A stretch of 57,029 nucleotides of DNA from Alicyclobacillus sp. (lineage in GTDB: Bacteria; Bacillota; Bacilli; Alicyclobacillales; Alicyclobacillaceae): positions 1 through 57,029 of the forward strand of contig JAIMAY010000016.1 in NCBI GenBank assembly GCA_023511725.1, written 5' to 3'. Position numbers and translations under genes: made by a program. The notes under the pieces were generated by a model, which saw only the letters and a list, made by a program, of their open reading frames with translations, was not told the origin of the DNA and made no database searches. Positions 1 through 57,029 of this stretch are shown piece by piece. Positions within the stretch are counted from its first letter, which is position 1, and every line of letters starts with the position of its first letter.

Positions 1-1
1 G

Positions 2-496
2 CTTCGACTTTATGGTGGAGCAGATTTGCTTTGCGACGCGCATTTTCTGCCATTTGCGGATGAAAGCTTTGATGTGGTCTATTCAGCGGCTGTGTTTGAG
101 CATTTGGCCTGTCCTCTCAGAGCAGTGCAGGAAGTCAGAAGGGTCCTGAAGCCCGGCGGATTGATGCTGAGCAATGCTTCCTTCATGGAACCTTGGCACG
201 ACCACAGCTATTTCCACTTAAGTCCGCTTGGTGCCGTCGAACTTTTAACGGCCGGCGAAATGCGGCCTGTGAAAGTCTGGCCCTCCCGAAATTATAGCGG
301 CTTTAAAGCCATGTCAGTCATGCGGAGTGGCCCGTTAAATCCTAACCGCTTTTTAGGCAAGCTAATGCACTATCTGCAGGAATCTGAAGACAGCCTGAAG
401 GCCATTGGGCGCAAATTGTTCGGCAGGCCGCCCAAGTCAATGATCTTGGCAAAAGCGATTTCGGCTGGGGCAATTGACTGGATTGCAGTGAAGTGA
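2..496 (+). CDS. Class I SAM-dependent methyltransferase, 5'-truncated by the window edge
   Basis: The reading frame is open from the first bases, so the gene starts outside the window; about 164 residues remain. The visible part carries the Methyltransf_11 pattern: an acidic segment followed by LPFADESFDVVYS, then FEHL, then EVRRVLKPGG, which are the post-I, motif II and motif III regions of small-molecule methyltransferases. The SAM-binding glycine loop would lie upstream. It shares a four-base GTGA overlap with the next gene, which suggests translational coupling. G+C is only about 50 % here, clearly lower than in the rest of the window. Together with the acyltransferase start that follows, it resembles a piece of a surface-polysaccharide or sugar-modification cluster. 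The substrate cannot be told. Confidence 0.75.
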   Translation, partial: LRLYGGADLLCDAHFLPFADESFDVVYSAAVFEHLACPLRAVQEVRRVLKPGGLMLSNASFMEPWHDHSYFHLSPLGAVELLTAGEMRPVKVWPSRNYSGFKAMSVMRSGPLNPNRFLGKLMHYLQESEDSLKAIGRKLFGRPPKSMILAKAISAGAIDWIAVK

Positions 497-1590
497 ACCC
501 AACGCATTCCGACAATAAGACAACCGCCCATATCCCCATATTGGATGGCTGGCGCGCACTAAGCATATTGCTTGTGCTTGCTGGCCATTGGCTGCCCATT
601 GGACGCCCCGAATGGCGCTTAAATGAATCGGTCGCCGCATCGGGAATGGCGCTCTTTTTCTGCTTGTCGGGATTTCTAATTACCCAGTTTCTGCTGGCCG
701 ATCACGCTGAGGAGCCTGCGCTGCTGCACACCCTTGCGGCTCGTCTGACCCCCGGCGAGGTCTGGGTCAGCTTCAACGGGCGCGCCTTCGACTGGCCGCT
801 GCTGAAAAGCCGCATGCGCCTGCACCGCCTGCACGATGATCCCGCCCGCCCGCAGTTGGATCTGCTCCACCCGGCCCGCCGTCTGTGGCGATCACGCCTC
901 GACCGCGTCAGCCTGCAGACGGTCGAGGCGGAGGTGCTGGGAATGCGGCGCACGGCGGACCTGCCGGGGAGCGAGGCGCCGGATCGGTACTTTCGCTTCG
1001 TGGAGGACCCGCAAGCGGAGTGTCTCGCACCGGTCTTGGACCACAACGCGAGCGACGTGCTGACACTGGTGGTGCTGGCGACGGAGGTGGCGGCACGCAT
1101 GGGTGCTCCCACGGCGGACAGTGCCGCCGAATTCGCCGCCATGGGCCGCTGGTACGACGAGTGGCAGGTGTACGACCTGGCGGATGCGTGCTTCGAGCGC
1201 GCCGCCCAGCATCCGGACGCGGATTGGCAGTCGCTCTGGCTGGCCAGCCTGCACTGGAAGCGCCGCCGCGAGTGGCACCGCGCGGCCGCCATCTGGCGCG
1301 AATTGGCGCAGCGGTACCCGGGCTCCGTGGCACCGCTGGTGGAGTTGGCGAAATGGGCGGAGCATCAGCTTCGGCAGTGGGATGAGGCGGAGCGGTGGAC
1401 GATGGAGGCGTTGGCGCGCGCGGAGCGCCAGGTCCGCGAGCGGCTGCGCAGCGTCGGGGCCGTCAGGTCCTCTGCCCATGCACCTGCGGACATCGGCGGA
1501 CGCGCCGCTGTGGAGGCGGATCCGCTCGTTCGCGCGCTGCGTCACCGGCTTGCGCGGATCCGACGCAAACGGGCGGATCGCCAAGGGTAA
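493..1590 (+). CDS. Chimeric ORF: acyltransferase-3 N-terminus joined to YprB-like RNase H/TPR C-terminus
   Basis: The ORF encodes 365 aa from a GTG that overlaps the previous stop. Residues 1-70 are the start of an OafA/YrhL-type acyltransferase-3: a DGWRALSILLVLAGHW segment and a SGFLITQFLL membrane segment. From about residue 70 the protein becomes the C-terminal two thirds of a YprB-type protein: EEPALL, then SFNGRAFDWPLL and a later HNASDVLTL, which are exonuclease-like RNase H motifs, followed from about residue 215 by TPR-like helices. The first catalytic DxE motif of YprB and its first roughly 120 residues are absent, and the acyltransferase lacks nearly all of its 10-11 membrane spans. 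G+C jumps from about 50 % to about 70 % at the same point. Neither half should be functional. It is either a recombination scar or an assembly join. Confidence 0.7.
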   Translation: MNPTHSDNKTTAHIPILDGWRALSILLVLAGHWLPIGRPEWRLNESVAASGMALFFCLSGFLITQFLLADHAEEPALLHTLAARLTPGEVWVSFNGRAFDWPLLKSRMRLHRLHDDPARPQLDLLHPARRLWRSRLDRVSLQTVEAEVLGMRRTADLPGSEAPDRYFRFVEDPQAECLAPVLDHNASDVLTLVVLATEVAARMGAPTADSAAEFAAMGRWYDEWQVYDLADACFERAAQHPDADWQSLWLASLHWKRRREWHRAAAIWRELAQRYPGSVAPLVELAKWAEHQLRQWDEAERWTMEALARAERQVRERLRSVGAVRSSAHAPADIGGRAAVEADPLVRALRHRLARIRRKRADRQG

Positions 1591-1610
1591 ACCTTGGCCT
1601 GATCCGCCCG
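1570..1610. terminator. Long stem-loop between convergent genes
   Basis: A perfect 10-bp outer stem (1570-1579 with 1601-1610) continues into a 7-bp inner stem (1580-1586 with 1592-1598) with a GTAAA loop and a two-base bulge. It contains the stop codon of the YprB-like ORF and lies just before the end of the convergent RND gene. There is no U-tract on either strand, so factor-independent termination is likely but not certain. Confidence 0.5.
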
Positions 1611-1631
1611 GTCTCATGCCCATGATGGGTC

Positions 1632-4600
1632 TCATGCAGCCTTGGGTTCGCGATGCAACAGCTCATACACCACAGGCACCACGACGAGCGTGAGCAGCGT
1701 GGACGTCACGAGGCCGCCTATCACGACCACCGCCAAACCCTGCGAGATCAGGGCGCCCTCGGAGAATCCGAGCGCCAACGGGAACAGCGCGCAGACGGTC
1801 GCGATGGCGGTCATCAGGATCGGCCGCAGGCGCGTGGTGGCCGCCTCGAGCAGGGCATCCCGCACGGTCCTGCCGCGGGCGCGCTGGCGCTCCACACGGT
1901 CCACCAGCACAATGGCGTTCGTGACCACGATGCCCATCAGCATCAGGATGCCGATGAGTGAGGACACCGAAACCGGTTGGTGCCCTATCACCGTGCCGAA
2001 GAATGCGCCAATCAGCGCGACGGGCATCGAGAACAGGATGGAGAAGGGCGCCTTCCAATCGCCGAAGGCCATCAGCATCACCAGATAGACCAACCCGGCC
2101 GCAATGATGATGGCCTCAATCAGCTGCTGGAAGCTCTGATTCTGCTCCTGCGTCGCGCCCGAGAGCTGAACCTGGATGTCGGCGGGAAGATGCAGTTGCC
2201 GAATCTTATCCATCGCCGTACGGCTGACCTGCCCTGTGTTGTTGGTTGTGAAGTCCCCCTTGATCTCGGCGAACGGCTGCCCGTTCTGATGCGTGATGGT
2301 GACCGGGGTCTGGACGGTGTTCACTCGGGCCACGTCGCCGAGATGAACGGTTTTCCCGACCGGCGTGTCTATCTCGAGGTTCCGAATCGCATCCAGCGAC
2401 CCCACGGAGGTGTCCGCGAGCGACGCCTCCACGTCGTAGCTGTCGCCGTTCAGGGTGATGGAGCCCATGTTCTGGCCGGAGATGGCCGCCGCGGCGGCGG
2501 TGGCAATCTGGTAACTGGTCAGACCGTACTGGGCCGCCTTGGCCGAATCCGGCACCACCTGCACCTCGGGCTGGGTCTGCGTCAGGTTGTTGCTGACGTT
2601 GGCGAGGCCGGGCAAATCCTGCAGCGCCTTGGTGACGCGCTGCGCCGCCTCCTGCAACTCGGCCGATGTACCGCCGGTCAACACGATGTCGAACCCTTCT
2701 CCCGAACCGCCCAGGATCATCTCCTTCACCTGAATCTGTGCCGGTCCCGCGATGCCCTGCAGTTTCTGGCGCAGGCTGGCGGTGAAGGCGGACACGTCCG
2801 TGTCCGGTTGCAGTTCGAGGAACAGGCTGGCCTGATTCTCGCCGCTGACGCTGCCGCTGTCGCTGAGTTGACCGGGATCCGATCCGACCTTGGCGTTCAT
2901 CTGCGCCACGGTGTCGACGTAGGTGCGGATGATGGCTTCCACCTGCCGAGTCTTCGCATCCGTTGCCGAGAGGGGGGTGCCGACCGGCATCGTGATCGAC
3001 ACCGTGGCGAATTTCTCCCGCGACTCGGGGATGAACGTGCTCCCCGCGAGCGGCAGCACCGCGATGGACGCCACCAACAGCAGGCCCGCCGCGGCCATCA
3101 GCCAGCCCTTGTGGTTCAGGCACGCGGCCAGCATGCGCTGGTATCGCAGCTGCCACGGCCGCCACTGCGAGGTACCGCCTCCGCCGCCCGGCTGCTCGGT
3201 GACGGCGAGTTCCGCTGCGGCCGCGTCCACCGCCTCGCGGGTCTTGGCGCGTACCAGCAGCAGCCAGGCCAGCGCCGGCACGACGGTGAGGGCCACGAGC
3301 AGCGACGACAGGAGGGCGCAGACCACGGTCAGCGCAAACGGGTAAAAGATCTTGCCCACCAAGCCGCTGACCAGCCCGAGCGGGAGAAACACCGCCACCG
3401 TGGTGATGGTAGAGGCCGTGATGGCCTGGCCCACCTCGGCCGCGGCGTCCAGCACCAACGCCTTGCCGGCCAACTCACCCTGTTTGAATCTGCGGTGGAT
3501 GTTTTCAATCACAACAATGCTGTCGTCCACCACCCGGCCGGTGGCCACCGCCATGCCGCCCAGGGTCATGATGTTCAGCGTGATGCCGAGCTGGCGCAAC
3601 AGGATGGTGCTGATTAACAGCGAGAGCGGGATGGACACCACCGCGATGATGGTGTTGCGCACGCTGCGCAGGAAGAGCAGGATCACCACGGCCGCAAACA
3701 GCGCACCGAGCAATGCCTCGCGGAGCATGCCGTTGACCGACGCGGTGATCATCTGCGACGAGTCAAACAGCGGCACGATGTGGATCCCTGCCGGGAGTTG
3801 CTTGCTGAGGTCCGCCAGCTTCGCATTTACGGCGCGCGCCATGTCGACGGTGTTGGCATCCTCTGTCTTCACCACGCCGACGAACACGCTGGGCTGACCA
3901 TTGGTCCGGTTGATGGAGTGATCCGCCGGAGGTGCCAGCGTCACGTCGGCGATATCGGACAGCTTGACCGTTTGCAGGGTCTCGCTGGTCTGTGTTGACG
4001 CTGCTGATCCTGCCTGTGCACGCTGCGCCACCGGCAGCTGCGCCGCGCCTGCCGCGGGCGGTGACATCGAGGTCTCGCCACCCTTGCCGGCGCTGGCCGC
4101 CAGTTGCTTCTGCAGCGCCGTCAGCTGTTGCTGGAGCTTTTGCTGCGCCTGGGTCAGCGCCTGGACCTGCGCCTGCAACTGCGCCACCGTCTGCGGATTG
4201 CGCGCAGCCTCCGGGAGTGCCTGCTGCTGCGCAAGCGCCAGTTCAGCGCCGAACAGTTGCCCCTGGACCTGCAGCATCTCGTTCAGCAACTGATTCTCGG
4301 CGGCCACCGTCGCCACGCCCTGGCCAAGTTGTCCCACGCCTTGCGCCAGTTGGCCCATGCCCTGCGACAGCGCGCCCATCCCTTGCGCCAATTGACCCAC
4401 CGTGTGTCCCAGCTGCGACATCCCGGCCATGGCCTGTTTCATGCCGGCCGAGGCGTCCGCGGGCACGGGCAGGCGCAGGTTCTTCAGGTCATCCAGCGTC
4501 TTCGGCGCACCGGCCAGCTCAATCGGCTGCACCGTGCCGCCGACGCTGGCGGAACCAAGCGGCTGGGTCACATTCGCCGCCTGCAGCTCCTGCACCGCCT

Positions 4601-5210
4601 GCGCGAAGGTGAGGTGGTGGTCGCGAAGTTTGGCGGGATCGAACCGAATCTGCACCTGATCCGGTGCAGCCCCGCCCAGTTGTACCGAGGCCACGCCGGG
4701 TACACCCTCGAGCGCGGGCACGATGGTGTTCTGCACGGTGGTGCGCAGCTTCTGCAGGTCTCCGTTGCTGGAGGCCACCGTCAGGTACACGACCGGCGCG
4801 CTGTTAAAGGAAAACTTCTGCACCGTCGGCTTCAGCGTGCCACTCGGCAGATGAGCCTGGTTGACGATGTCCTGCACCTTCTGCTGCGCCGCATTCAGAT
4901 CCGCGTTGAGGTTGAATTCGATTTCGATCTCGGCCACGTTCGCGGTCGACACGGACGTGACGTTTTTGACATCGGCGACGCCCTGAAGCGCCCGTTCCAG
5001 CGGCTCACTGACTTGGCTGGCCACCTGGTCCGGCGATGCCCCGGGATAGGGCACGACCACGGCAATCACGGGAAAGTCCACGTCGGGCATGAGCTCTTCG
5101 TGCAGCCCCAGCGCCGAAATGACGCCGCCAATCAAGACCAGGATGGAGAGGATAATGATGACCAGCGGGTTGCGCAACGAGAAGCGGGTGAGCCATCGCA
5201 AAGCAGCCAT
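1632..5210 (-). CDS. RND-superfamily multidrug/lipid efflux pump, SwrC/AcrB (HAE1) type
   Basis: The 1192-residue inner-membrane pump uses the proton gradient to export hydrophobic compounds. In B. subtilis the relative SwrC (YerP) serves surfactin resistance and swarming. The first TM helix is at residues 15-36, followed by a porter domain, a TM block around 505-680, a second porter domain and a final TM block around 1000-1185. The TM4 acidic segment GGMAVATGRVVDDSIVV is present. The protein is longer than SwrC (about 1065 aa) because residues 250-412 form an insertion before VKLSDIADV. It begins with G-(M/V)-G-x-L-x-Q heptads and continues as a Gln-rich coiled coil. The G-rich ribosome-binding site abuts ATG 5210, so a TTG at 5201 is also a possible start. 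No adaptor gene is adjacent. Confidence 0.9.
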   Translation of the reverse strand: MAALRWLTRFSLRNPLVIIILSILVLIGGVISALGLHEELMPDVDFPVIAVVVPYPGASPDQVASQVSEPLERALQGVADVKNVTSVSTANVAEIEIEFNLNADLNAAQQKVQDIVNQAHLPSGTLKPTVQKFSFNSAPVVYLTVASSNGDLQKLRTTVQNTIVPALEGVPGVASVQLGGAAPDQVQIRFDPAKLRDHHLTFAQAVQELQAANVTQPLGSASVGGTVQPIELAGAPKTLDDLKNLRLPVPADASAGMKQAMAGMSQLGHTVGQLAQGMGALSQGMGQLAQGVGQLGQGVATVAAENQLLNEMLQVQGQLFGAELALAQQQALPEAARNPQTVAQLQAQVQALTQAQQKLQQQLTALQKQLAASAGKGGETSMSPPAAGAAQLPVAQRAQAGSAASTQTSETLQTVKLSDIADVTLAPPADHSINRTNGQPSVFVGVVKTEDANTVDMARAVNAKLADLSKQLPAGIHIVPLFDSSQMITASVNGMLREALLGALFAAVVILLFLRSVRNTIIAVVSIPLSLLISTILLRQLGITLNIMTLGGMAVATGRVVDDSIVVIENIHRRFKQGELAGKALVLDAAAEVGQAITASTITTVAVFLPLGLVSGLVGKIFYPFALTVVCALLSSLLVALTVVPALAWLLLVRAKTREAVDAAAAELAVTEQPGGGGGTSQWRPWQLRYQRMLAACLNHKGWLMAAAGLLLVASIAVLPLAGSTFIPESREKFATVSITMPVGTPLSATDAKTRQVEAIIRTYVDTVAQMNAKVGSDPGQLSDSGSVSGENQASLFLELQPDTDVSAFTASLRQKLQGIAGPAQIQVKEMILGGSGEGFDIVLTGGTSAELQEAAQRVTKALQDLPGLANVSNNLTQTQPEVQVVPDSAKAAQYGLTSYQIATAAAAAISGQNMGSITLNGDSYDVEASLADTSVGSLDAIRNLEIDTPVGKTVHLGDVARVNTVQTPVTITHQNGQPFAEIKGDFTTNNTGQVSRTAMDKIRQLHLPADIQVQLSGATQEQNQSFQQLIEAIIIAAGLVYLVMLMAFGDWKAPFSILFSMPVALIGAFFGTVIGHQPVSVSSLIGILMLMGIVVTNAIVLVDRVERQRARGRTVRDALLEAATTRLRPILMTAIATVCALFPLALGFSEGALISQGLAVVVIGGLVTSTLLTLVVVPVVYELLHREPKAA

Positions 5211-5255
5211 CCCCCCTGCATGTCAATGCCCTCATTCTAACCAGCGGGCAGAGGG

Positions 5256-5281
5256 TTGACAATACGTTTAGTGGCTAAAAT
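5256..5281 (+). promoter_or_regulatory. Possible sigma-A promoter before the HD-domain gene
   Basis: A perfect TTGACA (5256-5261) is followed by TAAAAT at 5276-5281 (14-bp spacer) or by AATAGA at the better 17-bp spacing. Between here and the start at 5515 lies a G+C-rich leader of about 230 bases with no convincing gene: the open frame through it is Arg/Gly-rich and starts at a TTG without a ribosome-binding site. I recognised no riboswitch in it. Confidence 0.35.
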
Positions 5282-5514
5282 AGAACTTGGAAACACATTC
5301 GGGACTGGGTGTGCGCCTGCCCGGTACCCGTCGGCGTCTGTCACGGTTGCACCCCGGCGCCGGGTTGTCTAGTCTTAGTAGTAAACGGAAGGGCTTGGGA
5401 CAAGCCGTGAAGGGAGCATACAAGCGTGAGATGCACGGGGTGGAGCGACGGGGACTTCGAGGTGTGGCTGCCGCTGTACCGTTCGGCGGCCCGGACAGAG
5501 GAGGTTCATGCAGG

Positions 5515-6087
5515 ATGAAGACGCGCGAGGAAGCACTGGCCCTGCTCAAGGAATACACGCAAAGCGAGTCACTTCTCCGCCACGCCTATGCGGTGGAGGC
5601 TGCGATGCGGGCCTACGCAGAGAAGTTTGGCGAGGACGTGGAGAAATGGGGCATCACCGGGCTGCTTCACGACTTTGACTACGAGAAGTATCCGACGCCT
5701 CAGGAGCACACCATTGTCGGCGCGCGGATCCTGCGCGAACTCGGGTACCCGGAGGATGTGATCTACGCCATTCAGGCGCATGCAGATTACAATCATCTGC
5801 CGCGCAACACCCTCATGGCGAAAGCCCTCTACGCCTGCGATGAGTTGTCCGGCTTCCTGATGGCGGTGGCGATGGTGAAGCCTTCGCGCCGAATTGCTGA
5901 TGTCGAGGTCAAGAGCGTCCGCAAGAAATTGAAGGACAAGGCGTTTGCGCGCGGTGTCAACCGTGACGATGTGTATCGCGGTGCGGAGGAACTCGGGGTC
6001 GATCTCGATGAGCACATCGCCTTCCTCATCGAAGCGCTGTCTCGCGTCGCACCGGCCCTGGGACTGGACGGCCAGGCCAGCGCATAA
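5515..6087 (+). CDS. HD-domain hydrolase (HDIG-type)
   Basis: The 190-residue cytosolic protein carries an HD superfamily metal-dependent phosphohydrolase domain: a first His in LLRHAYAVE (about residue 20), the HD pair in GLLHDFDYEKYP (about 52), and a later His in QEHTIVGARIL, then IQAHADYNH. Such small single-domain HD proteins hydrolyse nucleotides or related phosphoesters; the substrate is unknown. I chose ATG 5515 because AGAGGAGG lies ten bases upstream, although the frame is open for 76 further codons of implausible composition. It has its own leader and stands 49 bases before the nucleotidase gene, with which it may be co-transcribed. Confidence 0.85.
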   Translation: MKTREEALALLKEYTQSESLLRHAYAVEAAMRAYAEKFGEDVEKWGITGLLHDFDYEKYPTPQEHTIVGARILRELGYPEDVIYAIQAHADYNHLPRNTLMAKALYACDELSGFLMAVAMVKPSRRIADVEVKSVRKKLKDKAFARGVNRDDVYRGAEELGVDLDEHIAFLIEALSRVAPALGLDGQASA

Positions 6088-6136
6088 AATCCTGACGTAA
6101 CAGGTTGCCCCGGCAACGCGTGCGATGAGGTGAGCC

Positions 6137-7594
6137 GTGAGAGTTCACGTACTGCATACCAACGACGTGCACAGTCAGGTGGAAAACTATCTCCGCCTCG
6201 GCGCCCGCCTGCGAGCCCTGCGCGAGGATCTGCGGCGGGCGGGGGAGGCGGTGTTGACGTTCGACATCGGGGATCTGATGGACCGAGTGCGGCCAGAGAC
6301 GGAGGCCACCCTCGGTCGCGTCAACGCCGCGCTGATGGCGGCGCTGGGGTACGACGGATGGGTGTTCGGCAATAACGAAGGTCTCACCATCCCCGTGAGC
6401 GAGTGGGACGACCTCGTGCGTCTGTCCGGGACGACCGTGTTCGGGACCAATCTGCGCACGCGGAGCGGTCGACCGTTCGCGTCCATGGCCGACTTCCGTG
6501 TGTTTGAGCTGGAGGGCGTCAGAATCGGCGTGTTCGGGGTGACGCCCAATTACGAAGTGGCCTACCGCGCGCTCGCGGTACGCCCGTTGCCGCCCCTGAG
6601 GATGGCGCGCGAGATGGCATGCCGTCTGCGCGCCGAGGGGTGCCAGCTCGTACTGGCCTTGTCTCACCTCGGGCTGCCGGAGGACCATCGGATGGCAGCC
6701 GAGGTGCCGGAGATTGACGTCATCCTCGGCGGGCACACACACCACTTTTTGCCCGGTGTCGAGTGGGAAGGCAGGACCGCCATCTTTCAGGCCGGGAAGC
6801 ATGCGCTCGCGTTTGGACACACCGTGATAGAGCTGGATGTGGCGGCGCGCCGGGTCACGGACGTCCGTGCGGAAACGGTGCCCGTACCGCTGGATGGTCC
6901 GCCCGATGCCGCGATGGCGCAGGTGTATGAGGCGTGGCTTCCGCGCATCTCCGCTTCGCTGAGCCAGCCCATCGCGCATCTGACCACGCCTCTCCCCGTC
7001 TCGTTGGAGGAAGAATCCCTGTTCGCCAATGTGCTGGTGGAAGCGCTGATGGATGCGTATCCGGCGGACATCGGCATCATGATGGCCGGCGCGCTGGGCG
7101 CCAGCCTGCTGGCGGGAGACGTGACGCTCCGAGACGTGCTTGGCGCCTGCTCCACACCCACCCGTCCCCTGCTCTTGACGCTGACCGGTCGGGACCTCGT
7201 CGCCATCCTTGAGAAATCCCTGCAACCGGCGTACTATCGGCGACAGGGGATAGGTTTCGGCTTTCGCGGCGGCTGGATTGGCCGGCTTGCGTTGGCGGGG
7301 GCGCGCGTGGAGGTAGAAGCGGGCTGTAACGCCGACGAGCCCCGCATCCGCCAGGTGTGGATTCGCGGTGAACCCGTTCAACTGCATGCCGCATATCGCG
7401 TGGTTACCTGCGAGTACCTGTGGCTATCGCCCGTGTATCGTGAGTTCAAGGCCGGCCGCGACGTGGAGGTGAAGGCGCCGCTCGTGCGTGAGGTTCTGCT
7501 GTCGCGCCTGCGGGATGCGCGGCTGTTGGAGCGTGCCCGTGATCGCCGGTATATCTGTGTAAATCCATGCGAGGGAAGGGAGGGGCCTGCGTGA
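6137..7594 (+). CDS. yunD: Cytosolic 5'-nucleotidase / metallophosphoesterase, YunD type
   Basis: A 485-residue bifunctional UshA-family protein without a signal peptide, like B. subtilis YunD. The N-terminal calcineurin-type phosphoesterase domain shows LHTNDVHSQ (residues 6-14), FDIGDLMD (about 46), FGNNEG (about 78; usual GNHE, so Asn replaces His) and ILGGHTHHF (about 196). The C-terminal 5'-nucleotidase domain follows from about residue 270, with LFANVLVEALMD and TLRDVLGAC. The start is GTG 6137, preceded by GAGGTGAG. The last four bases overlap the start of nth. Role by family: dephosphorylation of nucleoside monophosphates or cyclic nucleotides. The Asn substitution and weak NAGG motif make the exact activity uncertain. 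Confidence 0.88.
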   Translation: MRVHVLHTNDVHSQVENYLRLGARLRALREDLRRAGEAVLTFDIGDLMDRVRPETEATLGRVNAALMAALGYDGWVFGNNEGLTIPVSEWDDLVRLSGTTVFGTNLRTRSGRPFASMADFRVFELEGVRIGVFGVTPNYEVAYRALAVRPLPPLRMAREMACRLRAEGCQLVLALSHLGLPEDHRMAAEVPEIDVILGGHTHHFLPGVEWEGRTAIFQAGKHALAFGHTVIELDVAARRVTDVRAETVPVPLDGPPDAAMAQVYEAWLPRISASLSQPIAHLTTPLPVSLEEESLFANVLVEALMDAYPADIGIMMAGALGASLLAGDVTLRDVLGACSTPTRPLLLTLTGRDLVAILEKSLQPAYYRRQGIGFGFRGGWIGRLALAGARVEVEAGCNADEPRIRQVWIRGEPVQLHAAYRVVTCEYLWLSPVYREFKAGRDVEVKAPLVREVLLSRLRDARLLERARDRRYICVNPCEGREGPA

Positions 7595-8340
7595 TCAAGA
7601 AGCAAATGCTGTCCCGCGCGAGAACGCGAAAACTGCTGGACAAGCTGGCCGCCGCCTATCCGGACGCGCGCTGCGCGCTCAACTTCAGCAATTCGTTCGA
7701 GCTTTTGATTGCGACCATGCTGTCGGCCCAGTCCACGGATGCCAAGGTGAACCAGGTCACCGCACGTCTCTTTGCAAAATATCGAGGTCCGGAAGACTAT
7801 GCCGCGCTGGATGTGGATACACTGCAAGAGGACATCAAGGAACTGGGACTGTGGCGGATGAAATCCGAGCACATCATCGAGACGTGCCGGATGCTGCTGA
7901 AGGAGTATGGTGGAGAGGTGCCGCGCACGCAGGAGGAATTGGTCAAGCTGCCTGGCGTCGGCCGGAAGACGGCCAATGTCGTGGTTTCCAACGCGTTCGG
8001 CGTGCCGGCCATCGCCGTGGACACGCACGTGCAGCGCGTCTCCAACCGGCTCGGATTGGCGAACAGCATGAATCCGGAGTTGACGGAGCGGCAGCTCTGT
8101 GAGCGCATTCCGAAGCACCTTTGGTCACAGGCGCATCACTGGCTGATTCACCACGGTCGGCGCGTGTGCACAGCGCGAAATCCCCGCTGCCACAAGTGCC
8201 CCGTTCGCGAATTCTGCCAGTTCTACGAGCAGATGCAAAAGGAACCGAAGCTGCTCGAAAAAGTCTTCGAGGAAAAACCGGACAAGAAGACGCGGGGGCG
8301 CCGCCGGCGTCCGGCGGCTCACGGCACGTACGGCTCGTAA
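7591..8340 (+). CDS. nth: Endonuclease III (DNA glycosylase/AP lyase)
   Basis: A base-excision repair enzyme that removes oxidised pyrimidines and cleaves abasic sites. From GTG 7591 the protein has 249 aa. The helix-hairpin-helix LPGVGRKTANVV holds the catalytic Lys126, VDTHVQRV holds Asp144, and the C-terminal [4Fe-4S] ligands are Cys193, 200, 203 and 209 in the canonical C-x6-C-x2-C-x5-C spacing. An AGGGAGGGG sequence precedes the GTG, whose first base lies inside the last sense codon of yunD (GTGA overlap), so this start is preferred to ATG 7567. A Lys/Arg-rich tail of about 30 residues extends beyond the iron-sulfur loop. The 3' end overlaps the convergent YgzB-like gene by 22 bases. Confidence 0.96.
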   Translation: MIKKQMLSRARTRKLLDKLAAAYPDARCALNFSNSFELLIATMLSAQSTDAKVNQVTARLFAKYRGPEDYAALDVDTLQEDIKELGLWRMKSEHIIETCRMLLKEYGGEVPRTQEELVKLPGVGRKTANVVVSNAFGVPAIAVDTHVQRVSNRLGLANSMNPELTERQLCERIPKHLWSQAHHWLIHHGRRVCTARNPRCHKCPVREFCQFYEQMQKEPKLLEKVFEEKPDKKTRGRRRRPAAHGTYGS

Positions 8341-8621
8341 TCGCCGGTTGCCGTCCGCCGCATCGGTTGTTTGCAGTGGGCACATTGATCATGCGATCCG
8401 GTCAGACGCGTCACCTGCCCACAGCGCGGGCACTGAATGCGCCGCCCACTGCCGCTGATGGGGCCAAAGCGAAAATAGATGCCGATGCCAGCCAGTACGC
8501 CCACGGCGCCAATGCACGTCAGCACCGGGATGAGCGGTTTGTCGTACACGCCGAGGTACATGACGAAGAATCCGGCGAACAGAAACACAAGTCCAATGTT
8601 GCGCCACTTTTCCGCATTCAA
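8319..8621 (-). CDS. YgzB-like membrane protein with zinc ribbon (DUF2614)
   Basis: A 100-residue protein with two predicted TM helices (about residues 6-26 and 32-52), then a zinc ribbon CPRCGQ...CAHCKQP (about residues 65-85), the architecture of Bacillus YgzB (DUF2614). The function of the family is unknown. Start TTG 8621 is chosen because GGGAGG lies ten bases upstream and the upstream extension in the same frame is a shadow of ypmS. The gene is convergent with nth and divergent from ypmS. Confidence 0.75.
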   Translation of the reverse strand: MNAEKWRNIGLVFLFAGFFVMYLGVYDKPLIPVLTCIGAVGVLAGIGIYFRFGPISGSGRRIQCPRCGQVTRLTGSHDQCAHCKQPMRRTATGDYEPYVP

Positions 8622-8717
8622 GCGGCAGCCGCCTCCCTGGCCTAGGTTCCATATCCATGCTAGCCCAACGTGCGGGCGACGTCCAGTCCGCTTGACGACC
8701 GAGAGGAGGCTGCCGGG

Positions 8718-9311
8718 ATGCTGTGGAAGCGCGCGTTCTTGGCGCTGTTGTGCTTGGATCTGCTGGTCATCACAGGGGGCCTCTTCATGCTCGGCCGCAT
8801 GCCGCACCTTGGACGCGAGACACCACCGGCGGCGACGGCGACCGGAGAGCCGGCCAACGTGCAGATCAGCATCGGGGATCAGGCCATCAACGCCTACCTC
8901 GATTACACCCTATCGCAGCAGGCTGACGTAAGCAAGGTGCTGGCCAGCGCGCGGGTGTCGTTCGACAGCGACTGGCGGCTGGAACTCGGTTTGAAGATGG
9001 CGGACAGGGTCGTGCCTGTCACATTCGTCCTGACGCCGGAGGTGCAGAGCGGGGATCTGTTACTCCACGTGAAGAGTGCCGATCTCGGTGACGTACCCGT
9101 CCCGGTGGGCCTCGTGTTTCTGCTGCTGAGCCACCTGTCGTGGCCTGCGTGGATCAGCGTGGACGGCCAACAGGATACGCTGGTGCTGGCCTTCACGAAG
9201 CGGCCTGCCAACCCCTACGGCGTGCGCGCCGACGGTTATTCCCCGGACACGAAGCTGCTGACATTGACCGTCAGCATCTACCCCAAAGCGCTCTCGTCAA
9301 ATCGTGGTTGA
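8718..9311 (+). CDS. ypmS: YpmS-family membrane-anchored protein (DUF2140)
   Basis: A 197-residue protein with one N-terminal TM anchor (residues 4-24) and an extracytoplasmic domain. The pattern VQISIGDQAINAYL, then FVLTPEVQSGDLLLHV, then PVPVGLVFLLL, is that of the YpmS/DUF2140 family of Bacilli, whose function is unknown. The start ATG 8718 has GAGAGGAGG nine bases upstream; the 16-residue in-frame upstream extension has no such site. It is followed by the germination operon after about 100 bases. Confidence 0.8.
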   Translation: MLWKRAFLALLCLDLLVITGGLFMLGRMPHLGRETPPAATATGEPANVQISIGDQAINAYLDYTLSQQADVSKVLASARVSFDSDWRLELGLKMADRVVPVTFVLTPEVQSGDLLLHVKSADLGDVPVPVGLVFLLLSHLSWPAWISVDGQQDTLVLAFTKRPANPYGVRADGYSPDTKLLTLTVSIYPKALSSNRG

Positions 9312-9413
9312 CGCACCTTTCCTCCTCGCATAAGGAAGCCTTTCTCTTCGCACGCTACATCCCGGATCCCAATGCGCGGGCGAATGCGCCTGCCGCATGA
9401 CAGGGGGAGTAGC

Positions 9414-11321
9414 GTGCTGGTTCCAACGTGGCTCCGCAAACTGTTGACCGTGGACGACGCGGTGTTGAACGAGCAGTTCACGCTGATTGATCAGCCCGGC
9501 CAACCGGGACCGGGGGATGCGCAGTCGGGCAATGCGGACGTCGGTGGTGCTAACACGCAAGGCGAGCGTGGAGACGCGCCCGGCGGTGAAGGTACGGAGG
9601 ATCAGCAGCAAGCCGCAGACCGCGGCCGCGGCCGTGAAGGCGCGGGGGAAGGGCGGGATCGGCAGCAGAATGGGTTGATCACGCGCCCGTTCACCAAACC
9701 CGTCTCCATCCGCGAATTCATTGTCCAGAATGAACACCGCTACGAGTCGGAGACCGAGGCACACAGCACGCAGGAGGACCCGGTGTTTCCGGACCTGGAC
9801 CGGTCGCTGCACCGCGTTCAGGAGCTGTTCCATCTCCCGGAGAACAAGGATATTGTGATCCGCGAGTTTCGCATCGGCACCGAGAGCCGCTGGCGGGCGT
9901 TCGTCGTGTTCATCGACGGCTTGACGGACCGGAATACCACCAACCTCGCCGTGCTGCAGCCGCTGATGCTCCTCTCCTCCTTGCCTGAAGTGGAGCCGGC
10001 TCGCCGCATCGAAACCGTCCTCGACGTGCTGCTTCCGGGCAACCAGGTACAGCCCGCCAAGACTTGGCCGGATGTGGTCAGCGGGATTCTGGCCGGATCG
10101 ACCGCATTGTTCGTGGACGGCTCGGATACGGCGCTGCTGGTGGAGACCAAGGGTTGGGAGCACCGGACGGTCGGGTTACCTCAGGTCGAGACCGTGGTCC
10201 GCGGACCGAAGGAAGCCTTCACCGAACTGTTTCGCGCCAACACCGCGCTGGTCCGCTCTTTCCTCCGCAGCGAACACCTGGTGACGGAGATGTTCAAAGT
10301 CGGCCGGCTCGGGCAGACCGACGTGGCCGTGATGTACATCAAGGGGATTGCCAATCCACGCTTGGTGGATGAGGTAAAGCGGCGGATTGAGTCGATTGAG
10401 GTCGACTACCTGCCGGACAGCGGGTTGTTCGAGCAGTTCATTGAGGACAGCCCCAAACACATCCTGCCGCAGGTGTTCTCGACCGAGCGGCCGGATAGGA
10501 TTGCGCACCTGCTGACGGAGGGGCACGTGGCCATCTTCGTGGGGAACAGCCCGTTCGCCCTCGCTGTGCCGGTGGTCTTCTGGACGCTCATGCATACGCC
10601 GGAAGACGCCTATCTGCGCTACCCGTTCGGCTCATTTTTGCGTATCATCCGCTGGATTGCGCTGCTGGTCGCGCTGCTTCTGCCGGGCTTCTATGTGGCG
10701 TTGACGAACTACCATCCGGAGATGATCCCGACGGACCTCATGCTTGCCATCGCAGGCAGTCGTGAAATGGTGCCGTTCCCGGTGATCATGGAGGTCCTGA
10801 TGATGGAGTTCGCCATCGAGCTGATCCGCGAAGCGGGCATCCGCATTCCGTCCGTGATTGGACCGACGATTGGCATCGTCGGCGCGTTGATCATCGGGCA
10901 GGCCGCGGTGCAGGCCGGCATTGTCAGCCCGCTGCTGGTGATTGTGATTGCCACCACGTCGCTGGCGTCGTTCGCCATCCCCAACTACAACCTGGGCATG
11001 GGGGTGCGTATCCTGCGCTTCATCTTCCTCTTGGCGGCCGCGGTATTCGGGTTCTACGGCATGGCCTTGATGTTCTGGATTGTGCTGGCGCGCCTGTCCG
11101 TTCAGAAGAGCTTTGGCGTGCCGCTGCTGGCACCGGTGTCGCCGAGCATGGGCGCGTCTCGCGACGTCATTCTGCGCGGCCCGGCGTATGTGATGAACGA
11201 ACGTCCAACATATCTGCAGCCGTTCAAGCGCTGGCGTCAGAACCCGGAGACGCGACCGTGGAGCGTGAAGACACGGCCAGTGGACAAGGATCCGAGCGGG
11301 CGACGGGGAGGGAAGCGCTGA
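9414..11321 (+). CDS. gerA: Germinant receptor A subunit (GerA family)
   Basis: The A subunit of a spore inner-membrane germinant receptor. From GTG 9414, preceded by AGGGGGA at good spacing, the protein has 635 aa. Residues 1-20 and about 90-400 form the soluble N-terminal GerA domain, with IREFRIGTESRWRAFVVFIDG, TALFVDGSD and VRGPKEAFTE. About five TM helices follow between residues 400 and 580, with the conserved MIPTDLMLAIAGSREMVPF and FAIPNYNLGMGVRILRF segments. Between residues 25 and 80 there is a Gly/Gln/Asp-rich low-complexity linker, longer than in typical GerA proteins. The stop at 11321 abuts the ATG of gerB, so the genes form an operon. Confidence 0.93.
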   Translation: MLVPTWLRKLLTVDDAVLNEQFTLIDQPGQPGPGDAQSGNADVGGANTQGERGDAPGGEGTEDQQQAADRGRGREGAGEGRDRQQNGLITRPFTKPVSIREFIVQNEHRYESETEAHSTQEDPVFPDLDRSLHRVQELFHLPENKDIVIREFRIGTESRWRAFVVFIDGLTDRNTTNLAVLQPLMLLSSLPEVEPARRIETVLDVLLPGNQVQPAKTWPDVVSGILAGSTALFVDGSDTALLVETKGWEHRTVGLPQVETVVRGPKEAFTELFRANTALVRSFLRSEHLVTEMFKVGRLGQTDVAVMYIKGIANPRLVDEVKRRIESIEVDYLPDSGLFEQFIEDSPKHILPQVFSTERPDRIAHLLTEGHVAIFVGNSPFALAVPVVFWTLMHTPEDAYLRYPFGSFLRIIRWIALLVALLLPGFYVALTNYHPEMIPTDLMLAIAGSREMVPFPVIMEVLMMEFAIELIREAGIRIPSVIGPTIGIVGALIIGQAAVQAGIVSPLLVIVIATTSLASFAIPNYNLGMGVRILRFIFLLAAAVFGFYGMALMFWIVLARLSVQKSFGVPLLAPVSPSMGASRDVILRGPAYVMNERPTYLQPFKRWRQNPETRPWSVKTRPVDKDPSGRRGGKR

Positions 11322-12443
11322 ATGCAGATGGTGCAAAACAAAGCGCGGGTCGGCGGCAAAGAGCTCACCGCCGCCATGACGCTTTTGGTGGCGAGCCACA
11401 CATTCCTCATCTATCCGCAGTACGCTTCCCGTTACGGGCTGGAGGCGTCGTGGATGGCGCCCATTGAAGGCGCCATCGTCAGCCTTGTGCTGTTTCTGCT
11501 GCTCGATGCGCTGATCTTCCGCTTCTTCCCTGGGCAAGATTTGATTGAGATTGCGCAGACCGCGCTGGGGACGTTTGGCGGCGTGCTGGTGGCCCTGCTG
11601 CTCGCCTTGTACTTCTTGTTTGTTACCGCCAGCGTGCTGCGTGAGTTTGTCGAAAACGTGCTGACCACCGTGTTACCGTCCACGCCCATCCTGGTCGCGA
11701 CGCTGCTGTTCATGATGGCGGTGGGATATTTCGCCTATCTGGGGCTCGAAGGCATTGTTCGCACCGCTTTTTTCACTTTGCCCATCCTGCTCGTCGGCGT
11801 GCTCGGATTGTGCCTGTTGACGATGAACTGGTGGCACCCCATTCTGCTGTTTCCCATTCTCGGCAGTGGCATTCCAGCGTTGACGCTGCTGGGGCTGCGC
11901 ACCTGCTCCCTGTTCACGAATGTGCTGCTGCTGAGCATCATTTACAAGCACGCGCACGATCCGCACGAACTCCGCCGCGTGGGCATCAACAGCACCCTGC
12001 TGGCCGCGCTGGTGCTGAGCGCGTTTTTGCTCACGTATCACATGGTGTTTGCGGAGCAGTCGGCGGTGAACATCTCCTTCCCGTTCTACCAGTTGGCGCG
12101 GCTCATCTATATCGGGCGCTTTATCCAGCGCATGGAGAGTATCTTCGTATTTCTGTGGGTGGCGGCCGCCTTGATTGTCATGGCCGTGCTGATCTGGGGG
12201 GCGGCCTACGTACTCAGCGTCGGCCTGCGCTGGTCCACCTTCCGCCCGGGTGTCCCGGCGCTCACCCTGCTGTGTCTGGCCGTCGGCCTCATCCCCGCGA
12301 GCGTGACGCACGCCATCCAGTTCGACTACAGGGTGTTTCTGCCGTGGGGGTGGACCATGAACTTCGTGTTTCCCATCCTCGTCGTCCTGGTGGCGCGCAT
12401 GCGCACACCGGGAAGGGCTCACCGCAGGAGGAGGGTCGCCTGA
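11322..12443 (+). CDS. gerB: Germinant receptor B subunit (GerB family permease)
   Basis: A 373-residue polytopic membrane protein of the GerAB/ArcD/YndE spore-germination permease family (APC superfamily), which binds the germinant within the receptor. About ten TM helices are visible. The family region ALGTFGGVLVALLLALYF, then FVENVLTTVLPSTPI, is present, and the last helix MNFVFPILVVLVARM ends in a basic tail. It begins immediately after the gerA stop, and its own stop shares bases with the next start (TGATG). Unlike the gerB copy at 43575-44645 it is intact over its full length. Confidence 0.93.
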   Translation: MQMVQNKARVGGKELTAAMTLLVASHTFLIYPQYASRYGLEASWMAPIEGAIVSLVLFLLLDALIFRFFPGQDLIEIAQTALGTFGGVLVALLLALYFLFVTASVLREFVENVLTTVLPSTPILVATLLFMMAVGYFAYLGLEGIVRTAFFTLPILLVGVLGLCLLTMNWWHPILLFPILGSGIPALTLLGLRTCSLFTNVLLLSIIYKHAHDPHELRRVGINSTLLAALVLSAFLLTYHMVFAEQSAVNISFPFYQLARLIYIGRFIQRMESIFVFLWVAAALIVMAVLIWGAAYVLSVGLRWSTFRPGVPALTLLCLAVGLIPASVTHAIQFDYRVFLPWGWTMNFVFPILVVLVARMRTPGRAHRRRRVA

Positions 12444-12619
12444 TGCTGAAGTTCATCATCTCCATCCTCTTCATCCCCTTACCCGTCTTCATCTACACGC
12501 TCTCCTTCGCACGCTGGATGCACGGACGAGGGCAGCGCGTCGGCGCGTACAGCGCCGGCGTGCTCGCCGTCGTTACGGCGGTATTCGCGGTCGTGGTCCT
12601 CTATCGGCTGTCGTTCTAG
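12443..12619 (+). CDS. Small two-TM protein of the ger operon, D-subunit-like
   Basis: A 58-residue protein starting at ATG 12443, which overlaps the gerB stop. It has two hydrophobic helices (residues 1-21 and 37-55) separated by a short basic loop FARWMHGRGQRVG. Small two-TM D subunits encoded beside receptor genes are known in Bacillus and modulate receptor function. Position, size and topology fit that role, but there is no sequence motif to prove it. A lipoprotein C subunit gene is missing downstream; RNase HI follows after 122 bases. Confidence 0.65.
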   Translation: MLKFIISILFIPLPVFIYTLSFARWMHGRGQRVGAYSAGVLAVVTAVFAVVVLYRLSF

Positions 12620-12741
12620 TGGCACCCATCCCATGCATACAGGCGATGGCCGTCGTTTCTCCAAAACCATCGGCCGATCCAGCTTATGGCAGAGGCTGCC
12701 CGGGCCGCCGCGCGGTATAATCGAGGCGTGGAGGGATTCCC

Positions 12742-13191
12742 ATGACGAACACCGGCGCGCGAAAGCGCGTGGACATATACACAGATGGTGCCTGCTCCGG
12801 CAACCCTGGTCCGGGCGGCTGGGCCGCGGTGCTGATCCATGGCAAACATGTCAAAGAGATCAGCGGCGGCGAACGGGACACCACCAATCAGCGGATGGAG
12901 CTGCGTGCTCTGCTGGAGGCGCTGCGCTGTTTGAAGCTGTCCTGCGATGTCACCATTTACAGCGACTCGGCCTACCTCGTCAATTGTTTTCGGCAGCGGT
13001 GGTACGAGACGTGGAGGCGAAACGGTTGGCGCAACAGCAAGGGTGACCCCGTGCAGAACCGGGACCTGTGGGAAGCGCTTCTGGCGGAGGCAGAGCGCCA
13101 CCGGTTGAGGTTTGAAAAGGTGAAGGGGCACGCCGGTGTGCGTTGGAACGAGCGCTGCGACGAACTCGCACGCGCAGCCATCCCGAGGTGA
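12742..13191 (+). CDS. rnhA: Ribonuclease HI
   Basis: Degrades RNA in RNA-DNA hybrids. The 149-residue protein has the complete DEDD set: Asp in YTDGACSGNPGPGG (residue 14), Glu in QRMELRALLEAL (about 53), Asp in TIYSDSAYLVN (about 75), and the C-terminal KGHAGVRWNERCDELAR with the flexible-loop His and the last Asp (about 139). The handle region is present, as in E. coli RNase HI. TATAAT at 12716-12721 could be its -10 box, although no good -35 is seen. GGAGGG precedes ATG 12742. Confidence 0.96.
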   Translation: MTNTGARKRVDIYTDGACSGNPGPGGWAAVLIHGKHVKEISGGERDTTNQRMELRALLEALRCLKLSCDVTIYSDSAYLVNCFRQRWYETWRRNGWRNSKGDPVQNRDLWEALLAEAERHRLRFEKVKGHAGVRWNERCDELARAAIPR

Positions 13192-13196
13192 GGGCG

Positions 13197-14435
13197 ATGG
13201 CATGGGAACTGACCTTGGACGAGTTGCGTCAACTCAGCGAGGGTCTCGGCTTTGATGCCATCGGCACCACAACGGCGGACCCCTTTCCGGCGCTTCGGGA
13301 GCAGCTGAATGCGTACGCGGACAGAGGCCGCACGGGGTTTGAATGGGAGGATGTCGAGGCTCGCGTGGACCCGCGCCATTGGCTGCCGGAGGCCAAAAGC
13401 ATCATCGCCGTCGCCATGGCGTACCTGACGCCGCGCGGGCGCGAGGTGGCGCGGCGTCATCCGAGATCGGCAGCGCGCGGACAGATGTCCGTTTACACCT
13501 ACGGCCGGGACTATCACCACGTGATCAGCGAGCGGCTGGAGGATTTGCGAAGGCGCATCGAGGCACACCTTGGTCGCCCGGTCATCGCGCGGCCGGCGGT
13601 GGATACGTCACCGCTGGTGGACCGGGCCGTGGCGGAACGGGCCGGCATTGGCTGGGTAGGCCACAACTGCCATCTGTTCACGGACAGCCACGGGTCTTTT
13701 GTATTCCTCGGTGCGCTGCTGATCGATGTCGCCATCGAACCCGCGGCCGAGGTGCGGGAGAGCCGGTGCGGGAGCTGCCGGCTGTGTCTACAGGCGTGTC
13801 CGACGGGGGCGCTGATGGCGCCGGGCGTGATCGACGCCAAACGCTGTTTGTCGTACATCACGCAGATGAAAGGGATCATTCCGCGCGAATTCCGGCGCGC
13901 GATGGGGCGGCGCATCTGGGGCTGCGACATCTGTCAGTGGGTGTGCCCGGAGAATCGCGGCGTCGCGTCCGCGGATCACCCGGAGTACGTCCCGGACGAG
14001 GAGTTGGCCTACCCTGATCTGATCCGCGTGCTGCATATGAGCTCTCGCGAGTTTCAGCGCCGGGCGGGCGCGTCGGCTGCCGCCTGGCGCGGTGTGCGGA
14101 CGTGGCAGCGCAATGCGCTGATTGCACTGGGCAACCTGCGGGATGCTCGTGCCATCGACGAGATCATCCCGTTCCTCCGCCACGCTCGTCCGGAGTTGCG
14201 GGCGAGTGCCGCGTGGGCGCTGGAGCAGATCGGCGGCGAGGCTGCTCGCGCCGCGGTGGCCGCCGCGTACGCGGTGGAGACGGATCCGGACGTCCGCGAG
14301 GAGATGCGTTGGGCCGTGAAGGAGGAGATGGAGGATGGGCGATTGGACGACGGTGGTGGAAACCGCGCTGGGCAGGCTGTCGGTGCGCGCCTCGGCGGCG
14401 GGTGTGACGGAGGTGCACTGGCTGAGCGAGGATGA
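13197..14435 (+). CDS. queG: Epoxyqueuosine reductase
   Basis: A cobalamin- and iron-sulfur-dependent enzyme of the last step of queuosine biosynthesis in tRNA. Over 412 residues it shows the N-terminal cobalamin-binding reductase domain, two [4Fe-4S] motifs CGSCRLCLQACPTG (about 190-203) and CDICQWVCPENRG (about 240-252), and C-terminal HEAT-like repeats with NALIALGNLRD. Start ATG 13197 follows GAGGTGAGG and lies six bases beyond the rnhA stop. The last 101 bases overlap ogt in another frame, so the final 34 residues (Gly-rich) look like a read-on rather than a conserved domain. Most homologues end near residue 380. Confidence 0.93.
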   Translation: MAWELTLDELRQLSEGLGFDAIGTTTADPFPALREQLNAYADRGRTGFEWEDVEARVDPRHWLPEAKSIIAVAMAYLTPRGREVARRHPRSAARGQMSVYTYGRDYHHVISERLEDLRRRIEAHLGRPVIARPAVDTSPLVDRAVAERAGIGWVGHNCHLFTDSHGSFVFLGALLIDVAIEPAAEVRESRCGSCRLCLQACPTGALMAPGVIDAKRCLSYITQMKGIIPREFRRAMGRRIWGCDICQWVCPENRGVASADHPEYVPDEELAYPDLIRVLHMSSREFQRRAGASAAAWRGVRTWQRNALIALGNLRDARAIDEIIPFLRHARPELRASAAWALEQIGGEAARAAVAAAYAVETDPDVREEMRWAVKEEMEDGRLDDGGGNRAGQAVGARLGGGCDGGALAERG

Positions 14436-14946
14436 CGAGAACGGGCCGGCCGCAGAGGCGGTCGGGGTATCCGCGGCCGACACCGGCGCGCCGGCAGTGT
14501 CTGCGGCGGACAAGCCCGACGCGGCCGATGGTGCCGTGGAGGTGGATGATCCGGATCTCTCGCGGGCCCGCGCCATCGCGCTCTGGGCCGCCCGGGAGCT
14601 CATGGAGTACGCGCTGGGCGAGCGTACCACATTCACGGTGCCGCTCGCCCCGACGGCTGGAACACCGTTTCAGCAGCGGGTGTGGGCGGCCCTACGCGAG
14701 ATTCCTTATGGCGAAACACGGACCTATGCGGAGATTGCCGCCGCGGCGGGCAACCCGCGCGCGGTGCGGGCCGTGGGCCAGGCCAACCGCGCGAACCCGG
14801 TGGCGGTGATCATCCCGTGTCACCGCGTGATCGGCGCGCGCGGCGATCTGGTCGGTTACGACGGAAAGCGCGTGCACATCAAGGCGCGGCTGCTGGCGTT
14901 GGAAGGGGCGTTGCCCGGAGAGGCCGCTGTCAGCGGCGGCGTGTGA
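14335..14946 (+). CDS. ogt: Methylated-DNA-protein cysteine methyltransferase
   Basis: A suicide repair protein that transfers alkyl groups from O6-alkylguanine to its own cysteine. The C-terminal domain is canonical: TPFQQRVWAALREIPYGET, the helix AVGQANRANP, and the active-site PCHRVIG (Cys about residue 162). The 203-residue length includes an unusual Ala/Asp-rich insertion at about residues 33-67 between two strands of the N-terminal domain. ATG 14335 has GGAGGAG upstream inside queG, giving a 101-base overlap with it. The 3' end overlaps the convergent kinase gene by 17 bases. Confidence 0.93.
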   Translation: MGDWTTVVETALGRLSVRASAAGVTEVHWLSEDDENGPAAEAVGVSAADTGAPAVSAADKPDAADGAVEVDDPDLSRARAIALWAARELMEYALGERTTFTVPLAPTAGTPFQQRVWAALREIPYGETRTYAEIAAAAGNPRAVRAVGQANRANPVAVIIPCHRVIGARGDLVGYDGKRVHIKARLLALEGALPGEAAVSGGV

Positions 14947-16288
14947 CGAGTTTCCCGAAGGATTCGAGAAACGCCTGTCGCCGTTCGGACTGGCGCTCGC
15001 AGGTGGAGAGTTCCGCCACCTGCGCGTCATCCGGCTGACCCCGGTAACGTGCGGCTGCTAACCGCCACACCCGGTGCGGGAAGGTGATCAGGGCCTCTGT
15101 CAGCACATACTCCTCCGGCGCCAGGGGGCGCACCGCATTGTAGTGGAGGAAGCACGCGTACGCCGGCTCGGCATGCCATCCGCCCGCCTGCAGCGCGCGC
15201 CGCAGCAGGTGGCCCAGGTCGAGCACGCGGGGGGCGGGGGCGGCGAGGTCTAGATCCAGCAGATGCACGCGCTTATCCGGGTCATACACGAAGTTGCTCG
15301 GTATCACATCGAGATGGCACAGGCCGGCGCGTTCTCGATCCTTGCGCAGAAACGCCCGGCAGTCCGCGGAGGCGGCGAGTTCCGCCGCGCGTTCCGCATC
15401 GGCACGCAGCTGGCGCGCCATTCGCAGCAGTGCTTTGTCGAAGGTGTCGGTCTGCGTTTTTCGCTGCGCGACGGCAATCAGCGAGCGGAGGTCTTCGCCG
15501 CGCTGCTCGAGAATGCCGGCGAGATCGTACGCCGCCGGAGGCATCCATCCGTCGCGTCGGAAGCCGCGCGTTGCCTCGTGAAACTCCGCGAGCGCGTGCG
15601 CCAACTGGCCGACCTGCGCCGACGACGCGAAGTTCAGCGGCTGGCCGGTCAGCCACTCGGTGGCGTAGAAGGTGGCGCCGTCGCGCGTGACGAAGGCGCG
15701 GCCACGGCGCGTCGGGACAATCCGGGCAATCCGGTGGAATCCATGCTGTCGCGCATGGGCGATGGCGTCGTACAGGAAAGCGACGCGCTCGGGCCCAATC
15801 CCGGTGCGTTTGAGTGCGAACGTGCCCTTGTCCGTCTCCACCTGGACCACGTTCATGACCCGGCGAGCGGAGCGGATCTTCCACCCATAAGCCTGCACCA
15901 CATCGGGTGGGATGTCGGCGTGGATAAAGGCAGCGCGCCAGGCGCGGGTGCTGTCGTCGCCGCGAGGCGTCTGCGCGAGAACCGCTGCCTCCGAGGGCGT
16001 GTTTTCGCTTTGCGCGCTGGCGGTGCCCCGCGTATCGGCGAGTCTGACGCCGGTGCCTGTCCGGGGCTTCGTCGACGCAGCGCTCGCCGGGGTACGTGAG
16101 GACGCGGCCGACCGCTGCTGCGTTCGGCTCGCTCGGACCTCCGGCGAGGAACGCGCGGGGCGTATCGCCGTCGCTTCCTGGCCGGAAGGTTCCGCTGGCG
16201 CCTGCAGGACCTGCAGAAACGCCGGGGGCTTGGTGAGTTCGGCGGCCAGTTCCGCCAGCCAATCGGGGAGTGTGTGTCGCCGGGCCAT
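14930..16288 (-). CDS. CotS-like spore coat kinase (aminoglycoside phosphotransferase fold)
   Basis: A 452-residue protein of the CotS/YutH/YsxE family found in spore coats. After an Ala/Thr/Arg-rich N-terminal 125 residues of low complexity comes the kinase-like fold: KGTFALKRTGIGPERV (lysine of the nucleotide site, about 152), TEWLTGQPLNF (hinge, about 215), GLCHLDVIPSNFVYD (catalytic loop HxDxxxxN, about 317) and VHLLDLDLAAPAPRVLDLG (metal-binding region; DLD replaces DFD). ATG 16288 has GGAGGTGA at ideal spacing. The catalytic residues look intact, so it could be an active small-molecule kinase. The N-terminal extension is not typical of the family. Confidence 0.82.
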   Translation of the reverse strand: MARRHTLPDWLAELAAELTKPPAFLQVLQAPAEPSGQEATAIRPARSSPEVRASRTQQRSAASSRTPASAASTKPRTGTGVRLADTRGTASAQSENTPSEAAVLAQTPRGDDSTRAWRAAFIHADIPPDVVQAYGWKIRSARRVMNVVQVETDKGTFALKRTGIGPERVAFLYDAIAHARQHGFHRIARIVPTRRGRAFVTRDGATFYATEWLTGQPLNFASSAQVGQLAHALAEFHEATRGFRRDGWMPPAAYDLAGILEQRGEDLRSLIAVAQRKTQTDTFDKALLRMARQLRADAERAAELAASADCRAFLRKDRERAGLCHLDVIPSNFVYDPDKRVHLLDLDLAAPAPRVLDLGHLLRRALQAGGWHAEPAYACFLHYNAVRPLAPEEYVLTEALITFPHRVWRLAAARYRGQPDDAQVAELSTCERQSERRQAFLESFGKLVTRRR

Positions 16289-16411
16289 GCCCGTCACCTC
16301 CCGAGACAGATCACCGCCGGCTTCAGCGAGCCGGCGGTGTCACGCTTCACGCTTACGCTATGCGAAGGTCGACTCGGGAGGCTGGGCGTCTGCCCAGCGA
16401 TAGGCAGGGCG

Positions 16412-17497
16412 TCACACGTTGTCGCCCAGCGTGCTCCACACCTCCAGCTTGGTCTTGACGCGGCGGATGACGTCGTCCGTGAACTCGGTGGTGCTGGTGC
16501 CGCCGCCGAGGTCGGCGGTGCGGACGCCGGACATGACCGCCTCGAGCGTGGCCTCGTAGATGGCGCGCGAGGCGACCTGCGCCGGCTTCTCGTCACAGTA
16601 GGCGAGCAGGGACGCGCCCGCAAGGATCATCGCCATCGGGTTGGCAACGTTCTTGCCGTACAGATTCGGTGCGGTGCCGTGCGGTGCCTCCGCCATGATC
16701 ACGCGCGGGCGCCAATCCTCGTCGAGCGCGAGCAGGATGGATTCGGAGCCCGCAATCGATCCGAACATCTGCAGCACCAGGTCGGACAGGCAATCGCCAT
16801 CGCGGTTGAGCGCAGGGATGACGAGCGGCTCGCCGGCCTTGACCAGCAGCAGCGCGTACGTGGCGTCAATCAACTGCGGCTCGTACGGCACGTCCGGGTA
16901 CCGCTTGCTGGCCGCGTCGAGCTCTTCTTTAAACATGCCTTCGTAGATGGGGCTGACGGTGAACTTCGGACCGCCGAACACCTTGGCGCGCAGCCGCTTG
17001 GCGTGCTGGAACGCGTATTCCGCGACGCCGCGGCAGACTTTGCGCGAGATCTTCTCCGTCCGATAGGCAATCTCGTCGCCGTCCTGCGACTCGCGCCACT
17101 CCTTGGCGCCGTACGCGTCGTCGACGGCCATGCGAACGACCGAGATGGGCGAGAACACACCGACCGGGGGTGCAATGCCCGGGATGCGCCGGCCTGTGCG
17201 CACAATCACGGTGCCGTCAATCTCTTTGCGCAGGATGGCGTTGGGGCTGCCCACATCGCCCTTGGCCTCTGGCGTGATGGTGGCGGCCTTCAGGCCGTAC
17301 CGGTACTGGCGCATGGCGGCCGCCGCCTCATGCACCACCTGGTTCTGGGTGCGGCGGCGGTTCTCCAGGCTCAGGTCGAACTTCAAGAACTCGATGGGAA
17401 CGCCGATGACCTCCGGGTCCAGCACGCGCAGCGCCTGCTCGAGCAGCTCCTGACCCGTCTGGTCACCCTCCATCACGACAATCGTCAGTTTGTCCAC
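16412..17497 (-). CDS. Divergent isocitrate/isopropylmalate dehydrogenase-family protein
   Basis: A 361-residue beta-decarboxylating dehydrogenase relative. It keeps the substrate-loop pattern GSPNAILRKEID (about 80-91), the metal-binding NRDGDCLSDL region (about 240) and the cofactor region EAPHGTAPNLYGKNVANPMA (about 275-294). However, the usual REN(T/S)E-x-Y catalytic segment reads RMAVDDAYGAKE, and the lysine segment reads FGGPKFTVSP instead of HKxNI(M)K. It is therefore a paralogue whose substrate cannot be assigned. GTG 17497 is preceded by AGAGGTGA, and the 50 codons upstream in frame have no such site. The flanking 214 bases to the divergent amidase gene presumably hold both promoters. 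Confidence 0.75.
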   Translation of the reverse strand: MDKLTIVVMEGDQTGQELLEQALRVLDPEVIGVPIEFLKFDLSLENRRRTQNQVVHEAAAAMRQYRYGLKAATITPEAKGDVGSPNAILRKEIDGTVIVRTGRRIPGIAPPVGVFSPISVVRMAVDDAYGAKEWRESQDGDEIAYRTEKISRKVCRGVAEYAFQHAKRLRAKVFGGPKFTVSPIYEGMFKEELDAASKRYPDVPYEPQLIDATYALLLVKAGEPLVIPALNRDGDCLSDLVLQMFGSIAGSESILLALDEDWRPRVIMAEAPHGTAPNLYGKNVANPMAMILAGASLLAYCDEKPAQVASRAIYEATLEAVMSGVRTADLGGGTSTTEFTDDVIRRVKTKLEVWSTLGDNV

Positions 17498-17711
17498 GGT
17501 GGTCACCTCTTCCGACAAAATCCGCCCGGCGCAAACAGGAAATAGTTTAGCATACGAACGAAGCCGCGTCACGGCAGAAGGGCGCTTACGGCCAATAGAC
17601 GGAGTATGAGGAAAATTGCTGATGACGTCCGCTGCCTGTGCGGCCAAGTTCCCGGATCAGCGATAGCGTCCCACAAGCGCACGCCCGCATACCCCGCGCG
17701 CATAGGCTGTT

Positions 17712-18764
17712 GTGAACGAGACGAACGCCGGTCACCGGCCGGCGTCCGGAGAGGCGGGACGGGCCGTGGATACACTGCTGCAGACCGTGAGATCATTCTT
17801 TGATGCGAGGAACGAGGCGTGGGTGACGGGCGAGATCGACAGCCTGCGCGGCTTTGCCACGGATGAAGGCGTCCACCGTATCCGGCACGATCTCGCCCTT
17901 CGCCAACGCGCTCTCGCCGCCTATGGCACCCACGTCGTCCGCGCGCACACCCGTCTGACGGTGCTGGAGACGCGGTCGACGGATGCGGGCGACACCGAGG
18001 TGTTGGCGCGGGAGAAGGTTTGGTGGGTGCATCGCGAGGACGGCGGTGAATGGGTGGAAGGCCGCGTGATTCAGCACTGGCAACGGTGGCGCCCTCTTCG
18101 TGGCGGCTGGCGGCTGACGGCGCACCGGGCGACGGATGAAGGCACGCCGAGTCCCGACCCTGCTGCGGGAAGGGGTGGTGGCAACCGCCGAGAGTCCGAG
18201 TCGCACCCGGTGCGCCTCGCGTCACCGGAGCCCGTGTGGGCCGGGCCGCGAGCCATCTGCACAGGGTATGATAGGGTTCGCGCGATGCGTTACGCCGAGC
18301 TGTGGTGGGACGGCTTCAACCCGGCGTTCGAGCGGTTTGAAGACGACGACTGCACCAATTTTGTGTCTCAGTGCCTCCTTGCCGGGGGCATGCGGATGAC
18401 GGGCGGCCAGCGCCGCGACACCGGCTGGTGGTATCGGTTTGCGAGCGGTGCCCGGCCGGCCTCCTGGAGCTTCAGTTGGAGCGTGTCGCACGCGCTGTAC
18501 CAGTACCTCACGCAGCATGCCGGAGCCCAGCGGGTGCAGACCGCGCGTGCGCTGCGCATTGGAGACCTGATCTTTTACGACTGGGACGGTCAGGGGCGTT
18601 ACGATCACACCACGGTCGTGGTGGACTTTGACCCGAACGGCGATCCACTCGTCAACGCCCACACCGACCCGAGCTATCACCGGCCGTACCGGTATCTCGA
18701 CAGCCGGGCGTGGACCCCGCGCACGCGCTACGCCTTCGTTCACCTCCCGGAAGCCTGGTGCTGA
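17712..18764 (+). CDS. Amidase_6-type putative hydrolase (NlpC/CHAP-like papain fold)
   Basis: A 350-residue protein with no signal peptide. The C-terminal half (residues 185-350) matches the putative amidase domain of sporulating Bacillota: DDDCTNFVSQCLLAGG holds the nucleophile Cys (about 218), RYDHTTVVVDFD the His (about 298), and LVNAHTDPSYHRPY the following polar residue. The N-terminal half (residues 15-140) resembles the NTF2-like region that precedes this domain in its relatives. The likely role is cell-wall or spore-envelope peptide hydrolysis, by family only. GTG 17712 gives the longest product but has a poor ribosome-binding site; GTG 17766 is an alternative start. Confidence 0.7.
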   Translation: MNETNAGHRPASGEAGRAVDTLLQTVRSFFDARNEAWVTGEIDSLRGFATDEGVHRIRHDLALRQRALAAYGTHVVRAHTRLTVLETRSTDAGDTEVLAREKVWWVHREDGGEWVEGRVIQHWQRWRPLRGGWRLTAHRATDEGTPSPDPAAGRGGGNRRESESHPVRLASPEPVWAGPRAICTGYDRVRAMRYAELWWDGFNPAFERFEDDDCTNFVSQCLLAGGMRMTGGQRRDTGWWYRFASGARPASWSFSWSVSHALYQYLTQHAGAQRVQTARALRIGDLIFYDWDGQGRYDHTTVVVDFDPNGDPLVNAHTDPSYHRPYRYLDSRAWTPRTRYAFVHLPEAWC

Positions 18765-18801
18765 TTGTGATACACTAGCTTCCAGGAAGGAGCGACCAGG
18801 C

Positions 18802-19260
18802 GTGCACATCGTGTTGGTGGAACCGGAGATCCCGGCGAACACGGGGAACATTGCGCGCACCTGCGCGTGTACCGGCTGCAGCCTGCACCTGGTGCGACCG
18901 CTCGGCTTCTCCACGGACGACAAGTATCTCAAACGCGCCGGGCTCGACTACTGGCACCTGCTCGACATCCACTACTACGACTCCGTCCAAGAATTGTGGG
19001 ACAGGCATCCCGGCGCCCGCTTCATCTACACCTCGACGCGAGGACGTCGCCGCTACACGGATGTGGAGTACCGAATGGACGATTTCATCGTGTTCGGCAA
19101 AGAGACGCAGGGACTGCCGCAGTGGCTGATCGACCGCTTCCCGGAGGACGTGGTGCGGATCCCCATCCGGGCGGAGGCGAGATCGCTCAACCTGTCGAAT
19201 TCCGTCGCCATCGTGGTCTTTGAGGCGTTGCGCCAGAACGGTTTCCCGGGCCTGGTCTGA
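18802..19260 (+). CDS. trmL: tRNA (cytidine/uridine-34 2'-O)-methyltransferase
   Basis: A SPOUT-class enzyme that methylates the wobble ribose of tRNA-Leu. The 152 residues contain the full family signature: VLVEPEIPANTGNIARTC at the N-terminus, LVRPLGFS (about 32-39), FGKETQGLPQWL (about 98-109) and the knot segment EARSLNLSNSVAIVVFEALRQ (the SLNLSN motif about 129). GTG 18802 has AAGGAG upstream. The gene is alone on its transcript or coupled to the HAD gene 53 bases downstream. Confidence 0.95.
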   Translation: MHIVLVEPEIPANTGNIARTCACTGCSLHLVRPLGFSTDDKYLKRAGLDYWHLLDIHYYDSVQELWDRHPGARFIYTSTRGRRRYTDVEYRMDDFIVFGKETQGLPQWLIDRFPEDVVRIPIRAEARSLNLSNSVAIVVFEALRQNGFPGLV

Positions 19261-19313
19261 CGCGGCCTCACGCACAAGTGCACAGGACACCGGCGCAGGA
19301 GGGAGGCCATGCC

Positions 19314-20045
19314 ATGCAACTCACCGCATTGTTGTTCGACCTGGACGGGACACTGCTGCCCATGGACCTGGACGAGTTCATGAAGGGCTACTTCAAGGAA
19401 CTCATCCCCCACATCGCCCATGTGGTGGACAGGGAGAAGATTGTGAAGCAGATCTGGGATGCCACGATGGACATGATTCAGAACGAGGACCCGAACACGC
19501 TGAACATTGACGTGTTCAAGAAGTCGTTCTTCGCTGCCACCGGCCTGTCGGAGGAGCAGATCTGGCCGTTGTTCGACGAGTTCTACGAGAACGTCTTCGG
19601 CATTCTGCGGCATCTGACACAGCCCACCGATATTTCTCGGGAAATATGTCGAACGGCCGTGGATAAGGGGTACGATCTCGTGATCGCCACCAACCCCATC
19701 TTTCCCGAGCGCGCCATTCGCCACCGCATGGCGTGGGCCGGCATTGACGACATCCCGTTCCGGCTGGTGACCACGATGGAGAACAGCCACTTCTGCAAAC
19801 CCAACCCCAAGTACTACGTCGAGATCCTGGACAAGCTGGGGAAATCGCCGTTCGAGTGCATCATGTTTGGCAACGATGTGCAGGAGGATGGCATCGCCGG
19901 CAAGGTGGGGATGCAGACGTTCCTCGTCAAGGATTGTCTCATCGACCATGGGGATAGCCGCATCGACTTCACGCATGAGGGCTCGCTGGAGGATGTGCTC
20001 CGCTTCGTGCAGGACCTCCCGGTGCTGACGCCCGCGCGGCGCTGA
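19314..20045 (+). CDS. HAD-family hydrolase
   Basis: A 243-residue phosphatase-like protein with the nucleophile loop LLFDLDGTLLP (Asp about 10 and 12), motif II in ATNPIFP (about 125; Thr-Asn), the Lys of motif III in CKPNPKYY (about 163) and motif IV GNDVQEDGIAG (about 184). The alpha-helical cap lies between residues 20 and 110. The substrate is not predictable. ATG 19314 is chosen over ATG 19309 because only it is in frame; GGAGGGAGG lies upstream. A bidirectional terminator follows the stop. Confidence 0.88.
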   Translation: MQLTALLFDLDGTLLPMDLDEFMKGYFKELIPHIAHVVDREKIVKQIWDATMDMIQNEDPNTLNIDVFKKSFFAATGLSEEQIWPLFDEFYENVFGILRHLTQPTDISREICRTAVDKGYDLVIATNPIFPERAIRHRMAWAGIDDIPFRLVTTMENSHFCKPNPKYYVEILDKLGKSPFECIMFGNDVQEDGIAGKVGMQTFLVKDCLIDHGDSRIDFTHEGSLEDVLRFVQDLPVLTPARR

Positions 20046-20071
20046 TCCTCGCCCGAGCCCCGAAACAAAAA

Positions 20072-20098
20072 CCCCGCCGAGTTCCCGGCGGGGCTTTT
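20072..20098. terminator. Bidirectional rho-independent terminator
   Basis: An 8-bp G+C-only stem (20072-20079 with 20086-20093) with a 6-base loop is followed by CTTTT on the plus strand and by TTTTTGTTT on the minus strand. It separates the HAD gene from the convergent pdh operon and is stronger for the pdh side. Confidence 0.9.
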
Positions 20099-20147
20099 GC
20101 ATAGACACGCATCCGAGCACGCCCAGCGCAGAACTGCGCCGTGTGCG

Positions 20148-21560
20148 TCAGCGGCTGACGATGTGGATGGGCGAGCCGAGGGCCACGTCCGCAGCTTCCA
20201 TCACCATCTCGCCGAGCGTGGGGTGCGCATGGATGGTGAGGGAGATGTCCTCCAGCGTGGCGCCCATCTCGATGGCGAGTCCAAGCTCGGCAATCAAGTT
20301 CGACGCCTCGGCGCCGATGACCTGCGCACCGACCAGGACACCGCTCTGCTTGTCGGCGATCAGCTTGACGAAGCCATCGGTGGCGCCCAGCGCCGTGGCG
20401 CGGCCGTTCGCGGCGTACGGGAAGCGCCCCACCGCGATCTCGCCGTATTGCGCCTTGGCGTCGGATTCCGACAGACCGACCGTGCCGATCTCGGGATCCG
20501 AGAACACCACCGCCGGGATGCAGCGGTAGTCTACGGCGCTCGGATGGCCGGCAATGGCCTCGGCCGCGACTTTGCCCTCGTACGACGCCTTGTGCGCCAA
20601 CGCGGCGCCCGGCACGATGTCGCCGATGGCGAAGATGTTGGGCACGCTGGTGCGCCCTTGCTTGTCGACCTCAATCAGCCCCTTCTCGCCGATCTTGACG
20701 CCAATCTGCTCGAGGCCGAGATCGTCCGTGTTGGGTCGGCGGCCCACGGTCACCAGCACATACTCGGCCGTGACCTTCTGTTCTTTTCCGTCGACGGTGA
20801 AGGTCAGGGTGATGCCGTTCCCCGTCTCCTCGACACCCTGCGCCATCGCATTCGTGTAGATCTCCACGCCGTATTTCTTCAGGTTGCGGATGACCAGACG
20901 CGACAGCTGTTCGTCGAAGGTGGGCAGGATGGACGGCGTGCCTTCGACGATGGTCACCTTCGAGCCGAACTTGGCGTACGTCTGACCGAGCTCGATGCCG
21001 ATGTAGCCGCCGCCGATGACAATCAGGCTCTCCGGCACGTGATCCAGCGTCAGCGCCTCCGTCGACGACAGGACGCGGCCGCCGAAGGGGATGCTCTTCA
21101 GCTCAATCGGGCGCGATCCGGTCGCGATGATGGCATGGTTGAAGCGCAGCGTCTTGCCCTCGTGCTCAGACATGACGCGCACTTCGTTGGGCTTGGAGAA
21201 GAACGCCTCGCCCTGGATGACGTTGACCTTGTTGCCCTTCAGCAGCGTCTTGACGCCGCCCGTCATCTTGTCAACCACCGACTGCTTCCAAGCCTGGACC
21301 TTCGCGAAGTCCAGTTCCACGTTGGGCGTGGAGATGCCGGGGAAGGGCTGCGTCTTCGCCGCCTCGTAGTGATGTGCGGCGGTGATCAGCGCCTTGGATG
21401 GGATGCAGCCTCGATTCAGACACACGCCGCCCAGTTCCGCCTTCTCCACCACGGTCACCTGTTTGCCGAGCTGCGCAGCGCGAATCGCCGCCACATAGCC
21501 GCCCGGGCCGGCGCCGATAACGACAACATCCACTTCTTCGGTGAATTCTCCTACGACCAC
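20148..21560 (-). CDS. pdhD: Dihydrolipoyl dehydrogenase (E3 of pyruvate dehydrogenase)
   Basis: A flavoprotein that reoxidises the dihydrolipoyl groups of E2 with NAD+. The 470 residues contain the FAD fingerprint [20 protein letters not shown], the redox disulfide [15 protein letters not shown] (Cys47, Cys52), the NAD fold [12 protein letters not shown] and the C-terminal His-Glu pair in [17 protein letters not shown] 21560 follows GGAGGTGTGA and lies three bases beyond the E2 stop, as the last gene of the pdhA-pdhB-pdhC-pdhD operon. The terminator at 20072-20098 ends the transcript. Confidence 0.97.
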
Positions 21561-21563
21561 AGG

Positions 21564-22871
21564 TCACACCTCCATCAGTAACAGACGCGGGTTCTCGAGC
21601 AGCTTCTTGATCTCGTTGAGGAAGCGCTGCGCGAGCGCTCCATCGACGATGCGATGGTCGAAGCTGAGAGACAGCGCCATCATCTGCGCGCCCACCACCT
21701 GGCCATTCTGCATGATGGGCCGCTCGGTGATGCGGCCGACGCCGAGAATGGCGACCTCCGGGTAATTGATGATGGGCGTGAAGAACATGCCGCCCACCGC
21801 ACCGATATTCGTGATCGAGATGGTGCTTCCCTTCATCTCGGCCGGGCCCAGCTTGTTGTTGCGGGCTCTTGTCGCGAGATCGTCAATTTCCTGCGCGATG
21901 GTCCACATGTTCTTCTTATCCGCGTTCCGCACCACGGGCACAATCAGGCCCCTATCCGTATCGGTCGCAATCCCGATGTGGTAGTAGTGCTTGAGCACGA
22001 GTTCCTGGCGGTCATCGTCGAGCGAGGCATTGAGCGTTGGATACTGCTTGACCGCCGCCACGAGCGCCTTGACGATGAACGGCAGGTAGGTGATCTTGAT
22101 GCCGCGCTCGGCGGCCAGCGGCTTGATCTCCTGCCGCAGCTGAACGAGTTCGGTGACGTTGGCCTCGTCCATGATGGTGACATGCGGCGCGGTGTACTTC
22201 GACTTGGCCATCGCGGCCGCGATGATCTTGCGGATGTTCGGCAGCGGCACGCGTTCCTCCGGCTCGGCGTCCGTTCCCGCCGCCACCGGCGCGGTCGCCG
22301 CCGGCTTGTCCGCCGTCGCTGCCGGCGCGGCCTGCGCCGCCGTCGACTGAGCGCCCTGCAGATACGCGTCGATGTCGGCCTTCGTCACCTTGCCGTTGGG
22401 CCCCGTGCCGGTCACCAGGTGGATGTCGACACCTTTCTCCCGCGCATACTTGCGTACACCGGGCGTCGCCAGGACCTCGCGCGCCGGCTCGGCGGGTGCT
22501 GTTGGAGCCGGTGCGGTGGGCGCTGCCGCTGCCGGTGCCGCGGTTGCGGCGGGCTCGGGTGCCTTCGGTGTCGGTGCCTGCGCCTGTGCGGGCGCCTCCG
22601 CCTGCGGCTGCGCCGATGCGGGAACTTCGCCTTCCACCTCCAGCGTGATCAGCACGTCGCCGACCACCGCGGTGGTGCCTTCCGGTGCCTTGATCTCCAG
22701 CACCTTGCCGGACACCGGACTCGGCAACTCCACCATCGCTTTATCGTTCTCAACCTCTGCCAGTGCGTCGTCTTCCTGGACCACATCGCCCGGCTTCACC
22801 AGCCACCGGGCGATCCGGCCCTCATGCAAACCTTCTCCCAACTCGGGGAGCCGGAACTCAAATACGGCCAC
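21564..22871 (-). CDS. pdhC: Dihydrolipoamide acetyltransferase (E2 of pyruvate dehydrogenase)
   Basis: The core of the complex, 435 aa. A single lipoyl domain with Lys44 in [11 protein letters not shown] is followed by an Ala/Pro-rich linker (about 85-135), a peripheral-subunit-binding domain with [15 protein letters not shown] and [17 protein letters not shown] (about 138-170), a second Ala-rich linker, and the catalytic domain from about residue 205, ending with the active-site [18 protein letters not shown] (His about 406, Asp about 410). GTG 22871 has GGAGGTGA. Two-oxoacid specificity is inferred from the neighbouring pyruvate-type E1 genes. Confidence 0.96.
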
Positions 22872-22895
22872 GCCGTTTCACCTCCGCGCCTTGGC

Positions 22896-23876
22896 TCACA
22901 GACTCAGGGCTTTCTCAAACCCGCGCAACACCCGTTCCGGCGTGGGCAGCCACTCGTCTTCAATCAGAGCGAACGGATACACCGTGTCAGGCGGCGTGAT
23001 GCGCAGCACGGGGCCTTCCAGGTAGTAGATGGCGTTCTCGTTGATCTGCGCAATCACCTCGGCCGCCACCCCGGAGGACCGCTGCGCCTCCTGCACAATG
23101 ACCGCCCGGTGTGTCTTCTTGATGGACTCGACGATGGTCTCGATGTCGATGGGATTGATGGTGCGCAGGTCAATCACCTCGGCCTGCACGCCGCGCGTCT
23201 TGGCCCACTCCTCAGCCGCCTGCAGCGCAGTGCGCACCATCGCGCCGTAGGCAATCACGGTCAAGTCCTTACCCTCGCGCGCCACGGCGGCCTTGCCGAT
23301 GGGCACCGTGTACGGTTCCTCGGGCACCTCCTGACGGAAGGAGCGGTACAGCTTCATGTGCTCAAGGAAGATGACCGGATCATCGTCGCGGATGGCCGAG
23401 ATCAGCAGCCCCTTGGCGTCATACGGGTTGGATGGAATCACCACCTTGACACCCGGTGTCTGCACGAACAGACCTTCCAGGCTGTCTGCGTGGAGCTCCG
23501 GCGTTTTCACGCCGCCGCCGAACGGCGAGCGATAGACGATGGGGCAGTGGTAGCGGCCGCCCGAACGATAGCGCATGCGCGCCGCCTGGCTGGCGATCTC
23601 GTCCATTGCCTCAAACACGAAACCAAAGAACTGGATCTCCGCCACGGGCCGGAAGCCCTGCACCGCGAGCCCGGTGGCGAGACCGCAGATGCCCGACTCC
23701 GCGAGCGGTGTATCGAACACCCGGTTGGGTCCGTACTTCTTCTGCAAACCCTCGGTGGCGCGAAACACGCCGCCGTTGTGTCCAACGTCCTCACCGAACA
23801 CAAGCACCCGCTCGTCGCGGGCCAACTCCAGGTCCAGGGCGTTGGTGATGGCTTGGATCATCGTCATCTGCGCCAT
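22896..23876 (-). CDS. pdhB: Pyruvate dehydrogenase E1 beta subunit
   Basis: The 326-residue beta chain of the thiamine-diphosphate-dependent E1 alpha2-beta2. Typical segments are [29 protein letters not shown] (the Glu that activates ThDP, about residue 28), [35 protein letters not shown] and [19 protein letters not shown]. It starts six bases after the pdhA stop and is followed by pdhC after 24 bases. Branched-chain E1 cannot be excluded on sequence alone, but the operon order is that of pyruvate dehydrogenase in Bacilli. Confidence 0.96.
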
Positions 23877-23882
23877 CGTGCA

Positions 23883-25054
<1,172 letters not shown>

Positions 25055-25106
25055 ATACACTTGAGGTTGAACGGCGATATCGTATCATAAAATAGCGCAT
25101 TCGCTT

Positions 25107-25138
25107 GTTATATAATAAGTCGTTCATGGTTATATAAC
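25107..25138. repeat. Tandem GTTATATAAY palindromes (probable operator pair)
   Basis: GTTATATAAT (25107-25116) and GTTATATAAC (25129-25138) are 22 bp apart, close to two helical turns. The second copy is a perfect 10-bp palindrome and the first differs at one base. Together they also read as a 9-bp inverted repeat with a 14-bp spacer. They sit in the AT-rich intergenic space between pdhA (minus) and the esterase gene (plus), upstream of the pdh -10 box. Confidence 0.55.
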
Positions 25139-25184
25139 AGATGCTCGTCTGACGGGATCATCCACAGAAAGCGGGGACCTCTCC

Positions 25185-25937
25185 ATGGCGCAGGCACACT
25201 ACACAAAGCGTGTCATTGAAGGTCATGAATTATTCAGCAGCCATCTTCTGGAGGAGCGGACACTCAAAGTGTACCTGCCTCCCGAGTACCGCGAGGATGT
25301 GCTGTACCCCGTGTTGTACTGCCACGATGGCGGCGAGTTTTTCACGCACGGCCGGATCGCCACCATCGCCAATCAATTGATAATGGAAGGCAAACTTCGG
25401 CCGCTGGTGATTGTCGGCATCGCGGTGCAGAAGGTCACCCGCACCGACGACTACGCGATGAGCGGACGGCGTCACGAGGCTTATCTGCGCTTCGTCGCCG
25501 ATGAGTGCGTGCCCTTCGTGGAGGATCACTACAGTGTCCACCGCGATGGCGCGCATCGTTTCATGGCGGGCATCTCCCTCGGCGCGGTGGCCTCGCTGTC
25601 GCTGTATCTGCACGATCCCGACATGTTCCCGCAACTCCTCCTGTTCTCGGGGGCCTATTTCGAAGACGTACGCGCGGCGCTGCGTGAGCGGGCTTCGTAT
25701 ACTGATCTGCGCGCATGGATGTTGGTCGGCAGGCAAGAGACGGAAGTCGACACCTCGGTGCTGGGGAAGTATGACTTCTACCATGCGAATCACGCTGTGC
25801 GGGATCTCCTGACCGTGCGAGGCGCAGACGTCGAGTATCACGAGGATGACGGGACGCATATCTGGGGCTTCTGGCAGCGTCATATGCCGTCGGCGCTGGC
25901 GTGGGTCCAAAAGCGGATAACCCAGCAGGACCACTGA
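25185..25937 (+). CDS. Alpha/beta-hydrolase esterase, enterochelin-esterase/YbbA type
   Basis: A 250-residue cytosolic esterase of the D-like family. The nucleophile elbow GISLG (Ser about residue 130) lies in FMAGISLGAVASL, the catalytic His in DDGTHIWGFWQRHM (about 228), and an Asp/Glu near VGRQETEVD (about 185). An oxyanion-type segment YCHDGGEFF occurs near residue 46. Related proteins hydrolyse siderophore or acyl esters; no siderophore genes are nearby, so the substrate is open. Divergent from the pdh operon across the GTTATATAAY repeats, and followed by a large stem-loop. Confidence 0.8.
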   Translation: MAQAHYTKRVIEGHELFSSHLLEERTLKVYLPPEYREDVLYPVLYCHDGGEFFTHGRIATIANQLIMEGKLRPLVIVGIAVQKVTRTDDYAMSGRRHEAYLRFVADECVPFVEDHYSVHRDGAHRFMAGISLGAVASLSLYLHDPDMFPQLLLFSGAYFEDVRAALRERASYTDLRAWMLVGRQETEVDTSVLGKYDFYHANHAVRDLLTVRGADVEYHEDDGTHIWGFWQRHMPSALAWVQKRITQQDH

Positions 25938-25975
25938 GCAGAGCGGCAACTCAAGGCATAGAGACGCACTGTACG

Positions 25976-26023
25976 ATGCGCCGCCCCGCCGGAAGAAAGG
26001 GACATTCCGGAGGGGCGGCGCAT
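25976..26023. terminator. Large stem-loop between the esterase and prkA
   Basis: A perfect 12-bp stem (25976-25987 with 26012-26023) continues after a G-A mismatch into a further 6-bp stem (25989-25994 with 26005-26010) with a 10-base loop. There is no U-tract, so it may end esterase transcription by stability alone, or protect RNA. The gene-free stretch 25938-26272 holds this hairpin and, further on, the GEMM-like leader. Confidence 0.5.
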
Positions 26024-26154
26024 ATGCTGTGGATACCCCGACGCAGAGCGGCCACGCGGCAGGCCGTCGTCACTGCAGGAGGGACAGCCAAGGGGCGGGG
26101 TGGGACGGTTCCAAACTGGTGATTGGGTCAAGTTGGTACGGAATATCATCAGAT

Positions 26155-26235
26155 AAGCACGGGAACTCCCATCCGTGTCCAGCTGGGACGGAAAGCCACA
26201 GGTCGCGGCGCTATCACCAGGGACATCGGACTTTC
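26155..26235 (+). ncRNA. Candidate c-di-GMP-I (GEMM-like) riboswitch aptamer in the prkA leader
   Basis: The stretch 26184-26204 agrees with the GEMM-I core GGGACGCAAAGCCACGGGUC at all but two positions (a G for C after ACG, an A for G before GGUC). A GGGAACUCCCA segment on its 5' side can pair through CCCA/UGGG, and GACAUCGG on its 3' side resembles the closing GACAGCCGG. A 5-bp stem (26236-26240 with 26247-26251) lies between this and the ribosome-binding site of prkA and could be the expression switch. The GNRA loop of the usual P2 helix is not seen, so the assignment is provisional. Confidence 0.42.
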
Positions 26236-26272
26236 AGGGCAGCATCGCCCTAGTCAGAAGGGGGATGTCGCA

Positions 26273-28171
26273 ATGGGCTTCCTCGAGCGTCTCAATGCCT
26301 ATCGGGCGGAAGAAGAAGCGCTGCGCTGGGAAGGTACCTTCTTGGACTATATAGAAATTGTTCGCAAGAATCCGAAAGTGGCACGGACAGCCCATGCGCG
26401 GATCTACGACATGATTGCGGCGGCAGGGATTGAGGAGGACGACGAAGGACGCAAGCACTACCGATTCTTCGAAAACGAGATCTTCGGCCTGGATGACACA
26501 TTGGAGCGGCTGGTGGAGGAATACTTCCACGCCGCGGCGCGGCGCCTCGATGTGCGCAAGCGAATCCTGCTTCTGATGGGGCCGGTGAGCGGAGGTAAGT
26601 CGACCATCGTGACCATGCTCAAGCGGGGTCTGGAACGATACAGCCGCACGGAGGACGGTGCGCTGTACGCCATCAAAGGTTGCCCGATGCACGAGGAACC
26701 CCTCCATCTCATTCCGGACGAACTCCGGCCGGACTTCGAGGCGGAGTTTGGCGTGAAGATTGAGGGCAGCCTTTGCCCCGTGTGCCGGCTCAAGCTGGAA
26801 ACAGATTATGCGGGCGATATCGAAAGGGTGCCGGTGGAACGGATCATCCTCTCCGAAGACCAGCGGATTGGCATCGGTACCTTCAGTCCCAGTGATCCAA
26901 AGTCGCAGGACATCGCGGATCTGACGGGTAGCATCGACTTTTCGACCATCACGGAGTATGGCTCGGAGTCGGACCCCCGCGCGTACCGGTTCGACGGCGA
27001 GCTCAACAAGGCGAATCGCGGCCTGATGGAATTCCAAGAGATGCTGAAATGCGACGAGAAGTTTCTGTGGCACCTGCTCAGCCTGACTCAGGAGGGGAAT
27101 TTCAAAGCCGGTCGCTTCGCCCTCATCAGCGCGGATGAGATGATCATCGCACACACCAACGAAGCGGAGTACCGGGCGTTCATCTCCAACAAGAAGAATG
27201 AGGCGCTGCAGTCACGCATGATTGTGATGCCCATCCCGTACAACCTGCGCGTGGATGATGAGGTGAAGATCTACGAAAAACTGATCCGCCAGAGCGACCT
27301 GCGCGACGTCCACATCGCGCCGCACACGCTCCGCACCGCGGCCATCTTCTCCGTTCTGACGCGGCTGAAGGAGTCGAAGAAGCAGGGTGTGGACCTGATG
27401 AAGAAGCTGTGGGTGTACAATGGCGAGATCGTCGACGGATTGAAGGAGTCCGACGTGAAGGAACTGAAGCAGGAGTTCCCCGACGAGGGGATGTCCGGGC
27501 TGGATCCGCGGTACGTCATCAACCGCATCTCCACCGCGCTGATCCGCCGCGACACCACGTGCATCAACGCGCTCGACGTGCTGCGCGCGCTCAAAGACGG
27601 ATTGGATCAACACCCGTCCATCACCAAGGAGGACCGTGAGCGCCTGCTCAACTTCATCTCGATGGCGCGCAAGGAGTACGACGAGATGGCGAAGACGGAG
27701 GTCCAGAAGGCGTTCGTTTACTCGTTCGAGGAGTCGGCGAAGACCTTGCTGGAGAACTACCTGGACAACGTCGAAGCCTACTGCAACTGGCAGAAGATCA
27801 AGGATCCGTTGACAGGTGAGGAGATGGATCCGGATGAGAAGCTGATGCGCAGCATCGAGGAGCAGATTGGCATCTCCGAGAACGCGAAGCGAGCTTTCCG
27901 CGAGGAGATCCTGATCCGCATCTCCACCTACGCGAGGCGGGGCAAAAAGTTCGAGTACAACTCGCACGAACGGCTGCGCGAGGCGATTGAGAAGAAACTG
28001 TTCGCGGATCTCAAGGATGTTGTCAAGATCACGACGTCCACGAAGACCCCGGATGAGCAGCAGCTCAAGAAACTCAATGAGGTGACGGCAAGGCTGATTG
28101 ACGAACACGGATACTGCCCGGTTTGCGCCAACGAACTGCTGCGTTACACAGGCAGCCTGCTCAATCGATGA
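26273..28171 (+). CDS. prkA: PrkA serine protein kinase / AAA+ protease-like protein
   Basis: A 632-residue AAA+ protein made in sporulating cells and linked to coat formation and late sigma-factor activity; relatives include E. coli YeaG. The N-terminal PrkA domain has a Walker A loop GPVSGGKST (103-111). CxxC pairs occur in CPVCRLKLE (about 162) and at the very C-terminus (YCPVCANELL), a second ribbon-like element. The C-terminal PrkA domain runs from about residue 370 to the end. The start ATG 26273 follows AGAAGGGGGA; the 50-residue extension upstream in frame is non-coding leader. First gene of prkA-yhbH-spoVR. Confidence 0.95.
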   Translation: MGFLERLNAYRAEEEALRWEGTFLDYIEIVRKNPKVARTAHARIYDMIAAAGIEEDDEGRKHYRFFENEIFGLDDTLERLVEEYFHAAARRLDVRKRILLLMGPVSGGKSTIVTMLKRGLERYSRTEDGALYAIKGCPMHEEPLHLIPDELRPDFEAEFGVKIEGSLCPVCRLKLETDYAGDIERVPVERIILSEDQRIGIGTFSPSDPKSQDIADLTGSIDFSTITEYGSESDPRAYRFDGELNKANRGLMEFQEMLKCDEKFLWHLLSLTQEGNFKAGRFALISADEMIIAHTNEAEYRAFISNKKNEALQSRMIVMPIPYNLRVDDEVKIYEKLIRQSDLRDVHIAPHTLRTAAIFSVLTRLKESKKQGVDLMKKLWVYNGEIVDGLKESDVKELKQEFPDEGMSGLDPRYVINRISTALIRRDTTCINALDVLRALKDGLDQHPSITKEDRERLLNFISMARKEYDEMAKTEVQKAFVYSFEESAKTLLENYLDNVEAYCNWQKIKDPLTGEEMDPDEKLMRSIEEQIGISENAKRAFREEILIRISTYARRGKKFEYNSHERLREAIEKKLFADLKDVVKITTSTKTPDEQQLKKLNEVTARLIDEHGYCPVCANELLRYTGSLLNR

Positions 28172-28243
28172 ACGCGGGACGCTGGGGACCAGGCCGGGCG
28201 CTGGTCCCCTTGCGTTCAGCCGTGCCGCAGGGAGGGATATCCG

Positions 28244-29404
28244 ATGACGAAGCTGGAGTTCAGTCTGCAGAAGGAAGACTGGTCCCTGCACCGGAAGGGT
28301 CAGCAGGACCAGGAGCGGCACCGGGAGAAGGTCAAGCAGGCCATCAAGGAGAATCTGGCGGATCTGATCAGTGAAGAGAGCATCATCATGAGCGATGGGC
28401 GGCAGATCATCAAGATCCCCATCCGCTCGCTCGAGGAGTATCGCATCCGCTACAACTTCAACAAGAGCCGCCAGGTGGGCAGCGGCGACGGGGACACGCG
28501 GGTTGGGGACGTGATCGCCCAAGGTCGTCCCGATGGCCAGGGTCCCGGCCAGGGTGCCGGTGGGGCCGGCGACGCTGCCGGCGTGGACTACACGGAGGCC
28601 GGCGTGACGCTCGAGGATATCGAGGCGGCGCTGTTCGAGGAACTCGAGCTGCCGAATCTGCAGAACAAGGAGCCCGAGCAGGTGGTGGCCACCGACGTCG
28701 AGTTCCGCGACGTGCGCAAGGTGGGTATCAGCAGCAACATCGATAAGAAGCGGACGCTGCTCGAGTCCATCCGCCGCACGCAGCGCACCGGTGCCGACGA
28801 ACTCCGCATCACGCCGGAGGATCTGCGCTACAAAACGTGGGAGGACATTGAGAAGCCGGAGTCGAGCGCCGTCGTGATCGCGATGATGGATACCAGCGGG
28901 TCCATGGGACTGTTCGAGAAGTACTGCGCCAGGACCTTCTTCTTCTGGATGACACGCTTTCTGCGCACCAAGTACGAGACGGTGCAGATCCGGTACATCG
29001 CGCATCATACGGAGGCGCACGAGGTGACGGAGGAGCAGTTTTTCACGAAGGGGGAGAGTGGCGGCACCATCTGCTCGTCAGCGTACGAATACGCGTTGCA
29101 CCTGATTGAAAAGGAGTATCCACCGTCACGGTACAACCTGTATCCGGTGCACTTCTCGGATGGTGACAACCTGACCTCGGACAACGAGAAGTGCGTGAAA
29201 CTGGTGACGCAGCTCTGCGAGATCTCACAGATGTTTGGCTATGCCGAGGTGAACCAGTACAATCGCTCCTCGACGCTGATGACGGCGTATGGCAAGCTCA
29301 AGCATCCGCACTTTCGCACGGTGCTGATCCGTGAGAAGGCCGACATCTACCATGCGCTGCGGACCATCTTCTCGGCCCGCCAGAGCGAGGTGAAGCCGGC
29401 ATGA
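28244..29404 (+). CDS. yhbH: YhbH-type sporulation protein (DUF444, VWA-like)
   Basis: A 386-residue protein of the YhbH/YeaH family. Residues 1-90 are charged, with an [19 protein letters not shown] segment, and a Gly-rich linker lies at about 85-115. The C-terminal half is von Willebrand A-like with the metal-site motif [13 protein letters not shown] (about 212-224) and a later [11 protein letters not shown]. In B. subtilis the gene follows prkA and is under sporulation control. GGGAGGG precedes ATG 28244. The stop overlaps the spoVR start by four bases (ATGA), so the three genes are co-translated. Confidence 0.93.
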
Positions 29405-30852
29405 CTCCAACGGAAATGCAGGAACTCGAGTGGAGCATCGAGCAGATGATGCGCATCGCGCGGGACTTCGGACTCGACTTCTATCCGATGCGGTTTGAGG
29501 TGTGCCCGCCGGACATCATCTACACCTTTGGCGCGTACGGCATGCCGACGCGGTTCAGCCATTGGAGCTTCGGCAAGGCGTTTCACCGAATGAAGCTGGA
29601 GTATGATCTCGGCCTCAGCCGCATCTACGAACTGGTGATCAACTCGGACCCGTGCTACGCATTTCTGCTCGATAGCAACACGCTGCTGCAAAACAAGACG
29701 GTGTGCGCGCACGTACTGGGCCACTGCGACTTCTTCAAGAACAACGCCTGGTTCGGCCGCACCTCGCGGGACATGGTGGAGCGGATGGCGGCCAATGCGG
29801 AACGAATCCGCGCCTATGAGCTGGAGCACGGCCGGGACAGGGTCGAGAAGTTGCTGGATGCGGGCATGGCCTACATGGAGCACGTGGATCCCAGCTTGCA
29901 TGGCGAGATCGGCCGCAGAAGGTTGGAAGAGCGCCGGCGTCTGAAGCAGCGGGAGCAGGCGGAGAGCGTGCGCCGGCGGCAACGGCTCCCTTACGAAGAC
30001 CTGTGGGCGCTCGACGAGCCCTCCACCGCACGCGCACCCCAGCCGGACGAGGAACCAAAACGCCCGCAGAAGGTACCGCCGGTGCCCCAGAAGGACGTCA
30101 TGCTGTTCCTCATTGAGCACAGCCCGGTGCTGGAGGAGTGGGAACGCGACATCCTCTCCATTCTGCGCGAGGAGATGCTGTACTTCTGGCCACAGCTGGA
30201 AACGAAGATCATGAATGAAGGCTGGGCGACCTACTGGCATCTGCGCATCATGCGGGAGCTGGATCTGGACGACGCGGAGGCCATCGAGTTTGCGAAGATG
30301 CACGCGGGCGTGGTTCTTCCCTCCCGCACATCGATTAACCCATATCATCTCGGGCTCGCCATCTGGGAGGACATCGAAAAACGGTGGGATAACCCCACCA
30401 AGGAGGAGCGTGAACGCTTCGGGCGCCAGCCGGGTCAGGGCCGAGCAAAGATGTTCGAGGTGCGTGAGACGGAAACCGATATCTCGTTCCTGCGCAACTA
30501 TCTGACCAAGGACCTGGTGGAGAAGCTGGACCTGTATGTCTACCAGAAAGTCGGTAATGAGTGGCGTGTGGTGGAGACCGATTGGGAGAGGGTGAGAGAT
30601 CAGATTTGCGCTTCCCGGGTCAACGGCGGCATCCCGGTGCTCTATGTGGAGGATGGTGACTACAACCGCAATGGCGAACTCTACCTGCGCCATGCCTATG
30701 AGGGGGTGGAACTGGACCTCAAGCATCTTGACAAGTCCCTTCAACACCTCTACCGGCTGTGGGGGAGGGCATGTCACCTGCAGACGGTAGTGGAGGGGCG
30801 AGACGTGCTCTTCACCTGCGATGGTAAGCGGGTGCAAAGGAAATTTCTATAA
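29401..30852 (+). CDS. spoVR: SpoVR-family protein
   Basis: A 483-residue member of the SpoVR/YcgB family, needed for normal spore cortex in B. subtilis. Conserved features include [20 protein letters not shown] at the N-terminus, [13 protein letters not shown] (His-rich motif, about 105), [17 protein letters not shown] (about 271) and the C-terminal [16 protein letters not shown]. The AHV-GHCDFF and EGWA-YWH segments look like a metal site, but the family's biochemistry is not established. Here it is in one operon with prkA and yhbH, as in Proteobacteria, whereas in B. subtilis spoVR is elsewhere in the genome. Confidence 0.95.
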
Positions 30853-30936
30853 AGTTGGGTCGTTCCATTGACCTCCCGGCTATGCTACAACTGGAAGCAG
30901 AGATATCGATAGAAAACGTTGGTGGGGGTGGGGGCC

Positions 30937-31902
30937 ATGCGGCTTTCGGCACGGCGAAACGTGTGCGGCCGCGGCATGGCCTCCACTCCATCTGTGTCGC
31001 CAAGGCTTGCGCACCGGGGCCGGGTGGCAGCCATCGTGGCGCTTACTCTCTCGTGGCTGACGCTCGGGCTATTTTCGTCGGGAGGGCCAGTGTTCGGGGC
31101 GCACCGGCGTGGGCCGGTTCGGATTCACCACCTGGCTCGCCACGGTGATCCATACGCTCATGGTACAGTCGACCAAGAAGGTGTGGCCGACGTGCCCCAC
31201 AGTGTTCCCCTCGCACTGGCCACAGATGCCGTCCCTGTGCTCATGTATCACGACATCCGCCCCGACGCGCATGGCCTGTGGACCTTAACGCCTGAGCAGT
31301 TCATGGCAGAGATGGCCTTTCTGCATCACTGCGGCTTCCACACGCTCACCCCACAGGAACTGGAGGCCGCGATGTCGGGCGACGCCGCGCTGCCGCCGCG
31401 CCCCATCCTCCTCACCTTTGATGACGGGTACGAGAGTTTTTATCAGGACGCGTATCCGGTGCTGCGGCGCTACGGCATGCACGCCACCGTATTCGTCATC
31501 ACTGGTTTCGTCGGACGTCCAGGCTACCTTACGAGGGCTCAACTGCAGACCCTCGCCTCTGCGGGTTGGGTGACGCTCGAGTCTCATACGGTGGATCATC
31601 CGCGTCTGGCGCACCTGTCTCCAGAGCGAGTGAACTGGGAAGTCCGGCAGTCGCGCTCGGACCTGGACCTGTGGTCGAACCAACCAGTGATGGCCTTCGC
31701 TTATCCGTACGGAGACTACAACCGGTTCACCGTGCAGGCCGTTGCTGCCGCCGGGTATCAGCTAGCCTTCACAACCCATCCCGGGTACGCTCCTCTGAAC
31801 GGTGATCCTCTGCAACTGCCGCGCCTGGAGGTGTCGGGTGGCATCACCATGCGACAATTTGAGGAAATGCTCGCGCCGTCATGGGCCGGTTCCAGCGGGT
31901 GA
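30937..31902 (+). CDS. Polysaccharide deacetylase (CE4), membrane-anchored or secreted
   Basis: A 321-residue extracellular enzyme with an N-terminal membrane segment (about residues 24-45). The NodB domain begins after VPVLMYHDI (about 110). Motif 1 is LLTFDDGYESF with the catalytic Asp and metal Asp (about 168), motif 2 is SHTVDHPRL with the two metal His (about 217), and motif 3 is AYPYGDYN (about 252). The family removes acetyl groups from peptidoglycan or exopolysaccharide. ATG 30937 is preceded by a G-rich stretch; a TTG six codons earlier is possible. It stands 85 bases after spoVR and may be read through from that operon. Confidence 0.85.
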   Translation: MRLSARRNVCGRGMASTPSVSPRLAHRGRVAAIVALTLSWLTLGLFSSGGPVFGAHRRGPVRIHHLARHGDPYAHGTVDQEGVADVPHSVPLALATDAVPVLMYHDIRPDAHGLWTLTPEQFMAEMAFLHHCGFHTLTPQELEAAMSGDAALPPRPILLTFDDGYESFYQDAYPVLRRYGMHATVFVITGFVGRPGYLTRAQLQTLASAGWVTLESHTVDHPRLAHLSPERVNWEVRQSRSDLDLWSNQPVMAFAYPYGDYNRFTVQAVAAAGYQLAFTTHPGYAPLNGDPLQLPRLEVSGGITMRQFEEMLAPSWAGSSG

Positions 31903-31916
31903 TGCGTTATCCTTCC

Positions 31917-31946
31917 TTGACTCCGATATACCCTATGGGGTATCAT
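31917..31946 (+). promoter_or_regulatory. Promoter with RTAC-N8-GTAT operator before the disulfide oxidoreductase
   Basis: TTGACT (31917-31922) and TATCAT (31941-31946) at 18 bp form a sigma-A promoter. The perfect palindrome ATACCCTATGGGGTAT (31928-31943) overlaps the -10 box. The same layout recurs before cydA and cstR. Form and position fit binding by the CsoR/CstR-family repressor encoded at 56705-56965. Confidence 0.6.
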
Positions 31947-32021
31947 GGCGTCAGCGATGATTGTCGGTTGTGGTGTGCTATCCTACAAGTGGCAACGGTT
32001 TTGACGTGAGGAGGGAATCCC

Positions 32022-32687
32022 ATGCTGCTGACGCAGAGCCAGGTGGATGCCATCCGCCAGCGATTGGCTGGGCTTGAACGGACCGTGGTGATCAAGTTCT
32101 TCGAGGCATCCCTCGGGTGCCCGACCTGCCCCGAGATTCGCCGGCTGCTGGAGCAGGTGGCGGCGTTGTCGGATCAGATCAAACTCGAGGTGCATAACCT
32201 GTACACGGACGAGGCGGAGGCGCAGCGTTACGGCGTGATGCGCGTGCCGACCATCGTCCTCACCGACGAGTCGCGCGCCGATTATGGGATTCGCTTCTAC
32301 GGCGCGCCGTCCGGGTATGAGTTCGCCACGTTCCTGGACGATATTCGGATGATGGCCGCCGCTGATTCAGGCTTGTCCGCGGAGACGAAAGCGCGGCTTG
32401 CCACGCTGACGCAGCCTCTGGACCTCAAGGTGTTCGTGACACCGACATGCCCATACTGCCCGGCAGCCGTACGGCTGGCGCATCAGTTTGCGCTCGAATC
32501 GCCGCAGATCACCGCCAGCATGATTGAGGCCACCGAGTTCCCCGACTGGGCCACGCGCTTCAACGTCTACGGCGTCCCGAAAACGGTGATCAACGATAGT
32601 GAAGCGTACGCGCTGGAAGGCGCGGTTCCCGAGGATGTGCTGTTGGAACAGGTGATGGCGGCGGCAGGGGCTGCATCCGCAGGCTGA
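32022..32687 (+). CDS. Protein disulfide oxidoreductase, tandem thioredoxin fold (PDO type)
   Basis: A 221-residue cytosolic protein made of two thioredoxin/glutaredoxin units, the arrangement of the PDO enzymes of thermophiles. Unit 1 (1-110) has LGCPTC with Cys33/Cys36 and a cis-Pro in RVPTI; unit 2 (120-221) has PTCPYC with Cys144/Cys147 and GVPKT. Such proteins shuffle or reduce intracellular disulfides. ATG 32022 follows GAGGAGGG. The gene stands alone, behind an operator-bearing promoter shared in type with the cyd and cstR operons, which suggests induction by reactive sulfur species. Confidence 0.88.
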   Translation: MLLTQSQVDAIRQRLAGLERTVVIKFFEASLGCPTCPEIRRLLEQVAALSDQIKLEVHNLYTDEAEAQRYGVMRVPTIVLTDESRADYGIRFYGAPSGYEFATFLDDIRMMAAADSGLSAETKARLATLTQPLDLKVFVTPTCPYCPAAVRLAHQFALESPQITASMIEATEFPDWATRFNVYGVPKTVINDSEAYALEGAVPEDVLLEQVMAAAGAASAG

Positions 32688-32704
32688 GCGGTGAGGATTC
32701 CTCT

Positions 32705-32890
32705 TCATCGCTCGTCCCCGCACGCTTGAAGCGCATCTTCGGTGACCCAGATGTCTCTGCGAGGCTCGAGTCTCACCCTGTATGTCCAGCCGAACCGCCA
32801 CGTGTTCTTGACCTCCACCACATAGCCCCGCTCACCCCTGTGATGTCCGCGGAGCACAGATACACGTTGCCCAACCTGATACCGAGGCAC
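32705..32890 (-). CDS. Small KOW/SH3-like protein at the end of the cyd operon
   Basis: A 61-residue protein: VGQRVSVLRGHHRGERGYVVEV followed by YRVRLEPRRDIWVTEDAL has the pattern of a KOW or SH3-like barrel (a G-x-V-G-x-V-x-x turn). GTG 32890 is chosen because GGGAG lies nine bases upstream; an ATG three codons earlier would be too close to it. It begins 23 bases after the cydC stop and is probably co-transcribed. No function is known. Convergent with the disulfide oxidoreductase gene. Confidence 0.6.
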   Translation of the reverse strand: MPRYQVGQRVSVLRGHHRGERGYVVEVKNTWRFGWTYRVRLEPRRDIWVTEDALQACGDER

Positions 32891-32913
32891 ATGCTCCATC
32901 TCCCTTCCACGTG

Positions 32914-34755
32914 TCAGTGCGCCGCCTGCAAGGCCGCAGCCTCCCGATGCAGTTGCCACAGCCGGGCGTAGCGTTCCTCCCTCGCCAACAGCTCTTCATG
33001 CCGTCCCGCCTCCACCACAGCACCATCATGCAGGACCAGGACCCAGTCCATCCGGTCCACATGCGTCAGGCGGTGCGTCACCCAGAGCACCGTCTTGTCA
33101 CGCGCAGCTGCAAAGAACGCTTCGATGAACGCCCGCTCCATTTCCGCGTCGAGCCCGGCGGTCGGTTCATCGCACAGGATCACAGGTGATCCATGCAGGA
33201 TCACCCTCGCCAAGGCCACCCGTTGTCGCTGTCCGCCCGAGAGCCGCATGCCTTGCTCCCCGACGACGGTGTCCAGACCCTCAGGCAGCCCTCGCACGAA
33301 GTCGTCCAATTGGGCGACGCGCAGCGCCTCCCACAGTTCCTCTTCCGTCGCCTCTGGCCGAGCCAACCGCAGATTCTGGCGAAGCGTGTGGTGAAACAGG
33401 TAAGCCTGCTGCGGCACCAGGCTGACCAGCGTCCGAAGGTCGCTCTCTGGCCACTCGCGCACGTCCTGGTTCAGCCACCGCACCTGACCCCGCGCCGCCG
33501 GGAGGAAGCCGAGCAGCACCTGCAGGAGGGTGGATTTGCCCGAGCCCGTTTCGCCGACAATGGCCACCTTCTGTCCTGGCCGTACGTCGAGGCTGATATC
33601 CCGAAGAATCCATGGCTCGTCCGGAGCATACCGGGCGTACAGGTGTCGGATGGACAGCAGGGTAGTATCTGCGGCAGAAGCCCGGGGCTCCGTACCCCGC
33701 GACAGCCCTGTTTCGACCGAGGGTGCCGCAGCAGGGATGAAGCGCGACGACATACCCGTGAACGCTTCGGCCTCTGCCTGGAGGCCGGGCGCCGCGTCTA
33801 TCTGCGTGGGCGTGCAGGCCATCACGCGCTGCGCGGACGTGTACATCTCCTGCCATCCTGCGAAGGCTGGCCCGATGGCCGACCAGCCTTCGAGCGAAGC
33901 CATCGTGGCGAGCGCGATGGCGGCCAGCATCACACCTGGCAACCGTCCGTGCGCGTGGGCGGAGACGGCCGCCAACAGGACGCCTGTCACCGTAGCGAGG
34001 CTGATCACGGTGTTCAAGCCCTCGGCCGCCCCGCGCACCGCGCCGAGGCGCCCGGCGAGCCGCCGTTCCCGCTGACACACCTCGCGGAAGCGCTCCCGTC
34101 GTCCTGGCGCCATCCCGTACGCCAAGGTCTCCTCCAGGCCGCGCAACGCATCGTCGGCGAGGGCCGTGCGCTCCTCGCGCAGCGCCCGCCATTCTTCCTG
34201 GGCGCGGCGCGTGAGGGCATGGGTTGCCATGGGCAACGCTGCACCGGCCAGCACCACGCCCACCATATAGATGAACGCGGCCACGGCGGACACCTGCGCG
34301 AGCCAAGCCCCCATGCCCAGGCTGACGAGGGCGGACGCGGTGGCCGGCAACAGGATCCGGATCAGCATGTCCTGCAACTGCTCCATGTCGGAGAGGATGG
34401 CATCGAGCAGATGGGACGTCCGCATGCCGATGAGCCAGCTCGGATGTCGTTCGATCCCGCGGTACACCCACCCGCGCAGCCGCGCGGCTAGACGCAGTGC
34501 CACATCGTGGGACATCCACCGCTCCAGGTAGCGCGCGACGGCACGGCTGATACCGAAAAAGCGCACGCCAACGATGGGCACCCACAGGAGTAGGATGGTG
34601 GCGGGCTGCAAAGCGGCTGAGGAGATGAGGTCACCCGCCGTGCCCATCATGGCGATGGCCGCGCACAGGGTGGCGGCTGCCAGCGTCACCGCGACGGCGA
34701 CGCGCAGCCGGTGCCCGCCCAGCCAGTGCAGGAGCCAGCGGACCACGGACGTCAT
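32914..34755 (-). CDS. cydC: Thiol reductant ABC exporter subunit CydC
   Basis: One half of the heterodimeric CydDC exporter of cysteine/glutathione-type thiols, required for assembly of cytochrome bd. The protein has 613 aa. A six-helix exporter domain occupies residues 1-310. After an Ala/Pro linker comes the ATPase with Walker A GETGSGKSTLLQ (about 415), signature LSGGQRQRVALARV (about 520) and Walker B VILCDEPTAGLD (about 540). ATG 34755 overlaps the cydD stop (ATGA) with GAGGTGG upstream; the 62-codon extension in the same frame is antisense-free filler of cydD. Co-transcribed with cydA, cydB and cydD. Confidence 0.92.
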   Translation of the reverse strand: MTSVVRWLLHWLGGHRLRVAVAVTLAAATLCAAIAMMGTAGDLISSAALQPATILLLWVPIVGVRFFGISRAVARYLERWMSHDVALRLAARLRGWVYRGIERHPSWLIGMRTSHLLDAILSDMEQLQDMLIRILLPATASALVSLGMGAWLAQVSAVAAFIYMVGVVLAGAALPMATHALTRRAQEEWRALREERTALADDALRGLEETLAYGMAPGRRERFREVCQRERRLAGRLGAVRGAAEGLNTVISLATVTGVLLAAVSAHAHGRLPGVMLAAIALATMASLEGWSAIGPAFAGWQEMYTSAQRVMACTPTQIDAAPGLQAEAEAFTGMSSRFIPAAAPSVETGLSRGTEPRASAADTTLLSIRHLYARYAPDEPWILRDISLDVRPGQKVAIVGETGSGKSTLLQVLLGFLPAARGQVRWLNQDVREWPESDLRTLVSLVPQQAYLFHHTLRQNLRLARPEATEEELWEALRVAQLDDFVRGLPEGLDTVVGEQGMRLSGGQRQRVALARVILHGSPVILCDEPTAGLDAEMERAFIEAFFAAARDKTVLWVTHRLTHVDRMDWVLVLHDGAVVEAGRHEELLAREERYARLWQLHREAAALQAAH

Positions 34756-36494
34756 ACCCGGACCACCTCGTCCCCATGATAGTTGCGATACAGAGACGCA
34801 AAGCGGCCGCCTGCCTCCAGCAGCGTCTTGGGTGAGCCTATTTCTCTCACGAGCCCGTCCTCCAGCACCAGCACTTGGTCCGCCCGCATGGCAAGCCCGA
34901 GGCGGTGTACCACCAGCAGCGCTGTCCTCGAGCGTAGCCAAGGGAGGAGCGTTTCTTCCAGCGCGGCCTCCGTTTCCAGATCCAGGGCGCGCGTGGGTTC
35001 GTCGAGCAGGACCACGGGTGGATTGTGCAGGATCAGGCGGGCCAGGGCGAGGCGCTGTTGCTCGCCACCGCTCAGGCGAATCCGTTCACCGTCCAAAACC
35101 GTGTCGAGCCCAGCCGGCAGGCGCGCTAGCGCCGGGTCGAAGCGAGCCAGGCGCAGTGCGGCGGCCACCTGCTCATCGAGGGCCACCGCGTCGAGGGACA
35201 CATTGTCGCGCAACGTGCCGTGGAACCATGTGGGCTGCTGCGGAAGGTAGCCCAGCTGGTCGCGCCACCAGGCGAGGGATAGCTCGTGCAAGGGTATACC
35301 GTCGATGAGCACCTCGCCCTGTACCGGGCGAAGAAAGCCCAGCAGGATGGCAAGCAGGGTGCTCTTGCCGGTGCCGCTCGGGCCGAGGATGGCGAGGGTT
35401 TGGCCGCGATTGACCCGAAAGCATACGTCCTGCAGCACCGGTGTGGAGGTCCCTGGATACACGGCGGTGACGTGACGGAACTCAATGGTGTAACCGCGGC
35501 GGCTTGGCGGCAGCGTGCGCCCTCCCGATGGCTCGGCCAGGCCAGGCGGCTCCGTCTGCATCACAGCCTCCCATCGCTGCAGCATGGCCACGCCGTCGCG
35601 CGCGGCGTGAAATTGAGATCCGGCCATGCGGATGGGCTGATAGAACTCGGGCGCGAGGAGGAGTAGCACAAAGGCGCGCGCGAATTCCATGTGGCCGCTC
35701 ACCAGGCGCAGGCCGAGCGAGACGGCGACCAGGCCGATGCTGATCATGGAGAACAACTCCATCACGAGCGACGAGAGGAAAGCCAAGGTGAGTACCTTCA
35801 TGGTGGCAGCGCGATACCGCTCCGCCATCTGCTCGACGGTCGTCGCCTGCACATGGCTGCGGCCAAAGCTGCGCAGGGTCTGCAGACCGCGCACCACATC
35901 CAGAAAGTGTCCACTCAGCCGCTCCAGCGCCTGCCACTGCTTGTTCGTGGCCGCCTGTGCCGACATGCCCACCAGCACCATCAGCAGCGCGAGCAGCGGC
36001 ACCGTGATGGCCAGCACAAGGGCTGTCCAGCCGTCCTCCGCAGCTGCGAAGGCGAAGATGGCCAGCGGGGTCAGGACCGCGCTGACGGACTGGGGGAGGT
36101 AGTTGGCGAGGTATGCCTCCATCCGGTCGATCCCGTCCCCCAGCCACGCCAGCCACTCGCCGCTGGGCCGGGATCGGACCGTGACGGGGCCGAGCGCCAG
36201 CAGTTGTTCGAACAGGTCGGAGCGGAGGCGCGCCTGCACCCGCCCGGCGAACTCCGCGGCGGCCCATCGCGCGAAGGCCACCAGACCGCCGCGCAGCAGA
36301 TAGATGCCGGCCAGCACAGTCACGCTCTCGGACACCTGCGCCACGCTGGCATGCGCCAGGAAGGCGCGGTCCACCACGCGCGTCAGCCACCATGCCTGTG
36401 GCAGGACGAGGATGGAGCCCAGGGCGGCACCGAGGCTCGCCAGTGCCAGCCAGACCTGCTCGTGCCGGGTGAGCTTCGGCCATCGCGACGCCAT
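34752..36494 (-). CDS. cydD: Thiol reductant ABC exporter subunit CydD
   Basis: The partner subunit of CydC, 580 aa. A six-helix exporter domain (residues 20-310, with the coupling segment ERLSGHFLDVVRGLQTLRSFG) is followed by an ATPase with Walker A GPSGTGKSTLLA (about 385), signature LSGGEQQRLALARL (about 487) and Walker B VVLLDEPTRALD (about 508). It starts 18 bases after the cydB stop and shares four bases with cydC. Subunit identity follows from gene order cydA-B-D-C, as in other Bacilli. Confidence 0.92.
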   Translation of the reverse strand: MASRWPKLTRHEQVWLALASLGAALGSILVLPQAWWLTRVVDRAFLAHASVAQVSESVTVLAGIYLLRGGLVAFARWAAAEFAGRVQARLRSDLFEQLLALGPVTVRSRPSGEWLAWLGDGIDRMEAYLANYLPQSVSAVLTPLAIFAFAAAEDGWTALVLAITVPLLALLMVLVGMSAQAATNKQWQALERLSGHFLDVVRGLQTLRSFGRSHVQATTVEQMAERYRAATMKVLTLAFLSSLVMELFSMISIGLVAVSLGLRLVSGHMEFARAFVLLLLAPEFYQPIRMAGSQFHAARDGVAMLQRWEAVMQTEPPGLAEPSGGRTLPPSRRGYTIEFRHVTAVYPGTSTPVLQDVCFRVNRGQTLAILGPSGTGKSTLLAILLGFLRPVQGEVLIDGIPLHELSLAWWRDQLGYLPQQPTWFHGTLRDNVSLDAVALDEQVAAALRLARFDPALARLPAGLDTVLDGERIRLSGGEQQRLALARLILHNPPVVLLDEPTRALDLETEAALEETLLPWLRSRTALLVVHRLGLAMRADQVLVLEDGLVREIGSPKTLLEAGGRFASLYRNYHGDEVVRV

Positions 36495-36512
36495 GCCTCA
36501 TCATCCTCGCGT

Positions 36513-37526
36513 TCAGTACTCGAGTCGGTGCTCGGCCGAGATGCGTTTTCGAAAGACCCAATAGCTCCAGCCTTGGTACAGCAGCACGAGGGGCAGCACG
36601 GTCAGCGCGATGATGGTCATCACCTTGAGCGAGTAAGGATTGGAGGCCGCATTGTAAATGGTGAGACTCCACGCCGGATTCAGCGAACTGACCATCACGC
36701 GCGGGTACAGGTCCATGAACACGGTGATGGTCGACAGAATGATGGTCAGACCCGTCATGAAAAACGCCCAGCCGTCGCGTTTGGCTCGGATGAAAAATTG
36801 CACGGAGAACAGGGATAAGCCGGCGAGAATGGGCACAGCGCCAGGATCCACGCCGTGCCGCGTGAACATGTCCGTCTCCAGGTAGCTGAGGACGACGAAC
36901 AGGAAGGTGATGACCGTCGCCCAGGCGCCGACGCCCATGGCGGCGGACCGTGCTCTGCGTTGTAGCACGCCGTCCGTGCGCAGGGAGATGAATAGCGCTC
37001 CGTGCAGAGTGAACAGCAGCGCCACACTGACGCCACCGGCGATGGAGTACAGGCTGATCAGGTTCCAGAAGCTGCCGACAAAGTTCATGTGCGCGTCGAT
37101 GGGCACGCCGCGCATCATGTTGGCGAGGGCCACGCCCCACAGCAGCGGGGGCAACAGGCTGCCCACGAAGATGACACTGTCCCAGAACCTGCGCCATCTC
37201 ACATGTTCCACTTTGCTTCGGAACTCGAATGCCACGCCGCGGCCAATCAGCGCAATCAACAGCAGGAACAGAGCAATGTAGAAGCCGCTGAACAAGGTCG
37301 CATACCAGTTGGGGAAAGCGGCAAACATCGCGCCACCGGCGGTGATGAACCACACCTCGTTGGCGTCCCAGAAAGGACCGATGGTGTTGATGACGACGCG
37401 ACGTTCGTCGTCGGTTCTGGCGATGAACGGCAGCAGAATGCCGACGCCGTAGTCGAATCCTTCGAGGAAGAAAAAGCCGATGAACAGCAGGGCTATCAGC
37501 ATGAACCAGAGGGTGTTCAGCGTCAT
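36513..37526 (-). CDS. cydB: Cytochrome bd quinol oxidase subunit II
   Basis: A 337-residue membrane protein with about eight TM helices. The opening segment LNTLWFMLIALLFIGFFFLEGFDYGVGILLPF is the CydB signature, and NTIGPFWDANEVWFITAGGAMFAAFP is the second conserved block (about 48-73). GGAGGTG lies six bases before ATG 37526, which makes the in-frame GTG nine bases further upstream part of the ribosome-binding site rather than a start. Forms the oxidase with CydA. Confidence 0.95.
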   Translation of the reverse strand: MTLNTLWFMLIALLFIGFFFLEGFDYGVGILLPFIARTDDERRVVINTIGPFWDANEVWFITAGGAMFAAFPNWYATLFSGFYIALFLLLIALIGRGVAFEFRSKVEHVRWRRFWDSVIFVGSLLPPLLWGVALANMMRGVPIDAHMNFVGSFWNLISLYSIAGGVSVALLFTLHGALFISLRTDGVLQRRARSAAMGVGAWATVITFLFVVLSYLETDMFTRHGVDPGAVPILAGLSLFSVQFFIRAKRDGWAFFMTGLTIILSTITVFMDLYPRVMVSSLNPAWSLTIYNAASNPYSLKVMTIIALTVLPLVLLYQGWSYWVFRKRISAEHRLEY

Positions 37527-37632
37527 GACGGGCACCTCCGGGCGAGATGATCCGTACCACGCGACGGCGATCCGCAGGCACCGCGCACGGGCCAGTGAAG
37601 CGGGCCTTGAGCCGGATCACGCGGCGACAACA

Positions 37633-39015
37633 TCACAGGGGCGCGACGTTCAGGTCTGGGACCTCGCTGTCCTCGCCGTCGGGTTCTGGGCCCTGGCGAA
37701 CGGCCCGCACGAACAGGTAGGCGTCGACGATGGCGAGCAGTCCGTACAGCACGCTGAAGGAGATGAGGGTGAGCAGCACCTCGCCAGCGGGAACCGTGGG
37801 CGACACGCCATCCCTAGTGAGCTCCAGGCCGTACACGACCCACGGCTGCCTGCCCATTTCCGTCATCAGCCAGCCGGCGGTGTTGGCGATGAACGGTAGC
37901 GGCATCGCGAACAGCATCCAGCGCAGATAGCGGCGGCTTTGCAGCAGTTTGTCGCGCACCATCTGCCATGCGCCGTACAGCGCAGACAGGATCATCAGTA
38001 CGCCCGCTGCGACCATCACGCGGAAGCTCCAGAAGGTCACGCCAACTGGCGGGATGTAGCTGCCCGGGCCGTACTTCTGCTGCATCTGCTGCTGGAGCTC
38101 CAGCATCCCCGGTACGCTCCCGTGCGGCTGGTTGTACGCCAGGATGCTGAGGGCGTACGGGATCTGCAGCTCGAAGGTGTTGCGCTGCTGCGCGGGGTCA
38201 ATGGCGGCAATGACCGTCCACGGGGCGGGATCGGCACTGGTATGCCAGAGCGCCTCGGACGCCGCCATTTTCATCGGTTGCGAGACCATCAGATACTGGG
38301 CTTGATCGTGGCCGACGATGGCGACCAGGATGCTGCTGACCACGCCGACGATGATGCTGATGACAAACGACGGGTGGAACACCTCGAGCCAGCGCTTGCG
38401 CAGCAGTTGGTACGCGCTGACGCCCGCCACGAAGAAGGCGCCAGTGGCGAGCGCGCCCAGCCACACGTGCGGGAACTCCCACCACAACTGCTCGTTTCCA
38501 ATCAGTGCGCCGAAGCTGGCCATCTCCGCGTGGCCGCCCTGGATCACGTAGCCAACGGGATGCTGCATGAACGCGTTGGCCGTGAGGATCCAGAACGCGG
38601 ACAGGGTGGTGCCAAGCGCAACCAGCCAGATGGAGGCCAGGTGTACGTGTTTGGGGAGCTTGTCCCAGCCGAACATCCACACGCCGAGGAAGGTGGATTC
38701 CAGGAAGAAAGCGGCGAGGGACTCGATGGCGAGCGGTGCGCCGAACACATCCCCCACGAACCGTGAATAATTGGACCAGTTCATGCCAAACTGGAACTCC
38801 TGCAGAATGCCCGTGACCACGCCAACGGCGAAGTTGATGAGGAACAGCTTGCCCCAGAACTTGGCCATGCGCTTGTAGTTCTCATTCTTCTTGGTGACGT
38901 ACAGCGTCTCCATGATGGCAATCAGAAACACGAGACCGATGGTGAGGGGCACAAAGAAGAAGTGATACACGGTGGTGACGCCGAACTGCCATCGGGCGAG
39001 GAGGAGGTTGTCCAT
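37633..39015 (-). CDS. cydA: Cytochrome bd quinol oxidase subunit I
   Basis: A 460-residue membrane protein that oxidises quinol and reduces oxygen to water. It has nine TM helices, the haem ligand His18 in VYHFFFVPLTIG, the later haem ligands in the HVWLGALATGAFF region and in the Met of the GML/QQQMQQ-side helix, and the conserved GRQPWVVYG motif (about 385). The Q-loop is short, as in Gram-positive bd oxidases. ATG 39015 has AAAGGAGATG. The enzyme family is resistant to sulfide, which matters for the operator before this gene. A 106-base gap separates it from cydB. Confidence 0.96.
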   Translation of the reverse strand: MDNLLLARWQFGVTTVYHFFFVPLTIGLVFLIAIMETLYVTKKNENYKRMAKFWGKLFLINFAVGVVTGILQEFQFGMNWSNYSRFVGDVFGAPLAIESLAAFFLESTFLGVWMFGWDKLPKHVHLASIWLVALGTTLSAFWILTANAFMQHPVGYVIQGGHAEMASFGALIGNEQLWWEFPHVWLGALATGAFFVAGVSAYQLLRKRWLEVFHPSFVISIIVGVVSSILVAIVGHDQAQYLMVSQPMKMAASEALWHTSADPAPWTVIAAIDPAQQRNTFELQIPYALSILAYNQPHGSVPGMLELQQQMQQKYGPGSYIPPVGVTFWSFRVMVAAGVLMILSALYGAWQMVRDKLLQSRRYLRWMLFAMPLPFIANTAGWLMTEMGRQPWVVYGLELTRDGVSPTVPAGEVLLTLISFSVLYGLLAIVDAYLFVRAVRQGPEPDGEDSEVPDLNVAPL

Positions 39016-39080
39016 GCGGCATCTCCTTTCCCGCGAGTGTGGGACGGTCCAATCCTTACCTGCAACAATCGTTTGGCACG

Positions 39081-39099
39081 ATTATACCCCTTCGCGTAT
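39081..39099 (-). promoter_or_regulatory. cydABDC -10 box overlapped by an RTAC-N8-GTAT operator
   Basis: On the minus strand TATAAT (39086 to 39081) is preceded by GGGG, and the element ATAC-N8-GTAT (39084-39099) covers its first bases, exactly as at the disulfide oxidoreductase and cstR promoters. The leader to ATG 39015 is about 60 bases. The -35 region is weak. Confidence 0.55.
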
Positions 39100-39256
39100 G
39101 GCTGGAACCTGACACATTTGGCGCATCTGTGGACGTTCTGGGGCGAGGTCATGAACGCTTGGTGACGTCGCCGTGCCATGGCGTTGTGTGTGACCCTGCG
39201 CACACCTTCGGGCCGGAGCGTGGAGGATAATCCGCAGTGTGAAGGAGGGGTTTCGG

Positions 39257-40579
39257 ATGCAGGAGGTCGCAGATGGGCGCGCCGTGGGGGCCGGTTCCGG
39301 CGTGAACACCAGCCAGTCGCCGCCCATTCATGTTCCGCTTCGCTACATGCTGATGGGCCTCATTTGTTTTGGTCTGTTTGCGGTCGATCTCGCCCTTCAA
39401 GCGCGCCCCTTCGCCCTATTCGACGCCGGATTGCCGGCCATCGTCGGGCTGACGCATCTGCTCACGCTCGGGGCACTCTTGTCCTTCGTCATGGGAGCCG
39501 TCTACCAACTCTCGACGGTGGCGTTCCTGATGCCGCTCGCCAGCGAGCGTGTGGCACGCTGGAATTTCTGGCTGTACGCCGTCGGTATCGCCGGCCTGAT
39601 TCCCAGCATGATGGCATGGTGGCGATGGGGATTGGCGGTGTTTGGCGCCGTCACGGTACTCGCCGTCGCCGTGTACGCCGCGCTCATGGTGGTGTCGCTG
39701 GCGCGCACGCATGTCCGGGGGCCGATGCACGATTTTGTGCTGTCTGCACACATCCATCTGCTGCTGGCGATCACGGCCGCCGCCTTGCTGCTCCTCATCG
39801 ACGGCGGCGCGTTGCCCAGCCTGTCCGCGTGGTTCGCGCCGCTGCTCGCGACCCACATCCTGCTGGCGGCGGGCGGCTACTTCCTCTTCCTGATCCTCGG
39901 GTTCAGCTACAAGCTGCTGCCGATGTTCACGCTCTCGCACGGCTTCGCCACCGGTGGCCAGGTCTGGGCACTGCGGTTGGCGCACGCATCGCTTTGGCTG
40001 CTGATGGTCGCCGCGTGGAGTGGGGTATGGTTCCTGTGGGTCTTGGGCGGTGTGGCCGCCGCGGCACTGGCCGGCGTGCAAGGATGGAACATCGCGCAGA
40101 TCATCAAGAAACGCATGCGTAAGAAAGTCGAAGCTCCCATCCAAGGGGTGTTGGCGGCGGCGGTGACGTATGGTCTGTGGGCACTGCTGTTGCTGCTGCA
40201 GACGGTGTGGCCACCCGCGGGGACGGGATGGAAACCCGTGGTGCAGCTCGAACTGATGGGCGTCGTGGCGCTCACCGTGATGGGCTTTGCGTACAAAATT
40301 GTGCCGTTTCTGGTCTGGACCCAGCGGTATAGCAAACCCCGCCCGGGCGCGAAGCGCGTGCTGATTGCGGACCTCATTCAAGTGGAGCGCGCCCGCCCGG
40401 TGCTGGCGGCGTTCGTACTCGGTGCATGGGGCATGGCCGCAGCGGCCTGGGCGCAGTCCCCTGTCGTGGCGTGGTTTGGCACCGCGCTGATCTGGTTGGC
40501 GCTGTGGGTCTTCTGCGGGCAGATGCTGCGCGTGATGGATCTGCGCAAAACGGTGAAGGAGTGGACGGGCCGTGATTGA
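39257..40579 (+). CDS. Polytopic membrane protein, haem-copper oxidase I/NnrS-like
   Basis: A 440-residue protein with about twelve TM helices. Histidines at helix starts (GLTHLLTLGALLSFVMG, about residue 64; LSAHIHLLLAITAAALL, about 160; LATHILLAAGGYFLFLILGFSYKLLP, about 195) give the look of NnrS and cbb3 subunit I-like proteins, which bind haem or copper, though the complete oxidase ligand set is not seen. ATG 39257 has AAGGAGGGG six bases upstream. It is divergent from cydA and overlaps the DUF59 gene by eight bases. A role in haem or nitric-oxide-related respiration is an inference from fold and place. Confidence 0.6.
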   Translation: MQEVADGRAVGAGSGVNTSQSPPIHVPLRYMLMGLICFGLFAVDLALQARPFALFDAGLPAIVGLTHLLTLGALLSFVMGAVYQLSTVAFLMPLASERVARWNFWLYAVGIAGLIPSMMAWWRWGLAVFGAVTVLAVAVYAALMVVSLARTHVRGPMHDFVLSAHIHLLLAITAAALLLLIDGGALPSLSAWFAPLLATHILLAAGGYFLFLILGFSYKLLPMFTLSHGFATGGQVWALRLAHASLWLLMVAAWSGVWFLWVLGGVAAAALAGVQGWNIAQIIKKRMRKKVEAPIQGVLAAAVTYGLWALLLLLQTVWPPAGTGWKPVVQLELMGVVALTVMGFAYKIVPFLVWTQRYSKPRPGAKRVLIADLIQVERARPVLAAFVLGAWGMAAAAWAQSPVVAWFGTALIWLALWVFCGQMLRVMDLRKTVKEWTGRD

Positions 40580-40874
40580 TCTGAATGAAGTACGTGAGAA
40601 ATTGAAGGAAGTGTATGACCCGGAGATTGGCATCAACGTGGTGGACCTGGGGCTGATCTACAAGATTGAGGAGCTGGACGAAGGTACACTGCACATCGAG
40701 ATGACCATGACCACGCCTGGGTGCCCAGCGCACGACAGCCTGAGCGAGGCGGTGGAATGGGCGGCGGCGCAGGTGTTTGGCGTGGCGATGGTGCACGTGG
40801 ACGTGGTCTGGGACCCGCCGTGGTCGCCGGAGATGATGTCGGAGGAGGCGCAGCGGCTGCTCGGATTCCGCTGA
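40572..40874 (+). CDS. Iron-sulfur assembly-type protein (DUF59/MIP18, SufT-like)
   Basis: A 100-residue protein of the DUF59 family: LKEVYDPEIGINVVDLGLIY at the N-terminus (residues 11-30) and MTMTTPGCPAHDSL with the conserved Cys (about 51). Family members help to mature iron-sulfur proteins or belong to PaaD-type pathways. GTG 40572 follows AAGGAG and overlaps the upstream membrane-protein gene, so the two are translationally coupled and probably act together. Confidence 0.88.
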   Translation: MIDLNEVREKLKEVYDPEIGINVVDLGLIYKIEELDEGTLHIEMTMTTPGCPAHDSLSEAVEWAAAQVFGVAMVHVDVVWDPPWSPEMMSEEAQRLLGFR

Positions 40875-40960
40875 GGTGGGCGTTCGTCGGCCAATCCTGG
40901 GCCGCCCCGGGCATACGATGCTCCCACAGGGTGCGGATGCACCGGAAGGGAGCGTCTTCC

Positions 40961-42340
40961 ATGTCTGGGCCAGTTCAGGAGAAAAAGGCAGGTGGGGTAC
41001 GCGGTCTGAAGCGCAGCCTCTCCGCGCGGCAGATGCAGATGCTGGCGGTGGGCGGCGTCATTGGTGTGGGACTGTTTTACGGCGCAAGCGTGTCCGTGTC
41101 CGTCGCGGGCCCGTCGGTGCTCATCGACTTTATCGTGTGTGGCCTGCTGGTGGCCATCGTCATGCGGGCCCTGGCCGAGATGGTCGTGGAGAGACCGGTT
41201 TCCGGCTCATTCGGCCAATACGCGGCGCACTGGCTGGGTCGCCGGATTGGCTTCGTGACGGCGGGCATGTGGTGGTTCTTCTGGGTCGCCACCGTGATGT
41301 CGGAACTCGCGGCCATCGGCAAGCTGCTGCAGTTCTGGTGGCCCCAGCTGCCCGTATGGCTGCCCGGCGCAGTGGCGCTGGTGCTGTTCACCATCACGAA
41401 TCTGCTGGCGGTTCGGGTGTTCGGCGAAATTGAGTACTGGTTCGCGGTGCTGAAGGTGCTGACGGTGCTCGTGTTCATCGTCTTCGGCGCCCTGATAGCC
41501 GCCGGTGCGCTGGTGCCCGGGTATGCGCCGGGTCTGCGCAATCTGTACGCTGCCGGGGGATTCATGCCCGGCGGCTGGCTGGGGCTGGCGATGGCCATCT
41601 CGCTCGTCGTCCAAGCGTACAGCGGGGTGGAGACCCTGGCCGTGGAGTCGGGCGAATCGGCGGATCCCGAGCGCAACGTGCGGCGGGCGTTCCGGACCGT
41701 GACGTGGCGGATCGCCATCCTCTACATCGGCTCGATGCTGATCCTGCTCTGCGCCTACCCCTGGACACAACTGATCCACCAGAGCGGCAGCCCGTACGTG
41801 CAGGTCTTCCGAGCCGCGGGCGTACCGTTTGCCGCAGGTCTTGTGAACCTTGTGATTGTGCTGTCCGGGCTGTCCTCCTGTAACACCGGTCTGTACGGTG
41901 GCAGCCGGATGCTCTACGGCATGGCGGAGGAGGCGCAACGGGCGGGCTGGCTGCGGCGCGTGAACCGGCGGCACGTACCGCACCTCGCGGTCTGGACCAC
42001 GGCCATCGCCATCGCCGTCGGTGTGGTGCTGACGTACCTGGCGCCGAATCAGGTGTACGTCTGGATCACCAGCGCATCCGCCTTCGCGGACCTGTGGGTG
42101 TGGGGCGTGATCCTGGCGTGCGAGATCAGCGTCCGTCGGCAGGCACGGCGGACGGGCCAATCGCTGCGCTACCCGGTTCCGCTATGGCCGGCGTGGCCCA
42201 TCGCCGGGCTCGTGCTGGTGGTGCTGTGCTTCGCTGCCATCGTGGCTTCGCCGCTGACCCGCGTCTCCGTGTTCTCCGGCGTGCTGTTTCTGGTGCTGCT
42301 GTGGCTGTATGACGTCGTGGCGGCGCGGCGACGGGCGTAG
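40961..42340 (+). CDS. APC-superfamily amino-acid permease
   Basis: A 459-residue transporter with twelve TM helices. The N-terminus has LSARQMQMLAVGGVIGVGLFYG, the substrate-binding glycine loop of AAT-type (AnsP, GabP, ProY) permeases, and later VERPVSGSFGQYAAHWLG and SGVETLAVESGESADPERN. The amino acid transported cannot be deduced. ATG 40961 follows GGAAGGGAG. It ends about 60 bases before the convergent end of the decayed ger operon. Confidence 0.9.
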   Translation: MSGPVQEKKAGGVRGLKRSLSARQMQMLAVGGVIGVGLFYGASVSVSVAGPSVLIDFIVCGLLVAIVMRALAEMVVERPVSGSFGQYAAHWLGRRIGFVTAGMWWFFWVATVMSELAAIGKLLQFWWPQLPVWLPGAVALVLFTITNLLAVRVFGEIEYWFAVLKVLTVLVFIVFGALIAAGALVPGYAPGLRNLYAAGGFMPGGWLGLAMAISLVVQAYSGVETLAVESGESADPERNVRRAFRTVTWRIAILYIGSMLILLCAYPWTQLIHQSGSPYVQVFRAAGVPFAAGLVNLVIVLSGLSSCNTGLYGGSRMLYGMAEEAQRAGWLRRVNRRHVPHLAVWTTAIAIAVGVVLTYLAPNQVYVWITSASAFADLWVWGVILACEISVRRQARRTGQSLRYPVPLWPAWPIAGLVLVVLCFAAIVASPLTRVSVFSGVLFLVLLWLYDVVAARRRA

Positions 42341-42400
42341 GCAAGCCGCGTGCGCTAAGACATCGCTGGCGCGGTCGCGGATGACATGGCCGCGCCGGCG

Positions 42401-42613
42401 TCACCACAGCCATCGTTCGGCGATCCGCACTCCCACCCACATGGCGGCACCCGCCCCGACGTTGATCCATCCCATCACGCGCGACCATCGCTCCTCTCTG
42501 AACATGCCCTGTTTACGGAACAGGCGTGTGTCGACTGCGAGCATGAGTCCGCCGCTGGCGGCGAACAGGAGTGCGACCAGCGACGGGTACACCTGTGTCA
42601 GATCAAACACCAT
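42401..42613 (-). CDS. Small two-TM protein, CLC_0170-like
   Basis: A 70-residue protein with two hydrophobic helices (about 8-27 and 47-66) around a basic loop DTRLFRKQGMFREERWSRV. Size, topology and place at the end of a ger operon agree with the CLC_0170 family of small proteins encoded near germinant receptors. It is the last gene of the minus-strand ger operon and appears intact although gerB and gerC upstream are damaged. Confidence 0.55.
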   Translation of the reverse strand: MVFDLTQVYPSLVALLFAASGGLMLAVDTRLFRKQGMFREERWSRVMGWINVGAGAAMWVGVRIAERWLW

Positions 42614-42673
42614 TGGGCCACACCGCCTTCCCAGCCTGTGACGGATGATGCCAGTCTTCCCGCCGATAGCGTG

Positions 42674-43606
42674 TCACACCGCCTTCATGCCCACACGATG
42701 CGTCCGTACGGTGATCACGAAGTCAATTTTCACATCGGGATATAGCGCTTCCCACCGCTCCTTCGTCTGCACGTACCGATCCCAGTAACCTGGCTGCCGC
42801 GCTCGCACAAATTCGCCAAACCCCACTGGCTCCGTGTGCAGCGCCTTGGTCAGGGTGATGAAAGCGTCCAGGTTGCTGCGCAGCTTCTGCCCCACGGCGT
42901 CGTCGATGGCGGCGAGTACGCGCGGATCATCGAGGTTCACGCCTTCGCTCGACTTCTCCGTGATGTTGCCGTCGAGGTGAACGCGCACGGTGAAGTGCGG
43001 CCTGCCGTTCTCGATACGAACGGTGATCCGACGTTTGCGTAGATATGCCTGCCACATGACGGTCTCCCGGTGACCCGGAATCTGCACCATCATGGTGTAA
43101 CCGCCAGGCTGCACGCCGCTGAGCAGCATGTACGTGGCGATATCGAACGGCCGTGCGGTCGTGCCTGCCATCCTGTAGCGTCGGAACATCACCAATCCGG
43201 AGATATTCACGTTGTCCTTCTGCATCACCTCGACGTAGGGCAAGATGGGTTCCCGTCCGCGCATGGCCACCTTGCTCACGAACATCCCGAAAAAGTCGTT
43301 GGGCAGCTTACCCAGTTGTTTGGCGTGATCGAGCGTGGACATCAGGTACACCGTCGGCACTCGCTCCAACGGCGGTGCGGTCTGCATCAGGTCCGAGGCA
43401 CTGCCTTTGCTCACCACCACCCACACGGTGCGCCGGACCTCGGGGTGGCGGACGAGAAAGTCGCTCAACGCTTCCATCCCCTGTTGGCGCGCGAAGTCTT
43501 CTGATACGACGATGATCCGGAGGTGGCCGAGAAACAGTTTGTCCGCCACCTGCTGCTGCAGCTGCTGCAGCGCGTCATTCATCGTCAGTCCGTCCGCGTG
43601 CAGCAC
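42674..43606 (-). pseudogene. gerC: gerC remnant lacking its N-terminal lipoprotein region
   Basis: The C-terminal GerC domain is complete (GYWDRYVQTKERWEALYPDVKIDFVI at the end, and KSSEGVNLDDPRVLAAIDDAV), and the middle region has KLFLGHLRIIVVSEDFARQ. However, the frame opens only at SVWVLHADGLTMNDAL. About 90 residues expected before it, including the signal peptide, the lipobox Cys and the strands that follow, are absent. In-frame sequence upstream meets a TGA inside the end of gerB. Together with the missing gerB tail this points to a deletion of several hundred bases across the gerB-gerC border. A product would lack a membrane anchor. Confidence 0.75.
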
Positions 43607-44645
43607 CCAAACCGATTGTCCCGGTTCGGCTCCGGCGCCGCATCACCAGGTACAGGTGCACCACATCCGTCGGCAGCATCGCCATCAGCATGATGTAGGG
43701 CAACAGGAACAGCGCGAACGGCCGGTGATCCTCCATGCGAAAGAGATCCCGGGCGGCTCGCAGCGTCAGGTTGTAGGTGGAGTAGAGGGTGGTAAACACC
43801 GCGGTTACCCACACCACGAGAAAGGCGGCATCCAGCCGCTCCAGCACCTCGCCGGGCAGCAGAGTCATGCGCGCCAACTCCAAGGTTGGCCACAGGAACT
43901 CGCGCGTCGCCTCTGCACCGAACACGGCCACGGTCGCCAGCACAATCAGGAGGTACAGGCCGCCGGCCACCCCGATTCCCCAGAGCACGCTCCGCATCGC
44001 CTTCTCCGGTTGGCGCATGGCTGGGATCACAAACGCCATGATGAACGCACCCTGGAACAACGCGGAAATGGCGAGTGCCCCGACAACGAATGATCCCACC
44101 TGCGGCGCGTTACCTATCAACGGCAACAGGTTTAGGTAGTCGCCGTTCTTGGTGCTGAGCACGACAATCAGCAGACCTGGCATCACGAACGGAAGGTAGA
44201 ACAGATGAGCATACGCGAACGATGTCATGTTGGCCCGGCTCGACAGCGCGGTCAGCAGCAGCATGGTCAACGTCGTCACCTCGACCGGAGTCCGGGTGAG
44301 GACGGAGGTGACCACCACCTCCGCAAACTCGCGCGCGGTGAGCGCCGTCAGCGCAGCGAAGAACAGCACCATCACGCCGGAAATCACCGCCGCGCACCAC
44401 GGGCCAATCAGGCGTGTGCTGTACCCCACGATGGACTCGCGCGGGAAGCGCGTCCCGAGTTTCGTCAGGATCCGCAGGCCGCCGGTGGAGACGAGCACGC
44501 CGAGCAGGGTGACGAGCGGCGCCCCGGACCCGCCTGCCTCGGCGGCCAGCCGCGACAGCGCGAGCACGCCCACGCCGATGATGGTGCTGATGAGGATGGC
44601 ACTGGCTTCGAGGACCGTGATCGTCTAAAACCGCGGGTTCTCCAC
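43575..44645 (-). pseudogene. gerB: gerB remnant with an early TAG and a lost 3' end
   Basis: A GerB-type permease. GTG 44645 has AGGGGAGGTGA upstream, but codon 7 is TAG (44625-44627); after it the frame continues with the expected first helix TITVLEASAILISTIIGVGVLALS. Internal starts (for example the GTG at 44573) would remove that helix. At the other end the protein stops after LPTDVVHLYLVMRRRSRTG, about 35 residues short: the last TM helix seen in the intact copy (11322-12443) is missing, and the frame runs into gerC. Two independent lesions indicate a dead gene. Confidence 0.8.
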
Positions 44646-44648
44646 GGT

Positions 44649-46292
44649 TCACCTCCCCTTCCGCGGATGCACGGGGTCCAGCGGATGGCTTGGCCGCTGC
44701 ATCACGTCGCGAAGCGTGCCGTCGCCGACGCGCCGTCGGTTGGCGGGTTGCAGGTGCGCCGGGCGTTTCGGCATCCACCACAGCGGTGCGCGGATCCACG
44801 TGTCCTTGGTGCCCTGCCAGTCGCCCGGGACGATGGGGCTGAGGTAGGGGACCCCGAAGGACCTGAGGGAGAGCATGTGATGCGTGATCAGGATGAGCCC
44901 TATCATCACCCCGTAGAGACCGAACACGCCCGCAAGACAGGTCAGCAAAAAGCGCAGGATGCGCAGTGCCACCGCCGCGTTGTAGGCCGGCGTGGCGAAT
45001 GATCCGATGGTGGTCAGCGCGACCACGACGACGGTGATGGGGCTGGCAAAACCGGCGGAGACGGCGGCCTGGCCAATCACCAGCACTCCGACAATCGACA
45101 GCGCACCGCCGACCTGCTGCGGGACGCGGAGGGTGGCTTCGCGAAGCACCTCCATCGTGACCTCCATGAGCAGCACCTCGACCACGGCGGGGAAGGGTAC
45201 GCCCGCCCTTCCGCCGGCCACCGCCACGGCGAACTTCGTGGGGATCAGCTCTGGGTTGAAGGCTATCACCGACACGTACAGCGACGGAAAGACCAGCGAG
45301 AACGTCAGCGCAACGATGCGGACCAGGCGGATCAGGCTGGCCATCACCGGCCGTTCGCTGTAATCATCCGGGGTTTGGTAAAACTGCGCGAACACCGCGG
45401 GTACGATGAGCGCGAATGGCGTTCCGTCGGTGAGGATCACGACCCGCCCCTCAAGCAGGCTGACCGCGCATTTGTCGGGACGCTCAGTGTTCTGGACCTG
45501 GGGAAATGGACTCCAGTGATTATCCTCGATGAACTGCTCCAGGGTGCCTGCATCAAAGATGCCGTCGACATCCACAGCCTTGAGCCGGTCTTCGACCTCT
45601 TTCAGCAGCGCCGGTTGGACAATGCCCTCCACATAGCACACGGCGATCTTGGTCTTGGTCATGCGCCCGATGGTGACCATTTTCACGCGCAGGTTCGGCG
45701 TTTGCAGCCGGTAACGAAGCAGCGTGATGTTGGTCGAGAGAAGCTCGGTGAAACCGTCCCGACCGCCGCGGATCACCTGTTCGGTCTGCGGCTCCTCGAC
45801 GGATCGCTGCGCGACGTTGCGTGTGGCGAGCAGGATCCCCACGCTGGCCCCTGCCACCAGCAGCAGCGGCTCCCCACGGTACAGCGCTTCGACCATCTTC
45901 ACGTACTCACGCTCGGTGTGGACCTCGCCGTAGTAGATGGCCTCTTCCATCACGCGTTGGGTCAGTTCGGCATCGTGCGGGCGTGTGCGCCCCCTGTCGT
46001 TCTCGCTCGACGGTTGGGATTGCATCAGCGGCCACAGGATCTGCTCGTTGATCACCTCGCGGTTGACGAGGTTCGAGAAGTAGACGAGAACGGCGGGATG
46101 CTGGCCAAACACGCGAAAGCTGCGGATGACCAGGTCATCGTTGACGCCGAGCAGGTCCTCCAACAGGTTCACGGCGTGATCCAGATGGCCGTCATACGCC
46201 AGGTGCTGATGCTCCTCCAGCCATTGTTCCGGAGCAACGGCGCCGGACAAGCGTTGTCCCCCGCGCCGGAACAGGCGTTGCCAGACGGTCAT
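44649..46292 (-). CDS. gerA: Germinant receptor A subunit (GerA family), second operon
   Basis: A 547-residue GerA-family protein, intact. The soluble N-terminal domain covers residues 20-320 (LVIRSFRVFGQHPAVLVYFSNLV, VIRGGRDGFTELLSTNI), with membrane helices from about 325 to 500 (FNPELIPTKFAVAVAGGRAGVPFPAVVEVLLMEV; SFATPAYNAAVALRILRF). It lacks the long low-complexity linker of the first GerA. GGAGGTGA precedes ATG 46292. Three bases separate it from the damaged gerB, so the operon probably still makes this subunit but no complete receptor. Confidence 0.92.
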   Translation of the reverse strand: MTVWQRLFRRGGQRLSGAVAPEQWLEEHQHLAYDGHLDHAVNLLEDLLGVNDDLVIRSFRVFGQHPAVLVYFSNLVNREVINEQILWPLMQSQPSSENDRGRTRPHDAELTQRVMEEAIYYGEVHTEREYVKMVEALYRGEPLLLVAGASVGILLATRNVAQRSVEEPQTEQVIRGGRDGFTELLSTNITLLRYRLQTPNLRVKMVTIGRMTKTKIAVCYVEGIVQPALLKEVEDRLKAVDVDGIFDAGTLEQFIEDNHWSPFPQVQNTERPDKCAVSLLEGRVVILTDGTPFALIVPAVFAQFYQTPDDYSERPVMASLIRLVRIVALTFSLVFPSLYVSVIAFNPELIPTKFAVAVAGGRAGVPFPAVVEVLLMEVTMEVLREATLRVPQQVGGALSIVGVLVIGQAAVSAGFASPITVVVVALTTIGSFATPAYNAAVALRILRFLLTCLAGVFGLYGVMIGLILITHHMLSLRSFGVPYLSPIVPGDWQGTKDTWIRAPLWWMPKRPAHLQPANRRRVGDGTLRDVMQRPSHPLDPVHPRKGR

Positions 46293-46310
46293 GCTGTCAC
46301 CTCCGCCCGT

Positions 46311-46439
46311 TCAACCGAAACGCTGCAGTCGCAGATGCACGAATTCCTGCCATTCCAGCGCCAGAAACAGGATGACCACCAACACCACGAGTGCAATGGC
46401 AAAACGAGTCCACCGAGACTGTCTGCGTTGACTGTGCAA
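46311..46439 (-). CDS. Possible 42-residue single-TM protein before gerA
   Basis: The frame starts at TTG 46439 with CGGAGG eight bases upstream. It reads a basic N-terminus (HSQRRQSRWTR), one strongly hydrophobic helix (FAIALVVLVVILFLALEW) and a short tail, and ends 18 bases before gerA. The design, a start signal plus a positive-inside TM helix, argues for a real gene of the ger operon, but it is very short and I know no family. Confidence 0.4.
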   Translation of the reverse strand: MHSQRRQSRWTRFAIALVVLVVILFLALEWQEFVHLRLQRFG

Positions 46440-46586
46440 TGGCAATGCCTCCGTTTCTCGGTTATCCGCGGATAGTGTGCCCGGTTTCTCCGTTTCCTAC
46501 GCTCGGTTACAATCGATGGTAGTGCCGTCGCCGTGACGGAGATCTCGGAAACGTCAGGCAAGCCTGTGTGGAAGGAGGGTGCCGAT

Positions 46587-47009
46587 ATGCCGAGAAGCAA
46601 AGAGGGGGCGTTCAACGAAATTGTCCGCCGAGTTCGTCAGGAGTGTTTCGGCAAGGGTCCAGAACGGATCAAGACGTACTTCGTCGACAACATGGCCATC
46701 ACCATTCTCCATGGGAATCTCACGCCCACCGAGAAGTTCATCAGTCAGACGCCGGAAGGGGCGGAGATGGTGAGATCGGCCAGGACCAAGATGATCCAAG
46801 AGCGGTATGCGCGGCAGGTGCCCGAAGGGATGGAGGCACTGGTAGGGTCTCGGCTGCTCTATCTGTTTTCCGATTTCAAGGTGCAGGAGGACATGGGAGT
46901 GTCGGTGTTTATCTTCGAGAAGCCCATTCAAACCGACGCCACGGCAACTCGAGGGACAAGCGTGTCGAATCATTCTGAGCATCGCGAAATTCCCTCTTCC
47001 CATTTCTAG
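46587..47009 (+). CDS. DUF2294 (MpsC-like) protein, YrhF equivalent
   Basis: A 140-residue cytosolic protein with FNEIVRRVRQECFGKGPERIKTYFVDN, then MAITILHGNLTPTEKFI and FSDFKVQEDMGVSVFIFEK: the DUF2294 family (Pfam also names it MpsC). B. subtilis YrhF belongs here and is encoded beside a formate dehydrogenase, as in this window. Its function is unknown. ATG 46587 has GGAAGGAGGG. A promoter for the next gene overlaps its 3' end. Confidence 0.8.
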   Translation: MPRSKEGAFNEIVRRVRQECFGKGPERIKTYFVDNMAITILHGNLTPTEKFISQTPEGAEMVRSARTKMIQERYARQVPEGMEALVGSRLLYLFSDFKVQEDMGVSVFIFEKPIQTDATATRGTSVSNHSEHREIPSSHF

Positions 47010-47026
47010 TACGTTAGGACTATAAT
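46997..47026 (+). promoter_or_regulatory. Promoter of the formate transporter / formate dehydrogenase genes
   Basis: TTCCCA (46997-47002) and a perfect TATAAT (47021-47026) at 18 bp lie across the end of the DUF2294 gene. Transcription from about 47033 would give a leader of some 210 bases before the formate transporter. Confidence 0.5.
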
Positions 47027-47032
47027 GGTGGC

Positions 47033-47245
47033 GACGCTGTGGTTTGGCGCATGGGGGGTGGTCCGTGTGCCGACTACGTTCGACAACGGTCCGGCGGCTG
47101 GTTCGCCCGCAGGCAGCCTGTGGGCGTGCGAAGCGGCACGGGGGAGAGGCTTTACTTTCCCTGTGCCGCTTCTTAAGGTTTGGACCCGTCGGGGCACACC
47201 ACAAATGGAGAAAGATTACGCCAGAGAGAAGGAGCGTGAAGTCGA
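47033..47245 (+). other. Structured leader of the formate transporter gene
   Basis: No gene is visible in these 213 bases, but stable hairpins are: 47105-47125 (9-bp stem with CAG loop) and 47131-47171 (13-bp stem with one G-U, ending just before TCTTAAGG). A molybdenum-cofactor riboswitch would make sense before formate dehydrogenase genes, but the known Moco core sequences were not recognised. An attenuator or another cis-acting RNA is possible. Confidence 0.35.
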
Positions 47246-48091
47246 GTGAGCAACTTCCTGACACCGGCTGAGATTGCCGCCGCAGCGGTGAAGTCGGGCG
47301 AGGAGAAGGCCCGCATGTCCATCGGCAAACTCTTGGTCCTCGGCTTTTTGGCAGGTGCCTTCATCGCGCTGGGCGCACTGTTTGACATCCGCGTCACGGC
47401 CGGGATGCCGGACAGCGCCGGCACGTTGAAAGCGCTTGTAGGGGGTGCGGTGTTTCCCATCGGCCTGATGTTCGTCGTCATCTGCGGCGGCGAACTGTTG
47501 ACGGGCAACATGATGACCGTACCCATCGCGGTGCACGCCAAGCGCGCCACCCTGGGCGGCCTGGTGTACAACTGGTTCTGGGTCCTTATCGGCAATCTCA
47601 TCGGTTCGCTGTTCGTCGCGTGGGTCCTTGGCGTCTGGGGCCACATGCTCACCACCGCGCCCTACAACAAGGCGGCCATCAGCATCGCCGTGTCGAAGGC
47701 GACGCTGCCGCTGTGGCCGACCATCTGTTCCGCAATTGGCTGTAACTGGCTGGTGTGTCTGGCAGTGTGGATGGCACTTGGCGCGAAGGATATCATCGGC
47801 AAGATCTTCGGCATCTGGTTCCCCATCATGGCATTCGTGGCCATCGGCTTCCAGCACGTGGTGGCCAACATGTTTTTCCTGCCCGCGGGCTATTTTGTCG
47901 GGGCGCCCATCACCTGGGGCCAGATCATCGTTGAATGGATAGGGGCCTTCATCGGCAACGCCATCGGCGGCTGGCTGTTCGTGGCCACCGTGTACTGGTA
48001 CGCGTATCTGCGCGGCAAGACCGCGCCGAGCGAAGCGACACACGAGGCGCCGTCGCACATGATCAGTAAAGACGTCTATTCGCAAAGCTGA
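47246..48091 (+). CDS. yrhG: Formate/nitrite transporter (FocA/NirC family, YrhG equivalent)
   Basis: A 281-residue pentameric channel-type transporter. It has six TM segments with GKLLVLGFLAGAFIALGALFDI (TM1), GGELLTGNMM (the omega-loop region, about 90), CSAIGCNWLVCLAVWMA (about 165) and FQHVVANMFFLPAG (about 210, with the pore His). GTG 47246 follows GAAGGAG. Next to formate dehydrogenase it most likely moves formate. A hairpin at 48133-48161 lies between it and the dehydrogenase gene. Confidence 0.93.
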   Translation: MSNFLTPAEIAAAAVKSGEEKARMSIGKLLVLGFLAGAFIALGALFDIRVTAGMPDSAGTLKALVGGAVFPIGLMFVVICGGELLTGNMMTVPIAVHAKRATLGGLVYNWFWVLIGNLIGSLFVAWVLGVWGHMLTTAPYNKAAISIAVSKATLPLWPTICSAIGCNWLVCLAVWMALGAKDIIGKIFGIWFPIMAFVAIGFQHVVANMFFLPAGYFVGAPITWGQIIVEWIGAFIGNAIGGWLFVATVYWYAYLRGKTAPSEATHEAPSHMISKDVYSQS

Positions 48092-48132
48092 GGGCGGACC
48101 ACCCCCACAGAGACTTCCCCATGCGCCAATGG

Positions 48133-48161
48133 ACCAGGGCCGGGGCGTTCCCGGTCCTGGT
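48133..48161 (+). terminator. Stem-loop between formate transporter and dehydrogenase genes
   Basis: A 12-bp stem with one G-U pair and a GCGTT loop, not followed by a U-run. It may reduce read-through into the dehydrogenase gene or stabilise the upstream mRNA. Confidence 0.4.
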
Positions 48162-48253
48162 TCCGCGCGCCACTCTACCCATGCTCTCTGCCTTGGCACG
48201 AGCATCGGTAGACTGTGAGAGGCTTTGACTCCATAGGACAGGAGGGACAAAGC

Positions 48254-51247
48254 ATGGCGCTGGAATTGGAACCTAGGTCGGTAACCTCTGAAGTGCGCCA
48301 GGTGACGGTGTATGTGGACGGGGATCCCGTGCAAGTCCCCGAGGGCACCCTGCTACTCAGTGTGATCACCGAACGGCAGGCGAATTTTCCGCACATCTGC
48401 TATCACCCGGCGCTGGGTCCCATCGAAACGTGCGACACATGCATCGTTGAGGTGGGCGGCGAATTGGTTCGCGCGTGTAGCACACCTGTGCAGGACGGTA
48501 TGATGGTGCGCACCAAGTCTGTCGCAGCGCGCTGGGCGCGGAAGGAGGCGATGGACCGCATCCTTCGCAACCACGAGCTGTATTGCACGGTGTGCGACAA
48601 CAACAATGGCAACTGCGTGGTCCACAATACCGCCATGACCATGCAGATTGAGCATCAGACGTACCCGTTCGAGCCGAAACCCTACGAGGTCGACGACTCC
48701 AATCCGTTCTATCGGTATGATCCCGACCAGTGTATCCTCTGCGGCCGGTGCGTCGAGGCGTGCCAGAACCTGCAGGTGAGCGAGGTGCTCTCCATCGATT
48801 GGAGCCGCGAGCGTCCGCGCGTCATCTGGGATAACGACGTGCCCATCAACGAGTCGTCGTGCGTGTCCTGCGGCCATTGCGTCACCGTCTGCCCATGCAA
48901 CGCCTTGATGGAGAAATCGATGCTGGGCGAGGCCGGGTACATGACCGGCATAGAGCGCGACACGCTGCGCGGCATGATTGAACTGACGAAGCAGGTGGAG
49001 CCGGGGTACAAGGAGATCTTCGCCATTTCCGAGGTGGAGGCGAAACTGCGCGAGTCGCGGATCCAGAAGACGAAGACGGTCTGCACCTACTGCGGCGTCG
49101 GCTGCAGTTTCGACATCTGGACCAAGGGCCGCAAGATCCTCAAAGTGGAGCCTCGGATGGAGGCGCCCGTCAACCAGATCTCCACGTGCGTGAAGGGCAA
49201 GTTCGGATGGGATTTTGTGAACAGCCCTGACAGGCTCACGACGCCGCTGATCCGCCGCGGGGATGCCTTTTATCCCGCGACGTGGGATGAGGCGCTGGAT
49301 CTCATCGCCAAGCGGCTGACGGAGATCCGCCGAGAGCACGGGGACGACAGCATTGCGCTGATTGCCTCCTCCAAGTGCACCAACGAGGAAAACTACCTGA
49401 TGCAGAAGCTGGCCCGCGCGGTGTTGCACACCAACAACATCGACAACTGCTCGCGCTACTGCCAGGCGCCGGCGACGGAGGCGATGCGGCGGACGTTGGG
49501 TTACGGCGGCGACTCGGGATCCATCTCCGACATCGCGCAGGCGGACCTGGTCATCGTCATCGGTGCCAACCCGGCGGAGTCGCATCCGGTGCTGGCGACG
49601 CGCATCCGGCGCGCGCACAAGAAGTTCGGGCAGAAGCTGATTGTCGCGGATCTGCGCAAGAACGATCTCGCCAAGCGCGCCGACATCCACCTGCACGCCA
49701 AGCCGGGCACGGATCTGATCTGGCTGTCCGCCGTGACCAAGTACCTCATCGACACCGGGCGTTATGACAAGAAGTTTGTCGCGGAGCGCGTCAACGGTTT
49801 CGAGGAATACGTGAAATCCCTCGACAAATTCACGCTCGCCTATGCGGAGGAGATGACGGGGATTCCGCAGGCGCAACTGGTGGCGGTCGCCGACATGATT
49901 GCCGAGGCCAAGGCGATGTGCATCTGCTGGGCCATGGGTGTGACGCAGCACAAGGGCGGCACCGACACCAGCACGGCCATTTGCAATCTGCTGCTGATCA
50001 CCGGCCATGTGGGTCGACCGGGAACGGGCGCGTATCCGCTGCGCGGACACAACAACGTCCAGGGTGCGGGCGACTTCGGCTGTGCGCCCGCCTTCATGCC
50101 CGGTTATGAGCGGATCGACAACCCGGCGGTGCGGGCCAAGTGGGAACAGGCATGGGGTGTGGAACTGCCGACGAACCCCGGCTTGGATAACCACCAGATG
50201 GTGGACGCCATTCACGCTGGCAAGGTGCGGGCCATGTACCTGGTGGGCGAGGATATGGCCATCGTGGATTCGAACGCCAACTACGTCCAGCAGGCGTTCG
50301 AGAAGCTGGAGTTCTTTGTTGTGCAGGACGTGTTCTTCAGCAAGACGGCTCAGTTTGCGGATGTGATCCTCCCGGCGGCACCCAGCCTGGAGAAGGAGGG
50401 CACGTTCACCAACACCGAACGCCGCATCCAGCGTCTGTACCAAGTGCTGGAGCCGCTCGGTGACTCGCGTCCTGACTGGCAGATCATCCAGGACATCGCC
50501 AACCGGCTGGGTGCCCATTGGCAGTATACGTCGCCGCGAGAGATCTTCGAGGAGGCGTGCAGCATCACCGAACTGATGAAAGGTGCGCGCTATGACCTGC
50601 TCGAAGGTTATCGGAGCCTGCAATGGCCCGTGCGCGCGGACGGGACCGATACGCCGCTGCTGTACACGGACGGGTTCCCGACGCCGGACGGTAAAGCCAA
50701 CCTGCGGCCTGTGGACTGGACGCCGCCGGTATCCACGCCCGAGGAGTATGACTTGCATCTCAACAACGGCCGTATGCTGGAGCATTTCCATGAGGGTCAT
50801 CTCACCTACCGCGTTCCCGGCATCCGCCAGAAGGTGCCCTCCAGCTATGTGGAGATCTCGCCGGAGTTGGCGAAGGAGCGGGGAATTCAGGACGGTATGC
50901 TGGTCCGCGTGGTGTCGCCGTACGGCGCGGTGAAGCTCCGCGCGGTGGTGACGGACAGGGTGTCCGGCAAGGAACTGTACATTCCCATGAACTCCGCTGC
51001 CGACGAGGAAGCGGTCAACCTCCTCACAAGCAGCGAATCCGACACGGCCACGCACACGCCGGCATACAAGGAGATGAACGTGCGGCTGGAGGTCATCGAC
51101 TTCAAGCCATGCCCGTCGCCCATCGTCAAGGGGAACCCGCGCCTCGGTCAGCCCAATCCTCGACCCGGTGTCGAGGTGGAGCAGAAGTGGGCTCGGGAAG
51201 ACTATCGTCCGCTCGTCGGCCCCGTGCCGAGCGGTGTGCAGCAGTGA
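48254..51247 (+). CDS. yrhE: NAD-linked-type formate dehydrogenase, molybdopterin catalytic subunit
   Basis: A 997-residue soluble enzyme that oxidises formate to CO2. From the N-terminus: [2Fe-2S] domain (Cys49, 60, 63, 75), His107-Cys111-114-121 cluster, two [4Fe-4S] ferredoxin clusters (Cys160/163/166 and 203/206/209, with Cys170 and 213), the FdhF cluster (Cys277, 280, 284, 312), then the bis-MGD domains. The active-site ligand is Cys403 in CSRYCQAP, not selenocysteine. The C-terminal MGD-binding domain has LTYRVPGIRQKVPSSYVEISPELA. ATG 48254 has AGGAGGG. It needs FdhD, encoded downstream. Confidence 0.96.
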   Translation: MALELEPRSVTSEVRQVTVYVDGDPVQVPEGTLLLSVITERQANFPHICYHPALGPIETCDTCIVEVGGELVRACSTPVQDGMMVRTKSVAARWARKEAMDRILRNHELYCTVCDNNNGNCVVHNTAMTMQIEHQTYPFEPKPYEVDDSNPFYRYDPDQCILCGRCVEACQNLQVSEVLSIDWSRERPRVIWDNDVPINESSCVSCGHCVTVCPCNALMEKSMLGEAGYMTGIERDTLRGMIELTKQVEPGYKEIFAISEVEAKLRESRIQKTKTVCTYCGVGCSFDIWTKGRKILKVEPRMEAPVNQISTCVKGKFGWDFVNSPDRLTTPLIRRGDAFYPATWDEALDLIAKRLTEIRREHGDDSIALIASSKCTNEENYLMQKLARAVLHTNNIDNCSRYCQAPATEAMRRTLGYGGDSGSISDIAQADLVIVIGANPAESHPVLATRIRRAHKKFGQKLIVADLRKNDLAKRADIHLHAKPGTDLIWLSAVTKYLIDTGRYDKKFVAERVNGFEEYVKSLDKFTLAYAEEMTGIPQAQLVAVADMIAEAKAMCICWAMGVTQHKGGTDTSTAICNLLLITGHVGRPGTGAYPLRGHNNVQGAGDFGCAPAFMPGYERIDNPAVRAKWEQAWGVELPTNPGLDNHQMVDAIHAGKVRAMYLVGEDMAIVDSNANYVQQAFEKLEFFVVQDVFFSKTAQFADVILPAAPSLEKEGTFTNTERRIQRLYQVLEPLGDSRPDWQIIQDIANRLGAHWQYTSPREIFEEACSITELMKGARYDLLEGYRSLQWPVRADGTDTPLLYTDGFPTPDGKANLRPVDWTPPVSTPEEYDLHLNNGRMLEHFHEGHLTYRVPGIRQKVPSSYVEISPELAKERGIQDGMLVRVVSPYGAVKLRAVVTDRVSGKELYIPMNSAADEEAVNLLTSSESDTATHTPAYKEMNVRLEVIDFKPCPSPIVKGNPRLGQPNPRPGVEVEQKWAREDYRPLVGPVPSGVQQ

Positions 51248-51259
51248 GGAGGGTGCACG

Positions 51260-51751
51260 ATGGCGAAACCGATCCAAACGGTCGTGCAGTTCACCCCGGA
51301 CCCGCAGGCGGCGTCGGAAAAGGCACTGTTGCGCCTGCTGCAGGCGGTGGCGGAGGAAGCCGACGCCGTGGAGGAAGCGCTGCGCGTGGTGCGGGGGCTG
51401 CATGAGCGCGGTCTGCTTGAACTCACCGCCGCGGCGCTGGAGCAAGGGGATGATGTTCTCCGGATCGTCGTGGAACAGTTGAATCAGCCCGGCGCCGTGC
51501 GAGCGCTGCAGAACCTTGTCCGGTTGGTGCAGCAGCTGGAGGCGTTGAACCTGGAGAAGATGGGGACCCTGCTGGAAGGAGCAGCAAATGGTTTGGAAGA
51601 GGCGTTGGCGCAGCCCGCAGACCGACCCCTGGGGGTGTTCGGCCTGATGCGCGCCTTGGCCGATCCCGACATCAGCACCGCCCTGAATGCGCTCCTGGGG
51701 GCGCTCCGGGGCATGGGCCGCGCGCTTCGGACAACCGGAAAAGAGGGATGA
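51260..51751 (+). CDS. yrhD: DUF1641 protein, YrhD equivalent
   Basis: A 163-residue, mostly helical acidic protein with LLRLLQAVAEEADAVEEALRVVRGLHERGLLELTAA and GVFGLMRALADPDISTALNALLGALRGMG, the DUF1641 pattern. It is regularly encoded beside formate dehydrogenases in Bacilli (yrhD, yjgD) and may be a small partner subunit; this is not proven. It starts 12 bases after the dehydrogenase stop and ends seven bases before fdhD. Confidence 0.85.
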   Translation: MAKPIQTVVQFTPDPQAASEKALLRLLQAVAEEADAVEEALRVVRGLHERGLLELTAAALEQGDDVLRIVVEQLNQPGAVRALQNLVRLVQQLEALNLEKMGTLLEGAANGLEEALAQPADRPLGVFGLMRALADPDISTALNALLGALRGMGRALRTTGKEG

Positions 51752-51757
51752 TCCATC

Positions 51758-52621
51758 ATGTCCATCACGGCAGGTATGCGGGACGAGGCGGCCTTCTGGC
51801 TACCTGTCCGCCGCGGCCGGCGCATCTGGAGCTACCACGGTGGAAGCTTTGAGCAGGTGGAGGACGTGGTGGCCACCGAATACGCGCTGACCATCTACGT
51901 CAATGACCAGGAGATGGCCACCGTCGTCTGCACACCCGAGTACCTGGAGGACCTCGTCGTGGGTTTCCTGGCGTCGGAGGGCGTGATCCGGCGGTTGGAG
52001 CAACTGACGGATCTGCAGGTGGCGCACAGCCTCGGAATTGCCCGTGTGCGAACCACGACGTCGGTCACCTTCAACCAGGCGTTTTACAACAAGCGCTACA
52101 TCGGTTCCTGCTGCGGCAAGGGCCGACAGATGTTCTATTACTACAATGACGCTCAGCTGGCTCGGCGCGTGGAGGATGACGTGCAGGTGACGCCGGAGCA
52201 GGTGCTCGCGCGCATGCGGGAGATGGAAGCGCAGGCCGACCTCTGGCGCGAAACCGGCGGCGTGCATATGGCGGGGCTCTGCACGCCCGACGGGCTTGTC
52301 CTGTCGCGAACCGACATCGGGCGGCACAACGCACTGGATAAGCTGTACGGCCATACGCTGCGCCATGGTCAGGACGTGCGCGGCCACCTGATCACGTTCA
52401 GCGGCCGCCTGTCGTCGGAGGTGCTGCTGAAAGTGGCGAAGATTGGGGTGGGGCTGGTGATTGCCAAGTCTGCCCCGACCGCGCTCGCGCTCGACATGGC
52501 GGAGGAACTGGGGATCACCGCCATCGGCTTCGCGCGCGGCGACAGGTTCCATGTGTACACGCACCCGTGGCGGGTGGTCGGGCTTTCAGCGCCGGCGAAG
52601 ACACCGGCGCAAGAGGGTTGA
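51758..52621 (+). CDS. fdhD: Formate dehydrogenase sulfurtransferase FdhD
   Basis: Transfers sulfur to the molybdenum cofactor of formate dehydrogenase. The 287 residues contain EYALTIYVNDQEMATVVCTPEYLEDLVVGFLASEGVI, the sulfur-carrying cysteine pair in GSCCGKG (about 115), VHMAGLC (about 170) and SRTDIGRHNALDKLYG (about 186-201). ATG 51758 has GAGGGATG; ATG 51776 is a possible later start. Last gene of the formate island, followed by a strong terminator. Confidence 0.96.
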   Translation: MSITAGMRDEAAFWLPVRRGRRIWSYHGGSFEQVEDVVATEYALTIYVNDQEMATVVCTPEYLEDLVVGFLASEGVIRRLEQLTDLQVAHSLGIARVRTTTSVTFNQAFYNKRYIGSCCGKGRQMFYYYNDAQLARRVEDDVQVTPEQVLARMREMEAQADLWRETGGVHMAGLCTPDGLVLSRTDIGRHNALDKLYGHTLRHGQDVRGHLITFSGRLSSEVLLKVAKIGVGLVIAKSAPTALALDMAEELGITAIGFARGDRFHVYTHPWRVVGLSAPAKTPAQEG

Positions 52622-52633
52622 GGAAATCTCGCA

Positions 52634-52661
52634 GCTGCCGCGATGAGCGGCAGCTTTTTTT
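52634..52661 (+). terminator. Rho-independent terminator of the formate dehydrogenase operon
   Basis: An 8-bp stem (52634-52641 with 52647-52654), GATGA loop and seven T. It lies 13 bases after the fdhD stop. Confidence 0.93.
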
Positions 52662-52733
52662 GTGGCGTCCCAGCACATGACGGCTCTGCATCGTGTGTCT
52701 GGCAAGCCTGGAGAGGCGTCCAACGCGGAGGCC

Positions 52734-53387
52734 TCATCGCCGTGCCCCTGGCACGCGCTCCGCAGCGGCCTGGATCTCTCGTTGCCGTTGCCAACAGTAG
52801 CGGACGATGCGAGTCCGGTCGGCGTCACGCAGACCGGTGAATTCCACGCCGATGATCCACCCGTCGTCCGTGACTTCCGTGCGGCGGACGACGGCGGTAA
52901 AAGAGATATTGGCCTGGCCGCGGACATCCGGCAGGTCGATGGTGCCGAGCACCACGTCGCCCGGCAGCAGTTCGCGCCGCGGGAGCTGGAAGGCCAGTCC
53001 GCCCGCACTGATATTGATGACCTGCACGGATCTGCGCTGACCGCTGATCAGCATGTCGGCCGGCAACGTGACACTCACACGATAATAGGCGCGGCGCTGG
53101 ATCTTCTGAATCTCTTCCTCTTTCGGCCGCTCCCATCGATAAAGCAGCAGGTTCCCTGGGCGAAAGGCGAGCAGTGTGGTTTCGAAGTGATACAGGCTCT
53201 CCTTGTGCGCAAACACGACCTGCACGCGTGTGCCCACCGGCCAACGTACGGCGTGGCCGCCCGCGTCGAACGGCACCTCCGTCTCAAAGCTGGTGTCATC
53301 GAGATCCGCGATGCGGACGCGATAAGACGGGTGTTGACCATGGGCGAGAGACACGTGGACGGTGTCCAAGACATTGGGAAATGGCAT
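52734..53387 (-). CDS. PilZ-domain c-di-GMP receptor, MotI/YpfA type
   Basis: A 217-residue cytosolic protein with a YcgR-like N-terminal barrel (residues 1-95) and a C-terminal PilZ domain. The c-di-GMP-binding arginines are in QRRAYYRVSV (about 97-106), and the second motif is INISAGGLAF (about 124-133; N-x-S-x-x-G). In B. subtilis MotI binds the flagellar stator and acts as a clutch. It has its own transcript, and its presence shows that the cell uses c-di-GMP, relevant to the GEMM-like element before prkA. Confidence 0.9.
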   Translation of the reverse strand: MPFPNVLDTVHVSLAHGQHPSYRVRIADLDDTSFETEVPFDAGGHAVRWPVGTRVQVVFAHKESLYHFETTLLAFRPGNLLLYRWERPKEEEIQKIQRRAYYRVSVTLPADMLISGQRRSVQVINISAGGLAFQLPRRELLPGDVVLGTIDLPDVRGQANISFTAVVRRTEVTDDGWIIGVEFTGLRDADRTRIVRYCWQRQREIQAAAERVPGARR

Positions 53388-53820
53388 GGATGAGTCCCCT
53401 TTGGTGTCGCCCGGCGGGCCAGCGTTTTCGCCGCCGGCGAGGATGGGATGATAGTGTTCTCTTACGATTCAATCTCTTCCATTTTACAGTAGGGGACCAA
53501 GCCGTGCCAAGAGAGAGGAACACGCGTTTCATCGTGTGTCATGGGGGGCCGGACCTGATACGTGTATGTCGATCAACTCAACAATGACCTTGCGCTTGGC
53601 GTACATGAACCACCGAAATTCCTGTCAAAAATGATGCGCGCCCGAAAAACGGGCGCGAAATGTGGATTCGGACACGTAATCGCGTCAATTTACGGACAAC
53701 ATGGGGTAGGAATAACCACACTGTGACACTGGGTCCTAAGGCAGGGGAGGTGCATCTTCTAATGAAAGGCCCCGCCAAGCCCGGCGAGGCCCCTTCCGAG
53801 TTGGCAGTAACTCGTTGTCT
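53388..53820. other. Gene-free stretch with two hairpins
   Basis: No credible gene is seen in these 433 bases; short frames are Arg-rich and lack ribosome-binding sites. A perfect 8-bp hairpin with an AAAAA loop lies at 53637-53657, and a 9-bp hairpin with one mismatch at 53768-53791. The second is followed on the minus strand by TTTCATT and should terminate the lipoprotein gene. The part near 53388-53500 is AT-rich and should hold the promoter of the PilZ gene. Confidence 0.5.
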
Positions 53821-54714
53821 TTATGGATTGACAGTGATGTTGCCTGCCATGTACCCGTCGTGGCTCATGGCCCAGCCGTTTCCGTCACACTGGATGGTGC
53901 ACAGCCAGTGGAAGGTGCCAGCTTTCTCGGGCGTAAAGGTGAAGGTGGTCGTGGTCGGCACCCCGTCCTTTTTCGCCCCCTGAATCACCTGGTTCAGGTT
54001 CAAATCCGGAGCGGTGATGGAGTGCTGGCCGGTGTCGAAGTTCTCCACCGTCACCTGCACCGGAATTCCCTGTTGGACCGTCCAGTTGGCTGGCGAGAAG
54101 GAATCGTGCAGTTTCCCATCTGCCGAAGCGTACTGCAACCCATCCTTGATGGTAAGATACACGTACTGTTTGTCGGCGAATGGAACGACGTGGATGGTGC
54201 CCTGCATGTACCCTTCATGCGTCATAGCCCAATCCTGGTTGTCGCCATCGCAGGGATCCATGCACTGCCACTTGAAATCCCCAGCCTTTGTCGGTGTGAA
54301 GGTCACCGTCGTGACAGCCGGGACGCCTTTCTTGGTGGATCCTTTCGCCTGGAGGTTCAATCCGAGGTCCGAGTTGGTCAGCGTGTGGCTGCCGCCGTCG
54401 TAGTTATACACCGTCAGCGTCACGGGCACTCCCTGAACCACCGTGAAATCCGGATCCGTGTAGGTATCGTGCATCTTGCCATCCGGACCGAGGCGTCCGC
54501 CGGGTAGAATCGTCAACGACACCGTCTGCGACTTCAAGGCCGGACTTTCCGGTTGAGAGGATTGACTCGTGTTGGAAGTCCCGTTGCTGACCGCTTGTGT
54601 CGGACTCGTGGATGGGTTCACCTGGTTTTCGGAGTTCGGCTGCGCTGTGTTTGCACCACACCCCGCCAGGATCGCTGCCGTCAATGCGACTCCGGCCCAA
54701 ACCATCTTCTTCAT
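53821..54714 (-). CDS. Lipoprotein with two tandem copper-type cupredoxin domains
   Basis: A 297-residue exported lipoprotein: signal peptide with lipobox LAGC (Cys19), a Ser/Asn/Gln-rich spacer to about residue 60, then two homologous cupredoxin domains (about 63-178 and 183-297). Each domain keeps an upstream His (GGSHTLT; GQHSIT) and a C-terminal loop C-x3-C-x(8-10)-H-x3-M (CMDPC...THEGYM; CTIQC...SHDGYM). That is the ligand set of a CuA-like or red-copper site, with a longer loop than in cytochrome oxidase. No membrane oxidase gene is nearby. Copper storage, electron transfer or nitrous/nitric-oxide chemistry are possible. ATG 54714 follows GGGGGCG. Confidence 0.75.
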   Translation of the reverse strand: MKKMVWAGVALTAAILAGCGANTAQPNSENQVNPSTSPTQAVSNGTSNTSQSSQPESPALKSQTVSLTILPGGRLGPDGKMHDTYTDPDFTVVQGVPVTLTVYNYDGGSHTLTNSDLGLNLQAKGSTKKGVPAVTTVTFTPTKAGDFKWQCMDPCDGDNQDWAMTHEGYMQGTIHVVPFADKQYVYLTIKDGLQYASADGKLHDSFSPANWTVQQGIPVQVTVENFDTGQHSITAPDLNLNQVIQGAKKDGVPTTTTFTFTPEKAGTFHWLCTIQCDGNGWAMSHDGYMAGNITVNP

Positions 54715-54951
54715 GGTTTCGCCCCCCTCTGCATGAGCCAAGGAAGCAAGTCGGCACTGGATGGTTTGCGTTCCGTGCGTTGATCACCGGCGCTCCCTTA
54801 GACACATTCAGTTTAGGGGCTTACGTTTTGTAACATCAGGCCGATCCGAATCATTCTGTATGGAAAACGGACTAGTACGGACGGTCCATTTGAGGAGATG
54901 GTCGTTCACGAATGTGGTCAGCGGAGATACTGGGTACCCGAATACGGTGTC

Positions 54952-55260
54952 TTATTGGCTTATCACATGGTGAGCAAGTTGCAACAGGTCATCTGTGACG
55001 TAGTCCAGTTGCACTACCAATTCTTCATGTGTCTGCCGCTGCCGATTCGCCCAGGCCACCGTGAACCCAAACGACTTCGCACCAGCAACATCCCAGCCGT
55101 TGGACGAGACAAACAAAATCTCTTCCTTCGGAAGATGGAGCGTGCGAATCGCCAGCTCATAAACCCTCGGGTCCGGTTTGTACGTCTTCACCAAATCGAC
55201 ATTCAGCACATGCGCAAACAGGGATTGTAGACCCGCATGGTGCACCACCGCCAGCAACAT
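54952..55260 (-). pseudogene. Haloacid-dehalogenase type II remnant (C-terminal part)
   Basis: About 100 residues match the C-terminal half of L-2-haloacid dehalogenases: HHAGLQSLFAHVLNVDLVKTYKPDPRVYELA, then EEILFVSSNGWDVAGAKSFGFTVAWANR. The N-terminal half with the nucleophile Asp is missing: in frame the sequence meets a stop 11 codons upstream of the first ATG, and beyond it lie the damaged methyltransferase remains. Codons are less G+C-rich than in the neighbours. Probably non-functional. Confidence 0.65.
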
Positions 55261-55429
55261 TGGAGTCTTTGCTCTCCGTATATTTGCACCTCACTCCTTT
55301 TCCAGAAGTACCGGCCGCATTGCGGGCGTTTCACCCTCGGCCGCTTGCCATTCTGTCGAACGGGACTTCGACGTTCATTCGGTAGTGGCGGCCTGTGAGG
55401 CCGCTTTTCCGGAATACGGCACACAGATC

Positions 55430-55806
55430 AGTCAAATTAAACTCGGCCAGCGTCTGCTTTAGGTCATCGACTGTAGCACAAATGCACACAGCATGCGGTC
55501 CACACTGGCGTCTGGCAAAGGGATGTGTTCTGCGGGAGCCTGGATGGACTCGACATTGCATACCCCTGCCTCTGCGGCACGCCTAGCCAGGAGGTCGAGC
55601 ATCTCCGCCGACACGTCCACACCGTACACCGCACGACTCATCTGGGCGAGGGGAAGACTAAAATACCCCGGCCCGCACCCGATATCTGCGACCACATGCG
55701 ACGGTTCGACGCCCAGTCGCTCCAGAATCATCTCCGGCGGTAACAGCTTTTGACGCTCTTCATTCAGCAGCCTTTCCACATGCTTCGGATTAAATCGGTG
55801 TCCCAT
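55430..55806 (-). pseudogene. Frameshifted SAM methyltransferase remnant
   Basis: ATG 55806 starts a class I methyltransferase with VVADIGCGPGYFSLPLAQM (SAM loop, about 38-56), YGVDVSAEMLDL and PLPDASVDRMLCAFVL. The frame then ends at 55459, but the expected continuation VDDLKQTLAEFN is found in another frame from about 55474, so one base is missing (or two are extra) there. After about base 55430 the similarity ends. The gene is both frameshifted and truncated. Confidence 0.65.
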
Positions 55807-55951
55807 CTATACCACCACACTTTCTCCACCCATCGACCGCATAACCCGTACCCGCACCGTTGAACGTTGACGTCCTTTCACACCCATTCTATGTACCGAA
55901 TGGAGCCAGAAGAGCACCTCCTGGCTCCCGGTGACAACCTCATCCGGCCAT

Positions 55952-56347
55952 TCAGCCTGCCGCCTCGTCCACCGCCTCTTTCAACGCCGCTTCCACCCGC
56001 TGTGCCGTCTCCATGAGGCCTTCATCCCCGATCACGCCCATGAGCACCGTCGGCTTCGGCAGACCGATGACCGTTTTCCCCTCATGCTCGTACACCACGA
56101 CCTTACACGGGAGGAAGTACCCCACCATCGGGTTTTGGGTCAGGACCTGCTTGGCCTCATGCGGATTGCACACCTCAAGCACCCGGTACGGCTTGTCGAA
56201 GTCGACGCCCTTCTCCTTCAGCTTCGACGGGATGTCCATCTGCCACAGAACGCCGAACTTGCGGTCCTTCAGCGCCGCCTCGAGCGCCGCAACCGCCTCG
56301 TCCAGGCTCTTTTCCGTGGTGGCACTGTAGTGAAACTCCTGCGCCAT
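55952..56347 (-). CDS. DUF302 protein
   Basis: A 131-residue protein of the DUF302 family: FHYSATTEKSLDEAVAALEAALKDRKFGVLW, then YRVLEVCNPHEAKQVL (about 65) and GYFLPCKVVVYEHEGKTVIGL (about 85), with conserved Cys residues at both places. Function unknown; members often accompany thioredoxin or sulfur/copper resistance genes. ATG 56347 is preferred to GTG 56356, because AAGGAG would be too close to the GTG. Third gene of the cstR-trxA-DUF302 operon. Confidence 0.85.
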   Translation of the reverse strand: MAQEFHYSATTEKSLDEAVAALEAALKDRKFGVLWQMDIPSKLKEKGVDFDKPYRVLEVCNPHEAKQVLTQNPMVGYFLPCKVVVYEHEGKTVIGLPKPTVLMGVIGDEGLMETAQRVEAALKEAVDEAAG

Positions 56348-56373
56348 ATTCCCCACGCTCCTTTGAATCGGAT

Positions 56374-56694
56374 TTACAGCACGTCCGCCAGTTGACTCAC
56401 CAGTGTCCCTTTCGGCATGTATCCCACGAGCTGCTTCACCGGCCGGCCGCCCCGGAACAGGATCATCGTCGGGATGCTCATGATCCCGTACGCGCCCGCC
56501 GTCCTCGGGTTCTCATCAACATTCAATTTGGCCACCACCAGCCTGTCGCCTGCCTCTTCCGACAACTCCTCCAACACGGGCGCCATCATCCGGCACGGTC
56601 CACACCACGCCGCCCAAAAATCGACCAGCACCGGCTTATCCCCTTGGATGACGCTCGCAAAGTTCTGATCCGTCACCTGTACCGTGGCCATCAT
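56374..56694 (-). CDS. trxA: Thioredoxin
   Basis: A 106-residue classical thioredoxin with the active site WAAWCGPCRMMAPVL (about 29-43), the buried Asp in VLVDFWAAW, and the cis-Pro in SIPTMILF (about 78). A second ATG follows directly (56691) and could equally be used. It lies ten bases after the repressor gene, and its regulation with a CstR-like sensor suggests reduction of protein persulfides in addition to general disulfides. Confidence 0.95.
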   Translation of the reverse strand: MMATVQVTDQNFASVIQGDKPVLVDFWAAWCGPCRMMAPVLEELSEEAGDRLVVAKLNVDENPRTAGAYGIMSIPTMILFRGGRPVKQLVGYMPKGTLVSQLADVL

Positions 56695-56704
56695 TTCATC
56701 CCCC

Positions 56705-56965
56705 TTATCGGCTTTTCATCAACAACTCAATCGCTTCCCGAATCACCTTGTCGGCACTCCCGCCGCCGGCGACTTCCTCCCGGATGCACTGTTCCATGTT
56801 CTCTCCGACGACATACATGATCACCCGGTCCACCGCCGCCCGGATGGCCGACAACTGCGTCACAACCTCTTTGCACGACTTGCCCTGCTCCATCATCTGC
56901 AGCACGCCCCGCACCTGGCCTTCAATCCGGCGGAGGCGGTGCTTCATCGGATCGGTGTACTCCAT
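56705..56965 (-). CDS. cstR: CsoR-family (DUF156) repressor, CstR-like persulfide sensor
   Basis: An 86-residue helical tetrameric repressor: MKHRLRRIEGQVRGVLQMME at the N-terminus, then GKSCKEVVTQLSAIR with Cys31 and GENMEQC with Cys60. Copper sensors (CsoR) have a His four residues before the second Cys; here it is Asn56, as in the persulfide sensor CstR, whose reactive cysteines are also 31 and 60. The protein should release DNA when these cysteines are joined by sulfane sulfur. ATG 56965 has AGGGGGAG. It heads an operon with trxA and DUF302 and probably represses itself through the operator at its promoter. Confidence 0.85.
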   Translation of the reverse strand: MEYTDPMKHRLRRIEGQVRGVLQMMEQGKSCKEVVTQLSAIRAAVDRVIMYVVGENMEQCIREEVAGGGSADKVIREAIELLMKSR

Positions 56966-56990
56966 CGAAATTCTCCCCCTGTCCGCCCGT

Positions 56991-57009
56991 ATTATACCCC
57001 CCTCCGTAC
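56991..57009 (-). promoter_or_regulatory. cstR-trxA-DUF302 -10 box overlapped by an RTAC-N8-GTAT operator
   Basis: On the minus strand TATAAT (56996 to 56991) follows GGGGGG, and ATAC-N8-GTAC (56994-57009, plus strand) covers it in the same register as at cydA and the disulfide oxidoreductase gene. One arm differs at the last base. This fits autoregulation. Confidence 0.6.
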
Positions 57010-57029
57010 AAATCGAGCCAGCCGTCGGT

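Follow-up and report, generated by a model that had tools for sequence, protein, structure and literature searches.

A probable chimeric contig end in the yprA-yprB locus of an Alicyclobacillus genome assembly

Overview

The left edge of contig C52 is very probably a chimeric contig end in an ordinary yprA-yprB locus, and neither a fusion gene nor an insertion, as judged by comparative sequence analysis. C52, the whole of which (1 to 57,029) is the window analyzed here, belongs to an Alicyclobacillus genome of 2,660,096 bases in 76 contigs (97.69% complete, 1.21% contaminated) that we infer to be a metagenome-assembled genome (MAG). Because the window is the complete contig, the foreign piece is a tail of ~690 bases located at a contig end. 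In the organism itself, yprA, yprB and a transporter gene would form one ordinary locus. The assembly would have broken inside yprB, such that the left side, with yprA and the 5' part of yprB on contig C50, was joined to the 3' part of a gene for an FAD-dependent protein, and the right side, on C52, came to carry the tail from a proteobacterium-like source. Both joins would have been made in a k=77 graph assembly, with dead ends falsely joined on a short overlap or through a chimeric library molecule; these are the likeliest mechanisms because the same 10-base word, CTGCTGGCCG, is present in both joins. The two joins probably arose in the assembly software or during library preparation rather than in the cell.

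The fused open reading frame and its switch point

The region 493-1590 is a single open frame of 365 amino acids in which the N-terminus of an acyltransferase-3 protein runs in frame into YprB/MrfB (Table 1). The N-terminal part matches Acyl_transf_3 (PF01757) over residues 16-64 (E 1.9e-6; 27.6 bits, which does not reach the curated cut-off of 31 bits), and this match covers profile positions 3-60 of 326, so that the frame contains no full-length membrane domain. RNase_H_2 is recognized at residues 63-197 (E 3.1e-26), and a check of the C-terminal TPR region returned TPR_6 at residues 248-278 with 19.8 bits, under the 26.3 cut-off.

The identity of the acyltransferase part to a protein of a Sideroxydans MAG (36 of 55 residues) extends up to residue 70, that is, window position 702. 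In turn, QFLLADHAEEPALL, which begins with the codon at position 685, scores 24.9 bits on a YprB profile of eight relatives, a score attained by none of the 85,963 14-mers without stops that window 1701-57029 provides in six frames (maximum, 13.3 bits). Because the sequence is of the YprB type from 685 and the acyltransferase identity continues to 702, the family switch falls within 685-702. The G+C content rises from 0.52 before base 680 to 0.68 over the next 1500 bases, a step with z 7.0, and none of the 334 internal control positions, from overlapping windows of two contigs, reaches z 7. An earlier note on this DNA had placed an in-frame chimera of an acyltransferase and a YprB-like gene at 670-720, with the G+C content changing there from about 50 to about 70%; the profiles and identities confirm the chimera and narrow the switch, and the measured G+C step agrees as well. 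The further proposal that the stretch at the switch fits both families holds for FLITQFLLAD but not for HAEEPALL, for which the YprB score is 14.1 bits, compared to -1.4 bits for the aligned residues of the Sideroxydans acyltransferase.

Table 1. Features of the left part of the window (complete contig C52, 57,029 nucleotides); genes of the native flank were named by eye
Feature	Position	Strand	Basis
3' part of methyltransferase gene; foreign tail, open at contig end	2..496	+	Methyltransf_11 and relatives
5' part of acyltransferase-3 gene; foreign tail	493..702	+	Acyl_transf_3 and Sideroxydans identity
Zone of protein family switch	685..702	+	YprB profile score, acyltransferase identity, G+C step at 680
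yprB (mrfB), 3' part; nuclease-site residues DTE absent	685..1590	+	YprB profile positions 152-446; RNase_H_2
CTGCTGGCCG, 10-base word common to the C50 join	691..700	+	Also at C50:42089-42098
RND-type transporter gene; native flank	1632..5210	-	Downstream of yprB in 6/10 relatives' regions
HD-type hydrolase, 5'-nucleotidase-like and endonuclease III-like genes; native flank	5287..8340	+	Downstream of yprB in 8, 8 and 9 of 10 relatives' regions, respectively

The missing half of yprB and the native locus

The search of the genome with the YprB profile (limit E 10) yielded exactly two places, C50:41579-42115, which matches profile positions 4-176, and C52:673-1584, which matches the positions given in Table 1. 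The half of yprB on C52 follows the foreign tail, and the one on C50 directly follows yprA (identified by the DEAD, Helicase_C and MZB domains). Thus, the missing 5' half of yprB, which the earlier note had recommended looking for elsewhere in the genome, is indeed there.

MrfB (YprB) is a DEDDh exonuclease encoded beside the helicase MrfA (YprA). In Bacillus subtilis MrfB, the DEDDh residues are D107, E109, D172, H258 and D262, and alanine variants of D107 and E109 displayed significantly lower activity in a gel assay (excerpts of PMC11194089). Mapped by motif and spacing, the FNG..FDW and DHNASDV parts are present in the window frame but DTE, which by motif comprises D107 and E109 of the B. 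subtilis protein, is absent and sits on C50. Joined together, the halves from C50 and C52 form, in frame, a full-length member of this family next to yprA, whereas the window frame by itself contains neither the N-terminal part nor the first two catalytic residues.

Gene order in the relatives points in the same direction. yprA lies directly before yprB in all 10 relatives' regions examined, the leuS-like gene of C50 lies before yprB in 9 of the 10, and the genes that come after yprB on C52 are found after it in these regions as well, with the counts given in Table 1. The misses in these counts are no proof of absence because no region extended beyond 20 kb or past the end of its contig. Given the locations of the two halves and the gene order in relatives, C50 and C52 represent one native locus that is split inside yprB.

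On C50, at 42089-42124, in the middle of the contig, the 5' part of yprB gives way, with a change of frame, to the 3' part of the FAD-dependent gene, and the conserved CWPACGVINGAGGAG of the encoded protein begins at this join. The gene is 88% identical to that of relative G011 and is present in 29 of the 41 genomes searched, including this one; its downstream neighbors on C50 agree with those in relatives G021 and G010. When residues 1-106 of a relative's protein were used as the query, residues 65-106 matched C50; the remaining matches in the genome were short (25-53% identity), and none was credible for the first 64 residues, encoded by the 5' part. The upstream neighbors of the gene likewise had no match in the parts of the genome searched; in this neighbor search, a cupredoxin-like query produced two 41% matches, inside C73 and C13.

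Origin of the foreign tail

The tail is made up of two incomplete genes, with a methyltransferase gene represented by its 3' part and the acyltransferase gene by its 5' part. The relatives identified are Proteobacteria. The Methyltransf_11 match (E 2.1e-14) is limited to profile positions 48-94 of 95, and the methyltransferase is 51% identical to a protein of the Sideroxydans MAG and 46% identical to one from Neorhizobium. In the same stretch of the Sideroxydans MAG, an acyltransferase with the same N-terminus is encoded one gene beyond the methyltransferase, on the opposite strand. The tail acyltransferase is also 65% identical to a Palleronia protein over 52 residues. A scan of the genome collection found two relatives in all, the Sideroxydans MAG and a Rickettsiales MAG. 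Because the best relatives are 46-65% identical, the donor can be named no closer than "proteobacterium-like". C52 thus changes lineage internally, being proteobacterium-like at 1-702 and family-native from 685.

The first 55 residues of the frame resemble acyltransferase-3 (PF01757) proteins of polysaccharide loci, with 64-65% identity to the Palleronia and Sideroxydans proteins, of which the former is encoded among glycosyltransferase genes; unlike these family members, the window frame holds 58 of the 326 profile positions. The rest of the acyltransferase gene, another part that the earlier note had suggested seeking elsewhere in the genome, did not turn up; apart from the C52 stub, PF01757 matched the genome only on C15, in a complete copy. 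The 5' part of the methyltransferase gene was not found by the own-genome search either, apart from one 33% partial match on C63. With window 1-1600 as the query, the genome search returned only the window itself, so the left end of C52 matches none of the other contigs.

The shared word and the fit of the two yprB pieces

CTGCTGGCCG is located at both joins (Table 1) and occurs 2 and 4 times in contigs C52 and C50, respectively. In a post hoc chance test, run after the word had been seen, 0.226% of 100,000 pairs of random 40-base stretches had at least 10 bases in common. The word is far shorter than k=77, which weighs against the chimeric-contig-end reading; SPAdes-type assemblers include a gap-closing step that accepts ~10 bases. 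Among the 84 contig ends compared (of 152), nine pairs overlap by exactly 77 nt, a length that we take to be the k of a SPAdes-type graph assembly, and 5 more pairs share 44-60 nt. The 77-nt overlaps would allow linking several contigs of this genome.

The yprB pieces of C50 and C52 share an overlap of 14 codons, in which only 8 residues and 32 of the 42 bases agree. Because these codons are repeated with differences, the pieces do not simply add up to one gene, and a clean cut of a single yprB was not a fully satisfactory account. A scripted join at CTGCTGGCCG gives an open frame of 470 amino acids (527 bits) with an imperfect repeat of 10 residues (22 of 30 bases alike), which was not seen in the ten relatives aligned. 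Joined at GCGCTGCTG, the pieces form an open frame of 460 amino acids without the insertion (536 bits), and the YprB-like QFLLADHAEEPA of C52 is left unaccounted for. Neither join is proven, and the overlap implies either an old 10-residue repeat in the gene or the presence of two alleles.

The latter option corresponds to a variant that is nested in the chimeric-contig-end reading, such that its probability is a part of, and not an addition to, the probability of that reading: C50 and C52 might carry the yprB genes of two related organisms that ended up in one bin, with a separate chimeric join on either contig. We regard this variant as possible, albeit rather unlikely. Apart from the 14-codon overlap with its 8 identical residues, it is favored by the drop of third-position G+C (G+C3) across the C50 join, from a median of 0.80 (32 frames) to 0.72 (9 frames; p 1e-4); relative G021, in comparison, is even. 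However, the HD gene and the yprA-type domain are each single-copy, the G+C3 values of 51 sampled contigs form one broad hump, and two breaks within the same ~40 bases of yprB, together with a chance 10-mer, would be required.

Other contig ends

G+C steps were surveyed at 74 contig ends, namely, the 84 compared less 10 starts that were short or masked (52 starts and 22 ends). Steps with z of at least 7 were detected at 4 of the 74 (C13, C6, C43 and C52) versus 0 of the 334 controls; with z of at least 6, the counts were 6 versus 3, and with z of at least 5, 8 versus 8, so the difference shrinks at lower thresholds. All four of the steepest steps are at contig starts, with none among the 22 ends.

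The clearest of the other chimeric contig ends is C13. It starts with a tail of 43% G+C in which a gene named by eye as ilvN-like is accompanied by the 3' part of ilvB, which is joined in frame, at ~1150-1200 of the piece 1-2184, with the 5' part of ilvB at 69% G+C; all three domains of the TPP enzyme are present in this chimera. In relatives, the ilvN-like protein has near-full-length matches of 45-57% identity; no second match was found in its own genome at E 0.001. At the start of C6 (1-980), a ~1 kb tail of 52% G+C with a glycosyltransferase family 2 gene inside precedes sequence of 70%, and at the start of C43 (1-980), a ~1 kb tail of 48% G+C with no recognizable gene precedes sequence of 64%; no gene was shown to be broken by either tail.

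Two other regions of the window can be mentioned. Genes at 9372-12443 belong to the GerA and Spore_permease families, that is, spore germination genes, which fits a spore-forming, Bacillota-type host. Near the right contig end (53000-56000), in ~3 kb, the G+C content goes down to 56-57%; a cupredoxin-like gene lies within this region, and a thioredoxin gene lies just beyond it.

Alternative explanations

A working acyltransferase-YprB fusion protein is barely conceivable. The single open frame would accommodate such a protein, but it contains neither the DTE residues nor the larger part of the acyltransferase, and the 27 YprB-type matches in 40 relatives all start at a query residue of at least 52, so that none of these shows the fusion. 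A real cellular rearrangement, in which ends were swapped at the shared word among yprB, the FAD-dependent gene and a proteobacterial polysaccharide locus that had been acquired, would be consistent with the same 10-mer at both joins, the in-frame join on C52 and the coherence of the foreign tail over two genes. This scenario requires three breakpoints, however, and the genome searches recovered neither the 5' part of the FAD-dependent gene nor the acyltransferase 3' and methyltransferase 5' parts, with the foreign part present at a contig end only; we consider it very improbable. As for the recombination or misled assembler invoked in the earlier note, the assembly (or library) side is favored because the 5' half of yprB on C50 also appears to be wrongly joined to another gene.

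Gene transfer, whereby the left part of yprB received, or gave way to, a foreign polysaccharide locus, with an independent break on C50, is likewise very improbable. It would explain the juxtaposition of proteobacterium-like genes at 52% G+C with native genes at 68%, and the loss of the acyltransferase 3' part is expected in a replacement. Nevertheless, yprA and the 5' part of yprB persist on C50, the genome searches yielded nothing more of the foreign locus than the short piece at the contig end, and the edge of this locus would have to coincide exactly with the site at which yprB is broken by another chimera as well. The earlier proposal of such a locus inserted into, or replacing, yprA-yprB is therefore not supported, and gene transfer is not the preferred explanation.

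A chimeric contig end, the preferred reading, has precedents in the misassembled, chimeric contigs of MAGs addressed by GUNC (excerpts of PMC8201837), with which it shares the combination of fragments from different lineages in one contig and a marker-based contamination estimate, here 1.21%, that does not reveal the chimera. The native continuation is found elsewhere in the assembly, as yprA and the 5' part of yprB on C50. The difference is that, here, the foreign piece is short and terminal, and the same 10-base word recurs in a second join. The GUNC authors consider misassemblies relatively rare compared to mis-binning, as stated in the same excerpts, a point against the preferred reading.

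Implications

The route followed here does not depend on reads and consists in finding the missing half of the gene and comparing the gene order in relatives, the short word at both joins and the other contig ends. Its outcome keeps a false fusion gene, or a false case of gene transfer, out of the record. Should the joins be real after all, they would amount to a rare microhomology-guided rearrangement; with the very low probability given above, a three-way exchange at CTGCTGGCCG would inactivate the mrfAB repair nuclease and leave an in-frame acyltransferase-YprB product.
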